DNA from: Bacteroidaceae bacterium
GTDB lineage: Bacteria; Bacteroidota; Bacteroidia; Bacteroidales; Bacteroidaceae
Direction of reading: 5' to 3'
Length of the DNA stretch: 42,612 bases
Assembly: GCA_017524545.1 (NCBI GenBank)
Contig: JAFXVN010000037.1
Span: forward strand, 1 to 42,612
Made by a program: the position numbers and the translations under genes. The first letter of the stretch is position 1; the number at the start of each line of letters is the position of its first letter. This document shows positions 1 to 42,612 of this stretch, one piece after another. The notes beneath the pieces are model-generated. The model worked only from the letters and a program-made list of their open reading frames with translations. It ran no database searches and was not told the origin of the DNA.

Positions 1-165
1 AGGTTTTTGCACGCCTCGGCCATCAGAATTGATTTTAAGGAATTGCTGAGAATCACCTTCAAATCCTGCATTCGTGATGTACGTACTTGTCACATCAGTC
101 TGTGCCCACACGCTTCCCCCTAACATGAGAGCAGCTGCGGCTAAAAGAAGTTTGTTTTTCTTCAT
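1..165 (-). CDS. Secreted protein, N-terminal part only (runs off window)
   Basis: The visible 55 codons start at the ATG at 165 and read into the window edge. The product begins MKKNKLLLAAAALMLGGSVWAQ, a clear signal peptide with a likely cleavage after the A of WAQ. It is followed by TYITNAGFEGDS, a beginning often seen where a galactose-binding-like jelly-roll domain starts in secreted Bacteroidales proteins. The rest lies outside the window, so the function cannot be told. It follows the small acidic peptide at 414-593 on the same strand, with a hairpin between them. Confidence 0.7.
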   Translation of the reverse strand, partial: MKKNKLLLAAAALMLGGSVWAQTDVTSTYITNAGFEGDSQQFLKINSDGRGVQKP

Positions 166-315
166 TTGATTAGTTTTAGTTAATGTTAAAAGTTAATTTG
201 AATATGTTCTGGTTAATAATTGCGCGTAAAGTTATAATTATTAGCGCACAGAAACAAACTTTTCACAGATTATATTCCTTAATTTGGTCAGAACGAAGTC
301 AATTACAAAGAAAAT

Positions 316-360
316 GCCCCGCTCGCAGCATGGAATAACTGCGGGCGGGGCGGTTTTTAT
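316..360. terminator. GC-rich stem-loop, probable terminator
   Basis: Arms GCCCCGCTCGCAG (316-328) and CTGCGGGCGGGGC (339-351) pair at 12 of 13 positions around a 10-nt loop. Read on the plus strand it is followed by GGTTTTTAT; read on the minus strand it is followed by ATTTTCTTT. It lies downstream of the small peptide gene ending at 414 and upstream of the secreted gene starting at 165, so it would end the former transcript. The GC content of the stem stands out from the AT-rich surroundings. Confidence 0.6.
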
Positions 361-413
361 AACGATTAACGGTTAATGGTTAACGGTTATCGTTTGGATT
401 TACTAATCAGTCA

Positions 414-593
414 TCAGAAGATTTCTTCGCCAAAGAAATCAAACTCTTTGGCATCAGCATTGTTAGGTGCCTCGCCTTCGCCACGCTCAAGACCTGAGTC
501 ACCACCAATTTCGGTGATGCTGGCTGCAATGATTTGCTCTGCCTCTGCGAATGACACCTCAGTCACAGGAATGATATATGTCTTTTTCATCAT
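414..593 (-). CDS. Small acidic peptide (59 aa), Prevotella-type MKKTY family
   Basis: The chosen start is the ATG pair at 593/590, giving (M)MKKTYIIPVTEV at the N-terminus. A frame extension up to 638 is encoded by a repeat (CACAGAGGACAC) and is unlikely to be translated. The C-terminal half is rich in G, E and D and ends in two consecutive stop codons. The start resembles the peptide at 24063-24233 (MKTYSKPTIMVE), and both share a glycine-rich middle and an acidic aromatic tail. Such peptides are common in Prevotella and Bacteroides genomes and have no function known to me. It sits between two genes for secreted proteins. A short N-terminal hydrophobic segment is absent, so export by Sec is not suggested. 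Confidence 0.6.
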   Translation of the reverse strand: MMKKTYIIPVTEVSFAEAEQIIAASITEIGGDSGLERGEGEAPNNADAKEFDFFGEEIF

Positions 594-602
594 AGTTATT
601 GT

Positions 603-742
603 TTTATTCACAGAGGACACGGAGTGAACAGAGGACACAGAGATGTCTGCTTATTCTTTCTTGGTACACTTCTCGAATCTTCAGTCACCATGAACTAAAC
701 ACTCTGTGACCTCTGTCTTCTCAGTGTACTCTGTGTTTATTA
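603..742. repeat. Imperfect inverted repeat of CACAGAGGACAC type
   Basis: Left arm 609-642 is built of CACAGAGGACACGGAG and ACAGAGGACACAGAG. Right arm 701-735 is its approximate reverse complement (CTCTGTGACCTCTGT, then CTCAGTGTACTCTGTG). About 60 nt lie between them. The element fills the gap between the stop of the 1147-residue secreted protein and the small peptide gene. It could fold in RNA, but no T-run follows, so I call it an interspersed repeat rather than a terminator. Confidence 0.6.
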
Positions 743-743
743 T

Positions 744-3700
744 TTAATAAAGTACTTTGCGACCGTTCACGATGTTGATGCCCTTCTGCATCTTCTGGAT
801 GCGCTGACCGGCGAGGTTGTAAATAGGAGCATTGTCAATTGTCAATTGTCCATTTTCAATTGTGCTGATGCCTGTCGCAACCTCTTCGCCGCCAACGAAC
901 AGCTTAACTCCATTTGTTGTATTCGGATTCTTAAGAAGAATGTATGCACGGAAGGCATTGATGTTGGTACGGCCTGCGCTCTTGTAGAGAGCGCCGTCGC
1001 CGATGAAGAAGTGACCTTCACCAATAGTTGTGGGACCAAAGACACCAACGAAGCTGGCATTCGTGCCCTGAACAATAGCACCCTCGGTTGGAGCAACGAC
1101 CTGAACACCCTTGAATTCCTGCTCTTTGCTGGCCTGAGTAGCCTTAACGAGGACAGGAACATTGGCTGTGATTGTGCCGGCAACAACCTTGTTGAAGTTG
1201 ATGCTGATTTCATCAGCGTTTTCTGCGCCATCTTCACTGAAGGCATAAACCTCTGTACCTGTACCGAAGGCTGCTGCAACCTGGCCTGCTGTGAGGTCGA
1301 AGGGCAGTACAACAGTATTGAAGCCCTCCTTGATAGTGCGGGTCATGGTGACATTGGCAACGTCCACATTTTCGATGGTGTTGGCGATGGCCTCGTCGTA
1401 TGCAACTGCAGTAGCGATGTTGGTCATAGAGAGCAGTTCGCCGTCGCAGACGCTGAACCACTGGTGAGTACCATTAGCCTCGGCAACAACAGTCATGGTT
1501 ACTTCGGTTTCCTCGGTGAGGGTGAAGGGCAGATAGTTCCAAACCCATCCACGGCCATTGCCGTCGTTGCAGAATACGCCTTCATCGAAGCTGGCAACAC
1601 CAGAGGTTGTGATACCCTTGCCTGTGTCACCGAAGTTGAAGATGGGACCATCGAGCGTGGCGGCTGAACAAGTTATCTTAGCAGTAGTGCCAGTGCCTGT
1701 TGCGGCGCGGGCAGCAACCTTGATGACATAGCTACCTGCGGGCAGCGTGGTCGTCTTGGTGTAGTTGGCTGTCCATGCATTGGCATCCCATCCACCTGCG
1801 GGCTGCTCGTAGTAGGTCATTTCTGTTCCGCTCCAGTGCTGGCTGGTCAGGGCCTCAAATTCATTCTTTGTTTTGCCGCTCACAGTTCCTGTGCGTTCCC
1901 ATGTGCTGAACTCACCAATCTTGGAGGTAGCGGAGAAGGGGTATGCAGTAGCTACATAGTTGTATTCTGCAACCTTCAAAGTCTTGAATGCAGCCAGAGC
2001 TTCATCGGCAGTGGTGGGAGCATTACCGGCGATATCTGTGCTGATAGCGTCGGCAAGAGCCTTTTCTGTAGCATAGATGTCATAGTTGGTTTTTGCGGCG
2101 GTGAAGGCAGCGATGGCATTGTTCAAAGCCTCGACAGCAGCCTCATACTCGGCAACCGTGCTGGGATTAGCGGCAACGGCTGTTGCCAATGCAGTTCTCT
2201 CGTCGCCTGTTACATTGACGTATGCAGCATCATTAAGTGTAGCTTGAGCACTCTCTAATAATGTAGCATAACCAGGAGCCAGATAGCCGGCAGCTATGCT
2301 TTCATCTAATGTCTCAAGCTTGAAACTGCGCCAAAGAGTCCAAGCATCGCCAGATGTGCCAGCGACAAGACCGATGGTCAGTTCCGTTGCGGTGGCGTCC
2401 AGGTTGAAGAAGAGTTCGTTCACACCGCCGCCGTTGTCAAACCATTCACCTGCTTGGGCGCGACTGTTCACGGAACCTACGCTTACGAGTTCAATCGTCT
2501 TGTCACCGACTTTGAGCACGCCTCCGCTGTTGTCGCGAGCACCGGCAATGGCCGTCAAACGATAGCGACCAGCAGGCAGATTGGTAATTGTGTACAGCAT
2601 GGAAGCACTCGTGTTGTTCCACATCTCAGCGCACTTGTTGTCTGCATCATAAGTGACTGGGTTTGATGCCCATTCGCTCAAGCGAGTGCCATTGGTGGCC
2701 GTCCAGTTGTTGCCGTTGGCGTATGGCGAAGCGTTGGTGATGGTGAAGGTTGTGATGTCGAAATAATCCAATTCTGCGGCAGCTGCGACAACAGCTGTAT
2801 GGAGGGCAGTTGTGGCAGCCTCTATCTCAGCTGAAGTGGTGGCAGCATTTGCAGCAACAGTCTGTTCATTGATGGTAGCGGCAGCAACACCTACAATTTC
2901 AGCATCTTCTTTCGCATACAAGAATGCGGTATAATAGCTTACGAGTGTATTCGCATTAGTAATAGCTTCAGATAAAGCATTGAAAGCTGCAATGGTCTTG
3001 GCACTCTCAAGGGTGTTCTTCAGAGTAGTTAGGTTGCTGTAAACGGATGTAGGAATAGTACCCTCTGCAGGAATGGTAGCAACAAGAGCCGAAATGTCTT
3101 CGTCTGCAACTTGATCGCTGTAGTAGGTTAGTCTGAACTGGCCAAAAGGACACCACATATTACCATTTTCCCAACAACCTTGAACGATACCGATTTTCAG
3201 TGTTCCATCGGTCACATAGGTATAGAGAGTGTTGTTATAACCATTTGCCACTGTGATGCCACTGCGACCATTAGCTTTTGCGGGAACATCAATCCAGTGC
3301 AAGAACTCTACCTGAGCGTCGTTAGCATAAACAAATGCAGGACTGCTGGTGAATTCAGAAGCACATTTCTCAGCATTTCCACTGCCACTCGGACGGAATG
3401 TTCCTACAAACTCAACCTTATACAGACCAGTAGGCAGATTACTTACAGTTTGGTTGGCTGCACCGCAACCATTCCAAAACTCTGCACAACCGCTTCCTAC
3501 AGCGTCGCCTTGAGAACGGTTACTGCCAGATGCGGCAGCATGTGACCAGCCATTCCAATTTGAGCTGAGGGTTGGGTTGGTGATGCTATTGGTATAGTCC
3601 TTGCTAATGAAATGATTGACATCTGTAATGAGAGCCTCAAGTTCAGAAACAGAGGATACACTGTTGTAGCCAAGGTTTGAGGCGTATGTTGCAGCCTTAC

Positions 3701-4187
3701 CGTCCTTATAGGCTTGAATGGCGGCATCGTATTCGCTCTTTGTAAGGAAATTCCAGACGGTAGCTTCTTCTGCGTTCGTTGTAGAGCCAAGACGCTTCAC
3801 GCCATCGCCATTGACATCACCATTATTGCAAAGGTAACCGCTAGGTGTATTGAGCTTGTATCCGCCTTCCACAGCTTCAAGAGTTACTTCGCCTGCTGCC
3901 TGATCCCAAAAACGATCGCTCGTACGAAGACCTAAATCAGCAGTGTTTACCTTGTTCCACATGATGTTCTTCAGCTTATAAACACCATCCGAAACATAAA
4001 CGGCCTGTGCTCCAAGACCGCCCACTTCCTGAACGGTAGCTTGTGTACCCCAGTTGGCACCCTGACTGATGAATTGCTTGGTATTTGTGTCCTGAAGCCA
4101 GTACACTGTACCATCTGTCAGTTGGGCACTTGCGCCCATCCCGACCATAGCCGCAACTGCGGCCAAGAAGAGTTTGATTTTCTTCAT
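744..4187 (-). CDS. Large secreted multi-domain protein with C-terminal sorting-like tail
   Basis: 1147 residues starting with a signal peptide (MKKIKLFLAAVAAMVGMGASAQ). By reading the sequence I see an N-terminal beta-rich, ricin-like stretch (about 25-150), a galactose-binding-like domain (about 190-360, with a NLPTGLYKVEFVGTF core), an Ala-rich helical linker (about 365-470), a second jelly-roll-like domain (about 475-640, NLPAGRYRLTAIAGA), a second helical FIVAR-like stretch (about 640-760), a third such domain (about 765-950) and a region with TRTIKEGFNTVVLPFDL. It ends with IYNLAGQRIQKMQKGINIVNGRKVLY-type tail residues, similar to tails on other secreted proteins here and resembling type IX secretion C-terminal signals. 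No catalytic domain is evident, so a carbohydrate- or surface-binding role is inferred. Its own promoter box lies at 4252-4259. An AT-rich repeat encodes the linker before the tail. Confidence 0.7.
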   Translation of the reverse strand: MKKIKLFLAAVAAMVGMGASAQLTDGTVYWLQDTNTKQFISQGANWGTQATVQEVGGLGAQAVYVSDGVYKLKNIMWNKVNTADLGLRTSDRFWDQAAGEVTLEAVEGGYKLNTPSGYLCNNGDVNGDGVKRLGSTTNAEEATVWNFLTKSEYDAAIQAYKDGKAATYASNLGYNSVSSVSELEALITDVNHFISKDYTNSITNPTLSSNWNGWSHAAASGSNRSQGDAVGSGCAEFWNGCGAANQTVSNLPTGLYKVEFVGTFRPSGSGNAEKCASEFTSSPAFVYANDAQVEFLHWIDVPAKANGRSGITVANGYNNTLYTYVTDGTLKIGIVQGCWENGNMWCPFGQFRLTYYSDQVADEDISALVATIPAEGTIPTSVYSNLTTLKNTLESAKTIAAFNALSEAITNANTLVSYYTAFLYAKEDAEIVGVAAATINEQTVAANAATTSAEIEAATTALHTAVVAAAAELDYFDITTFTITNASPYANGNNWTATNGTRLSEWASNPVTYDADNKCAEMWNNTSASMLYTITNLPAGRYRLTAIAGARDNSGGVLKVGDKTIELVSVGSVNSRAQAGEWFDNGGGVNELFFNLDATATELTIGLVAGTSGDAWTLWRSFKLETLDESIAAGYLAPGYATLLESAQATLNDAAYVNVTGDERTALATAVAANPSTVAEYEAAVEALNNAIAAFTAAKTNYDIYATEKALADAISTDIAGNAPTTADEALAAFKTLKVAEYNYVATAYPFSATSKIGEFSTWERTGTVSGKTKNEFEALTSQHWSGTEMTYYEQPAGGWDANAWTANYTKTTTLPAGSYVIKVAARAATGTGTTAKITCSAATLDGPIFNFGDTGKGITTSGVASFDEGVFCNDGNGRGWVWNYLPFTLTEETEVTMTVVAEANGTHQWFSVCDGELLSMTNIATAVAYDEAIANTIENVDVANVTMTRTIKEGFNTVVLPFDLTAGQVAAAFGTGTEVYAFSEDGAENADEISINFNKVVAGTITANVPVLVKATQASKEQEFKGVQVVAPTEGAIVQGTNASFVGVFGPTTIGEGHFFIGDGALYKSAGRTNINAFRAYILLKNPNTTNGVKLFVGGEEVATGISTIENGQLTIDNAPIYNLAGQRIQKMQKGINIVNGRKVLY
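831..863. repeat. AT-rich heptamer-type repeat inside coding sequence
   Basis: ATTGTCAATTGTCAATTGTC and following bases form tandem AATTGTC heptamers in frame in the 1147-residue secreted protein, encoding STIENGQLTIDN just before the C-terminal tail. Confidence 0.75.
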
Positions 4188-4251
4188 TTTTGTTTGTGTT
4201 AGTTAATAAAAAAGGTGATTTATTTGAGTGTATTCTGTTATTTTGCGCCCG

Positions 4252-4259
4252 CAAAGGTA
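4252..4259 (-). promoter_or_regulatory. Bacteroidetes-type -7 box (TACCTTTG)
   Basis: On the minus strand the sequence reads TACCTTTG, matching TAnnTTTG. It lies about 65 nt upstream of the ATG of the 1147-residue secreted protein, leaving an AT-rich leader. This separates that gene from the three-gene operon upstream of it. Confidence 0.6.
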
Positions 4260-4324
4260 CGAATAAATATGCAAACCACAAAATTTATTTGCAAAAGAGT
4301 TTGATAATTCCACAAATAATGTCT

Positions 4325-5827
4325 TTATCTCACGAGTTTCTGCACATATTGTACAGGCTGGCCGTCCGATTTGCGAAGAATTCTGGCAAAATCCTGCGGA
4401 CTGTACTTCACAGGGCCATACATAAATTCAGGGATGTTGTAGCACTTCATAAACAGGCGATGGTACTCGGGATTGGCCTGTGGCAGGACAAATGGCTTCG
4501 TGCAGCGGCCCTGCTCGTCAACGTGGGCAAAGAAAGGACGGGTATAGTTGCCATCCTCGCGCCTGCTGCTCACCACCATCCAGCGGCCATTGCTCGACCA
4601 CGAGTGGTAGCTTTCTGTGTCGTCCGAATTGATGCCCTCCATCCTCCGAGCGACAGCAGAGTCAAGATTTATCATCCACAGGTCTGCCTCGTGGTGCCAG
4701 ATATGGAAGCAGCCATAATTGCCCATCGTGAAGACAAGGAATCGTCCGTCGGGCGATATGCGGGGCAGGGTAGCACTCTTGCCTAAGGAGTCGGCATTGA
4801 AGACCATCTGGCGTGGTCCGAAGGTCATCGTCTCGGGGTCGAAGCTCTTCTTGTAGATGTTGTACTTGAAGGCCTTGGCTCTCAGTATGACATCTGCATC
4901 TTGCTCCAATGAGTCGTTATAAACGAAATGTGCACTGCAATAATACACTGTCTTGCCGTCGGGTGCCCAAACAGGATAGGTCTCGAACTCCACAGGGTCG
5001 TTTTCGATGTTTGTCACCTGATTCTTCTCCACGTCGTATGCTATGAGGTCGCTGCCCGTGTCAATCACCTCTATCTTGTTGTTATGGGCAGTGTGGAAAG
5101 CCTGTTCTGTCTTGTTGCTCGAGAACACCACCAATGGCAGCCAGGGATGCCATGCAGGATAGACACCAGCCGAGAGGATGGAGTCGCCCGACATGTTGAT
5201 TTTCATGAGTTTGCCATCGTATGCCATCACCGTGCCGCCCATGTTCTGACGGGCATGAAAGAGCATACGGTCGGGATTGTACTGCTGGTAGTTGTGGCAG
5301 TTCACACATTGCCCATCTTTCTCGGTGCTGCAGAGCATGTTATCCACCATCACCCGTTCGTCGTAGTTCTCCAGACAGCGTTGGTTCAGCGTCAGTTCCT
5401 CGTAGGCGACGTATGAAGGAGATATGAGTCGGTAGCTCAGCCATGAGTCGATGCTGTCTGGCGAGACATGCAGGGCGAAAGGCTTATAGCCTGTCCACCG
5501 CTCACCCTGACGGGCAAAGACCTCGACGGTGATGTCCTTTCCCTGTGCCTGCTGTAACAAGTTGTGCCATTCGTCCACATCGGGCTGGATTTTGTCTCCC
5601 CCCAGCACCATCTCCTCATTTCCAAAGGTCAGGCGGGCCACCATCTCGTCAGCCTCGCCATTTATCATAAACGTCAGCGGAGCGATGTTCACAGGGATGG
5701 TCACATCTGTGTAGTCAGGATAGATGTCTGGCAGACTTTCCGATTGTGTATAGCTCTCCGGCACGCTGGCAGAGTGGCACGCTGCCAATGCCAACACCAG
5801 GATGGATAATAATTTGTTATAATTCAA
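4325..5827 (-). CDS. PD40/TolB-like propeller lipoprotein with one CxxCH motif
   Basis: 500 residues. The N-terminus is a lipoprotein signal with LALAAC at residues 12-17, so the lipidated cysteine is C17. A CVNCH motif at about 174-178 is a heme-c-type CxxCH. The second half holds repeats such as AWHPWLPLVVFSS, YPVWAPDGKTVYY and RISPDGRFLVFT, typical of PD40/WD40-like TolB beta-propellers. It is the third gene of an operon after a GH128-like enzyme and a DUF6057 membrane protein; only 10 nt separate it from the latter. The start appears to be TTG at 5827, as no ATG lies before the signal peptide; the start sits inside an AT-rich repeat that may have replaced the original one. The function is unknown; an outer-membrane or periplasmic lipoprotein with possible redox cofactor is inferred. 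Confidence 0.75.
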   Translation of the reverse strand: MNYNKLLSILVLALAACHSASVPESYTQSESLPDIYPDYTDVTIPVNIAPLTFMINGEADEMVARLTFGNEEMVLGGDKIQPDVDEWHNLLQQAQGKDITVEVFARQGERWTGYKPFALHVSPDSIDSWLSYRLISPSYVAYEELTLNQRCLENYDERVMVDNMLCSTEKDGQCVNCHNYQQYNPDRMLFHARQNMGGTVMAYDGKLMKINMSGDSILSAGVYPAWHPWLPLVVFSSNKTEQAFHTAHNNKIEVIDTGSDLIAYDVEKNQVTNIENDPVEFETYPVWAPDGKTVYYCSAHFVYNDSLEQDADVILRAKAFKYNIYKKSFDPETMTFGPRQMVFNADSLGKSATLPRISPDGRFLVFTMGNYGCFHIWHHEADLWMINLDSAVARRMEGINSDDTESYHSWSSNGRWMVVSSRREDGNYTRPFFAHVDEQGRCTKPFVLPQANPEYHRLFMKCYNIPEFMYGPVKYSPQDFARILRKSDGQPVQYVQKLVR

Positions 5828-5841
5828 AATTCAAAATTTAA
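5816..5841. repeat. AT-rich repeat carrying a stop and a start codon
   Basis: AATTCAAAATTCAAAATTTAATT holds the stop of the DUF6057 gene and the TTG start of the PD40 lipoprotein on the minus strand. It belongs to the same repeat style (AATTCAAA units) as others in the window. Confidence 0.6.
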
Positions 5842-7658
5842 TTGCTTTTTTGATTCCTTATCAGGAAATACTCATAGTAGAACGTCCTTCCGAATTGGGG
5901 GTAGAAAAGGGGCTTCATCTGCTCTTCCGTCATGCCCGAACAGCGTTGTGCCAATGCCATGAAGTCATTGTAGTTTCTGACCACATCCTCGTCGAATGGC
6001 ATTTGGCTGATGTCAACCTGATGTTCCAGATGCCCATATAGATAGGCCGCTTCCTGATAGTGCTTCGGCATGTGCTCACCTTTGTGCAAAGTGGCGTAGT
6101 TGAAGAATCGTGGCCAAAAGAGTCCGATGTCCTTCTTCCACAAGGCCGACAGCAGCGTCAGTTCCTGTACCAAGGGGTCGTAGGAGTTGACATCCAGCAG
6201 TGTGTTCATCAAATACATCTCTGCCAGTCCGCTGTCCGAACCCAGATGATCCTCCTTCATCATCAGGCGCTTCACGATGGCATATTCCTCACTGTCCTTC
6301 ATCGTCTCCGGATGACAGGCATACTGCTCCTGAGCCTCAGCCCATGACTTGTGGAAGCGTGTGTGCTTTAGGAGTCGGATATATTTCTTTGCCACCTCGG
6401 TCTCCTCTTTCAGCAGAGCGCAGCGCGTCATGTATTTCAGATACTCGGCTCGCCATCCAAACTCCACACCATCTTCCAGGCACCATCTGTAGCAGTAGTT
6501 AGCCTGACCATACTCATAATAGATGGCACGCCCGACAACCTGTGTCATGTTAACCCTCATAGGGGCATTGTGCGCTTTGGCTCCCGTCTTGTAGTGGTAC
6601 ATTTCGTCGCCTTGACGTCCCAAGCGGAACAGTGCCAGATTCTTCATCATCACGACGGCGCGCGTGGGTTCTTCCTTGTAAGCGGCAGCGGAACGCAACA
6701 TGCCCTCCCAATCCCTCTGCTCCATAGCGCGACGCATCTCGAGTTCCTTCTCAAAATTATAATCGTGATACCAATAGTGCCATACTCCACAGACCATCGC
6801 GGCCAGAAGTGCCACCTGACACACAGCCCACAACGATGTCTTCTCTGCCTTCTGCTGCCATTTCTCTGGAAAGGGCAATGCCATCGCCACATAAAAGAGT
6901 CCCAACAGGACGAAGGGGGTGTAGTACTCAGGGTAGGCATCATCCACCTCAAACGCAGGCAGTGCAGCCCTGTAGATATAGTCGTAGTTCGTCTGATAAT
7001 AGACGGTCCAGTAATAGATGACGGGCACAAGCAAAACAGTGAACAAAGCCAGCACGCAGGTAACAGCCTTCTGTGAGCGTTTCATGTCCTTTTGCCGACA
7101 AGAGAGCAGTCCCATCAGCACTACAGCCAGAAGTCCGTATGCACCCAGCAGGGGATAGAGGAGAGCACCTGCCACAACCACAGCCACGGGGCGAAATGTA
7201 GCTGGTACAAAGCGATAGCCCCAGACACAGGCCATCGCCCCAGCCAGGCCTATCGTACCGACGAAGAAATAGCCGCGCAGCTTTAAGTAATAAATCCAGT
7301 AGCCCAGCTCCATGTTCGATGCCAGCAATAGCGCCACGGGTACGAGCATCAATACCGCCCACTTCTCCTTCACGCAAAAAGCCTTGGCTGTCAGCCACAT
7401 CAGCAATGCCCACCATGCACAAAGCATCAGGACGCCCTGCCATGAGTAGTAAAAGAACTCCGTGAAGAACGTGCCCAGCCAAGTGAGGAATCCGCCTGCC
7501 ACCACCATTTGCTGCTCGAAGAACATCCCTGTGTTTAGGAACAGGTTAAGTTCCTGCACCTTCCACAAAAGGTTGTCCTCGAAGGCCAGCAGGCACCATG
7601 CTATCACGCATAGGGCGACCGCAACCAGCAACAAAGGCAAGTGTTTCGTAGGTTTCAT
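5838..7658 (-). CDS. DUF6057-like polytopic membrane protein
   Basis: 606 residues from the ATG at 7658 (a TTG just before it is less likely). The N-terminal half contains about nine or ten hydrophobic segments (for example LLLVAVALCVIAWCLLAF near the start, then several between about 55 and 290). The C-terminal half, from about 300, is soluble, alpha-helical and rich in charged and aromatic residues, resembling tetratricopeptide-like helical repeats. This layout and its location next to a PD40 lipoprotein match what I recall of the DUF6057 family in Bacteroidales. It starts 4 nt after the stop of the GH128-like gene, so the three are likely co-transcribed. The role is unknown. Confidence 0.65.
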   Translation of the reverse strand: MKPTKHLPLLLVAVALCVIAWCLLAFEDNLLWKVQELNLFLNTGMFFEQQMVVAGGFLTWLGTFFTEFFYYSWQGVLMLCAWWALLMWLTAKAFCVKEKWAVLMLVPVALLLASNMELGYWIYYLKLRGYFFVGTIGLAGAMACVWGYRFVPATFRPVAVVVAGALLYPLLGAYGLLAVVLMGLLSCRQKDMKRSQKAVTCVLALFTVLLVPVIYYWTVYYQTNYDYIYRAALPAFEVDDAYPEYYTPFVLLGLFYVAMALPFPEKWQQKAEKTSLWAVCQVALLAAMVCGVWHYWYHDYNFEKELEMRRAMEQRDWEGMLRSAAAYKEEPTRAVVMMKNLALFRLGRQGDEMYHYKTGAKAHNAPMRVNMTQVVGRAIYYEYGQANYCYRWCLEDGVEFGWRAEYLKYMTRCALLKEETEVAKKYIRLLKHTRFHKSWAEAQEQYACHPETMKDSEEYAIVKRLMMKEDHLGSDSGLAEMYLMNTLLDVNSYDPLVQELTLLSALWKKDIGLFWPRFFNYATLHKGEHMPKHYQEAAYLYGHLEHQVDISQMPFDEDVVRNYNDFMALAQRCSGMTEEQMKPLFYPQFGRTFYYEYFLIRNQKSN

Positions 7659-7662
7659 CAAG

Positions 7663-10600
7663 TTATTTTATTACTTTCTTCCCATTCACGATGTAGATAC
7701 CCTTTGGAATTGACCATTGACCATTGACCATTGACCATTTGCGGCCGCTGAGGTCGTAGATGGCATCTCCATCATTTTTTATTTTTAATTTTTCATTTTT
7801 AATTTCATCTATTCCTGTTGGGTCTGCCTCCATCAACGTCAGCTGGAAGTTATCTGCGCTCCACCATGATGTTCCTGTTGCCTTGAGGCTTATGGTCAGC
7901 ACGTCGCCCTTGCCCACGCTGACTTCGGGCACCGTCACCTTCTGCCATCCCATTGGCAGGTCGCCTGTTGCCGTTGTTCCTGTGCCGGTAAAGTTTGTCT
8001 GCTGGCTGTCTTTTCCTGCCGATGCAGCGAGTGTCAAAGGTACATTCGAACTGCCTCGGAGGATGGCTGAGAGGGCGTACCTTCCTGCTGGCAGTCCGCT
8101 GATTTTCTGTGTCATCGATGACGTATAGGAGCTGGCAGACCAGTAGTTGAAGTAGGGATTTGAGGTATCGCTGTCGTGTGCTTCTCCCTTACTGAAATCG
8201 ACGTTCTGCACCGTCCATCCGTCTTTGCGCTGGCCTGTAGCCTGCGGATTGATTATCATTCCTGAAGCATCACGGGTGCCGTCTGCATTCAAAGGCCATA
8301 CTGCCATCAGGGTTTCGTCGTACTCTGCCATGAGGTAAGACAATTCTTCATCAGTGGAAGGCAAATCGCCCACACGTGTCAGTACGAAATTGTCAGCTCC
8401 TGCCCAGCGGACTTTCATGGGTGCTATGTTGCGCACACCCACACGCAGCTTGCCGCCAGTGACAGCAATCTGCTCGACGCTGATTGGCGGGTCGGTAATC
8501 GTGCCATCGGTCATTACGGGTGCCGTCCATAGTTGTTCTGCTGTCTGTCCGTAGAGTGCTACGGCTCCGTCTGCAGCTCCCGACTGGAACACGTTGGCAC
8601 TGAGGCGGTAGATGCCATCCGCAAGCCCTGTAATGTCCTGGCAGTAATCGAAGCTTATGCCGCTGGCCGTGGGGTGCCATACCTCGAAATAGGTGTCGCC
8701 TGATGCTTCTTTGGTGAAGCCGCTGTCGGCACTGCGCACGCATGTCCATCCGGGGATGTCTGTCTTGGAATTGGCAACGACGGTGCCGTTCTTGATTCCT
8801 CCTAACTCCACTTCATCGCTTGTGCTGTTGCCACCGAAGATGGTGTATGCTGACAGGCGGAACCGGCAGTTTTCCGATGTGGCGAAATCTGAAAGCGTTA
8901 GGCTCATCTCCTTGTCTTCCAGCTGCTGGCGGTCGGCGAATGTCGTCATGGTTTCCCATTCCGTGCCGTTGAAGCGTTCCAGGTCGAGGTGGTCGGTAGT
9001 GTCGCCGTTATCGTTGACGATGTTGAAGGTCAATGTCTTTTTCTTATTATTGTATGTGGCAGTCAGCGAAGGCTTCTTCACGCTTGGTGTCCACCAGACG
9101 GGTGCCTTCGTATAGGCCGCGTTGTAGGCGAAGGTGGCGCGGTGGTCGCGATAGACCTCTCCGGCGGGCGTGAGGTCCTTGCTGGGGTTGGCATCGTAGT
9201 ACATATAAGTAATGTACATGTCTGTTGCGTAGATGGCATAGCGTTCAATCCATGGACTGTCGTCGATTTTCTCCAAGAGGGCTTGCACGTATTTTGCCAC
9301 GTTTGCGTAGCTCCAGTCGCCATCGAGGTAGTCACCGCCGCTCTTGTTCCACGAGGCGCTGATTTCCATTTCGGTGAGCCATACGGGGCGGCCGGTATTG
9401 TTGTAGATGCTCTTGCATTGGTTTACGAACCAGCTGGCGTATGATGAAGCCGACTTGCCGCCCACCCACCAATAGGCATGGGTGACGGCAAAGTCGCAAC
9501 GTGTCTCGTTGTCGTTTTGGTCAACGTATTTGAAGTAATTGGTCAGATAACTGAGGTCCGTGGGCTGCGGAGAACCCACGCGGCCGCCTCCTGCACGGAA
9601 ATCCTTTGTCAGGAGGTAGGCGTTCCATTCATGGATTGTCCCGCCACAGGAGCATTTGTCGCTGGTGTGCTGTTCCGAGTGCTCCGGCTCGTTCAGCGAG
9701 AAGGCAGCTGTAGAGGTGTGGCTGTTGACATCGTCCGCGCTTGGCCAATTGAGGTGCTGGCGGCAGGGGACATACTCCATGTCGTCTGTTGACGAGTAGG
9801 CGGCGTTCCATGCCCAGAACCAAGTGGCGCGCAGACCGGGACCGCCGGATGCGCCCGCTGTGTTGGCCCATCCTTTCTTCGACAGATACGGCCAAGGCTT
9901 GATGCATACCGAGGTGACGCGACGTGAGAGAGGTGTGGGCAGCGTGATGTCCAGGTCGGCATGGTCGGCCACATAAGTACGGCTGTATCCGCTGCCGTTG
10001 CGCCCTGTAGCCAATGTAACCATGTAGCCGCGACGCAGGGTGAAGCCAGTCATGCTGTTGCTGTGCTCGGCAAGGTCTGTATGGTTGCCCTTGCCAAGTG
10101 TGAACGGAGTCTCGGCAGTGGCCGTGAAGATGGTCTCTGGAATGGGAATAATGGCTGTGCCGTTCAGGTATATTTCCACGCGACAGTTGTTGTTCACCCT
10201 GACCGGATTACCATTGATGCGGACATATTTCAGGTAGTCCGACTTCACCGTCGACGGGGCAATGTTGTCGATGATGAGCCATGTACGGTCGCTGCAGAGG
10301 TCAACCCTCGAGGTGCCAATGAAAGGATTCGTGTTGGCAGTGATGTGGATGTCTATCGTGTCGCTGCGGCTGATGGTCGTGCCTCTCAACTGGATGTAGT
10401 CAATCTCCCGCACACCCTGGGCATTGATATACTCAGGGCTCACGAAGGACTGCCGGTCGGTGTTGTAGTTGCCCGCCGTTGCCGGAATGATGGTCATCTG
10501 CGAATGGCTGCCCTTGTTCTTGTTGTAATAGACACTGACGTAATTGCTGCTTTTGTTCGCACCGTCAATGCCCATGCAGGCACCAGTGTTTTTCTTGTTG

Positions 10601-10956
10601 GTGAGATAGGTGTATGTCCCCTCGTCGGCACTCCAGCAGAAACGGTCGTCGGTGGAGGCGGCGTCCTCGAACACGATGCTCCATGAATCGGAACCACTGG
10701 CAGCCAGGTACTTGCCGCTACTCTTCTGCTTCAGCAGGACGTAGCCGCTCTTGCCGCAGTCCTCTGCAATGAATATGAAGGTGGAGGCTTTGGTGGCGCT
10801 CCAAGCAGACAGAGCCGGTTCGCTGCCATTGGCATTACCGCCAAGCAGTTTCTCGTAGATGTTCAACCAGATAAAGTATTCCGTGCCACTGGTCAACGCT
10901 GCATGGGAGATGCCAGTTGTCATAGTCATGGCGAGGAGAAGTAAAAATCTATTCAT
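7663..10956 (-). CDS. Secreted GH128-like glycoside hydrolase (probable beta-1,3-glucanase), multi-domain
   Basis: 1097 residues with a signal peptide (MNRFLLLLAMTMTTGISHA). Residues about 20-150 look like a beta-trefoil or ricin-like module. The middle, about 355-620, matches the glycosyl-hydrolase catalytic core of the GH128 type: a WFWAWN segment near 375, SLNEPEH near 420 with the likely acid/base Glu, VTHAYWW near 490, and WLTEMEIS near 528 with the likely nucleophile Glu. An FN3-like stretch follows (about 630-740), then two jelly-roll, carbohydrate-binding-like modules (about 745-870 and 910-1040), and the tail IYDLSGRK...GIYIVNGKKVIK. GH128 members cleave beta-1,3-glucan; the exact substrate here is inferred. 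It is first in an operon with DUF6057 and PD40 genes. The tail is interrupted by a short repeat encoding WSMVNGQWSI. Confidence 0.7.
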   Translation of the reverse strand: MNRFLLLLAMTMTTGISHAALTSGTEYFIWLNIYEKLLGGNANGSEPALSAWSATKASTFIFIAEDCGKSGYVLLKQKSSGKYLAASGSDSWSIVFEDAASTDDRFCWSADEGTYTYLTNKKNTGACMGIDGANKSSNYVSVYYNKNKGSHSQMTIIPATAGNYNTDRQSFVSPEYINAQGVREIDYIQLRGTTISRSDTIDIHITANTNPFIGTSRVDLCSDRTWLIIDNIAPSTVKSDYLKYVRINGNPVRVNNNCRVEIYLNGTAIIPIPETIFTATAETPFTLGKGNHTDLAEHSNSMTGFTLRRGYMVTLATGRNGSGYSRTYVADHADLDITLPTPLSRRVTSVCIKPWPYLSKKGWANTAGASGGPGLRATWFWAWNAAYSSTDDMEYVPCRQHLNWPSADDVNSHTSTAAFSLNEPEHSEQHTSDKCSCGGTIHEWNAYLLTKDFRAGGGRVGSPQPTDLSYLTNYFKYVDQNDNETRCDFAVTHAYWWVGGKSASSYASWFVNQCKSIYNNTGRPVWLTEMEISASWNKSGGDYLDGDWSYANVAKYVQALLEKIDDSPWIERYAIYATDMYITYMYYDANPSKDLTPAGEVYRDHRATFAYNAAYTKAPVWWTPSVKKPSLTATYNNKKKTLTFNIVNDNGDTTDHLDLERFNGTEWETMTTFADRQQLEDKEMSLTLSDFATSENCRFRLSAYTIFGGNSTSDEVELGGIKNGTVVANSKTDIPGWTCVRSADSGFTKEASGDTYFEVWHPTASGISFDYCQDITGLADGIYRLSANVFQSGAADGAVALYGQTAEQLWTAPVMTDGTITDPPISVEQIAVTGGKLRVGVRNIAPMKVRWAGADNFVLTRVGDLPSTDEELSYLMAEYDETLMAVWPLNADGTRDASGMIINPQATGQRKDGWTVQNVDFSKGEAHDSDTSNPYFNYWSASSYTSSMTQKISGLPAGRYALSAILRGSSNVPLTLAASAGKDSQQTNFTGTGTTATGDLPMGWQKVTVPEVSVGKGDVLTISLKATGTSWWSADNFQLTLMEADPTGIDEIKNEKLKIKNDGDAIYDLSGRKWSMVNGQWSIPKGIYIVNGKKVIK
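7709..7740. repeat. Tandem TGACCAT repeat in coding sequence
   Basis: Four copies of ATTGACC in direct tandem, in frame in the tail of the GH128-like protein, where they encode the SMVNGQWS segment that splits the conserved tail motif. Confidence 0.75.
7771..7810. repeat. AT-rich repeat in coding sequence
   Basis: ATTTTTAATTTTTCATTTTTAATTT-type repeats encode GIDEIKNEKLKIKNDGD just before the C-terminal tail of the GH128-like protein. The reading frame is kept. Confidence 0.65.
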
Positions 10957-10983
10957 GGTCAGTTAGAATTTATTTTCGTGCCG

Positions 10984-10991
10984 CAAAGATA
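10984..10991 (-). promoter_or_regulatory. Bacteroidetes-type -7 box (TATCTTTG)
   Basis: On the minus strand TATCTTTG fits TAnnTTTG and lies about 28 nt upstream of the GH128-like start at 10956. It would drive the GH128-DUF6057-PD40 operon. Confidence 0.55.
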
Positions 10992-11107
10992 CAACTTTTT
11001 TATATTCTAATTGATAATTCAATGATTAAAAACCCAAAAATAAATCAAAATGCATAATTTTGCGTGGTTACTTACCAATTTATATATAATTACCTGGTGG
11101 ATGTTAC

Positions 11108-11183
11108 ACAACCATTTTTGGTTGTAAAAGCCTAATACAACTTTTTATGGTTGTAAAGTGTAAAAACAACCGGAAAAGGTTGT
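11108..11183. repeat. Three 18-nt hairpins at exact 29-bp period
   Basis: Inverted repeats ACAAC-N8-GTTGT occur at 11108-11125, 11137-11154 and 11166-11183. The two spacers (11126-11136 and 11155-11165) are 11 nt each and A-rich, so the unit repeats every 29 bp. The pentamer arms are conserved, while the loops differ (CATTTTTG, TTTTTATG, CGGAAAAG). It lies between the GH128-like gene promoter and the truncated DUF3307 frame. An operator array for a dimeric regulator, a recombination site or small RNA hairpins are all possible. Confidence 0.75.
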
Positions 11184-11580
11184 GAATAATCCATCTTGTA
11201 TATGCCTAAGTGGTGCCTGGATGTCAGACAATCGGGTTTGGGCGGTTGCGGTCTGTTACATGTTGGCATTGAAGCCCTCTTCCATCCTGTTGGGAACTTT
11301 TATAGCCAAGTGGACACCCAAGGAGAACAAGGAAATCAGCCTGCCAAATGCAGGAGCATGGATTGGCTATCTTGAAAGGGTTCTGATACTGACATTCATG
11401 TTAGTTGGTTGCATGGATGGCATAGGCTTCCTACTTGCAGCCAAGTCCGTTTTCCGCTTTGGAGAGCTGACGAAACCAAGCGAAGTGAAAATAACGGAAT
11501 ATGTGATGATAGGAACCCTCTCCAGCTTCACCATCGCCATCATCCTCGGAGCCATTGCATCAAGGGTGATAGGCGGCTAA
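11182..11580 (+). pseudogene. Truncated DUF3307-like membrane protein (C-terminal half)
   Basis: The 132-codon frame opens with GTG at 11182; an ATG at 11221 would give 119 residues. The part NAGAWIGYLERVLIL followed by AAKSVFRFGELTKP and YVMIGTLSSFTIAIILGA resembles the C-terminal region of DUF3307 membrane proteins of Bacteroidetes, which as I recall are about twice this length. The N-terminal DUF3307 domain is missing, and the frame begins inside a hairpin array. Three hydrophobic segments remain. I read it as a remnant left by a deletion or recombination at the hairpins, though a short functional protein cannot be ruled out. Confidence 0.55.
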
Positions 11581-11590
11581 GCCGCCCCTA
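11570..11590. terminator. Stem-loop enclosing the DUF3307 stop codon
   Basis: GGCGGC (11572-11577) and GCCGCC (11581-11586) pair with the TAA stop codon as the 3-nt loop. No T-run follows, so termination is uncertain. A similar GCGGC/GCCGC core appears at about 23891, which suggests an interspersed palindrome. Confidence 0.4.
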
Positions 11591-11616
11591 CGGACTGGAC
11601 AAAGACAGAAAAAGAA

Positions 11617-12532
11617 ATGAATAGATTTGTAATCACTATGGCTTTGGCGGCATTGGTATTCAGTGGCTGCCGCGAAGAAGCCGATTATCATCCCTATATC
11701 GGCGAAACCGGGGATTTAGCTTACGACAGCTATTCCTCACAGTTTGACTACCTCTGGAAATGCATGAGCACCGGCTATGTGTTCTGGGATGTGGACGAAA
11801 CAGACTGGGATGCTGTTTACGACGAGTACATGCCCAAATTCCAGGCTCTCGACGCGAAGCATGAGGCGGGACAGGATGTCACCCTTGCCGAACTGGAGAC
11901 ACTCTATAGAGGGGTTGTAGGCGGTTTGAAGGACCATCACTTTTATTTTATGGTTAAAAACCTGTTTCCTCGCCAAACGACACGGAGTCCGATTTCTACA
12001 TTGAGCCAGGACAGCTCGAAGTGGAAAGCAGGGATTACTATATTGAGCCAAGAGCCGACGAGCAAACAAAGCTGGACTTGTTCCTGAGCAACATCGAACA
12101 GCATTACGACATAGAAGTGCATGAAACAGCCTCCGTTGAGATACCTGTATTGGAGGGTTCTGTCATTTACCATTACTGCCTGATTAAGCTTCCCGACGGG
12201 CGCAAGATACCCTATCTCTGGCAATCGATGGCAGCCCTCACACCCATTATAAAAGCTTCGGTAAGCGACGCTTCCAACCTAATAGGCCATTGGCTAACCG
12301 CCATCGCCGAGACGCCACGCGAGCAGCTGGCCGGTATCATTCTGGACAATCGCGCCAACGGTGGCGGGTATCAGGATGACATGGATTATCTCTTAGGCTC
12401 CTATATCGACGAAAAGACAGAGATTTTCAAGACGCGCTACAAGGAAGGGCCTGGGCGGTTGGAGCATTCCGCCTGGACGCCCTATTACATCTATCCTTAA
12501 AGCCAATACCATCGCGACCTCACTGCCGAGAA
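11617..12532 (+). pseudogene. S41-type protease-like lipoprotein, frameshifted and truncated
   Basis: The first part (from 11617) has a lipoprotein signal ending ALVFSGC and continues FDYLWKCMSTGYVFWDVD and YRGVVGGLKDHHFYFMVKN, as in N-terminal parts of Bacteroidetes S41 (C-terminal-processing-like) proteases. Near 11955-11968 the homologous reading shifts to another frame (SPNDTESDFYIEPGQLEVES), which runs through LAGIILDNRANGGG to a TAA at 12498-12500. The same frame then still reads SQYHRDLTAENR before hitting an inverted repeat at 12533. The region with the catalytic Ser of S41 enzymes is gone. The frameshift, the in-frame stop and the truncation together say pseudogene. Confidence 0.75.
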
Positions 12533-12590
12533 TAGACTTATAGCTCATTTTGCAGGCTACGATATGCCCGCAAAATGAGCTATAAGTCTA
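12533..12590. repeat. Perfect 21-bp inverted repeat with 16-nt loop
   Basis: Left arm 12533-12553 and right arm 12570-12590 are exact reverse complements (TAGACTTATAGCTCATTTTGC and its complement). It abuts the point where the S41 pseudogene loses similarity. There is no T-run after it. It could be the ends of a minimal mobile element, a remnant of one, or a strong RNA hairpin. Confidence 0.8.
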
Positions 12591-12745
12591 GAAAGATTAC
12601 ATGCTGTGTGTAAAAGGCTAATACCGCTAATCTGTGATGTTCTATGCCGTTGCTTCTTGACTGCCAATACTTGGCGTATAGTTCAATTTATAGAGGAAAA
12701 CCGAAAAAATGCCTGTACTTTTATGGTTTAGTCGTTTATTATTTG
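12591..12745. other. Intergenic region upstream of the NRPS operon
   Basis: No gene seen. It holds the promoter region of the SpoIIE gene at its end (see 12746-12753) and no clear operator. Confidence 0.4.
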
Positions 12746-12753
12746 TATTTTTG
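12746..12753 (+). promoter_or_regulatory. Bacteroidetes-type -7 box (TATTTTTG)
   Basis: TATTTTTG matches TAnnTTTG and lies 18 nt before the ATG of the SpoIIE-type sensor gene. I see no second such box before the STAS or NRPS genes, so one transcript for all three is inferred. Confidence 0.5.
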
Positions 12754-12771
12754 TAGCCAGTAAATAGCATA

Positions 12772-14787
12772 ATGAAAAAGAAGTCTCTTCCGATAGTATG
12801 TGCGGTGTTTCTCGTGGTTGCGATGACGCTTCAGTTCGTCGTGTCGTATAGCCGTGAGAAGAAAGAACTGGTGAATCAGATTGAGTACAAGATGGAGCTG
12901 GCGCACAAGGACTTTATCTTTGAGGTGTTCGATGTGGTGGAGGCAACGGAAGATATTTCGCGATTCTTCCCAGAGTTTACGGACGATTCAGAGGAATTGT
13001 ACGCATTGGTAGAGATGGTGCTTTCTCATTTCCCGGATTTGTACTGCTGCTATGTGGCTTTTATACCTGAGCATTCGCCCAAGAAGGGTCATAGGTATGC
13101 ACCTTGTGCGTTTCGCAAGGAAAAAGATACGATTCAGACGTATGATTTCGGTGTGCATGTCCCTTATTTAGAGCGCGATTGGTACACGGGTGCTTTGGAG
13201 AGTGACGATAATGGTTATTGGAGTTTGCCGTACAACGACAGCGACCACGAGGATCCTATCTTCACGCATTCGCAGAAGGTGTATGACAAAAATGGCAAGT
13301 TGGTAGGTGTGGCTGGAGCGGACTGCACCTTGGAATGGACGAAGCAGATGTTAGAGGATATCATGCCGTACGACGATGCGGTCTGCCAACTTTTCAGTAA
13401 GGATGGAACGCTTATCGTGGCTTGCGGTAATGTTGAACACATCAATGATATGATTGTGTGCAGGAAGCAACTTTCTCCGACGGATATGCAGTTGGTGATA
13501 GGTGTGCCTAAGCATCATATAAGCGATGCCATCACTGGCATCAGTTTAATCACGCTCTCGGTGTTGCTGAGCGGCATTTTGGTCGTCGGGCTGCTGCTGC
13601 GCCATATCAAGAAGGAACACGATGCGTTCGTGCGCGTGGAGACGGCAAGCAAGGTGATGGAGAAAGAGATGCAGATTGCCAGTGGGATACAACTTGGGAT
13701 GCTTCCGAATAAAGGTAAAAGATTAAAAGTGAAAGGTGAGCGGGAAGACGTGCAGATTGATGCGAAGTTGATACCGATGCGGGAAGTGGGAGGTGACCTG
13801 TACGACTACTTCCGCAAGGGGGAGGACCTGTTCTTCATCATCGGTGACGTGAGCGGTAAGGGTGTACCGGCAGCGATGTTCATGAGTGCGACCGTCAACC
13901 TGTTCCGCTCGGCTGTTCAACGCTTGCAATCGCCCAAAGCGATTATAGAGGAGATGAATCATGTGCTGAGTGATAATAACCCGAGTCTGATGTTTGTCAC
14001 CGCCTTTGTCGGTCGGTTGCATGTGCCTACAGGCGAGTTGCTCTACTGCAATGCGGCACACTGCAAACCGATTCATTTACGATTTACCACTGATACACTG
14101 CCCATTGTGCCGAATATGCCGCTGGGGTTTGATGGGAAGTTCCGATTTGTGGAGCAGGGAGTGCTGTTAGGTAAGGGAGATTCAATTGTATTCTATACGG
14201 ATGGTATCACAGAGGCGCGAAACGAGAAACGGGAGATGTTGGGATTGGAACGATGGACGAAAATAGTCGAAAGGAGTCCACAAGTCGAAAGTCTCCTGGC
14301 GGAGGTGAAGACGTTTATCGGGAATGCGGAACAGACGGATGACATCACGCTGATGACGATTCGAAAGACCGATGCCGTGGAACCGCTTACGCTGCGGGTT
14401 GAGAACCGAATGGACTGTTGGCCGGAACTGCGGGCAGCATTGCATGACTACGGACTGTGCGCCGGTATGGAACTGCGGGCGCTGAAGAAGACAGAAGTTG
14501 CCATCGAAGAAGCGGTGGTGAATATCGTCAAGTACTCGCAAGCGGAATGGATGGAATTAGAGATTAGAGGATTAATGGATGAGAGGATGAGCGGATTAGA
14601 GGTGACGCTGCGCGATAACGGGGTGGCTTTTGACCCGACCAAGCGGGCAGAGGTAGATACCGAACAGGTTACGGCAGAACGACAGATAGGCGGTTTGGGA
14701 ATCGCTTTATTACATAAAATTGCAGATGAAGTGCGCTACAGTCGCACGAACGAAATAAACGAATTAACAATACTAAAAAACTTATAA
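12772..14787 (+). CDS. Membrane sensor with SpoIIE-type PP2C phosphatase and HATPase anti-sigma-like domain
   Basis: 671 residues. One transmembrane helix near 7-25, an extracytoplasmic Cache-like sensor (about 30-250, with RDWYTGA and VGVAGADCTLEW), and a second helix near 255-275. The PP2C/SpoIIE domain follows (about 300-530): VGGDLYDYF near 336, GDVSGKGVPAAMF near 360, FYTDGITEARN near 475 and TDDITLMTI near 522 carry the metal-binding Asp residues. The C-terminal HATPase domain (about 535-671) has the N box EEAVVNIVKYS and IGGLGIALLHKIADEV. Such proteins can dephosphorylate a STAS antagonist and, through the HATPase part, phosphorylate or bind it. The STAS gene follows 2 nt downstream, which fits a partner-switching pair. 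Two in-frame repeats (13711-13738 and 14554-14602) encode KGKRLKVKGERED and ELEIRGLMDERM. Confidence 0.85.
   Translation: MKKKSLPIVCAVFLVVAMTLQFVVSYSREKKELVNQIEYKMELAHKDFIFEVFDVVEATEDISRFFPEFTDDSEELYALVEMVLSHFPDLYCCYVAFIPEHSPKKGHRYAPCAFRKEKDTIQTYDFGVHVPYLERDWYTGALESDDNGYWSLPYNDSDHEDPIFTHSQKVYDKNGKLVGVAGADCTLEWTKQMLEDIMPYDDAVCQLFSKDGTLIVACGNVEHINDMIVCRKQLSPTDMQLVIGVPKHHISDAITGISLITLSVLLSGILVVGLLLRHIKKEHDAFVRVETASKVMEKEMQIASGIQLGMLPNKGKRLKVKGEREDVQIDAKLIPMREVGGDLYDYFRKGEDLFFIIGDVSGKGVPAAMFMSATVNLFRSAVQRLQSPKAIIEEMNHVLSDNNPSLMFVTAFVGRLHVPTGELLYCNAAHCKPIHLRFTTDTLPIVPNMPLGFDGKFRFVEQGVLLGKGDSIVFYTDGITEARNEKREMLGLERWTKIVERSPQVESLLAEVKTFIGNAEQTDDITLMTIRKTDAVEPLTLRVENRMDCWPELRAALHDYGLCAGMELRALKKTEVAIEEAVVNIVKYSQAEWMELEIRGLMDERMSGLEVTLRDNGVAFDPTKRAEVDTEQVTAERQIGGLGIALLHKIADEVRYSRTNEINELTILKNL
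13711..13738. repeat. AAAGGTAAAAGATTAAAAG repeat inside the SpoIIE gene
   Basis: An AT-rich repeat of the window's common style lies between the signalling linker and the phosphatase domain, encoding KGKRLKVKGE in frame. Confidence 0.6.
14554..14602. repeat. GATTAGAGGATTAATGGATG-type repeat in the HATPase domain
   Basis: Repeated GATTAGAG and GGATGAG units encode ELEIRGLMDERMSGLEV between the N box and the next ATP-binding motif, where a loop is expected. Confidence 0.6.
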
Positions 14788-14789
14788 CT

Positions 14790-15095
14790 ATGCAAGTTAA
14801 CATTCAACCGAACGGACAGGAGATGACCGTTCAACTCATCGGAGAATTAGACACAATGGCAACCACCGAACAGGCAGAAGAGTTACAACAAGTACTGAAC
14901 ATCGCCGATAAGGCGCTGCTCATCGATTGCAGCGAGATGGAGTATATCTCTTCGGCAGGTCTGCGTTTCTTTATGCAGCTCAAGCGCGAGAGTGAAGCAA
15001 AGGGCGGTTCAATCCGCATTGCTCATCTGAACGAAGATGTAGCCGACATCTTCAGCATGAGCGGTTTCCAGAACATCTTTACAATTGAAAGTTGA
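14790..15095 (+). CDS. STAS-domain anti-sigma factor antagonist
   Basis: 101 residues, a single STAS domain. The motif LIDCSEMEYISSAGLRFFMQL near 47-67 contains the serine that is phosphorylated in SpoIIAA/RsbV-type proteins. It starts 2 nt after the stop of the SpoIIE-HATPase gene, and its own stop comes 19 nt before the NRPS start, so the three are probably translated from one message. The role would be to bind or release the HATPase partner according to phosphorylation. What downstream target it controls is unknown: no sigma factor lies in the window. The last codons (TIES stop) fall within a GAAAGTTGAAATT repeat. Confidence 0.85.
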   Translation: MQVNIQPNGQEMTVQLIGELDTMATTEQAEELQQVLNIADKALLIDCSEMEYISSAGLRFFMQLKRESEAKGGSIRIAHLNEDVADIFSMSGFQNIFTIES

Positions 15096-15113
15096 AATTT
15101 AAAAGTTGAAAGC
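15084..15113. repeat. GAAAGTTGAAATTTAAAAG repeat at the STAS/NRPS junction
   Basis: Short AT-rich direct repeats (GAAAGTTGAA, AAAAGTTGAAAG) contain the STAS stop and the gap before the NRPS start codon. Confidence 0.55.
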
Positions 15114-15114
15114 C

Positions 15115-18100
15115 ATGAGAAGCCCGTTGAGTCAAGCGCAGGCTGGCATCTATTATGCCTGTGAGACGTCTGTGTCAGACGAGTATAACTACCAGAATAC
15201 AGCCCTCTTCGCCATCCCTGAAGATGCGGATTTGGTGCGGTTGCAGCAAGCTGTGCAGGGCGCATTGAGCGCGCACCCTTATATAGGCAGTCGTGTGGTG
15301 GTGAATGAAGAAGGAGTGCCAGAGATTGAGAGTGCCCCTGAAGGCGTAGAGTTTCGAGTCGAGCGTTTCGAGGTTACAGAGGAAGAGTGGAAGGCTGCCC
15401 AAAAGACGTTTTCGCAGACTATGGATGTCCACGGAGAGAAGTTGTATCGCACGGAAATCTATAGCGTCGAGGGCGGCAAGAGTTATCTCTACATCGACTT
15501 GCATCATGTGCTGACGGATGGCTTTTCGATGGCGGTGCTGTTGCGCGAGATTGAGCGGGTTTATAATGGAAAGAAACCTGCGGGTGAGATGATGGACGGT
15601 GTGGCTATCGCCAATGAAGAAGCTGCTCAACGTGCTGATGAGACACTGATGGGCGAAGCCCGAGATTGGTACGCGAAGACTTTCTGCGATGCTGCAGATA
15701 CCGACTCGTTGCCAATCCCGGAAGCTATAGACGAAAGTCAGAAGTCGAATGCAGGAAGCATGTATCAGTTCTTCCCATTAAGCGTGAGCAAGGAAGAGGT
15801 GCAGGCTATTGTAAAGCGCTTTGATACCAAGGAGAGTGTCATCATGCAAACGGCATTTGCGCAGTTGTTGGCGACCTACAGTGCCGAAGAGAAAGCCTCG
15901 TATTGCACGGCATTCTGGGGACGTACCGACCGCCGCACCTTGGGCGCTATCACGATGATGGTGCATACCTTGCCGGTGTTCATGCAGACGAAAGCCGACA
16001 CACCGATTGCCGACATGCTGAAAGGCATGGAAGAACAATTGCAGTTGACGCAGAAATACCAGTATTATGCCTATCCCGACGCAGTGCGTGACTTGGGGCT
16101 AAACAACCAAGTCATGTTCGTCTATCAAGGTTCTGTGTTGAACGACAAACGCGGTCTGTGTTTAGGAGGGGCTATGGCTCCTCATACCGACCTGCGTCGT
16201 CCTACGCCTGGTTGGAAACTCAGTGCAGAACTTTTTGAGACGGCCGACCAGTATGCCCTCAAACTTGGTTACAGCACTGCCGACTATTCGGAGGCCTTCT
16301 TGAAGCAGTTGGCTGATGCCTATAGCATGATTCTCCGCTCAATGGTGACGGCAGAGCGTGTCTGTGAACTCGAATACTGCTCCGAGTCGCAGTTGCAGTG
16401 GTTGGATGCACGCAATCCGAAAGCCCCGAAAGCATCCGAGGGTAGTCTGGTGGCCCGCTTCAAGCAACACGTAGCGGAACGACCGAACGCCATCTGTGTC
16501 GTCAGCGGCGACAAGCGACTGACGTATGCAGAAGTAGATAAACTCTCCGACACGCTCGACCCGCAATATACCGAACGCTGTGGCGAACATGTAATCGGTT
16601 ATTCGGTTCCACGCAACGAGCAGATGGTCATCGTGCCGCTGTCGATTGCCAAAGCCGGTAAGACGGCCCTTCCGTTGGACAGTAGTTATCCGGCGGAGCG
16701 CTTGGATTTCATGCGTGCTGATGCCGCTCAATACGAAGGCGGCGATGCGTTTATATTGCTCTACACCTCCGGCACGACAGGTACGCCAAAGGGTGTGATG
16801 CTGAGTGAGCAGAATATCTTGACGCACACCGAATTCCATAACAAGCACATCGGTTTGACGTCCGAGAGTCGTTATGCGACATACGCCGGCTATGGTTTCG
16901 ATGCATTTATGAACGACCTATGGGGATGTATGGTTGCTGGAGCGGCGATGTATGTTATCGGCGACGATATCCGTTTTGACCTCGATGCCATCCACGAATT
17001 TATCTTGCGAGAGCAGATTACACATATCTTCATGACCACCCAAGTGGCGACACAACTCGTACAGAACTTCCCCGACATCCCATGCTTGCAGCATCTGGGC
17101 ACCGGCGGAGAGAAACTGATGTCGCTCGAACCGCCAACCTACCGTCTGCTGAACGCCTACGGACCTACGGAAACGACGGTGTATGTATGCAGTTACTGGG
17201 TGGAGAAGAAAGAACCGAACATCCCAATCGGTCACTCGAACGACACGGCGCAGCTGTTCATTGTCAATAAGTATGGCAAACGAGTGCCTTGGGGTGCAGC
17301 AGGCGAATTGCTTGTGGCTGGTCCGCAGGTGGGCCTCGGTTATTTCAATCAACCGCAGAAGACCGCAGATGTCTTCGTGGAGTGGGACGGTAAGCGCGTC
17401 TATCGTACAGGCGATATCGTTCGCTACCGTCACGACGGTGAGATTGAGTTCGTGGGACGAAAGGACGGACAGGTCAAGATTCGCGGTTTCCGCATCGAGC
17501 TCAAAGAGGTGGAAGCGGTAATCCGTCAGTTCGAGGGCATCAAAGATGCAACGGTGCAGGCGTTCGACTATCCAACTGGAGGTAAGTTCATCGCCGCGTA
17601 TATCGTCAGCAATCAGAAGGTTGATATTCAGGCGCTTAATGCCTTCATCATGGACCAGAAACCGCCGTATATGGTACCTGCCGTGACGATGCAGATAGAC
17701 GCTATCCCACTGAACCAAAACCAAAAAGTGAACAAACGTGCCCTGCCTGAACCGAAAGCTCAGACGGACGATACACCCAAAGAGGCGGCTCCGCTGAACG
17801 TGCTTGAGGAACAGTTGGCGGACATTGTGGCAGGTATCGTCAACAACCATGATTTCGGTATCACAACCGACCTCCGCTATGTAGGACTCAGTTCCATCTC
17901 TGCCATCAAACTTGCGACACAGGTCTATAAGCGTTTCGGCGTTCAACTCGATGCCAAGCTGCTCGTCAAAGGTGCGAACATTCAGACGATAGAGAATGAG
18001 ATTTTGATGGCGATGTTGGGCGGCAATCGTGATACCGTAATATCGGAATCCCGTAATCCCGAAAATGATTTGACAGTGCCTTTCCCCTTGTCCCATGCCC

Positions 18101-21100
18101 AGACAGGTGTTTATTTCGAGTGCATGAAGAATCCCACTTCTACGCTGTATAACATCCCGATGCGTATGCGTCTGCCGTTGGAGATTGACGATGAAGCATT
18201 GCGTGCGGCGGTCACACAAGTAGTGAATAACCATCCCGAACTGTTTGTACATTTCCGCACCAACGACACTGGCGTAGAGCAAATTGTGGATAAAAGTTTA
18301 GAGTTTAGAGTTGAGAGTTTAGAGAAGAAAGAAGATGAACTTGATGCTTACCGTGCAGAGTTCGTGCGACCGTTCAACTTGAGCAAAGACCTGCTGTGCC
18401 GGTTCAGCATTGTGCGTACGGAACAGGCTTTGTACCTCTATTGCGACATGCACCACTTGGTGTGCGACGGAGCGTCGTACGATGTGTTCTTCAATGAACT
18501 TTGTACATTGCTCGACGGTGGCACAATCGACAAGGAGATGTGCAGTTATGCGCAGTTCGTAGCCGACGAACAGGCTGCGGAGACGGGCGAGGAATACGCC
18601 GCAGCGAAGGATTTCTTCCATTCGCAGTTGGCACAAGTGGAAGGTGCGACAGAAGTCGCCGCTGACTTGACGAACCCGAAAGACGGTGAAATCGGTCAGG
18701 TGTATGCCCCGATGGACATCAAGGCCGCTGAAGCTTTGGCACAAAAGGCAGGTGTCACACCGGCCGGTGCCACCCTCGCAGCGGTGTTCTATACGCTTGC
18801 GCGTTTTGCAAATGCGGATGATTTGTGTATCACCACCATCTCCAACGGCCGCAGTAACCTCAAGATGGCGAACACCATCGGCATGATGGTGAACACGCTC
18901 GCATTGAGCAGTAAGATAACGGACCAGACCGTCGAGGCTTTCGTTCGCGAGACGGGTGCACATTTCGAGCAGACATTGGCACACGAAAACTACCCGTTTG
19001 CGCAGATTGCTGCTGACTACGACCTGACGGCAGAGATTATGTTCGCTTACGAACTTGGCGTGCTGTCTGAGTACCGCGTCAAGGGTCAACTGGTTGCGAC
19101 CGAGAACATGGAGCTGAACGTGCCGAAGTTCAAGATTGCGTTCTATATCATAGAAGTGAACGGACGGCCGAGCGTGGCAATCGAGTACGACAACGGTCGG
19201 TATAGTAGTGAGCTGATGCAGTCGCTGGCGCAATCGGTGAGCAATGCCGTGAGTGCCTTTGCAGCCCAGCCGACAGCCGCCTTGCGTTCCGTCTCGCTGA
19301 TGGACGAAGTACAGACGAAATTGTTAGACAGCTTCAACGAGACGACGGTTCCATACGACAACACGCAGACCATTCTCTCTCTCTTCAAGGCACAAGTTGC
19401 CAAGACCCCGGATGCCCTTGCGCTCGTTTATCGCGACAAGAGGTTTACGTATCGCGAGGTGGATGAGATTTCCGACCGCATCGCCGCAGGTCTGCATCCG
19501 ACGACGAACGTCATTGCCATCAAGGTGCAGCGCAGCGAATGGATGGTGTTGGGTGCGTTGGCAGTCCTCAAAACCGGCTGTGCGTACCTGCCGCTCGACC
19601 CGAGTTATCCAGAAGAGCGACTCAGCTACATGCAGCAAGATGCCAACAGCTGTATGCTCCTCACGGAGAAAGAATTTGAAGAGCTTTCTAATTATCAATT
19701 ATTAATTGTCAATTATCCATTATCAAATCCTTCAGATTTGTTCATCCTCCTCTATACTTCCGGCTCGACGGGCGTGCCGAAAGGTGTCATGCTGGAGCAC
19801 GGAAACCTTGTGGCGTTCTGTCATTGGTACCAGCGCTACTACGACCTGCATGTCGGACATAAGGTTGCGGCATACGCAAGCTTTGGTTTCGATGCGTGCA
19901 TGATGGACCTCTATCCGGCTCTGACCTGCGGTGCAGCAGTTGTTATCGTGCCGGAAGACCTGCGTCTGAACCTGCCGGAACTGGGTCGTTACTTTGATGC
20001 CGAAGGTATCACACATTCGTTTATGACGACCCAAATCGGGTATCAGTTTGCAACGAACGTCGAGTGTCATTCGCTCGAACACCTGTCGGTGGGCGGTGAA
20101 GCTCTCTCTGCACTCAATCCGCCGACGGATTATAAGATGTACAACGGATATGGTCCGACGGAGTGTACCATCTTCACAACCACCTATCTGCTGCAAGAAT
20201 ACGAACAGCATATCCCGATTGGCAAACCGCTGGATAACCTACAGTTGTTCATCATGGACACCAACGGTCAGCGTCTGCCGTTCGGTGCTACGGGTGAGTT
20301 GTGGGTGAGTGGTCCGCAAGTGGGTCGGGGTTACTTGAACCTGCCAGAAAGGACTGCCGAGTCCTTCGTCACGCGAGGCGGCCTCCGCTTCTATCGCACC
20401 GGCGACATTGTGCGGTACTTGCCCGACGGTAACATCCAGTTCGTGGGGCGTCGGGACGGACAGGTGAAGATTCGTGGTTTCCGTATCGAACTCAAAGAGG
20501 TGGAAGCCGTCATCCGTCAGTTCGAGGACATCAAAGATGCCACCGTGCAAGCCTTCGACTATCCCAACGGCGGTAAGTTCATCGCTGCGTATGTGGTGAG
20601 CGACCAGCAGATTGACGTAGCGGCCCTCAACGCCTTCATCCGCGAGCGCAAACCGCCTTACATGGTGCCGGCAGCGACGATGCAGATTGACGTTATTCCG
20701 CTAAACCAGAACCAGAAAGTGAACAAACGTGCTCTGCCTGCTCCGAAGATTCAGGCGGACGAACATGACTATGTAGCACCTGCCAACGACACCGAGAAGC
20801 TGTTTGCGGACATCTTCGCGTCGGTTCTCTCGCTCGATAGGGTAGGGGCAACAGATAATTTCTTTGAGCTGGGCGGTACGTCGCTCATGGTGACGCGCGT
20901 CATCATCGAAGCCGACAAAGCGGGTAAGCATATCGCGTATGCCGACCTCTTTGCCCACACCACGCCGCGTGCGTTGGCGACCCTGGTGGACGGACAGAGT
21001 GCCGTGAATGAAAGCGAGACCGTGGACCGTGAAATCACAGAGTTTGACTATACCGCCATCAACGAACTGCTGCAAGCCAACAGCCTTGAATCATTCAAGG

Positions 21101-22233
21101 CCGGCGAGCGCCAAGAGTTAGGTAACGTCCTGCTCACTGGTGCAACGGGTTATTTGGGTATTCATGTCCTGAAAGAACTCATCGACTCCGACGCCAAGAC
21201 CATCACATGTCTGGTGCGCGGCAAGAGTCAGGAAGATGCCCAGCGACGTGTTCGCAACTTGTTGTTCTACTATTTCAGCCGCCGTTTCGATGAACTCTTC
21301 GGCTCGCGTATCTTCGTCCTCCAAGGCGATGTAACACAGGACATCACAGAAATTATCAATTGTCAATTATCAATTATCAATTCCATTGATACAGTGTTCA
21401 ATTGCGCTGCAAACGTGAAGCACTTCTCGAAGGGTACAGACATTGAAGATGTCAACATCGGCGGAGCACAGCGATGTGTTGATTTCTGTTTGGCTACAGG
21501 TGCGGCACTCGTTCATGTATCGACGACTTCCACAGGCGGTGTTTGGATTGGAGGTAACCTACCTGCACCAGTGCTCACAGAGCAGAACATCTGGTTCGGG
21601 CAGTATCTCGGCAACCAATACATGCACTCCAAGTTCCTCGCCGACCGTCTCATCCTTGATGCAGTGGCAACGAAGGGCCTCAGGGCGAAGGTCATGCGTG
21701 TGGGCAACCTTGCGGCACGCAGCTACGACGGTGAGTTCCAGGTGAACTTCTCTACGAACAGCTACATGGGTCGTATCAAGATCTTCAACATGCTTGGCTG
21801 CTGCCCCTTCGACCAATACGACCAGCCTACGGAGTTCTCGCCCATCAACGAGACCGCCCGTGCAATCGTCCTGCTCGCCACGACACCCAGGGAGTGTACC
21901 GTCTTCCAGCCCTATAGCACCCACACCCGTCTGCTGGGCAACGTGCTGCAGGTGCTGGATAAACTCGGCACGAAGATGCAGTTCGTTGAACCTGAAGCCT
22001 TCGGCTTGGCAGTGCAGCAGGCAGCGTTAGACCCGAATAAAGCACCGTTACTCACCACGATGCTCGCTTATCAGAACATCGCACACGGCCAACCGACGCA
22101 GATTGTGGACCGCAACAACGCCTACACGTCGCAAGTGCTCCTGCGCCTCGGATTCCAATGGACCGAACCCGACAATGAGTATATCGGCCGCATGTTGACC
22201 GCCATCTCGCAATTAGGTTTCTTTGATGTATAA
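15115..22233 (+). CDS. Nonribosomal peptide synthetase, C-A-T-C-A-T-R (2373 codons)
   Basis: I take the ATG at 15115 (a TTG at 15106 is less likely). The domains, in order: a condensation domain (HHVLTDG near 130), adenylation A1 (YTSGTTGTPKG near 547; YGPTETT near 685; NQNQKVNKRALP near 867), thiolation T1 (GLSSISAIKL, Ser near 926), condensation 2 (HHLVCDG near 1112), A2 (YTSGSTGVPKG near 1544; NQNQKVNKRALP near 1863), T2 (LGGTSLMV, Ser near 1922), and a C-terminal thioester reductase (GATGYLGIHVLKEL near 2008; YMHSK Tyr-Lys pair near 2168). A first C domain suggests an acylated starter; the reductase suggests release as an aldehyde. The residues I align to the specificity code are DANFGGAVYK for A1 and DAMFSGGIFK for A2, without assigning an amino acid. 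No phosphopantetheinyl transferase or MbtH gene is in the window. Four AT-rich repeats lie in linkers. Confidence 0.92.
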   Translation: MRSPLSQAQAGIYYACETSVSDEYNYQNTALFAIPEDADLVRLQQAVQGALSAHPYIGSRVVVNEEGVPEIESAPEGVEFRVERFEVTEEEWKAAQKTFSQTMDVHGEKLYRTEIYSVEGGKSYLYIDLHHVLTDGFSMAVLLREIERVYNGKKPAGEMMDGVAIANEEAAQRADETLMGEARDWYAKTFCDAADTDSLPIPEAIDESQKSNAGSMYQFFPLSVSKEEVQAIVKRFDTKESVIMQTAFAQLLATYSAEEKASYCTAFWGRTDRRTLGAITMMVHTLPVFMQTKADTPIADMLKGMEEQLQLTQKYQYYAYPDAVRDLGLNNQVMFVYQGSVLNDKRGLCLGGAMAPHTDLRRPTPGWKLSAELFETADQYALKLGYSTADYSEAFLKQLADAYSMILRSMVTAERVCELEYCSESQLQWLDARNPKAPKASEGSLVARFKQHVAERPNAICVVSGDKRLTYAEVDKLSDTLDPQYTERCGEHVIGYSVPRNEQMVIVPLSIAKAGKTALPLDSSYPAERLDFMRADAAQYEGGDAFILLYTSGTTGTPKGVMLSEQNILTHTEFHNKHIGLTSESRYATYAGYGFDAFMNDLWGCMVAGAAMYVIGDDIRFDLDAIHEFILREQITHIFMTTQVATQLVQNFPDIPCLQHLGTGGEKLMSLEPPTYRLLNAYGPTETTVYVCSYWVEKKEPNIPIGHSNDTAQLFIVNKYGKRVPWGAAGELLVAGPQVGLGYFNQPQKTADVFVEWDGKRVYRTGDIVRYRHDGEIEFVGRKDGQVKIRGFRIELKEVEAVIRQFEGIKDATVQAFDYPTGGKFIAAYIVSNQKVDIQALNAFIMDQKPPYMVPAVTMQIDAIPLNQNQKVNKRALPEPKAQTDDTPKEAAPLNVLEEQLADIVAGIVNNHDFGITTDLRYVGLSSISAIKLATQVYKRFGVQLDAKLLVKGANIQTIENEILMAMLGGNRDTVISESRNPENDLTVPFPLSHAQTGVYFECMKNPTSTLYNIPMRMRLPLEIDDEALRAAVTQVVNNHPELFVHFRTNDTGVEQIVDKSLEFRVESLEKKEDELDAYRAEFVRPFNLSKDLLCRFSIVRTEQALYLYCDMHHLVCDGASYDVFFNELCTLLDGGTIDKEMCSYAQFVADEQAAETGEEYAAAKDFFHSQLAQVEGATEVAADLTNPKDGEIGQVYAPMDIKAAEALAQKAGVTPAGATLAAVFYTLARFANADDLCITTISNGRSNLKMANTIGMMVNTLALSSKITDQTVEAFVRETGAHFEQTLAHENYPFAQIAADYDLTAEIMFAYELGVLSEYRVKGQLVATENMELNVPKFKIAFYIIEVNGRPSVAIEYDNGRYSSELMQSLAQSVSNAVSAFAAQPTAALRSVSLMDEVQTKLLDSFNETTVPYDNTQTILSLFKAQVAKTPDALALVYRDKRFTYREVDEISDRIAAGLHPTTNVIAIKVQRSEWMVLGALAVLKTGCAYLPLDPSYPEERLSYMQQDANSCMLLTEKEFEELSNYQLLIVNYPLSNPSDLFILLYTSGSTGVPKGVMLEHGNLVAFCHWYQRYYDLHVGHKVAAYASFGFDACMMDLYPALTCGAAVVIVPEDLRLNLPELGRYFDAEGITHSFMTTQIGYQFATNVECHSLEHLSVGGEALSALNPPTDYKMYNGYGPTECTIFTTTYLLQEYEQHIPIGKPLDNLQLFIMDTNGQRLPFGATGELWVSGPQVGRGYLNLPERTAESFVTRGGLRFYRTGDIVRYLPDGNIQFVGRRDGQVKIRGFRIELKEVEAVIRQFEDIKDATVQAFDYPNGGKFIAAYVVSDQQIDVAALNAFIRERKPPYMVPAATMQIDVIPLNQNQKVNKRALPAPKIQADEHDYVAPANDTEKLFADIFASVLSLDRVGATDNFFELGGTSLMVTRVIIEADKAGKHIAYADLFAHTTPRALATLVDGQSAVNESETVDREITEFDYTAINELLQANSLESFKAGERQELGNVLLTGATGYLGIHVLKELIDSDAKTITCLVRGKSQEDAQRRVRNLLFYYFSRRFDELFGSRIFVLQGDVTQDITEIINCQLSIINSIDTVFNCAANVKHFSKGTDIEDVNIGGAQRCVDFCLATGAALVHVSTTSTGGVWIGGNLPAPVLTEQNIWFGQYLGNQYMHSKFLADRLILDAVATKGLRAKVMRVGNLAARSYDGEFQVNFSTNSYMGRIKIFNMLGCCPFDQYDQPTEFSPINETARAIVLLATTPRECTVFQPYSTHTRLLGNVLQVLDKLGTKMQFVEPEAFGLAVQQAALDPNKAPLLTTMLAYQNIAHGQPTQIVDRNNAYTSQVLLRLGFQWTEPDNEYIGRMLTAISQLGFFDV
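18291..18330. repeat. TTTAGAGTTTAGAGTT repeat in NRPS
   Basis: AAGTTTAGAGTTTAGAGTTGAGAG repeats encode KSLEFRVESLEKKE in the second condensation domain, before the HHLVCDG motif. The frame is kept. Confidence 0.7.
19686..19728. repeat. AATTATCAATTATTAATTGTC repeat in NRPS A2 domain
   Basis: Tandem AATTATC/AATTGTC heptamers encode LSNYQLLIVNYPLSN in the loop just before the ATP-binding YTSGSTG motif. Confidence 0.8.
21350..21384. repeat. AATTATCAATTGTCAATTATC repeat in NRPS reductase
   Basis: Five AATTATC/AATTGTC units encode EIINCQLSIINS in the reductase domain, between the first beta-alpha units of the Rossmann fold. The frame is kept. Confidence 0.8.
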
Positions 22234-22278
22234 CAAACTAAAATAACAATCATAACAATGAGAAATATCTCTGATATT

Positions 22279-22447
22279 ATGAAGAAATTCCTTACATTCG
22301 TTCTTCTGTGCGCGGCCCAAGCAGGGGGCTTGGGCAGACGAGTGGCCTGCTTACATGACCGATGTGGCCATCATTAGTTCTGGAGAACAGAAAATTACAA
22401 ATACAACCTTTTCGGGGCAATTTGCGTGCATTTATAGGAATGACTAA
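22279..22447 (+). pseudogene. Signal-peptide fragment of a secreted protein, frameshifted
   Basis: The frame from 22279 (an upstream ATG is at 22258) reads MKKFLTFVLLCAAQAGGLG, which resembles the start of the secreted protein at 24326 (LLCAVAQGAWAQ). The original frame ends at 22377-22379. A shift near 22320 gives a different reading, DEWPAYMTDVAIISSGEQ..., which then stops at 22445-22447. So the gene is short and broken. A C-terminal tail of similar secreted proteins lies at 23541-23849, after a minus-strand module. Confidence 0.5.
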
Positions 22448-22568
22448 ATGTCATTCCGTGCCGCAAATTGGGGAGGGCAGTGCTCTGCCCGACGGAGGTG
22501 GCAACGGGACGTTGCATGTTAGCTTCAAGGAAAAATATGCTCAAATAACAATTAACAAAATTAACATT
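22448..22568. other. Non-coding stretch with small hairpins
   Basis: No gene. Two short stem-loops: GGGCAG/CTGCCC at 22475-22490 and GCAAC/GTTGC at 22501-22515. The former is of the sort scattered in many Bacteroidales genomes. Confidence 0.4.
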
Positions 22569-22602
22569 TTAAAAAAAATGCCCGCATCTCACGACGCAGG
22601 CA
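22569..22602 (-). terminator. Terminator of the minus-strand small-protein module
   Basis: On the minus strand TGCCTGC pairs with GCGGGCA (one wobble) and is followed by a run of eight T. It lies 40 nt downstream of the two-TM gene that ends at 22642. Confidence 0.65.
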
Positions 22603-22641
22603 AAAACACCTTAAAACAAATCAAACTAATAATCAACCCTA

Positions 22642-22842
22642 TCACTTATGGGGAACGATGATGCGGTCAATATAGTAATTGAGACCGAAGATGCTTCCAG
22701 CAAGCAGGAATGCTTGCGCGACGTAGAAAAGAAGTCCAGAAGCAACGTCCTTTATTTCGAAGACCTGATAGGACACTAGGAGAATGCTGCTAAATATGAG
22801 GAGCACTGCACACATATACTGGACTTTCTTGTCTGCTTTCAT
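22642..22842 (-). CDS. Small two-TM membrane protein (66 aa)
   Basis: Two hydrophobic segments, about 8-25 (YMCAVLLIFSSILLVSYQVF) and 33-55 (ASGLLFYVAQAFLLAGSIFG), separated by a short charged loop, with positive residues at both ends. Its ATG overlaps the TGA of the micropeptide upstream (ATGA), so translation is likely coupled. A terminator follows. I do not recognise a named family with confidence. Confidence 0.65.
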   Translation of the reverse strand: MKADKKVQYMCAVLLIFSSILLVSYQVFEIKDVASGLLFYVAQAFLLAGSIFGLNYYIDRIIVPHK

Positions 22843-22928
22843 AACGCTATATGACTGCCTCCCCAGCCAGCTAAAATAGCAGTGATGATATAGCTGACGA
22901 TTTGGAGGATTTTCTTAACTTTTTCCAT
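22839..22928 (-). CDS. 29-residue hydrophobic micropeptide (smalltalk-like)
   Basis: Short frame MEKVKKILQIVSYIITAILA plus GWGGSHIAL: a basic N-terminus, one hydrophobic helix and a short polar tail. This is like the smalltalk micropeptides of Bacteroidales, which as I recall tend to lie beside HU-family DNA-binding genes. Here the upstream minus-strand gene (22962-23513) may be such a gene's remnant. The stop overlaps the next start (ATGA). Confidence 0.55.
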   Translation of the reverse strand: MEKVKKILQIVSYIITAILAGWGGSHIAL

Positions 22929-22961
22929 GATGCAATATGATTTTAGATTGATAAAAGAGAC

Positions 22962-23513
22962 TTATTCCATACCTTGGATGCTGCCTCTGATTGTCAGAGA
23001 GAACCACAACTGACCACCGAGGGAGATTTCATATACCTTGTCGGTATTAGTTACAATTCCACCTGCGTTGTAAGTTGCCGACGAGCCATTTTCTGCGACA
23101 GTGAACGCTTGCGATTCAGAAGAACCAACTTCCTTGATTGTCAGGGAGCCTTGCGTCAGGTTGGAGCCAGACACGACAATTGTTGTCAGGCTGTCGGTTG
23201 AAAGCGCTCCACCAGAAACATCCTGCGATATGCCGTTGATGAGCACATTATTGCTCACCTGCGGAGCAGACGAGGGTGTGAGGTTGGGGTCGCTGCCCTG
23301 CTCGCCACCGCTGCCAGAGTTGTTCAGGTAGAGGTCATCATCCGTGTAAATCTGAGAACCTGCCAGAGACTTGTCAACGGCAGCACCGAGTGACATCAGG
23401 TCGGCCCCAAGAACGTCTTCGTTGATAACGAGCTTACAGTTACTGCGCCACCAAGACCCTTTCACTTTGCGGCTAACGATAACGCCAGAAGCGGCTATCG
23501 AGTCGTTTGTCAT
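22962..23513 (-). CDS. Uncharacterised protein, possibly N-terminally truncated HU-associated type
   Basis: 183 residues from ATG 23513. It opens with TNDSIAASGVIVSRKVKGSWWRSNCKLVINE, has an acidic Gly/Ser linker near 66-80, and a beta-rich C-terminal domain with LTTIVVSGSNLTQGSLTIKEV. The same frame stays open upstream without a start codon (VVSTEIEDASVLAGNNLKFK reads well as protein), which suggests the real N-terminus has been lost where the sequence meets a plus-strand fragment at about 23540. It ends RGSIQGME, like the HU protein at 42014 (ETIQGME). The order on this strand, this gene then the micropeptide, resembles HU/smalltalk loci. This is inference; the family is not certain. Confidence 0.5.
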   Translation of the reverse strand: MTNDSIAASGVIVSRKVKGSWWRSNCKLVINEDVLGADLMSLGAAVDKSLAGSQIYTDDDLYLNNSGSGGEQGSDPNLTPSSAPQVSNNVLINGISQDVSGGALSTDSLTTIVVSGSNLTQGSLTIKEVGSSESQAFTVAENGSSATYNAGGIVTNTDKVYEISLGGQLWFSLTIRGSIQGME

Positions 23514-23540
23514 TTTGAACTTCAGGTTATTGCCTGCGAG

Positions 23541-23849
23541 GACAGAAGCATCCTCTATCTCAGTGCTGACAACACGCTGTATTATCCCAACGCGGCTATG
23601 ACCATCAAAGTCTTCCGCGCCTACTTCCAGCTGAATGGCATTGAGGCAGGAACACCAGCCGGTATCAAGGAATTCGTGCTGAACTTTGGAGAGGAAGATG
23701 CGGATGCTATTGAGGAAATTACAAATAGTAAATCGTCAAACAATAAATCTCTTGATGCTTGGTTCGACCAGAATGGTCGTAAGCTCAGCGGCAAGCCCAC
23801 GCAGCACGGAATCTATATTCACGAAGGACGTAAAGTCGCCATCCCCTAA
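23541..23849 (+). pseudogene. C-terminal fragment of a secreted protein
   Basis: The reading ILYLSADNTLYYPNAAM, then VFRAYFQLNGIEAG, FVLNFGEE, and the end DQNGRKLSGKPTQHGIYIHEGRKVAIP matches the common C-terminal part of Prevotella-type secreted proteins. There is no signal peptide or N-terminal body; upstream the sequence becomes the opposite-strand gene. I take it as the tail of a gene split or replaced by the minus-strand module at 22642-23513. The signal-peptide fragment at 22279-22447 may be its other end. The linker holds an AATAGTAAATCGTCAAACAATAAATC repeat at 23724-23749. Confidence 0.65.
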
Positions 23850-23865
23850 GGAGAGTTTTTAAGTC

Positions 23866-24050
23866 TAAGGAGCCAAGGAGTCTGAGGAGGGCGGCGCCAG
23901 CGCCGCAGGGGAAAAAATCTCCTTTACTCCTTCTCTCCTTAGACAATAAAAAGAGAAACAGACAAAGATATATTCTAAGGAATCAGGGAGTCATAGGAGA
24001 ATGCACCTCCTCTTCCTCCCTTCCTCCTTAGATAGAAAGAAGAAACAAAT
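23866..24050. repeat. CTAAGGAG / CTCCTTAG repeats in gap
   Basis: GTCTAAGGAGCCAAGGAGTCTGAGGAGG at the start and CTCCTTCTCTCCTTAGAC near 23927-23944 are roughly reverse complements, followed by a further TTCTAAGGAATC...CCTCCTTAGATAG pair. A small GCGGCGCC/AGCGCCGC palindrome (about 23891) is between. The block lies between the secreted-protein tail and the small peptide, as the CACAGAGG repeat does at 603-742. Confidence 0.55.
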
Positions 24051-24062
24051 CCCATAGATATT

Positions 24063-24233
24063 ATGAAGACATACAGCAAACCCACGATTATGGTGGAGAC
24101 GAGTCTGGTTCAGGAGATTATCTGCATCAGCTTGAACAATGTTGACTGCAACGCTAATCTCAACTATGGTGGCGGCGGCAGCGATGATGCCCGCACCAAG
24201 GAGGACTCCGGCAACTGGGACATCGACTGGTAA
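24063..24233 (+). CDS. Small acidic peptide (56 aa), Prevotella-type MKTY family
   Basis: The frame reads MKTYSKPTIMVETSLVQEI, a Cys-containing middle (IICISLNNVDCNANLNY), GGGGSDDARTKED, and ends SGNWDIDW. Its layout matches the 414-593 peptide: a MKxTYxxP start, a Gly-rich stretch and an acidic aromatic end. It is followed 92 nt later by the start of a secreted protein and preceded by a repeat block and a secreted-protein tail. Function unknown. Confidence 0.6.
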   Translation: MKTYSKPTIMVETSLVQEIICISLNNVDCNANLNYGGGGSDDARTKEDSGNWDIDW

Positions 24234-24325
24234 GGAAGCGGCGGGGCAAGTCCGAGGTTTTCTTGACTTTGCCGCAAGCCCACGCGCGCGAACATATAAT
24301 TTATTATAAAGAGATTCATGAAAAT

Positions 24326-26129
24326 ATGAATAAGAATTTCTCCTTGATGTTCACTCTCCTGTGCGCGGTCGCACAGGGGGCGTGGGCACAGACCACAGTC
24401 TCAACGGATAGTGAGTTGCGTTCAGCGATAGCAAACGATGGCGCGAACATCACCGTCACGGCTGACATCAACCTTAGCAACAGTACGCTGAGTATCGAAA
24501 GCGGCAAGTCGATTACCATCGACCTCGGCGGACATACGCTGGACCGCAAGCTGACGCAGCGCGGCGAGGGCGGCGGTCAGGTCATCACCGTGCGCAATGG
24601 CGCAACGCTCAACCTCAGTAACGGTAGCTGGTATCGGAACAGGCTACAATGATAAAGATATGAATCCGGAGAAAGGTCATATCACCGTGACTGGTGGCAA
24701 GGTCTATGCTTACGGCAGCTTCAACGGTGCTGGTATCGGTGGAGGTTATAGTGCCAGCGGAAAGAACGTCACCATCAGCGGCGGCTATGTTCGCGCCGAG
24801 GGAGGCAGCTACGGCGCGGGCATCGGCAGCGGTTGTGAAAAGCTTTACGTCGGTGGTCGCGAGGGCGGCACGCTCACCGTGACTGGCGGCGAGGTCTATG
24901 CCTACGGCGGTTTAGATGCAGCGGGTATCGGCGGCGGTGAGGATGCCGACGGCAGCACCGTCACTATCAGCGGTGGTTATGTCTATGCCGAGGGCAACGA
25001 TGGCGGCGCAGGCATCGGCGGCGGCGAGGAAGGTGATGGCGGCAAGGTGACCATCACTGGCGGAACCGTCATTTCCAAGGCCGGACGCGAGGCCAGCTGC
25101 AGCGCCATCGGTTCGGGATACGACTGCGACGTGAATGGCTCGCTGACCATCGGTGACGACAGATGCGTCTATATCACAAACAACCTGTGGCGCTGCAAGA
25201 AGGAAAACCGCATCAGCGACTGCTGGGGTGCTGCGTATGTCCAAATCAGCGAGTGTCTCCACGGAGATGCCACAGCCTCCGTCGTCAGCGGCGAGAGGCA
25301 TAACATCTCCAACTGTAAATGGTGCTACGTGACGAGCGAAGAAGTTCATACCTTTGGCGAGGATAGCCAGTGCAACGTCTGCAAACTCATCCGCCTCGAA
25401 GACGAGGGTGATAACAGCGCATTGTTTACCAAATGGGCTGACGGCGATGTCCACGACTTCCTGCTCAGCGGCCGCAAGCTCACCGCCACACATGTCACCC
25501 CTCCTTTGGAGGGGACGGGGGAGGCTTGGCAATCTCGCGCTTATACCGTCTGCCTGCCGTTCGACATGGACCTCAGCGGGCGTGACGACCTGATGCTCTA
25601 CACTCTCAGCTACATCAAGGACGGAGGGGAGATGGTCTTCACCCAGACAGAGAAGAAGATTGAGTCGGACAAGCCCTATCTCATCGTCATTCACCAGGAC
25701 GAACTTGAGTTGCTGGGGCATAGCAAGCTCATCACTACTGCCAGTGAGGGTGTCCGCGTCTATGACTGGGCGAACAGGGAGCAGCCGCTTGGCTGGTGGC
25801 GTGGCACGCTGACCAAGATAGAGAGCGCCGATGCTGCCGCTATGATGGCCTACGCCTTGCAGAGCGTCGGTGACTTCCGCTGCATCCGCCCTGATACCCC
25901 GCAGGCATGGTGGGGCGCTTTCCGCTCGATGTACTGCCCCGACGAACTGCCTGCGAGAGGCCGCCTCACCAGAGGCAAAGGCACGTTTGGTGGCTTTGGC
26001 GCAGGCACCCCCGACATCACCTTCGAGGGCGATGCCGTGATAGCAGCCGTGAAGTGGCGGCACCATCAGCGAGGAACGCATCAATCAGAGCGTACGACGC
26101 ATCCTGACACTCAGATCAGAAATGAATAG
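24326..26129 (+). pseudogene. Secreted glycine-rich beta-helix-like protein, frameshifted
   Basis: The first frame (start ATG 24326) gives the signal peptide MNKNFSLMFTLLCAVAQGAWAQ, then LRSAIANDGANITVTADINL and VITVRNGATLNLSNG, ending at a TGA at 24650-24652. A shift near 24628 links this to the second frame (GIGTGYNDKDMNPEKGHITV). That frame holds about four repeats of roughly 35 residues with VTGGKVYAYG, AGIGGG and VTISGGYV, typical of a right-handed parallel beta-helix surface protein, then a Cys-containing segment, an LPFDM-containing domain and a tail to 26129. An in-frame repeat at 25497-25530 encodes TPPLEGTGEA. The region seems richer in GC than its neighbours. A sequencing error cannot be excluded for the shift. 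Confidence 0.65.
25497..25530. repeat. GC-rich palindrome-type repeat in coding sequence
   Basis: TCACCCCTCCTTTGGAGGGG followed by ACGGGGGAGG resembles the CCCTC...GAGGG elements in RlmI, RsmE and Maf. It encodes TPPLEGTGEA in frame. Confidence 0.6.
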
Positions 26130-26133
26130 ATAA
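26033..26133 (+). pseudogene. Fossil of a GH3 glycoside hydrolase C-terminus
   Basis: Bases up to about 26053 read as DAVIAAVK. A +1 shift then gives SGGTISEERINQSVRRILTL and RSEMNR to the TAA at 26131-26133. This pattern (AVKxGxISEERIxxSVRRIL) resembles the end of GH3 beta-N-acetylhexosaminidases/glucosidases. In the present frame it is read as the end of the beta-helix protein. A GH20 hexosaminidase lies convergent next to it. It suggests a GH3 gene was here and was lost in a rearrangement. Confidence 0.5.
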
Positions 26134-26138
26134 CACTA

Positions 26139-27668
26139 TTATCGACAGGGGTACACGGTATAGCCCCATTTGCGTGCGACCTCCGACAAGACAGAAGCTC
26201 TTCGCTCGAAGTCCTGCCAATCCTTGGCTTTCCCTTCGGCCGTCGAGCTTTTCTTGTTTTCTGCTTGACTCCAGCCCGTTTCGGCAATAGCGAAGACGCG
26301 GGGATAGAGCATCATCTCGGCGTGCCAGGCATCCTGAACATGCTCAGTCCACAGGCAGCCTTGGATACCCAAGACATGATGGGCATCTGCCTCGGAAATG
26401 CTCTCCGCCATCGGTTCGAAAGAATAGACCTTCTCCAAAGACACCAGACGTCCTACGGGTCGGAACTGAGCCGAGTCTTGATGATAGTCTAAATAAAAGT
26501 AATGAGTGGGCGTGAATATCACATCATGCCCTTCTTTGACGGCCTTCAAGCCAGCTTCAATCCCGTGCCAGGACATCACTGTAGCATCGGGGGCCAATCC
26601 TCCCTGTAGGATTTCGTCCCAACCGATGATGCGCTTGCCGTGTTTATGGGCAAAACGCTCCATCCGCCTGATCATATAGCTCTGAAGTTCTTCCACACCT
26701 TTTAGCCCCTCGGCTTTCATCTTGGCCTGACAGTCAGCACAAAGTTGCCAGTTGTTCTTGCGGGCCTCGTCCCCACCAATATGGATGTACTGCGAGGGAA
26801 ACATGTCGAAAACCTCTAATAGCACCTTCTCCAAGAACTCGAAGGTACTCTCTTTTCCAGGACACAATTCCCACGGGTCTTTGCCGCCATTCGGCAGGCT
26901 GCAAGCCAGTTCGGGATAGGCGGCACGGGTCTCGTAGTTATGCCCGGGCATCTCGATTTCGGGAATCACCTCAATATGCCTCTCGCTGGCAAAGGCGAGA
27001 ATATCGGCAATATCCTGTTTGGTATAGTATCCGCCGTATGCCTCAGACGTGCCCTCTTCCACGAAAGCCCCGCCTATCTGATTCTTTTCCCAATCCCAGA
27101 AAAAGGCTTCGGGTCGCCAAGCCGTCAGCTTGGTGAGCCGAGGATAGGCATCAATCTGCAAACGCCAGCCCGGATTATCGACCAGATGGAAATGGAAGCG
27201 GTTCATCTTCAGAAGCGCCATCATCTCCAACTGCTTCTTCACGAAGTCCTTGCCTTGGAAATGTCGGCTCTCGTCGAGCATTACACCCCTGTAGCGGAAA
27301 CGCGGCCAGTCGAGGATGGTGCAGCAGCTTACCGTACTGTCTAAGGAAGCCATCATCTTCAATGTCTGCCGGGCATAGAACACGCCTTCCTCATCGGCTG
27401 CTACTATCTTTACGCCCTTTTTCCCCAGCTCCATCCAATAGGCCGACTTCAACTGCCAGTCAGCCAGTTTCCTGCCCTCCAAACGACGGAGGAGAGCCTT
27501 TTCCGAGATGCGAACCTTCTCGTGCAAGCCGGCCATCTTATTGGAACTGATACTTCCAGAGCGAACCGAGTACTCTGCCGGAGCCGGTATCAAATTTGTT
27601 GATTGGGGCTGGGCTTCAACAACTGCAACTAATAGAACTGCATAAAATGCTATAAGAATCCTTTTCAT
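26139..27668 (-). CDS. GH20 beta-N-acetylhexosaminidase, secreted
   Basis: 509 residues from the ATG at 27668 (an upstream in-frame start at 27692 would precede the signal peptide and is less likely). The signal peptide reads MKRILIAFYAVLLVAVVEAQ. An N-terminal alpha/beta GH20b-like domain (about 20-140) is followed by the TIM barrel: RYRGVMLDESRHF near 148, RFHFHLVDNPGWRLQI near 190, YIHIGGDEARKNNW near 320 with the catalytic Asp-Glu pair, and VMSWHGIEAG near 386. The enzyme removes terminal GlcNAc or GalNAc from glycans in the periplasm or outside. It ends 6 nt from the plus-strand GH3 fossil. Confidence 0.9.
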   Translation of the reverse strand: MKRILIAFYAVLLVAVVEAQPQSTNLIPAPAEYSVRSGSISSNKMAGLHEKVRISEKALLRRLEGRKLADWQLKSAYWMELGKKGVKIVAADEEGVFYARQTLKMMASLDSTVSCCTILDWPRFRYRGVMLDESRHFQGKDFVKKQLEMMALLKMNRFHFHLVDNPGWRLQIDAYPRLTKLTAWRPEAFFWDWEKNQIGGAFVEEGTSEAYGGYYTKQDIADILAFASERHIEVIPEIEMPGHNYETRAAYPELACSLPNGGKDPWELCPGKESTFEFLEKVLLEVFDMFPSQYIHIGGDEARKNNWQLCADCQAKMKAEGLKGVEELQSYMIRRMERFAHKHGKRIIGWDEILQGGLAPDATVMSWHGIEAGLKAVKEGHDVIFTPTHYFYLDYHQDSAQFRPVGRLVSLEKVYSFEPMAESISEADAHHVLGIQGCLWTEHVQDAWHAEMMLYPRVFAIAETGWSQAENKKSSTAEGKAKDWQDFERRASVLSEVARKWGYTVYPCR

Positions 27669-27838
27669 GTCTATGGGTATAATTCTTGGCATATATGTTT
27701 CCTGATTTCTGGTACAAAATTATATATTTTAGTGGCATTCTTTGCAGAATGCTTCAAGTTTGATACGCTTTTGAACACAAAAGCACCATATTTGTTCTGA
27801 AATAACCTGTGTGGTTTCATGTTGTCGCGGAAAATTAC

Positions 27839-27846
27839 TAACTTTG
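27839..27846 (+). promoter_or_regulatory. Bacteroidetes-type -7 box (TAACTTTG)
   Basis: TAACTTTG fits TAnnTTTG, with TTG at 27822-27824 as a -33 element. It is about 50 nt before the ridA start. Confidence 0.5.
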
Positions 27847-27896
27847 TACCCAAAACGAGCAATCTACGAAAATATGCCATTTAATGTTTTTGCGAT

Positions 27897-28274
27897 ATGA
27901 AGAAAGTGATTAGCACAACAAAGGCGCCTTCTGCAATAGGGCCTTACAGCCAGGCTATCCAAGTGGGAAATCTCGTCTATACCTCTGGCCAGATTCCCAC
28001 CCTCCCTGCTACTGGAGTGTTTGCAGAGGGTGGCATCAAGGAACAAACCCGTCAATCGCTGCTCAATGTGAAGGCTATTCTGGAAGAAGCCGGGCTGACG
28101 ATGGGTGATGTGGTGAAAACTACGGTGTTCATGGCAGACATGAATGACTTTGCAGACATGAACGCTGTCTATGGAGAGTTTTTCACAGAGCCATATCCTG
28201 CCAGGTCTGCCGTTGCCGTAAAGACGCTGCCGAAGGGTGCTTTGGTCGAGATTGAAGTCGTTGCAGGGATATGA
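27897..28274 (+). CDS. ridA: RidA family enamine/imine deaminase
   Basis: 125 residues, the usual length. It starts MKKVISTTKAPSAIGPYSQA and has GNLVYTSGQIP, then DVVKTTVFMADMNDFADMN and the end PARSAVAVKTLPKGALVEIE, all signatures of the YjgF/YER057c/UK114 family; the conserved Arg of the PARSAV segment binds the carboxylate of the substrate. These cytosolic trimers hydrolyse reactive enamine intermediates from PLP enzymes. It has its own promoter and lies between GH20 (divergent) and DUF5063. Confidence 0.92.
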   Translation: MKKVISTTKAPSAIGPYSQAIQVGNLVYTSGQIPTLPATGVFAEGGIKEQTRQSLLNVKAILEEAGLTMGDVVKTTVFMADMNDFADMNAVYGEFFTEPYPARSAVAVKTLPKGALVEIEVVAGI

Positions 28275-28344
28275 GCCTTGCAGGGATATTGAAAAGAAGC
28301 CTATAAAAAAATGCCGTTTTCCCTGCATTGTGAAAAAAAAGTCG

Positions 28345-28352
28345 TACCTTTG
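28345..28352 (+). promoter_or_regulatory. Bacteroidetes-type -7 box (TACCTTTG)
   Basis: TACCTTTG with TTG at 28328-28330; it lies 27 nt before the DUF5063 start and probably drives the DUF5063-exonuclease-rlmI genes. Confidence 0.6.
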
Positions 28353-28378
28353 CGCGAAATAAGAACGAAAACAGAGAA

Positions 28379-28924
28379 ATGGCAAATCCGAAGCAGAACC
28401 CAATATATGCGCACGACACCTTAGAGTTCGTCACAGTGGCTGCCGAGTATTGCGCACTTATGGAGAAGTGCGAGAACCGGGAGGAAAAAGAGTTGGTTGA
28501 AACCTTGCTCAAGCTGCTGCCGCTTACTTACATGAAAATGCAGCTGCTGCCAGAAGTGGAAACAGATGGCGCTTTTGTGCCTGACGACCAGGTGACGGAG
28601 GAGGATTATAACTATATCCGTTCCTGTGCCTATCGTCTGCTGCGCAAGCATGATGAATATGAGATGTTGGTCTGGGACGAGGACATGCAGACGGAAGAGA
28701 GCCGTTGGTGCTCGGTCAGCGAGGGGCTTGCCGACTTGTATCAGGCACTTCGCAACTTCGTGGCTGTCTATCAGCAGCGTTTGGAGTCCTGTATGCCCGA
28801 TGCTCTTTGGCAGTTGCGTGAAAACTTTGAGATTTATTGGGGACAGACCTTGCTTGACACGCTCAGGCAGTTGCACCGCATCCGCTATAGTATGAGTATT
28901 GCAGCAGATGAAGAAGATAGTTGA
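28379..28924 (+). CDS. DUF5063-like protein
   Basis: 181 residues, cytosolic, helical and acidic. The segments LEFVTVAAEYCALMEKCE, LLPLTYMKMQLLP and a C-terminal FEIYWGQTLLDTLRQLHRI match my recollection of DUF5063 in Bacteroidetes. Its end overlaps the start of the RNase D-like exonuclease, which implies translational coupling. Function unknown; the context suggests RNA metabolism. Confidence 0.7.
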   Translation: MANPKQNPIYAHDTLEFVTVAAEYCALMEKCENREEKELVETLLKLLPLTYMKMQLLPEVETDGAFVPDDQVTEEDYNYIRSCAYRLLRKHDEYEMLVWDEDMQTEESRWCSVSEGLADLYQALRNFVAVYQQRLESCMPDALWQLRENFEIYWGQTLLDTLRQLHRIRYSMSIAADEEDS

Positions 28925-29525
28925 CAAATACGACAAGCGTCTCATAACAGATTTGCCCCGAGTTCTTTTCCCCGGAAAGATTCAGGTTGTCATCAGCGAG
29001 GACGAAGCGGCGCGAGCCGTTCAATACCTTATGAGGCAATCCTTGCTTGGTTTTGACACTGAGACCAGACCTTCGTTTGTCCGGGGCAAATTGAACAAGG
29101 TGTCGCTATTGCAGGTATGCGCCGAGGATGTCTGTTTCCTTTTTCGCCTCAACCAATTAGGAATGCCGCAATGCCTTATTAAATTGCTCGAAGACAGGAA
29201 GATTACCAAAGTGGGTCTTTCGTTGCACGATGATTTGCATTCTTTGAACCAGCGCGAACGATTCAATGCCGGCACGTTCATCGATTTGCAAAATCTTGCA
29301 AAAGAGATGAGGATTCAAGACATGAGTCTGCAGAAGCTCTATGCCAATATCTTCGGACAGAAGATAAGCAAAGGCCAGCAGCTCTCCAACTGGGATGCCG
29401 ACAATCTAAATGAAGCACAGAAGCTGTATGCTGCTACTGATGCATGGGCTTGCATACAGCTTTACAGGGAAATGAAGCGAATGCAGGAGGAAGGGTTTGA
29501 ACTGGAAGTGAAAAGTGAAGAGTGA
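28908..29525 (+). CDS. RNase D-like DEDD 3'-5' exonuclease domain protein
   Basis: 205 residues from ATG 28908 (TTG at 28899 would add three). DEDD-type motifs: ExoI-like LLGFDTETRPSF (Asp and Glu), ExoII-like VGLSLHDDLHSLN, and ExoIII-like LYAATDAWACIQLY (Tyr and Asp). It carries no HRDC domain, so it is shorter than RNase D and like the small 3'-5' exonucleases found in Bacteroidetes. It overlaps the end of DUF5063. The last codons (KSEE stop) are in a GTGAAAAGTGAAGAGTGAAAA repeat. Confidence 0.85.
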   Translation: MKKIVDKYDKRLITDLPRVLFPGKIQVVISEDEAARAVQYLMRQSLLGFDTETRPSFVRGKLNKVSLLQVCAEDVCFLFRLNQLGMPQCLIKLLEDRKITKVGLSLHDDLHSLNQRERFNAGTFIDLQNLAKEMRIQDMSLQKLYANIFGQKISKGQQLSNWDADNLNEAQKLYAATDAWACIQLYREMKRMQEEGFELEVKSEE

Positions 29526-29578
29526 AAAATTAGCTACCACTCCTAATTATGAATTGTGAATTATGAATTATGAATTTA
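29515..29578. repeat. AT-rich repeats between exonuclease and rlmI
   Basis: GTGAAAAGTGAAGAGTGAAAA then AATTATGAATTGTGAATTATGAATTATGAATTTAAT. They hold the stop of the exonuclease gene and the start codon of rlmI. Confidence 0.7.
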
Positions 29579-30876
29579 ATAAGAAGATAGTTCTTCGTAA
29601 GGGCAAGGAGGAGAGCCTCGGGCGATTCCATCCGTGGATATTCTCTGGTGCTATTCATCACACGGAAGTCACCCCTCTGAAGGGGGGGGAAGGGAATGCT
29701 TCTCTTGAAGAAGGCGACCTCGTCGAGGTATTGGCTTCCGACGGGCGTTTCCTCGCTATCGGCCATTGGCAGATAGGCAGCATTGCCGTCCGCGTGCTGA
29801 CCTTCAAACGTCAGCGCATCGACCAAGCCTTCTGGCAGAAGCGGCTTGCAGCGGCACTCGATGTGCGTCGGGCCATCGGCGTTGCCTGCCAAGAGAAAAT
29901 CGAAAATAGTGAATCGTCAAATAGTAAATACAATGACATTTATCGCCTTGTACATGGCGAGGGCGACAATCTGCCAGGGCTTGTCATCGACATCTACGGC
30001 TCGACGGCAGTCATGCAGGCGCACAGCGTCGGGATGCATGTATGCCGGAATGAACTGGCTACGGCTCTAAGGGAGGTGATGGGCGACAGCCTCAAAGCCA
30101 TCTATTACAAGAGCGAGACGACGCTTCCCTTCAAGGCACAGCTCGGACAGGAGAACGGATTCCTCTACGGCGAGACAGGCGATGACGTGGCATACGAGAA
30201 CGGCCTGAAGTTCCACATCGACTGGTTCAAGGGACAGAAGACGGGCTTCTTCGTTGACCAGCGCGACAACCGCTCCCTCGTGGAGCATTACGCAAAGGGG
30301 CGCAAGGTGCTCAACATGTTCTGCTACACCGGCGGTTTCAGCGTCTATGCTATGCGGGGTGGGGCAGAGCTGGTGCATTCTGTTGACAGCAGTGCCAAAG
30401 CAATTGAGCTTGTCAATGCCAACATTGCGTTTAACTTCCCTGGCGACCAACGTCACGAAGCCTTTGCCGAAGATGCCTTCAAGTTCATGGAGAAGACCCC
30501 CTCTAACTCCCCCTTAAAGGGGGAGGAAATGGTAAATGGTAAATGGTCAAATGGTAAATGCCATTATGACCTCATCATCCTCGACCCGCCTGCTTTTGCC
30601 AAGCACAAGGATGCCTTGAAGAATGCCCTGCGCGGCTACACGAAGCTCAACGCCAAGGCTTTCGAGATGATACAGCCTGGCGGCATCCTCTTCACGTTCA
30701 GCTGCTCGCAAGCCGTCAATAAAGACCAGTTCCGCATGGCAGTCTTCACGGCTGCTGCATTGGCTCGCCGCAAGGTTCGCATTCTGCACCAGCTGCACCA
30801 GCCAGCCGACCATCCCATCAACATCTATCATCCCGAAGGGGAGTACCTGAAGGGGCTGGTGCTGTATGTTGAGTGA
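29563..30876 (+). CDS. rlmI: 23S rRNA m5C methyltransferase RlmI family
   Basis: 437 residues, compared with about 390-400 usual. An N-terminal PUA-like domain (RKGKEESLGRFHPWIFSGAI) is followed by the central RlmI part and the class I SAM domain: KTGFFVDQRDNRSLV, NMFCYTGGFSVYA, VDSSAKAIELVNAN, DLIILDPPAFAKHK and LFTFSCSQAV with the likely catalytic Cys. Targets C1962 of 23S rRNA in known members. Three in-frame repeats add length: 29671-29697 (TPLKGGEGNA), 29895-29932 (KIENSESSNSKYND) and 30497-30560 (TPSNSPLKGEEMVNGKWSNG), all in places between core motifs. The start codon lies in an AT-rich repeat. Confidence 0.9.
   Translation: MNYEFNKKIVLRKGKEESLGRFHPWIFSGAIHHTEVTPLKGGEGNASLEEGDLVEVLASDGRFLAIGHWQIGSIAVRVLTFKRQRIDQAFWQKRLAAALDVRRAIGVACQEKIENSESSNSKYNDIYRLVHGEGDNLPGLVIDIYGSTAVMQAHSVGMHVCRNELATALREVMGDSLKAIYYKSETTLPFKAQLGQENGFLYGETGDDVAYENGLKFHIDWFKGQKTGFFVDQRDNRSLVEHYAKGRKVLNMFCYTGGFSVYAMRGGAELVHSVDSSAKAIELVNANIAFNFPGDQRHEAFAEDAFKFMEKTPSNSPLKGEEMVNGKWSNGKCHYDLIILDPPAFAKHKDALKNALRGYTKLNAKAFEMIQPGGILFTFSCSQAVNKDQFRMAVFTAAALARRKVRILHQLHQPADHPINIYHPEGEYLKGLVLYVE
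29671..29697. repeat. GC-rich half-palindrome in rlmI
   Basis: ACCCCTCTGAAGGGGGGGAAGGG encodes TPLKGGEGN. It resembles half of the CTCCCCCTTAAAGGGGGAG element. Confidence 0.65.
29895..29932. repeat. AATAGTAAATCG-type repeat in rlmI
   Basis: AAAATCGAAAATAGTGAATCGTCAAATAGTAAATAC encodes KIENSESSNSKYN in frame. The same motif occurs in spacers of the window. Confidence 0.75.
30497..30560. repeat. Composite palindrome plus ATGGTAA repeats in rlmI
   Basis: CCCCCTCTAACTCCCCCTTAAAGGGGGAGG followed by four ATGGTAA/ATGGTCA units. Both classes of repeat sit side by side and in frame, encoding about 20 residues. Confidence 0.8.
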
Positions 30877-30920
30877 AAAGTGAAAATTGTAAATAGTAAA
30901 TCGTTAAATAGTAAATGATA
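30877..30920. repeat. GTGAAAATTGTAAATAGTAAATCG repeat
   Basis: AATAGTAAATCGTTAAATAGTAAATG after the rlmI stop and before the permease start. No gene. Confidence 0.65.
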
Positions 30921-30922
30921 TT

Positions 30923-32182
30923 ATGAACATCAAAGTACGTCTTACCATTCTGAACTTCATTGAGTTCGCAGTTTGGGGAGCTTATCTCATCTCAATGGGT
31001 CTTTATCTTGGCGGTGAAGGACTTGGCTCCAACATTGGCTGGTTCTATTCAGTTCAAGGCTTCGTGAGCCTTTGTATGCCAGCCCTTATGGGTATTGTTG
31101 CAGACAAGTGGATTCAGGCACAGCGACTGCTTGCCCTCTGTCATTTCTTTGCAGGACTCTTCATGATTGCCTGTTGCTTCTATGGCTTGTCGGCAGCAGG
31201 AAGTGTAAGCTTCGGTGCATTGTTTACCCTCTACACTATTAGCGTAGCTTTCTTCATGCCAACCATAGCCCTCACTAATTCTGTTGCCTATAATGCACTC
31301 GAGAAGGAAGGCTTGGATACTGTAAAGGCATTCCCTCCTATTCGTGTGTGGGGAACCGTAGGTTTCATCTGCTCCATGTGGGCGGTGAACCTTCTTGGCT
31401 TCAAATCGACGCCTTACCAGTTCGCTCTTTCTGGAGGCTTGAGTATGCTGATGGCACTCTACTCACTGACAATGCCTACATGTCCCACTAACCAGAGCGG
31501 AGAGAAGAAATCTCTTGTTGATGCACTGGGCCTTCGTGCCTTTGCCTTGTTCAAGGACTACAAGATGGCACTTTTCTTCATCTTCTCCATGCTTCTCGGC
31601 TCATGCCTGCAGATTACCAATGGCTATGCCACGAGCTACCTTGAGGCTTGGGGGGCTTTGCCACAATATGCAGACTCCTTGATGGTGAAGTACAGCGTTA
31701 TTGTCACCTCCATTTCCCAGATGAGCGAGACACTTTGCATTCTGCTCATTCCCTTCTGCTTGAGTCGCTTTGGCATTAAGAAGGTGATGCTCATGGCAAT
31801 GCTTGCCTGGACACTTCGTTTTGGTTTCTTTGCAATCGGCAACCCAGGTTCAGGCTTCATCTTCATATTGCTTTCAATGATAGTGTATGGCGTAGCTTTT
31901 GACTTCTTCAACATCAGCGGCTCGCTCTTTGTTGATAAGGAAACAGACCTCAGCATCCGCAACTCAGCGCAAGGCCTCTTCATGATGATGACTAATGGCT
32001 TTGGAGCAACGATAGGAATGCTTTGCGCCCAGTTTGTTGTCAATCATTATGTCTTCAATCTTCCAGAAGGCAGCGACCTCCTTCCAGGTTGGCAGACTTG
32101 TTGGTACATCTTTGCAGCTTATGCACTCATTGTTGCAGTCTTGTTTGCAATACTCTTTAGGTACAAGCATAATCCTAAATGA
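30923..32182 (+). CDS. MFS nucleoside permease (NupG type)
   Basis: 419 residues with about 12 hydrophobic helices. It begins MNIKVRLTILNFIEFAVWGAYLISMGLYL and has GWFYSVQGFVSLCMPALMGIVADKW and AFPPIRVWGTVGFICSMWAVNL, as in the nucleoside:H+ symporter family. It imports nucleosides across the inner membrane. Its stop codon overlaps the rsmE start (ATGA). Confidence 0.88.
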   Translation: MNIKVRLTILNFIEFAVWGAYLISMGLYLGGEGLGSNIGWFYSVQGFVSLCMPALMGIVADKWIQAQRLLALCHFFAGLFMIACCFYGLSAAGSVSFGALFTLYTISVAFFMPTIALTNSVAYNALEKEGLDTVKAFPPIRVWGTVGFICSMWAVNLLGFKSTPYQFALSGGLSMLMALYSLTMPTCPTNQSGEKKSLVDALGLRAFALFKDYKMALFFIFSMLLGSCLQITNGYATSYLEAWGALPQYADSLMVKYSVIVTSISQMSETLCILLIPFCLSRFGIKKVMLMAMLAWTLRFGFFAIGNPGSGFIFILLSMIVYGVAFDFFNISGSLFVDKETDLSIRNSAQGLFMMMTNGFGATIGMLCAQFVVNHYVFNLPEGSDLLPGWQTCWYIFAAYALIVAVLFAILFRYKHNPK

Positions 32183-32934
32183 AGGAAGAGCGTTACTTTT
32201 ATGACCCGCTGGTTAGTGGTGAATTGCCTCAGGAGGAAGCCCATCATGCCGTGAAGGTGCTTCGGATGCAAGTTGGCGACGAGATGTGGCTGATGGATGG
32301 CTGCGGTACATACTATCGCGCCACCATCACTGCTGCAACAGGACATCGCTGCCTTTATCGTATTGAGGAGACGCAGCCACAGGAACCTGCCTGGCAAGGG
32401 CATCTGCATCTGGCAATGGCACCTACGAAGCTAATGGATAGGGTAGAGTGGTTTGCAGAGAAGGCGACTGAGATAGGCTTCGATGAGTTGACCTTCCTCG
32501 ACTGCCAGTTCAGCGAGAGACGGGTGGTAAAGGAGGAACGCATAGATAAAATCCTTGTCTCGGCCATGAAGCAGAGCCACAAGGCATGGAAACCGACACT
32601 CAACAGGATGATGCGTTTCCGCGACTTCATCAAACAGGAGCGCGAAGGTGACAAGTTCATTTGCCACTGCCAGACCCTTTCTGACTCCCCCTTAAAGGGG
32701 GAGAATATAAAGTCTCCCTTTAAGGGAGATTTAGAGGGTCTTTTCCTCTTTGACATCCTTCGGCCAGGCGTACCGACCACTGTGCTTATAGGTCCGGAAG
32801 GTGATTTCAGTGTTGAGGAAGTGCACCTTGCCATGCAGAACGGCTATCGCGGTGTCAGCCTTGGCAAGAGCAGGTTGCGCACAGAGACAGCAGCCCTTGC
32901 CGCTGTCCACATGATGCAGCTGAAGAATATGTAG
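32179..32934 (+). CDS. rsmE: 16S rRNA m3U1498 methyltransferase RsmE
   Basis: 251 residues. The N-terminal PUA-like part has HHAVKVLRMQVGDEMWLMDG, then HLAMAPTKLMDRVEWFAEKATEIGFDEL and CSAMKQSHKAW-type motif (ILVSAMKQSHKAWKP), and the SPOUT knot IGPEGDFSVEEV and SLGKSRLRTETAAL. It methylates N3 of U1498 in 16S rRNA. Its start overlaps the permease stop. An in-frame composite palindrome at 32672-32740 adds about 20 residues (SDSPLKGENIKSPFKGDLEG) between the PUA part and the end of the SPOUT knot. It converges with the TonB receptor, with 7 nt between stops. Confidence 0.93.
   Translation: MKEERYFYDPLVSGELPQEEAHHAVKVLRMQVGDEMWLMDGCGTYYRATITAATGHRCLYRIEETQPQEPAWQGHLHLAMAPTKLMDRVEWFAEKATEIGFDELTFLDCQFSERRVVKEERIDKILVSAMKQSHKAWKPTLNRMMRFRDFIKQEREGDKFICHCQTLSDSPLKGENIKSPFKGDLEGLFLFDILRPGVPTTVLIGPEGDFSVEEVHLAMQNGYRGVSLGKSRLRTETAALAAVHMMQLKNM
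32672..32740. repeat. Composite double-hairpin element inside rsmE
   Basis: AGACCCTT at the left and AGAGGGTCT at the right form an outer inverted repeat. Between are two inner palindromes: CTCCCCCTTAAAGGGGGAG and TCTCCCTTTAAGGGAGA. The whole is in frame and codes for the SDSPLKGENIKSPFKGDLEG stretch. Confidence 0.85.
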
Positions 32935-32941
32935 TTGGGGG

Positions 32942-35359
32942 TTAGAGCTCAACCAAGACACGGCCGTTTATCATGCGTCCGGTCAGGTAGTTTGGCACAG
33001 CATACTGGTGGTTGCTGATGTCGGTTATCCAATAGTAGCTGCTGACGTTGTCGAGTCCGAAGATGTTGAAGCAATCGACGCCAAGCCAGATGTTACGCAG
33101 GAAATTGCAGCGGCGCATGTGGCGGTCTTCGTTGTTGATGAGGCGGTAGTTCATGCCGATGTCGAAGCGACGGTAGGCAGGTGCGCGGAAGGCATTGCGC
33201 TCCAATCCTGTGTGTGGCGGTCCGAATGGAAGTCCGCCGGCAAAGCTTGCCTTGAGGCTCATCTTCCAGCGGGTAGTGCCAGGGAAATAGTCGGTGAAGA
33301 AAAGGTTGATGTTGTAGCGTTGGTCGGTGGGCTGCGGAATTGTCTGTCCGTTCAGCTTCATGCTTGCTTTCATTACTCCGAAGCTTATCCATGAATCTGT
33401 TCCTGGCACGAACTCACCGTAGAGCTTGAAGTCGGCACCCACGACATAACCCGTTGCGCAGTTGTTGCCGTAATAGACAATCTTCAGGTTGTCCACGTTG
33501 TAGGGGTTGAGTTTCCATTGTGCCTTGTAATAGGCTTCGGTTGTGAATTTGAAGGGTCGGTTGGCTATTTTGAACTTATACTCCATGCCGGCAACGACTT
33601 GGAAGCTGCGCTGCGACTTGATGTTGCGGTTGAGCTGTACGGTGGTGTTGCCTGCTATGGTCACGGTGTCGCGCAATTCCTTGTAGAAGGGACGCTGGTT
33701 GTAGAGACCTGCGGCAAGGCGGAAGGTGAAGTTGTCGTTGCTTGACGGGACGAAACCCAGGCTGACACGCGGGCTGAAGAGCCATTCCTTGTTCCACCCC
33801 CAGTAGCTGAGTCTCATGCCGTAATTGAGGCTGAGAACGCCCATGTTGCTTTCTTTGCGGTATGTGTCTTGGGCGTATAGTTCAAGGTGGTTCCCGTTGA
33901 TGGTGTTCTTGGCACGCATGTTATAGATGATTTGGAGGTCTGTGCCAGTATGCGGCACGCTGTAGCCGCTGCTGTCGCGGTACTCCCATTCGTTGCTGTT
34001 CTCGCGCACCTTCTCGTGCTTCCAGCCCAAGCCAGCCTGCATCAGGTGGTGTCCCTTCTTCAGGTCGTAGTTGAGCTTTATTGTCTGGACGTTGCTGTAG
34101 AGGAAGTTGCGGGCGTGTTCCATGTAGGAACCCACGCCGAGCTGCTCGTCGCCGTTTGTCTCGTTGAGCCAGTATTGTCCTTGGATGTCGTATGTCTCTT
34201 TCTCCCGGTTGTTGAATGCCGATGCTGTGAGGCAGATGGAGCTTGACTCCCCAAGCCTGCGAGCTGCACGGATAGTGCCGAAGAGGGTCTGGAACTGGTC
34301 CTCTTCCTTTCCGTCGAAATAGACCTTGAAGCTCTTCACGTCGTCCATTGTGCCGAACTTCGTTTCGCGGTCTGTCGGCGTGAAATTGTAGTTGTTGCGA
34401 TTGATATAGACGATGGCATCGAAAGTCCAGTCCTTCGATGGTGCCCAGCGCAAGTAGGCTTGGTAGTCGAGGAAGTTTGGCTTGTACTCGCCTTTTGTCT
34501 CAAGGCTGCCGAGCAGGTATTGGTTGGTCTTGTATCGCAGTCCGTTGCTGAAAGAGAATTCCCCGCGCCCAGCTTTAGGGGAAGTGCCGTAGCCGACATA
34601 GACGTTTGCGCCGAGCAGACTGGCGGTCGCGGATGCTTCGAGCCGCTCGGGATGAGCGTATGTGATGTCGAGCACGCTGGACATTTTGTCACTGTACTTT
34701 GCCTCGAAGCCACCTGCGGAGAAGTTGATTTTCTCCACCATGTCGCTGTTGATGACGGAGAGGCCTTCCTGCTGCCCGCTGCTGACGAGCATGGGGCGAT
34801 AGATTTCCACACCGTTGATATAGACGCAGTTCTCGTCGAAAGAGCCGCCTCGGACGTTGTACTGGCTGCTGAGTTCGTTGTGCGAGCTGACACCCGCTTG
34901 TGTGGCGACAAGCTCTTCGACGGCATTGCCCGAGGTGCTTGGCATCCGTTTCAGGTCTTTCTTGTTGAGCTCCTGCATTGCGCCCATCTGCCGGCGCGTC
35001 TCTGCCACCGTCACCTCTGCCATCTCCTTGCCGCTTTCGCGCATCACGATGTTGAGCGTCAGGTTGCCTTTGGGCTTCTTGAGCACACGCTTTCGGGTCT
35101 CGTAGCCTATCATGCTATAAACGACGACGACGCTGTCTGCCGTCTGAAACGACAGCTTGTACTGCCCGTCAAGCGAAGCCGTCGTGCCGAAGGGCTGTCC
35201 CTCGATGCGCACCTGGCAAAGGGCAACAGGGTCTTGGCTCTCATCGACCACCTTGCCTTTCAGGTGCACTTTTGCCGTATCGGGCTGCTCTTGCTCTTGT
35301 GCAGATATGCTCGTTATGCCCCACAGAAGAGGCAAAAAGAATAAGAAGAAACGTTTCAT
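32942..35359 (-). CDS. TonB-dependent receptor with CarboxypepD-reg-like N-terminal domain
   Basis: 805 residues from the ATG at 35359, where a signal peptide (MKRFFLFFLPLLWGITSISAQ) begins; the open frame continues 600 nt upstream as antisense of the nitroreductase gene and is rejected. Residues about 30-115 are the carboxypeptidase-regulatory-like beta-sandwich (VHLKGKVVDESQDPVALCQV). The plug follows (ELVATQAGVSSHNELSSQYN and VRGGSFDENCVYINGVEIY), then a beta-barrel with many aromatic strands and an end MINGRVLVEL. No SusD partner is next to it, so it is a stand-alone receptor, shorter than SusC. It imports an unknown ligand across the outer membrane. Confidence 0.9.
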   Translation of the reverse strand: MKRFFLFFLPLLWGITSISAQEQEQPDTAKVHLKGKVVDESQDPVALCQVRIEGQPFGTTASLDGQYKLSFQTADSVVVVYSMIGYETRKRVLKKPKGNLTLNIVMRESGKEMAEVTVAETRRQMGAMQELNKKDLKRMPSTSGNAVEELVATQAGVSSHNELSSQYNVRGGSFDENCVYINGVEIYRPMLVSSGQQEGLSVINSDMVEKINFSAGGFEAKYSDKMSSVLDITYAHPERLEASATASLLGANVYVGYGTSPKAGRGEFSFSNGLRYKTNQYLLGSLETKGEYKPNFLDYQAYLRWAPSKDWTFDAIVYINRNNYNFTPTDRETKFGTMDDVKSFKVYFDGKEEDQFQTLFGTIRAARRLGESSSICLTASAFNNREKETYDIQGQYWLNETNGDEQLGVGSYMEHARNFLYSNVQTIKLNYDLKKGHHLMQAGLGWKHEKVRENSNEWEYRDSSGYSVPHTGTDLQIIYNMRAKNTINGNHLELYAQDTYRKESNMGVLSLNYGMRLSYWGWNKEWLFSPRVSLGFVPSSNDNFTFRLAAGLYNQRPFYKELRDTVTIAGNTTVQLNRNIKSQRSFQVVAGMEYKFKIANRPFKFTTEAYYKAQWKLNPYNVDNLKIVYYGNNCATGYVVGADFKLYGEFVPGTDSWISFGVMKASMKLNGQTIPQPTDQRYNINLFFTDYFPGTTRWKMSLKASFAGGLPFGPPHTGLERNAFRAPAYRRFDIGMNYRLINNEDRHMRRCNFLRNIWLGVDCFNIFGLDNVSSYYWITDISNHQYAVPNYLTGRMINGRVLVEL

Positions 35360-35415
35360 CTTATATAATAACGAAGAAAGTGGCGTTTTTTGTATATCAT
35401 CCCATAACTTTTTTG

Positions 35416-35423
35416 TACCTTTG
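35416..35423 (+). promoter_or_regulatory. Bacteroidetes-type -7 box (TACCTTTG)
   Basis: TACCTTTG, 24 nt before the nitroreductase start. The TonB receptor gene reads the other way from 35359. Confidence 0.6.
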
Positions 35424-35446
35424 TCCCCGAAACACATAAAAAAGAC

Positions 35447-35980
35447 ATGAAAGACTTTAGCGAATTGATAAAGACGAGGCGCAGTATGCGTCAGTTTACG
35501 GACGAGCTGTTGAGTGGCGACGACGTGAAGCTTCTGCTCCGTGCTGCTCTGATGGCACCCAGCAGCAAGGGGCTTCACAGCTATGAATTCATCGTGGTGG
35601 AGGACAAGGAGATGCTTGCTGCCCTGAGCCAGTGCAAGCAAATGGGCAGCGACTTCCTGGCGGGTGCTCCGCTGGCCGTCGTCGTGCTTGCCGACCCTGC
35701 TGTGAGCGATGTGTGGATTGAGGACGCTTCGGTGGCAGCGACGCATATCCTGCTTCAAGCCGAAGACCTTGGGCTGGGAGCCTGCTGGATACAGGTGCGC
35801 AACAGGCATACTGCCGATGGGCGTCCGGCAGAAGAGATTGTGAAGTCCCTGCTCGGCATTCCCGAAGAGCGGGGAGTCGTGTGCATCGTTGCCGTCGGCC
35901 ACAAGGGTATGGAGCGCAAGCCCCAGAATGAAGAGCGGCTGAAATGGGAACACATACATCTCGGGAAATTTACGATTTAA
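35447..35980 (+). CDS. Nitroreductase family protein
   Basis: 177 residues. The FMN-binding pattern is present: IKTRRSMRQFTDE near 7-20, AALMAPSSKGLHSYEFIVV near 32-50 and the later DASVAATHILLQAEDLGLGACWIQ. This small form (about 170-180) is common in Bacteroidales. It is a cytosolic NAD(P)H-dependent flavoprotein of unknown substrate. The last codons (KFTI stop) lie in the start of an ACGATTTAACGATTTACGATTT repeat, so the stop may have been set by the repeat. Confidence 0.88.
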   Translation: MKDFSELIKTRRSMRQFTDELLSGDDVKLLLRAALMAPSSKGLHSYEFIVVEDKEMLAALSQCKQMGSDFLAGAPLAVVVLADPAVSDVWIEDASVAATHILLQAEDLGLGACWIQVRNRHTADGRPAEEIVKSLLGIPEERGVVCIVAVGHKGMERKPQNEERLKWEHIHLGKFTI

Positions 35981-36139
35981 CGATTTACGATTTCTTTGAT
36001 TCTTTAGAACAAGGGCGCGATTGTAGTCGCGGAGTCCTATTTATGTACTATTTGACTATTGGGCTATTTGCAGAGCCTGTGAATAGGAAATCGTTAAATA
36101 AATAAATCGTAAATAGTAAATTGTAAAATAGTAAATAGC
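35973..36139. repeat. ACGATTTA and AAATCGTAAATAGT repeats in gap
   Basis: TTACGATTTAACGATTTACGATTT at 35970-35993, a GCGCGATTGTAGTCGCGG palindrome near 36015-36032, and AAATCGTTAAATAAATAAATCGTAAATAGTAAATTGTAAA near 36088-36127. No gene is seen. Confidence 0.65.
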
Positions 36140-36661
36140 TTGATGATTAACTACGACTTGACAAAGATAAAGGCTCTCGTCTTTGATGTGGACGGTGTCC
36201 TCAGTTCCGGGACAATCTCTGTAAGTGCCGATGGCGAACTGCTTCGCACAGCCAGCGTCAAGGATGGCTATGCTTTGCATCTTGCCATGAAGCTGGGCTA
36301 TCGTGTGGCCATCATCACAGGCGCCTTCGAGGAGTCCATTCTCCGGCGTTACAAGGACATAGGCATCGAGGACATCTATATGGGCAGTTCCCTTAAAACC
36401 ATTGACTTGCAGAAGCTGCTCGACAAATACAATCTGTCGGCAGACGAAGTGCTTTATATGGGCGATGACATTCCCGACTATGAAGTGATGCGTAGGGTAG
36501 GGGTTCCCTGCTGCCCTCGGGATGCAGCTCCGGAGATACGCGACATCTGTTCCTACATCAGTCATCGCGATGGCGGTTGCGGCTGTGTCCGCGATGTCAT
36601 AGAGCAAGTCCTGAAAGCACAAAACAAATGGATGGCAGATGAAAGAGCATTTATGTGGTGA
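36140..36661 (+). CDS. kdsC: HAD-family KdsC-type phosphatase
   Basis: 173 residues, near the usual length. The motif I reads ALVFDVDGVLSSGTI, motif II LVAIITGA-like (VAIITGAFEESILRR), and motif III-IV YMGDDIPDYEVMRRVGVPCCPRDA. It matches 3-deoxy-D-manno-octulosonate-8-phosphate phosphatase, which makes Kdo for lipopolysaccharide. It is followed by maf and a lipoprotein with overlaps. Confidence 0.88.
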   Translation: MMINYDLTKIKALVFDVDGVLSSGTISVSADGELLRTASVKDGYALHLAMKLGYRVAIITGAFEESILRRYKDIGIEDIYMGSSLKTIDLQKLLDKYNLSADEVLYMGDDIPDYEVMRRVGVPCCPRDAAPEIRDICSYISHRDGGCGCVRDVIEQVLKAQNKWMADERAFMW

Positions 36662-36674
36662 AACGACTAAAAAG

Positions 36675-37304
36675 ATGAAAATAGTTTTAGCAAGTAACTC
36701 CCCTCGGCGCAGGGAACTTCTCTCGGGACTTGGCTTCGAATATGAAGTCCGCGTGATGAAGGGTGTCGATGAGTCCTATCCCGACGGCCTTTCTATGGAG
36801 GAGATACCGCAATACATCAGCCGCAAGAAGGCTGCGGCATACACCCTTGGAGAAGACGAGCTGCTCATCACCGCCGACACCATTGTCTGGCTCGACGGAG
36901 AGGTTTTGGGAAAGCCCGCAGACGAGGAAGATGCGCGGCGGATGCTTCGCAAGCTCTCGGGCAGGACGCATCAGGTCGTGACAGGCGTGACGCTAAAGAT
37001 CCCTCTAAATCTCCCCTTAAAGGGGAGACTTGCGGAGCAGGACTCCCTCCCTTTAAGGGAGGGTCGGGGAGGGTCTTCCTTCTCTTTTTCCTCCGTCTCG
37101 CAAGTCACCTTTGCCCAGCTCACAGATGCGGAGATTGACCATTACGTCACGAAATACCGTCCTTTGGACAAGGCCGGAGCATACGGCATTCAGGAATGGA
37201 TAGGCTTCGTTGGTGTTACGTCCATCGTGGGTTCTTACTTCAATGTCATGGGGCTTCCCGTGCAACGACTCTATACAGAAATGAAAAAACTTAATCTTAT
37301 ATGA
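36675..37304 (+). CDS. maf: Maf-type nucleoside triphosphate pyrophosphatase
   Basis: 209 residues from the ATG at 36675; a more upstream start (36639) lies inside kdsC and is less likely. The motifs are ASNSPRRRELLSGLG near 6-20, ITADTIVWLDGEVLGKP near 68-84 and GAYGIQEWIGFVGVTSIVGSY near the end. Maf proteins hydrolyse dTTP, UTP or modified nucleotides. An in-frame composite palindrome (36998-37078) adds about 26 residues (IPLNLPLKGRLAEQDSLPLR etc.) after VVTGVTLK, lengthening it from the usual 190 or so. Its stop overlaps the next start (ATGA). Confidence 0.92.
   Translation: MKIVLASNSPRRRELLSGLGFEYEVRVMKGVDESYPDGLSMEEIPQYISRKKAAAYTLGEDELLITADTIVWLDGEVLGKPADEEDARRMLRKLSGRTHQVVTGVTLKIPLNLPLKGRLAEQDSLPLREGRGGSSFSFSSVSQVTFAQLTDAEIDHYVTKYRPLDKAGAYGIQEWIGFVGVTSIVGSYFNVMGLPVQRLYTEMKKLNLI
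36998..37078. repeat. Composite double-hairpin element inside maf
   Basis: GATCCCTCTAAAT then CTCCCCTTAAAGGGGAG, a spacer, CCCTCCCTTTAAGGGAGGG, and GGGGAGGGTCTTCC: the same arrangement as in rsmE (outer inverted repeat, two inner palindromes). The frame is kept. Confidence 0.85.
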
Positions 37305-37876
37305 AAAGCAAACACATTTTCCTTTGTCTTTTGATGGCAACTGGCCTCTTCTCCTGCTCAAGCGCAGATACGGAATCCTATTGCCCCACATGGCTTGGCT
37401 TCACCTATACGGTCAATGACGACCCGAATCCAGGCAATCCTCGCAATGTCGTCGTGCATCCTGGCGACGTCCTTCACATTACAGCCCATCAGAACAAGCG
37501 CGGTCATCTCATCAATGCCACGGACTACTCATGGACAGTCTATGCCAAAGCCGTACAAGATGTGGATGGCCAAGTCGTGCCAGACGAAATAGTGACGGAG
37601 GTGGAAGAATACAGACAGCATACCAACTACGACGGCTATGACAATGGCGCGGACGACCCTGTCGGACACTTGACTATACCAGAGACGATGAAGGAGGGCA
37701 GCTACTATGTCAAGTTCGTGGCTCGTTACGTCTATAGCGGCCAGGGCGTTACAATTGATTACGAAAATTTCACAAATGATTCCTACGGCGGCCACATCAT
37801 CCCCCAGAGCGGTCCCTCTGCCGGAGGTGCAGTAGGGGAGTTCAACTTCAAAGTGGTAAAAGTGGAATCGAATTGA
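37301..37876 (+). CDS. Hypothetical lipoprotein (191 aa)
   Basis: The signal MKSKHIFLCLLMATGLFSCS has a lipobox-like LFSC with Cys19. The rest is predicted beta-rich and hydrophilic, with HPGDVLHITAHQNKRGHLIN and HLTIPETMKEGSYYVKFVARYVY, like an immunoglobulin-type fold. I do not recognise the family. It is translationally coupled to maf (ATGA overlap), and its end faces the convergent MBL gene 13 nt away. Confidence 0.7.
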   Translation: MKSKHIFLCLLMATGLFSCSSADTESYCPTWLGFTYTVNDDPNPGNPRNVVVHPGDVLHITAHQNKRGHLINATDYSWTVYAKAVQDVDGQVVPDEIVTEVEEYRQHTNYDGYDNGADDPVGHLTIPETMKEGSYYVKFVARYVYSGQGVTIDYENFTNDSYGGHIIPQSGPSAGGAVGEFNFKVVKVESN

Positions 37877-37889
37877 AGCTTGGAGCAGT

Positions 37890-38651
37890 CTACATTTCGA
37901 GCACAAGGCCGTCGTAGGCGTAGTGGAAGCCCAGGGGGAGACGTTTTTCCTCGATGGCATGGAGGCCGGCTTGGTGGCTCATGTGGATGAGGTAGGTGGG
38001 AATGTTGCCGAGGCTTCGGCTGAAGGCTATGGCATGTTCCACGGTTTGATGCGTCTTGTGCGGTGTATGGCGCAAAGCTCCGATGATGAGCAGCTTAATG
38101 CCTTTTATTAAAGGTAAAGATGAATCGAACAGCTCGGTCATGTCTGTGAGGTATGCCACGTCGCCGATGCGATAGCCGAGGATGGGCAGTTCGCCGTGCA
38201 TGACGCGCAGGGCTGTGACTGCGACGGTGCCGAATTGTAGCCGGTCGCCTTCCTTCAATTCCTGCAAATCCAAGCGTGGAATGCCTGGATAGCTGTGGTT
38301 CACGAGGCAATAGGGCAGGCGCTGGCGCAGGTGACGGCAGGCGTAGTCGTCGGCATAGAGCGGCAGGTCGCGTTCGAAGGTGAAGGGACGAAGGTCGTCG
38401 ATGCCGCCCACGTGGTCGTAGTGTTCGTGGGTGATGAGCACAGCATCCAAAGGCTTGTCCATCCCAATGCGCAGCATCTGCTCTCGGAAGTCGGGGCCGC
38501 AGTCCAGAAGGAGCCGCGTGTCGCCCTCCTCAAAGAGTGCCGACGCACGCATACGGCGGTCGCGGGGGTCGTTGCTGGTGCAGACTTCGCATCTGCATCC
38601 TATCTGCGGCACCCCGATGCTTGTGCCTGTCCCAAGGAAAGTAATCTTCAT
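37890..38651 (-). CDS. MBL-fold metallohydrolase (PhnP-like)
   Basis: 253 residues. GTGTSIGVPQIGCRCEVC opens the protein, followed by LLDCGPDFREQML and the metal motif LITHEHYDHVGGIDDLRPF (HxHxDH). Later LTDMTELFD and HMSHQAGLH complete the metal ligands. This is the PhnP/RNase Z-like subgroup, often a cyclic phosphodiesterase. The Cys pair CRCEVC near the start is a subfamily feature. Its start is 40 nt from the murB stop, with AT-rich repeats between them. Confidence 0.85.
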   Translation of the reverse strand: MKITFLGTGTSIGVPQIGCRCEVCTSNDPRDRRMRASALFEEGDTRLLLDCGPDFREQMLRIGMDKPLDAVLITHEHYDHVGGIDDLRPFTFERDLPLYADDYACRHLRQRLPYCLVNHSYPGIPRLDLQELKEGDRLQFGTVAVTALRVMHGELPILGYRIGDVAYLTDMTELFDSSLPLIKGIKLLIIGALRHTPHKTHQTVEHAIAFSRSLGNIPTYLIHMSHQAGLHAIEEKRLPLGFHYAYDGLVLEM

Positions 38652-38733
38652 TTCACAATTTTACAATTTCACAATTTTACATTTTCACAATTTAATTGTC
38701 AGATTGTCCAATTGTCCAATTGTCAATTAGATT
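38650..38733. repeat. TTTCACAATTTTAC and AATTGTCC repeats
   Basis: TTTACAATTTCACAATTTTACATTTTCACAATTTAATTGTC and then AGATTGTCCAATTGTCCAATTGTCAATTAG. The second part codes for the last residues (DNWTIGQSDN) of MurB. Confidence 0.75.
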
Positions 38734-39726
38734 GACTTCCGGCGAGAGTTCTATGCCGAACTGTGTGGCGACATCTTTCCTGACGGCTTCGCAGAGCCTT
38801 TGGATGTCCTTGCCTGTTGCGCCGCCTTTGTTGACGAGCACCAACGCCTGGCGGTCGTGCACGGCGGCTTGTCCGAGGCTTCTGCCTTTCCAGCCTGCCT
38901 TCTCTATGAGCCACCCGGCGGCCAGCTTCGTCCATCCCTCGCCTGCGGGATAGTGCGGCATGTCCGGGTATTCGGACAGCAGCTGTTCGGCTTTTTCCCG
39001 TGCCACGACGGGGTTCTTGAAGAAGCTGCCGGCATTGCCTTGCACGGCAGGGTCTGGGAGCTTGGCGCGGCGAATGCCAATGATGATTTGGCGCAGCTGT
39101 TCTGCCGTCAGCGTGCTTTCGCTGAGTCCTGCCTGTTCGATGGCCTTCATGAGCCCGCCATATTGAAGCTTCGGCACGAAATGTCTGCTGAGGCGGAACG
39201 TCACGCGGGTGATGGCATATTTGCCCCACAGCTCTTCCTTGAAGATGCTTTGGCGGTAGCCATACTTGCATTCGGCGTACGTCCAGGTGTGCGTGGTGCC
39301 GTCCGTCAGTGAGATGCCCTGCACCTTGTCGATGACATCGCAAGCCTCCACGCCGTATGCCCCGATGTTCTGCACGGCAGCGGCTCCTATCTGTCCTGGA
39401 ATCAGAGAGAGGTTCTCCATGCCGTACCAGCCGCGACGGATGGCTTCGGCTATGAAGTCGTCGCATGTCTCGCCGGAACCCACCTCGACGAGCACGCTGT
39501 CCGCTGTCTCTTCCAAGAGCCGGATTCCCTTGATGCACGACTTTAACACTATGCCGCTGTAGTCGCTGAGGAACAGGAGATTACTGCCGCTGCCGATGTG
39601 CAGAAGGGGTAAACCCTTGTGCACACTATGGATGCGTGCCAAAGCCTCCCGGAGGGTTTGCTCCGAGTCGTAGGTGATGAGTTCGCGGCATTGTGCGTCA
39701 ATGCCAAAAGTGTTATCAATTTTCAT
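38692..39726 (-). CDS. murB: UDP-N-acetylenolpyruvoylglucosamine reductase MurB
   Basis: 344 residues from ATG 39726; the open frame goes on upstream as antisense or out-of-frame of DUF4348 and is rejected. The FAD-binding part has IGSGSNLLFLSDY, then ENLSLIPGQIGAAAVQNIGAYGVE and the second half RRAKLPDPAVQGNAGSFFKNPVV, with the catalytic Ser in the GSFFKNP segment. It reduces UDP-GlcNAc-enolpyruvate for peptidoglycan. The last residues (IDNWTIGQSDN) come from an AATTGTCC repeat, so the C-terminus is probably extended by it. The gene overlaps DUF4348 by 11 nt. Confidence 0.93.
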   Translation of the reverse strand: MKIDNTFGIDAQCRELITYDSEQTLREALARIHSVHKGLPLLHIGSGSNLLFLSDYSGIVLKSCIKGIRLLEETADSVLVEVGSGETCDDFIAEAIRRGWYGMENLSLIPGQIGAAAVQNIGAYGVEACDVIDKVQGISLTDGTTHTWTYAECKYGYRQSIFKEELWGKYAITRVTFRLSRHFVPKLQYGGLMKAIEQAGLSESTLTAEQLRQIIIGIRRAKLPDPAVQGNAGSFFKNPVVAREKAEQLLSEYPDMPHYPAGEGWTKLAAGWLIEKAGWKGRSLGQAAVHDRQALVLVNKGGATGKDIQRLCEAVRKDVATQFGIELSPEVNLIDNWTIGQSDN

Positions 39727-40576
39727 ACTTGGTGAGTCGCCAGTTTCCCCTCTCGCGGGTGAAGGTGAAGACCTCTTGCAGTCCGTTGGAGAGGCCGCTC
39801 TTGCGTAGCACGATTCTGTTTCCGCCGTAGCTCTGTCCCTTGCGGATGTTGGAGATGATGCCGCTCGGCACTTCGGGACAGAAGGTCTGCCACTGGTCGG
39901 CGTCGATGATGCCGTCGATGCATCCCTCCTCGTCCTCCGTGTCCTGAATGACGATGCGCAGGGGGTCTGCGATGGCTTGTGCCTGGAAGAGGCTGTCCGT
40001 GCAGAACCGGGCATAGAAGGTGAGGAAGTCGCAGAGGTCGTCGTCCTGGAATGTCGCCTCGAGGATGCCGTCCAGCTGCCAGCGCCCTTCCTCGCGCAGG
40101 AACTGGAAGTTGCGGATGGTGCCGTCGTTGAGGTTGATGCGCTGCAGGCTGACGATGGAGTCCTCCTCCAGCTCCTCGTCGTCCTCGGCCTGCATTTGCC
40201 GGACGTTGCCGTAGAGCGTCGTGAAGTATTCGCCGGAAAGGAAGCCGAACTCGAACTCGGCATCGAACTGCTCGAGCATTTCAGCCGGCCGCTCGGGATG
40301 TTCCAGTCGCAGAGGCTTTGCCGTGCGTTCGCGGCGCAGGGTGCGGCTGTGGAGGTAGGCAAAGAGGAAGTCGTTGAAGATGCCGTCCAGCTGCGGATTG
40401 CCTTCCTCCACGAGGAAAGGCTCTTCCTCAATCTCCTCCTGGAGGGGGATGCTGTCCAGGCTCTCCTCTTCTGTTTCGAGGGATGAGGTGGGGGAGGTGT
40501 CTGTCCCTTTCCCTCCGCAAGAAAGCATCGCAACGACCGCCACAACGAGCCAAATTGCCTTACATTTAATGCTCAT
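39716..40576 (-). CDS. DUF4348-like lipoprotein
   Basis: 286 residues with a lipoprotein signal (MSIKCKAIWLVVAVVAMLSC, Cys20). An acidic linker follows (about 25-50), then a domain with FNDFLFAYLHSRTLRRERT, INLNDGTIRNFQFLREEGRWQL and a second similar half ending VFTFTRERGNWRLTKYEN. The match to DUF4348 is by recall. Its function is unknown. Its promoter box lies at 40603-40610, and the gene precedes murB with overlap. Confidence 0.75.
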   Translation of the reverse strand: MSIKCKAIWLVVAVVAMLSCGGKGTDTSPTSSLETEEESLDSIPLQEEIEEEPFLVEEGNPQLDGIFNDFLFAYLHSRTLRRERTAKPLRLEHPERPAEMLEQFDAEFEFGFLSGEYFTTLYGNVRQMQAEDDEELEEDSIVSLQRINLNDGTIRNFQFLREEGRWQLDGILEATFQDDDLCDFLTFYARFCTDSLFQAQAIADPLRIVIQDTEDEEGCIDGIIDADQWQTFCPEVPSGIISNIRKGQSYGGNRIVLRKSGLSNGLQEVFTFTRERGNWRLTKYEN

Positions 40577-40602
40577 TCTGCATGTAATGACTTAAAATCG
40601 TG

Positions 40603-40610
40603 CAAAGGTA
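40603..40610 (-). promoter_or_regulatory. Bacteroidetes-type -7 box (TACCTTTG)
   Basis: On the minus strand TACCTTTG, 26 nt before the DUF4348 start. It is divergent with the pheS box at 40655-40662, with an AT-rich repeat between. Confidence 0.55.
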
Positions 40611-40650
40611 CAAAGAAATTAAGAATTAAGAGTCAAGAATTAAGAATTAT
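40611..40650. repeat. AAGAATTAAGA repeat between divergent promoters
   Basis: AAATTAAGAATTAAGAGTCAAGAATTAAGAATT: three to four direct units of AAGAATTAAGA type. Confidence 0.65.
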
Positions 40651-40654
40651 TTTG

Positions 40655-40662
40655 TACTTTTG
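40655..40662 (+). promoter_or_regulatory. Bacteroidetes-type -7 box (TACTTTTG)
   Basis: TACTTTTG fits TAnnTTTG; about 95 nt before pheS. The leader between holds AAATCGTAAATAAATAGTAAATCG repeats (40690-40750). Confidence 0.55.
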
Positions 40663-40689
40663 CACGCAAATCAAAAACCAAGCAGGTAA

Positions 40690-40750
40690 AATCGCAAATC
40701 GTCCAATCGTAAATAAATAGTAAATCGTAAATAGTCAAATCGTAAATATA
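40690..40750. repeat. AAATCGTAAATAGT repeats in pheS leader
   Basis: Repeated AAATCG, AATCGTAAATA and AATAGTAAATCG units fill the leader before pheS. No leader peptide is seen. Confidence 0.7.
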
Positions 40751-40756
40751 ATCATC

Positions 40757-41782
40757 ATGTTGTTACAGAAAATAGAACAGCTAATGCAGGAAATATCCGC
40801 CCTTGAAGCGAAGAACGCTCAGGAGGCGGAGGCACTGCGCATCAAGTACCTGAGCAAGAAGGGTGAAATCTCCCTGCTGATGAACGACTTCAGATACGTG
40901 CTTGCCGACCAGAAGAAAGAGGTGGGCATGAAAATCAACGAACTCAAGAACTTTGCGCAGGAGAAGATAAACGCCCTGAAGCAGAGCGCGGGGGAGACGG
41001 CTGCCGCTGGCGCTTCGAATATCGACCTCACGCGCACACCCTATCCCATCGCCCTTGGCTCGCGCCACCCGCTGACGATTGTCAAGAACGAAATCGTCGA
41101 TATCTTCAGCCGCCTGGGCTTCACACTGGCCGACGGCCCCGAGGTGGAGGACGACTGGCACGTCTATAGCAGCATGAACTTTGCCGACGACCATCCCGCC
41201 CGCGACATGCAGGACACGTTCTTCGTCGAGGCGCATCCCGACATCATCCTGCGTTCCCACACCAGCAGCGTGCAGGCTCGCGTCATGGAGAGCACCCAGC
41301 CCCCCATCCGCGTCATCTGCCCAGGCCGCGTCTATCGCAACGAAGCCATCAGCGCCCGTGCACACTGCTTCTTCCATCAGGTCGAAGGGCTTTACATCGA
41401 CAAGAACGTCAGCTTCACCGACCTCAAGCAGGTGCTCCTGCTCTTTGCACAGGAGATGTTCGGAGCCGACACGAAGATACGCCTCCGTCCCAGCTACTTC
41501 CCCTTCACGGAGCCAAGCGCGGAAATGGATATCAGCTGCCATCTTTGCGGCGGAAAGGGCTGTTCCTTCTGCAAGCACACAGGCTGGGTGGAGATACTCG
41601 GCTGCGGCATGGTTGACCCCGCAGTGCTCGACGCGAACGGCATCGACAGCAGCATCTACACAGGCTACGCCTTCGGCATGGGCATCGAGCGCATCACGAA
41701 CCTGAAGTATCAGGTGAAAGACCTCCGCATGTTCTCCGAGAACGATGTCCGCTTCCTCGACGAGTTCACCAGCGCAAGGTAA
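40757..41782 (+). CDS. pheS: Phenylalanyl-tRNA synthetase alpha subunit
   Basis: 341 residues, the standard length. It begins MLLQKIEQLMQEISALEAKN (coiled-coil N-terminus) and has class II motifs: EVEDDWHVYSSMNFADDHPA (motif 1 region), VICPGRVYRNEAISARAHCF (motif 2) and GMGIERITNLKY (motif 3 with the Arg). A Cys-rich insert ISCHLCGGKGCSFCKHTGW lies between motifs 2 and 3. It acylates tRNA-Phe together with PheT, which is not in the window. A terminator follows at 41925. Confidence 0.95.
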   Translation: MLLQKIEQLMQEISALEAKNAQEAEALRIKYLSKKGEISLLMNDFRYVLADQKKEVGMKINELKNFAQEKINALKQSAGETAAAGASNIDLTRTPYPIALGSRHPLTIVKNEIVDIFSRLGFTLADGPEVEDDWHVYSSMNFADDHPARDMQDTFFVEAHPDIILRSHTSSVQARVMESTQPPIRVICPGRVYRNEAISARAHCFFHQVEGLYIDKNVSFTDLKQVLLLFAQEMFGADTKIRLRPSYFPFTEPSAEMDISCHLCGGKGCSFCKHTGWVEILGCGMVDPAVLDANGIDSSIYTGYAFGMGIERITNLKYQVKDLRMFSENDVRFLDEFTSAR

Positions 41783-41924
41783 CAGGCCATGTAATTGTCC
41801 ATGAATTATTTATGATAAATTTGTGGCTATTTGTGGCAATTAGTTTCATGTAAACACGAAATATCATTATAATCAAGAATTAGAGAATTAGAGCTTTTCG
41901 TGTCTTTAGATGTTGAAACAAATA

Positions 41925-41965
41925 AAAGACGCCTCTTCCGTGTGGGATAAAGGCGTCTCTTTTTT
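41925..41965 (+). terminator. Intrinsic terminator of pheS
   Basis: AGACGCCT (41927-41934) pairs with AGGCGTCT (41951-41958) and is followed by CTTTTTT. It is about 145 nt after the pheS stop; the gap has AT-rich sequence and no gene. Confidence 0.75.
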
Positions 41966-41975
41966 CAAGCTTCCT

Positions 41976-42018
41976 CAAGTTCTCCCCCTTATGGGGGGAG
42001 TTAGTGGGGGGCTTTACT
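41976..42018. repeat. GC-rich palindrome at the end of the HU gene
   Basis: CTCCCCCTTATGGGGGGAG, then TTAGTGGGGGG. It matches the CCCTC...CTCCCCC family in RlmI, RsmE and Maf and lies just after the HU-family stop codon. It could serve as a terminator for the HU gene. Confidence 0.7.
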
Positions 42019-42475
42019 CCATCCCTTGGATGGTTTCCTGGTTCTTGATTTCCTTGGTCGCTTCGGTCTGAGCGGCGCGGGTGGGCATAAGCTGGAAGGT
42101 GGCATCCTGTCGGAGGTTCTTAAAGTCCTTGCCTGGGAGCCAGCGGACGTTGACAGCCAAGATGTTGTCGGTCGAGAAGTCCTCGGCGAGGACAGAGCCT
42201 TCCGTCTGGAGTTCGGGATAGAAGCCACCAAGGTCTCCCAAGATAACCTTATTGCCTGCAAGCATCTGTTCGCGCAGGCACTTCACGGCCTTAGTGATGA
42301 TAGCCACAACGTCGCCCTTGTCGTAGGCGCATCCGTGGTCGGTGATGTGCTTTGCGAATGCATCGAGGGTGAGCACTTCGCGCACCTGTGCAGTGCCGTA
42401 GGCTTTGGTCTCGGTGATGTCGCTCTTCTTTGTTCCGGGCTTCGTGCCCATGATAGTAATTGCGTAGTCAATCAT
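42014..42475 (-). CDS. HU-family DNA-binding protein
   Basis: 153 residues. It starts MIDYAITIMGTKPGT, as Bacteroidales HU-like proteins of this length do. The HU fold is shown by LTLDAFAKHITDHGCAYDKG and VVAIITKAVKCLREQMLAGN, then KVILGDLGGFYPELQTEG, with a C-terminal extension (LMPTRAAQTEATKEIKNQE). The usual basic beta-arm is reduced. It may act on DNA structure. The 137 nt upstream hold a tandem array of 13-bp units. Confidence 0.8.
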   Translation of the reverse strand: MIDYAITIMGTKPGTKKSDITETKAYGTAQVREVLTLDAFAKHITDHGCAYDKGDVVAIITKAVKCLREQMLAGNKVILGDLGGFYPELQTEGSVLAEDFSTDNILAVNVRWLPGKDFKNLRQDATFQLMPTRAAQTEATKEIKNQETIQGME

Positions 42476-42509
42476 AAAGCAAAAGTGTTTTTAATTGTTT
42501 TTTTAATTG

Positions 42510-42561
42510 GGGAGTTATAATCGGGAGTTATAGTGGGGAGTTATTATTGGGAGTTATAATG
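42510..42561. repeat. Four tandem 13-bp units upstream of the HU gene
   Basis: Units start at 42510, 42523, 42536 and 42549, each GGGAGTTAT plus 4 variable bases (AATC, AGTG, TATT, AATG). Inverted and degenerate copies (CATAACTTCTCTTCATAACTCC) follow at 42582-42603. Confidence 0.8.
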
Positions 42562-42612
42562 TGCCGTTAGTATTGGCTCCTCATAACTTCTCTTCATAAC
42601 TCCTTATTTTAA

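Follow-up and report, generated by a model that had tools for sequence, protein, structure and literature searches.

What does a partner-switching module control when the gene beside it codes for a non-ribosomal peptide synthetase (NRPS) and the usual target, a sigma factor, is missing from its surroundings? This question is raised by a stretch of 42,612 nt from a Bacteroidaceae bacterium (assembly GCA_017524545.1, contig JAFXVN010000037.1, positions 1 to 42,612), hereafter the window. In it a sensor protein with SpoIIE phosphatase and HATPase kinase domains and a STAS protein precede an NRPS ending in a reductase domain (R-terminated). We consider it somewhat probable that the two upstream genes, here called the cassette, form a sigma-free partner switch dedicated to the NRPS pathway.

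Organization of the operon and its upstream region

The preliminary description of this DNA, made from the sequence alone, had placed the three genes in one operon with short gaps, and the open reading frames, all on the + strand, the gaps and the domain searches bear this arrangement out (Table 1). The sensor gene and the STAS gene are separated by 2 nt, and the STAS gene and the NRPS gene by 19 nt, counted from the ATG at 15115. The Pfam domains found are MCP-like_PDC_1, SpoIIE and HATPase_c_2 in the first product, STAS in the second, and two Condensation, AMP-binding, two PP-binding and a terminal NAD_binding_4 (reductase) domain in the third. The window had also been said to hold neither a phosphopantetheinyl transferase (PPTase) nor a transporter. 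The first half of this statement stands, the single ACPS match of the genome lying on another contig (G000:C68); the second half does not strictly hold, as the window includes a nucleoside symporter (30923-32182) as well as a TonB-dependent receptor (32942-35959), both distant from the operon. Small open reading frames directly upstream of the operon (11182-12500), one of them with a Tricorn_C1 match (11617-12087), may be fragments of a decayed protease gene.

Table 1. Features of the operon and of the region preceding it
Feature	Position	Strand	Basis
20-pair inverted repeat, 8-base loop, between upstream ORFs and operon	12538..12585	.	pattern match; terminator-like on - strand
TATTTTTG, possible Bacteroidota -7 box	12746..12753	+	chance level; position not kept in five relatives
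dCache sensor-SpoIIE phosphatase-HATPase kinase, 671 aa	12772..14787	+	domain search; AlphaFold model mean pLDDT 84, pTM 0.54
First transmembrane helix, about aa 5-27	12784..12852	+	hydropathy
Extracytoplasmic dCache fold, about aa 26-254; R135-x-W137-Y138, Y154, D184	12847..13533	+	domain match, fold
Second transmembrane helix, about aa 253-280	13528..13611	+	hydropathy
SpoIIE/PPM phosphatase domain	13819..14364	+	metal-binding aspartates conserved
HATPase_c_2, RsbW/SpoIIAB-like kinase	14422..14772	+	domain match, N-box N584
STAS protein, 101 aa	14790..15095	+	domain match, RsbV alignment
Codon of STAS Ser55	14952..14954	+	invariant; aligned with RsbV serine
NRPS, C-A-T-C-A-T-R; alternative start TTG 15106	15115..22233	+	domain search
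N-terminal condensation domain, HHVLTDG	15121..16380	+	domain match, motif
Adenylation domain 1	16426..17775	+	domain match
Carrier domain 1	17821..18030	+	domain match
Condensation domain 2, HHLVCDG	18076..19335	+	domain match, motif
Adenylation domain 2	19381..20745	+	domain match
Carrier domain 2	20791..21000	+	domain match
Terminal NAD(P)-dependent reductase domain	21061..22230	+	NAD_binding_4 at aa 2010-2224; 6vtj match

A single promoter box had been reported before the operon. The box itself exists (TANNTTTG, one copy at 12746-12753); as a promoter it is at chance level, the same pattern occurring 21 times in the window, where 16.35 copies (sd 3.98) would be expected, no TTTG lies at the proper spacing from it, and an alignment with five relatives, judged by eye, does not keep it at its position. 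Bacteroidota promoters consist of -33 and -7 elements, and this full pattern has two matches across the window, none of them at the operon. As the -7 box is at chance level and the full pattern is missing there, we do not claim a promoter at this place. Promoter footprinting upstream of the operon was likewise given up, the window and the five relatives aligning too poorly for it. A separate promoter for the NRPS gene would have little room, because the gap in front of it is so short.

An apparently intact switch and an R-terminated synthetase

The metal-binding aspartates D342, D359 and D477 of the phosphatase are present in all 90 NRPS-linked SpoIIE proteins, and D523 and D524 in 89 of them, the remaining one being gapped. 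The asparagine N584 of the HATPase N-box and the glycines are kept in each of the 82 NRPS-linked proteins that are ungapped at this site (8 of the 90 are gapped there). Ser55 of the STAS protein aligns with the phosphorylatable serine of RsbV, and it is found without exception among the 108 STAS proteins (90-160 aa) from all loci collected by then, NRPS-linked or not. With the phosphatase, kinase and STAS motifs kept across the NRPS-linked set, the switch looks intact. The sole phmmer match and the top Foldseek match of the first protein are one and the same structure, 3ke6 (Rv1364c).

The sensor domain adopts a dCache fold. In PctA, the amino-acid motif dCache_1AA comprises Y121, R126, W128, Y129, Y144 and D173 (PMC10104139). 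Compared by spacing from these published residues rather than by residue-by-residue alignment to PctA, the residues R135, W137, Y138, Y154 and D184 of the window sensor fit the motif roughly, the first tyrosine lying 3, not 5, residues before the arginine. An amino-acid-like ligand is thus a reasonable first guess for the sensors of the window clade, judging from the conserved R-x-W-Y...Y...D residues. R135 is kept in just 23 of the 90 NRPS-linked sensors; the sensors consequently vary within this set, and a single ligand common to all of them is unlikely.

The reductase domain of the NRPS follows the last carrier domain, as in other R-terminated enzymes, and the solved NRPS chain 6vtj matches residues 1885-2373. 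The product is probably a peptide aldehyde, to judge from this domain. The best NCBIfam match is AusA, the R-terminated dimodular NRPS of aureusimine (1023 bits, best stretch residues 990-2362); this score lies below the curated cut-off of 2500 for the AusA equivalog. The modules of AusA are ordered A-T-C-A-T-R. The window NRPS shares this series and, unlike AusA, has an extra condensation domain at its N-terminus, suggestive of an acylated product. In the core motifs of the adenylation domains, read by eye, no familiar specificity code was recognised.

Linkage of the cassette to NRPS genes

The preliminary description proposed looking for the same gene order in related genomes, and named rare adjacency as an argument against its interpretation. 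Among 139 genomes of the genus that were searched, 64 carried Condensation domains; 60 stretches were fetched and, with six earlier loci, gave a genus set of 66 loci. This set contains 68 NRPS-like genes of at least 1000 aa, 48 of which have at least 4.5 kb of upstream sequence, and 33 of these 48 have the architecture C-A-T-C-A-T-R. In 29 of the 33, the window included, a STAS gene lies on the same strand no more than 4 kb upstream; three of the exceptions (L089, L092, L096) lack an upstream cassette and the fourth (L100) has its cassette downstream on the other strand. For all architectures together, STAS was found in 35 and SpoIIE in 31 of the 48.

A scan of public genomes gave 80 named NRPS loci, the best 80 of 569. 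These belong to Bacteroidetes wherever a taxon is given (L162 is named only ‘bacterium’), and many come from ruminants. STAS lies upstream in 47 of the 80, downstream in 9, on the opposite strand in 6 and is absent from 18, several of which are cut by a contig end. Among the 45 of these loci with at least 4 kb upstream and 5 kb downstream, a STAS gene is found within about 10 kb in 41 (upstream in 30, downstream in 8, on the opposite strand in 3), and SpoIIE is matched as well in 40 of the 41, the remaining one (L138) having HATPase and STAS; the cassette is missing from the fetched stretch in four (L155, L168, L174, L187). The genus set and the set of named loci share genomes, and their counts are not additive. 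In other families of the order the cassette accompanies 2 of 11 NRPS loci (L217, L218) and is absent from nine, some of them cut by a contig end.

The genome of the window carries three SpoIIE genes per 3.6 Mb; at this density a random stretch of 25 kb would hold about 0.02. Given so few SpoIIE genes, linkage of this frequency is not due to chance. The direct order SpoIIE-STAS-NRPS occurs in 18 of 35 window-type loci (31 of the best 80 of 569, together with the window, L085, L094 and L075), the gaps between the longest open reading frames ranging from -17 to 26 nt and from -14 to 90 nt, respectively; the three genes are thus often adjacent in relatives. The relatives are nearly all metagenome assemblies and several loci are near copies. 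In one locus (L032:2648-12308, G082) the order is NRPS-SpoIIE-STAS, so that the linkage survives rearrangement. Four NRPS genes without the first condensation domain and uncut at that end (L068, L070, L073, L078) have no STAS gene in the fetched stretches; they are too few for a claim.

Sigma factors as possible targets

The absence of a sigma gene beside the pair had already been noted, and searches of the whole genome and of the genus strengthen this observation. In the assembly of the window, which is 92.4% complete, 14 genes code for sigma-70 region 2 and only one for region 3, presumably RpoD; most of the other 13 are of the size of ECF factors, and a family search detected no SigB/SigF-type (group-3) sigma factor in this assembly. 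Over 61 genomes of the genus, 51 have one region-3 sigma factor, five have two and five have none.

Sigma-like genes occur in 11 of 201 loci (L011, L041, L068, L070, L108, L129, L148, L166, L185, L192, L197) and in none of the 201 between cassette genes; these loci include overlapping stretches, and the genome's own sigma proteins, used as queries, overlook ECF factors that have diverged, since just 8 of these 14 queries match any of the others. The sigma-like genes nearest to an NRPS-linked cassette are found at 1.5 kb (L185, L192) and 1.7 kb (L197). In another locus (L041; G046:C96, the same contig as L011), a Cache-SpoIIE-HATPase gene with no NRPS or STAS match beside it in that stretch is preceded at 0.44 kb by a divergently oriented sigma-like gene (L041:6907-7350); this is the single case in which a neighbouring sigma factor is conceivable as the target. 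In two loci (L068, L070) an A-T-C-A-T-R NRPS gene lacks a cassette, and a sigma-like gene is found 1.16 kb from it on the other strand.

These data bear on transcriptional control, in which the HATPase or the free STAS protein would act on an ECF sigma factor, an anti-sigma factor or another regulator encoded elsewhere and so drive the NRPS operon. The preponderance of sigma factors without region 3 and the few cases of proximity, at 0.44 kb and 1.5-1.7 kb, speak for it, and the modularity of the cassette across NRPS types, described below, would be compatible with an output that makes no contact with the NRPS. However, sigma-like genes are rare in the loci and never interrupt the cassette, there is no regulator among the identified clusters of recurring neighbours and, to our knowledge, no HATPase is known to control ECF factors. 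Transcriptional control is possible, but we regard it as rather doubtful.

Neighbouring genes and operon forms

In the 35 window-type loci the recurring neighbour clusters are NRPS (35), SpoIIE (29), STAS (27) and PPTase (8), all others occurring in at most four. Among the latter are an outer-membrane barrel and an SNF transporter, in four loci each, and the window has neither. In the other main operon type STAS and NRPS are mostly separated by a barrel (28 of 66 loci; its Alginate_exp score is equal to the cut-off) or by an SNF transporter (7 of 66), and a MATE exporter (21 of 66), a PPTase and an AMP-binding-like protein (6, below the family cut-off) may be added. The window operon looks like a minimal version of some larger type of operon.

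The frequent barrels between STAS and NRPS, and the MATE genes after the NRPS, indicate that export is probably part of many such operons. Together with the extracytoplasmic position of the sensor, they lend some weight to pure feedback, in which the NRPS product or the damage that it causes would be the sensed signal, the STAS protein would drive export, tolerance or a change of the envelope, and the linkage would reflect sensing of the product and not control of its synthesis. The rarity of barrel and SNF clusters in window-type loci, their absence from the window and the variation of the sensors within the NRPS-linked set argue against it, and we consider it improbable.

Combinations of cassette type and NRPS type

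In a quick FastTree of 119 SpoIIE proteins, with local support values only, the NRPS-linked rows fall into the window clade, which has 24 rows, a small clade of three rows and a large one in which 61 of 62 rows are NRPS-linked. A further group of 28 holds 12 of the 13 RelA rows, all six PSD rows, both APH rows and three NRPS-linked rows. The window's own SpoIIE appears in this tree as row L001, which is mistyped there as NRPSb, the locus holding just part of the NRPS. Two loci (L145, L065) combine a cassette of the window type with the other type of NRPS, and two more (L156, L164) show the reverse. Distance correlations over 80 loci with all four domains (ten duplicates dropped, others possibly remaining) gave r values of 0.87 for STAS-SpoIIE and 0.74 for C2-R; 0 of 999 permutations reached any of the r values. 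Across modules, where tight STAS-NRPS co-evolution was sought, r was low in the same 80 loci (0.33 for STAS-C2, 0.43 for STAS-R). Given this and the types swapped among loci, no tightly co-evolved interface between STAS and NRPS is seen. The cassette and the NRPS behave as two modules repeatedly kept together.

A neutral neighbourhood, arising from common ancestry or joint transfer without any functional connection, is suggested by the relatedness of the genomes, the near copies and the NRPS loci without a cassette, and is nevertheless highly improbable, since other neighbour clusters except PPTase recur in at most 4 of 35 window-type loci, NRPS-linked SpoIIE proteins occupy at least three separate parts of the tree, and the cassette is also found downstream, on the opposite strand and in two loci of other families.

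Sister cassettes beside other enzymes

Besides the SpoIIE gene of the window, its genome has one on contig C39 and one on C32. On C39 (L048:5508-12878, G000:C39) the order is NMT1, SpoIIE, STAS, RelA/SpoT, HD domain and citrate transporter, the family names being taken from L042 and the gene places from L048. A STAS gene adjoins a RelA/SpoT gene in eight distinct contigs (L004, L005, L009, L012, L018, L043, L048, L135), and in L030 an HD gene stands between the two. RelA/SpoT-linked SpoIIE-STAS cassettes are also seen in L034, L035, L039, L042 and L043, where genes for an HD-domain protein, a CitMHS transporter and a periplasmic NMT1 protein frequently accompany them. It is possible that this cassette is a partner switch acting on alarmone metabolism. 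In one stretch (L135:1880-17116) a SpoIIE-STAS-RelA/SpoT cassette is followed on the same strand by a SpoIIE-STAS-NRPS cassette.

On C32 (L049) a SpoIIE gene without HATPase adjoins a gene for a STAS-APH fusion. Fusions of STAS to an APH-like phosphotransferase are encoded at L049:10916-12163, L038:5686-6879 and L034:5127-6338, with an adjacent Cache-SpoIIE gene in L049 and L038; such a protein would be a STAS switch physically joined to an enzyme. A third kind of cassette stands beside phosphatidylserine decarboxylase (L036, L047, L050), together with a protein that matches no Pfam family and is about 250-275 aa long. The fourth STAS match of the window genome is a 589-aa frame on C58, which we take to be probably a SulP transporter. 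Taking C39, C32 and the window together, each of the three SpoIIE genes found in the assembly stands beside an enzyme gene. These sister loci are the best matches to the window SpoIIE and not an even sample.

Comparison with known partner switches

The PPM aspartates, the HATPase boxes and the STAS serine of the window cassette are shared with the RsbU-RsbW-RsbV/SigB and SpoIIE-SpoIIAB-SpoIIAA/SigF systems; in contrast to these, no SigB/SigF-type sigma factor was found in the genome and an NRPS is adjacent. The phosphatase and the kinase are joined in one polypeptide, as in Rv1364c of Mycobacterium tuberculosis. In Rv1364c the STAS domain sits in the same chain, whereas the STAS protein of the window is separate.

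Partner switches acting on enzymes have been described for the cyclases SiaD, HsbD and BgrR (PMC8457831; PMC7647112). The target in SiaABCD of Pseudomonas aeruginosa, HsbD/HsbA and BgrR/BgrV is a diguanylate cyclase (PMC8457831), whereas here it is apparently the NRPS pathway. As in SiaABCD, a candidate target enzyme is encoded beside the phosphatase, the kinase and the STAS protein; by domain search this neighbour is the NRPS and not a diguanylate cyclase. Two further differences are that the kinase and the phosphatase form one chain in the window, and that its STAS protein belongs to Pfam STAS, SiaC being a DUF1987 protein (PMC8457831). SypA, RbaV, HmpV and BtrV resemble the window protein in being STAS outputs with an unknown or non-sigma target; unlike it, the outputs described for them are biofilm, gene transfer agents, hormogonium motility/polysaccharide and secretion, with no NRPS among them (PMC8256260).

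A study of rumen gene clusters reported 5,346 NRPS clusters, some Prevotella clusters being more expressed in less feed-efficient steers; its main text mentions neither STAS nor SpoIIE by name (PMC8241843). Among the matches listed for open-licence PMC papers, none described a SpoIIE-STAS-NRPS cassette in its title or at the start of its abstract, and joint mentions of STAS domain and NRPS, or of SpoIIE, NRPS and Bacteroid, in the passages concerned were confined to a reference list, bicarbonate transporters and sporulation gene names. What appears to be new here is the pairing of a partner switch with an NRPS as its putative output.

Proposed mechanism

The interpretation first given for this locus, a dedicated switch pair linked to an R-terminated NRPS with no adjacent sigma gene, is retained here, less its promoter. 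From the genes observed, their intact motifs, their conserved linkage and the missing class of target, we infer the following signalling steps. An extracytoplasmic ligand would bind the dCache domain, as its fold suggests, and shift the balance between the HATPase kinase and the SpoIIE phosphatase of the same chain, both of which have intact motifs. The STAS protein would thereby be phosphorylated or dephosphorylated on its invariant Ser55, and one of its two forms would turn the NRPS pathway on or off. Its target would be a protein of the pathway, either the NRPS itself or a factor needed for NRPS expression, much as SiaC acts on SiaD; we place the target there because no SigB/SigF-type sigma factor was detected in the assembly and no sigma gene recurs beside the cassette. 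The modularity of the loci argues against a tightly fitted STAS-NRPS interface. In favour of an enzyme as target are the missing sigma factor of the classical kind and the position of the sister cassettes, which likewise stand next to enzyme genes.

A bolder version of this dedicated switch, which we put forward only tentatively, holds both that the STAS protein directly and reversibly controls the NRPS after translation and that sigma-free switches are a general plug-in for enzymes in this lineage of Bacteroidales. If such direct control were true, an extracellular, perhaps amino-acid, signal would set the output of peptide aldehyde within minutes. If the second part were true, the enzymes concerned would include the NRPS, the RelA/SpoT alarmone enzyme, phosphatidylserine decarboxylase and the APH-like kinase fused to STAS.

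Clusters coding for NRPSs are mostly regarded as transcriptionally controlled. The conservation of a sensor-phosphatase-kinase-STAS cassette in dozens of Bacteroidales assemblies, many of them from ruminants, points to a further layer of control on these clusters. The cassette offers a handle on the timing of cluster activity, and it suggests that cyclases are not the only enzymes on which STAS switches act. Its paralogues beside RelA/SpoT would, by the same device, link signals from outside the cell to the stringent response.
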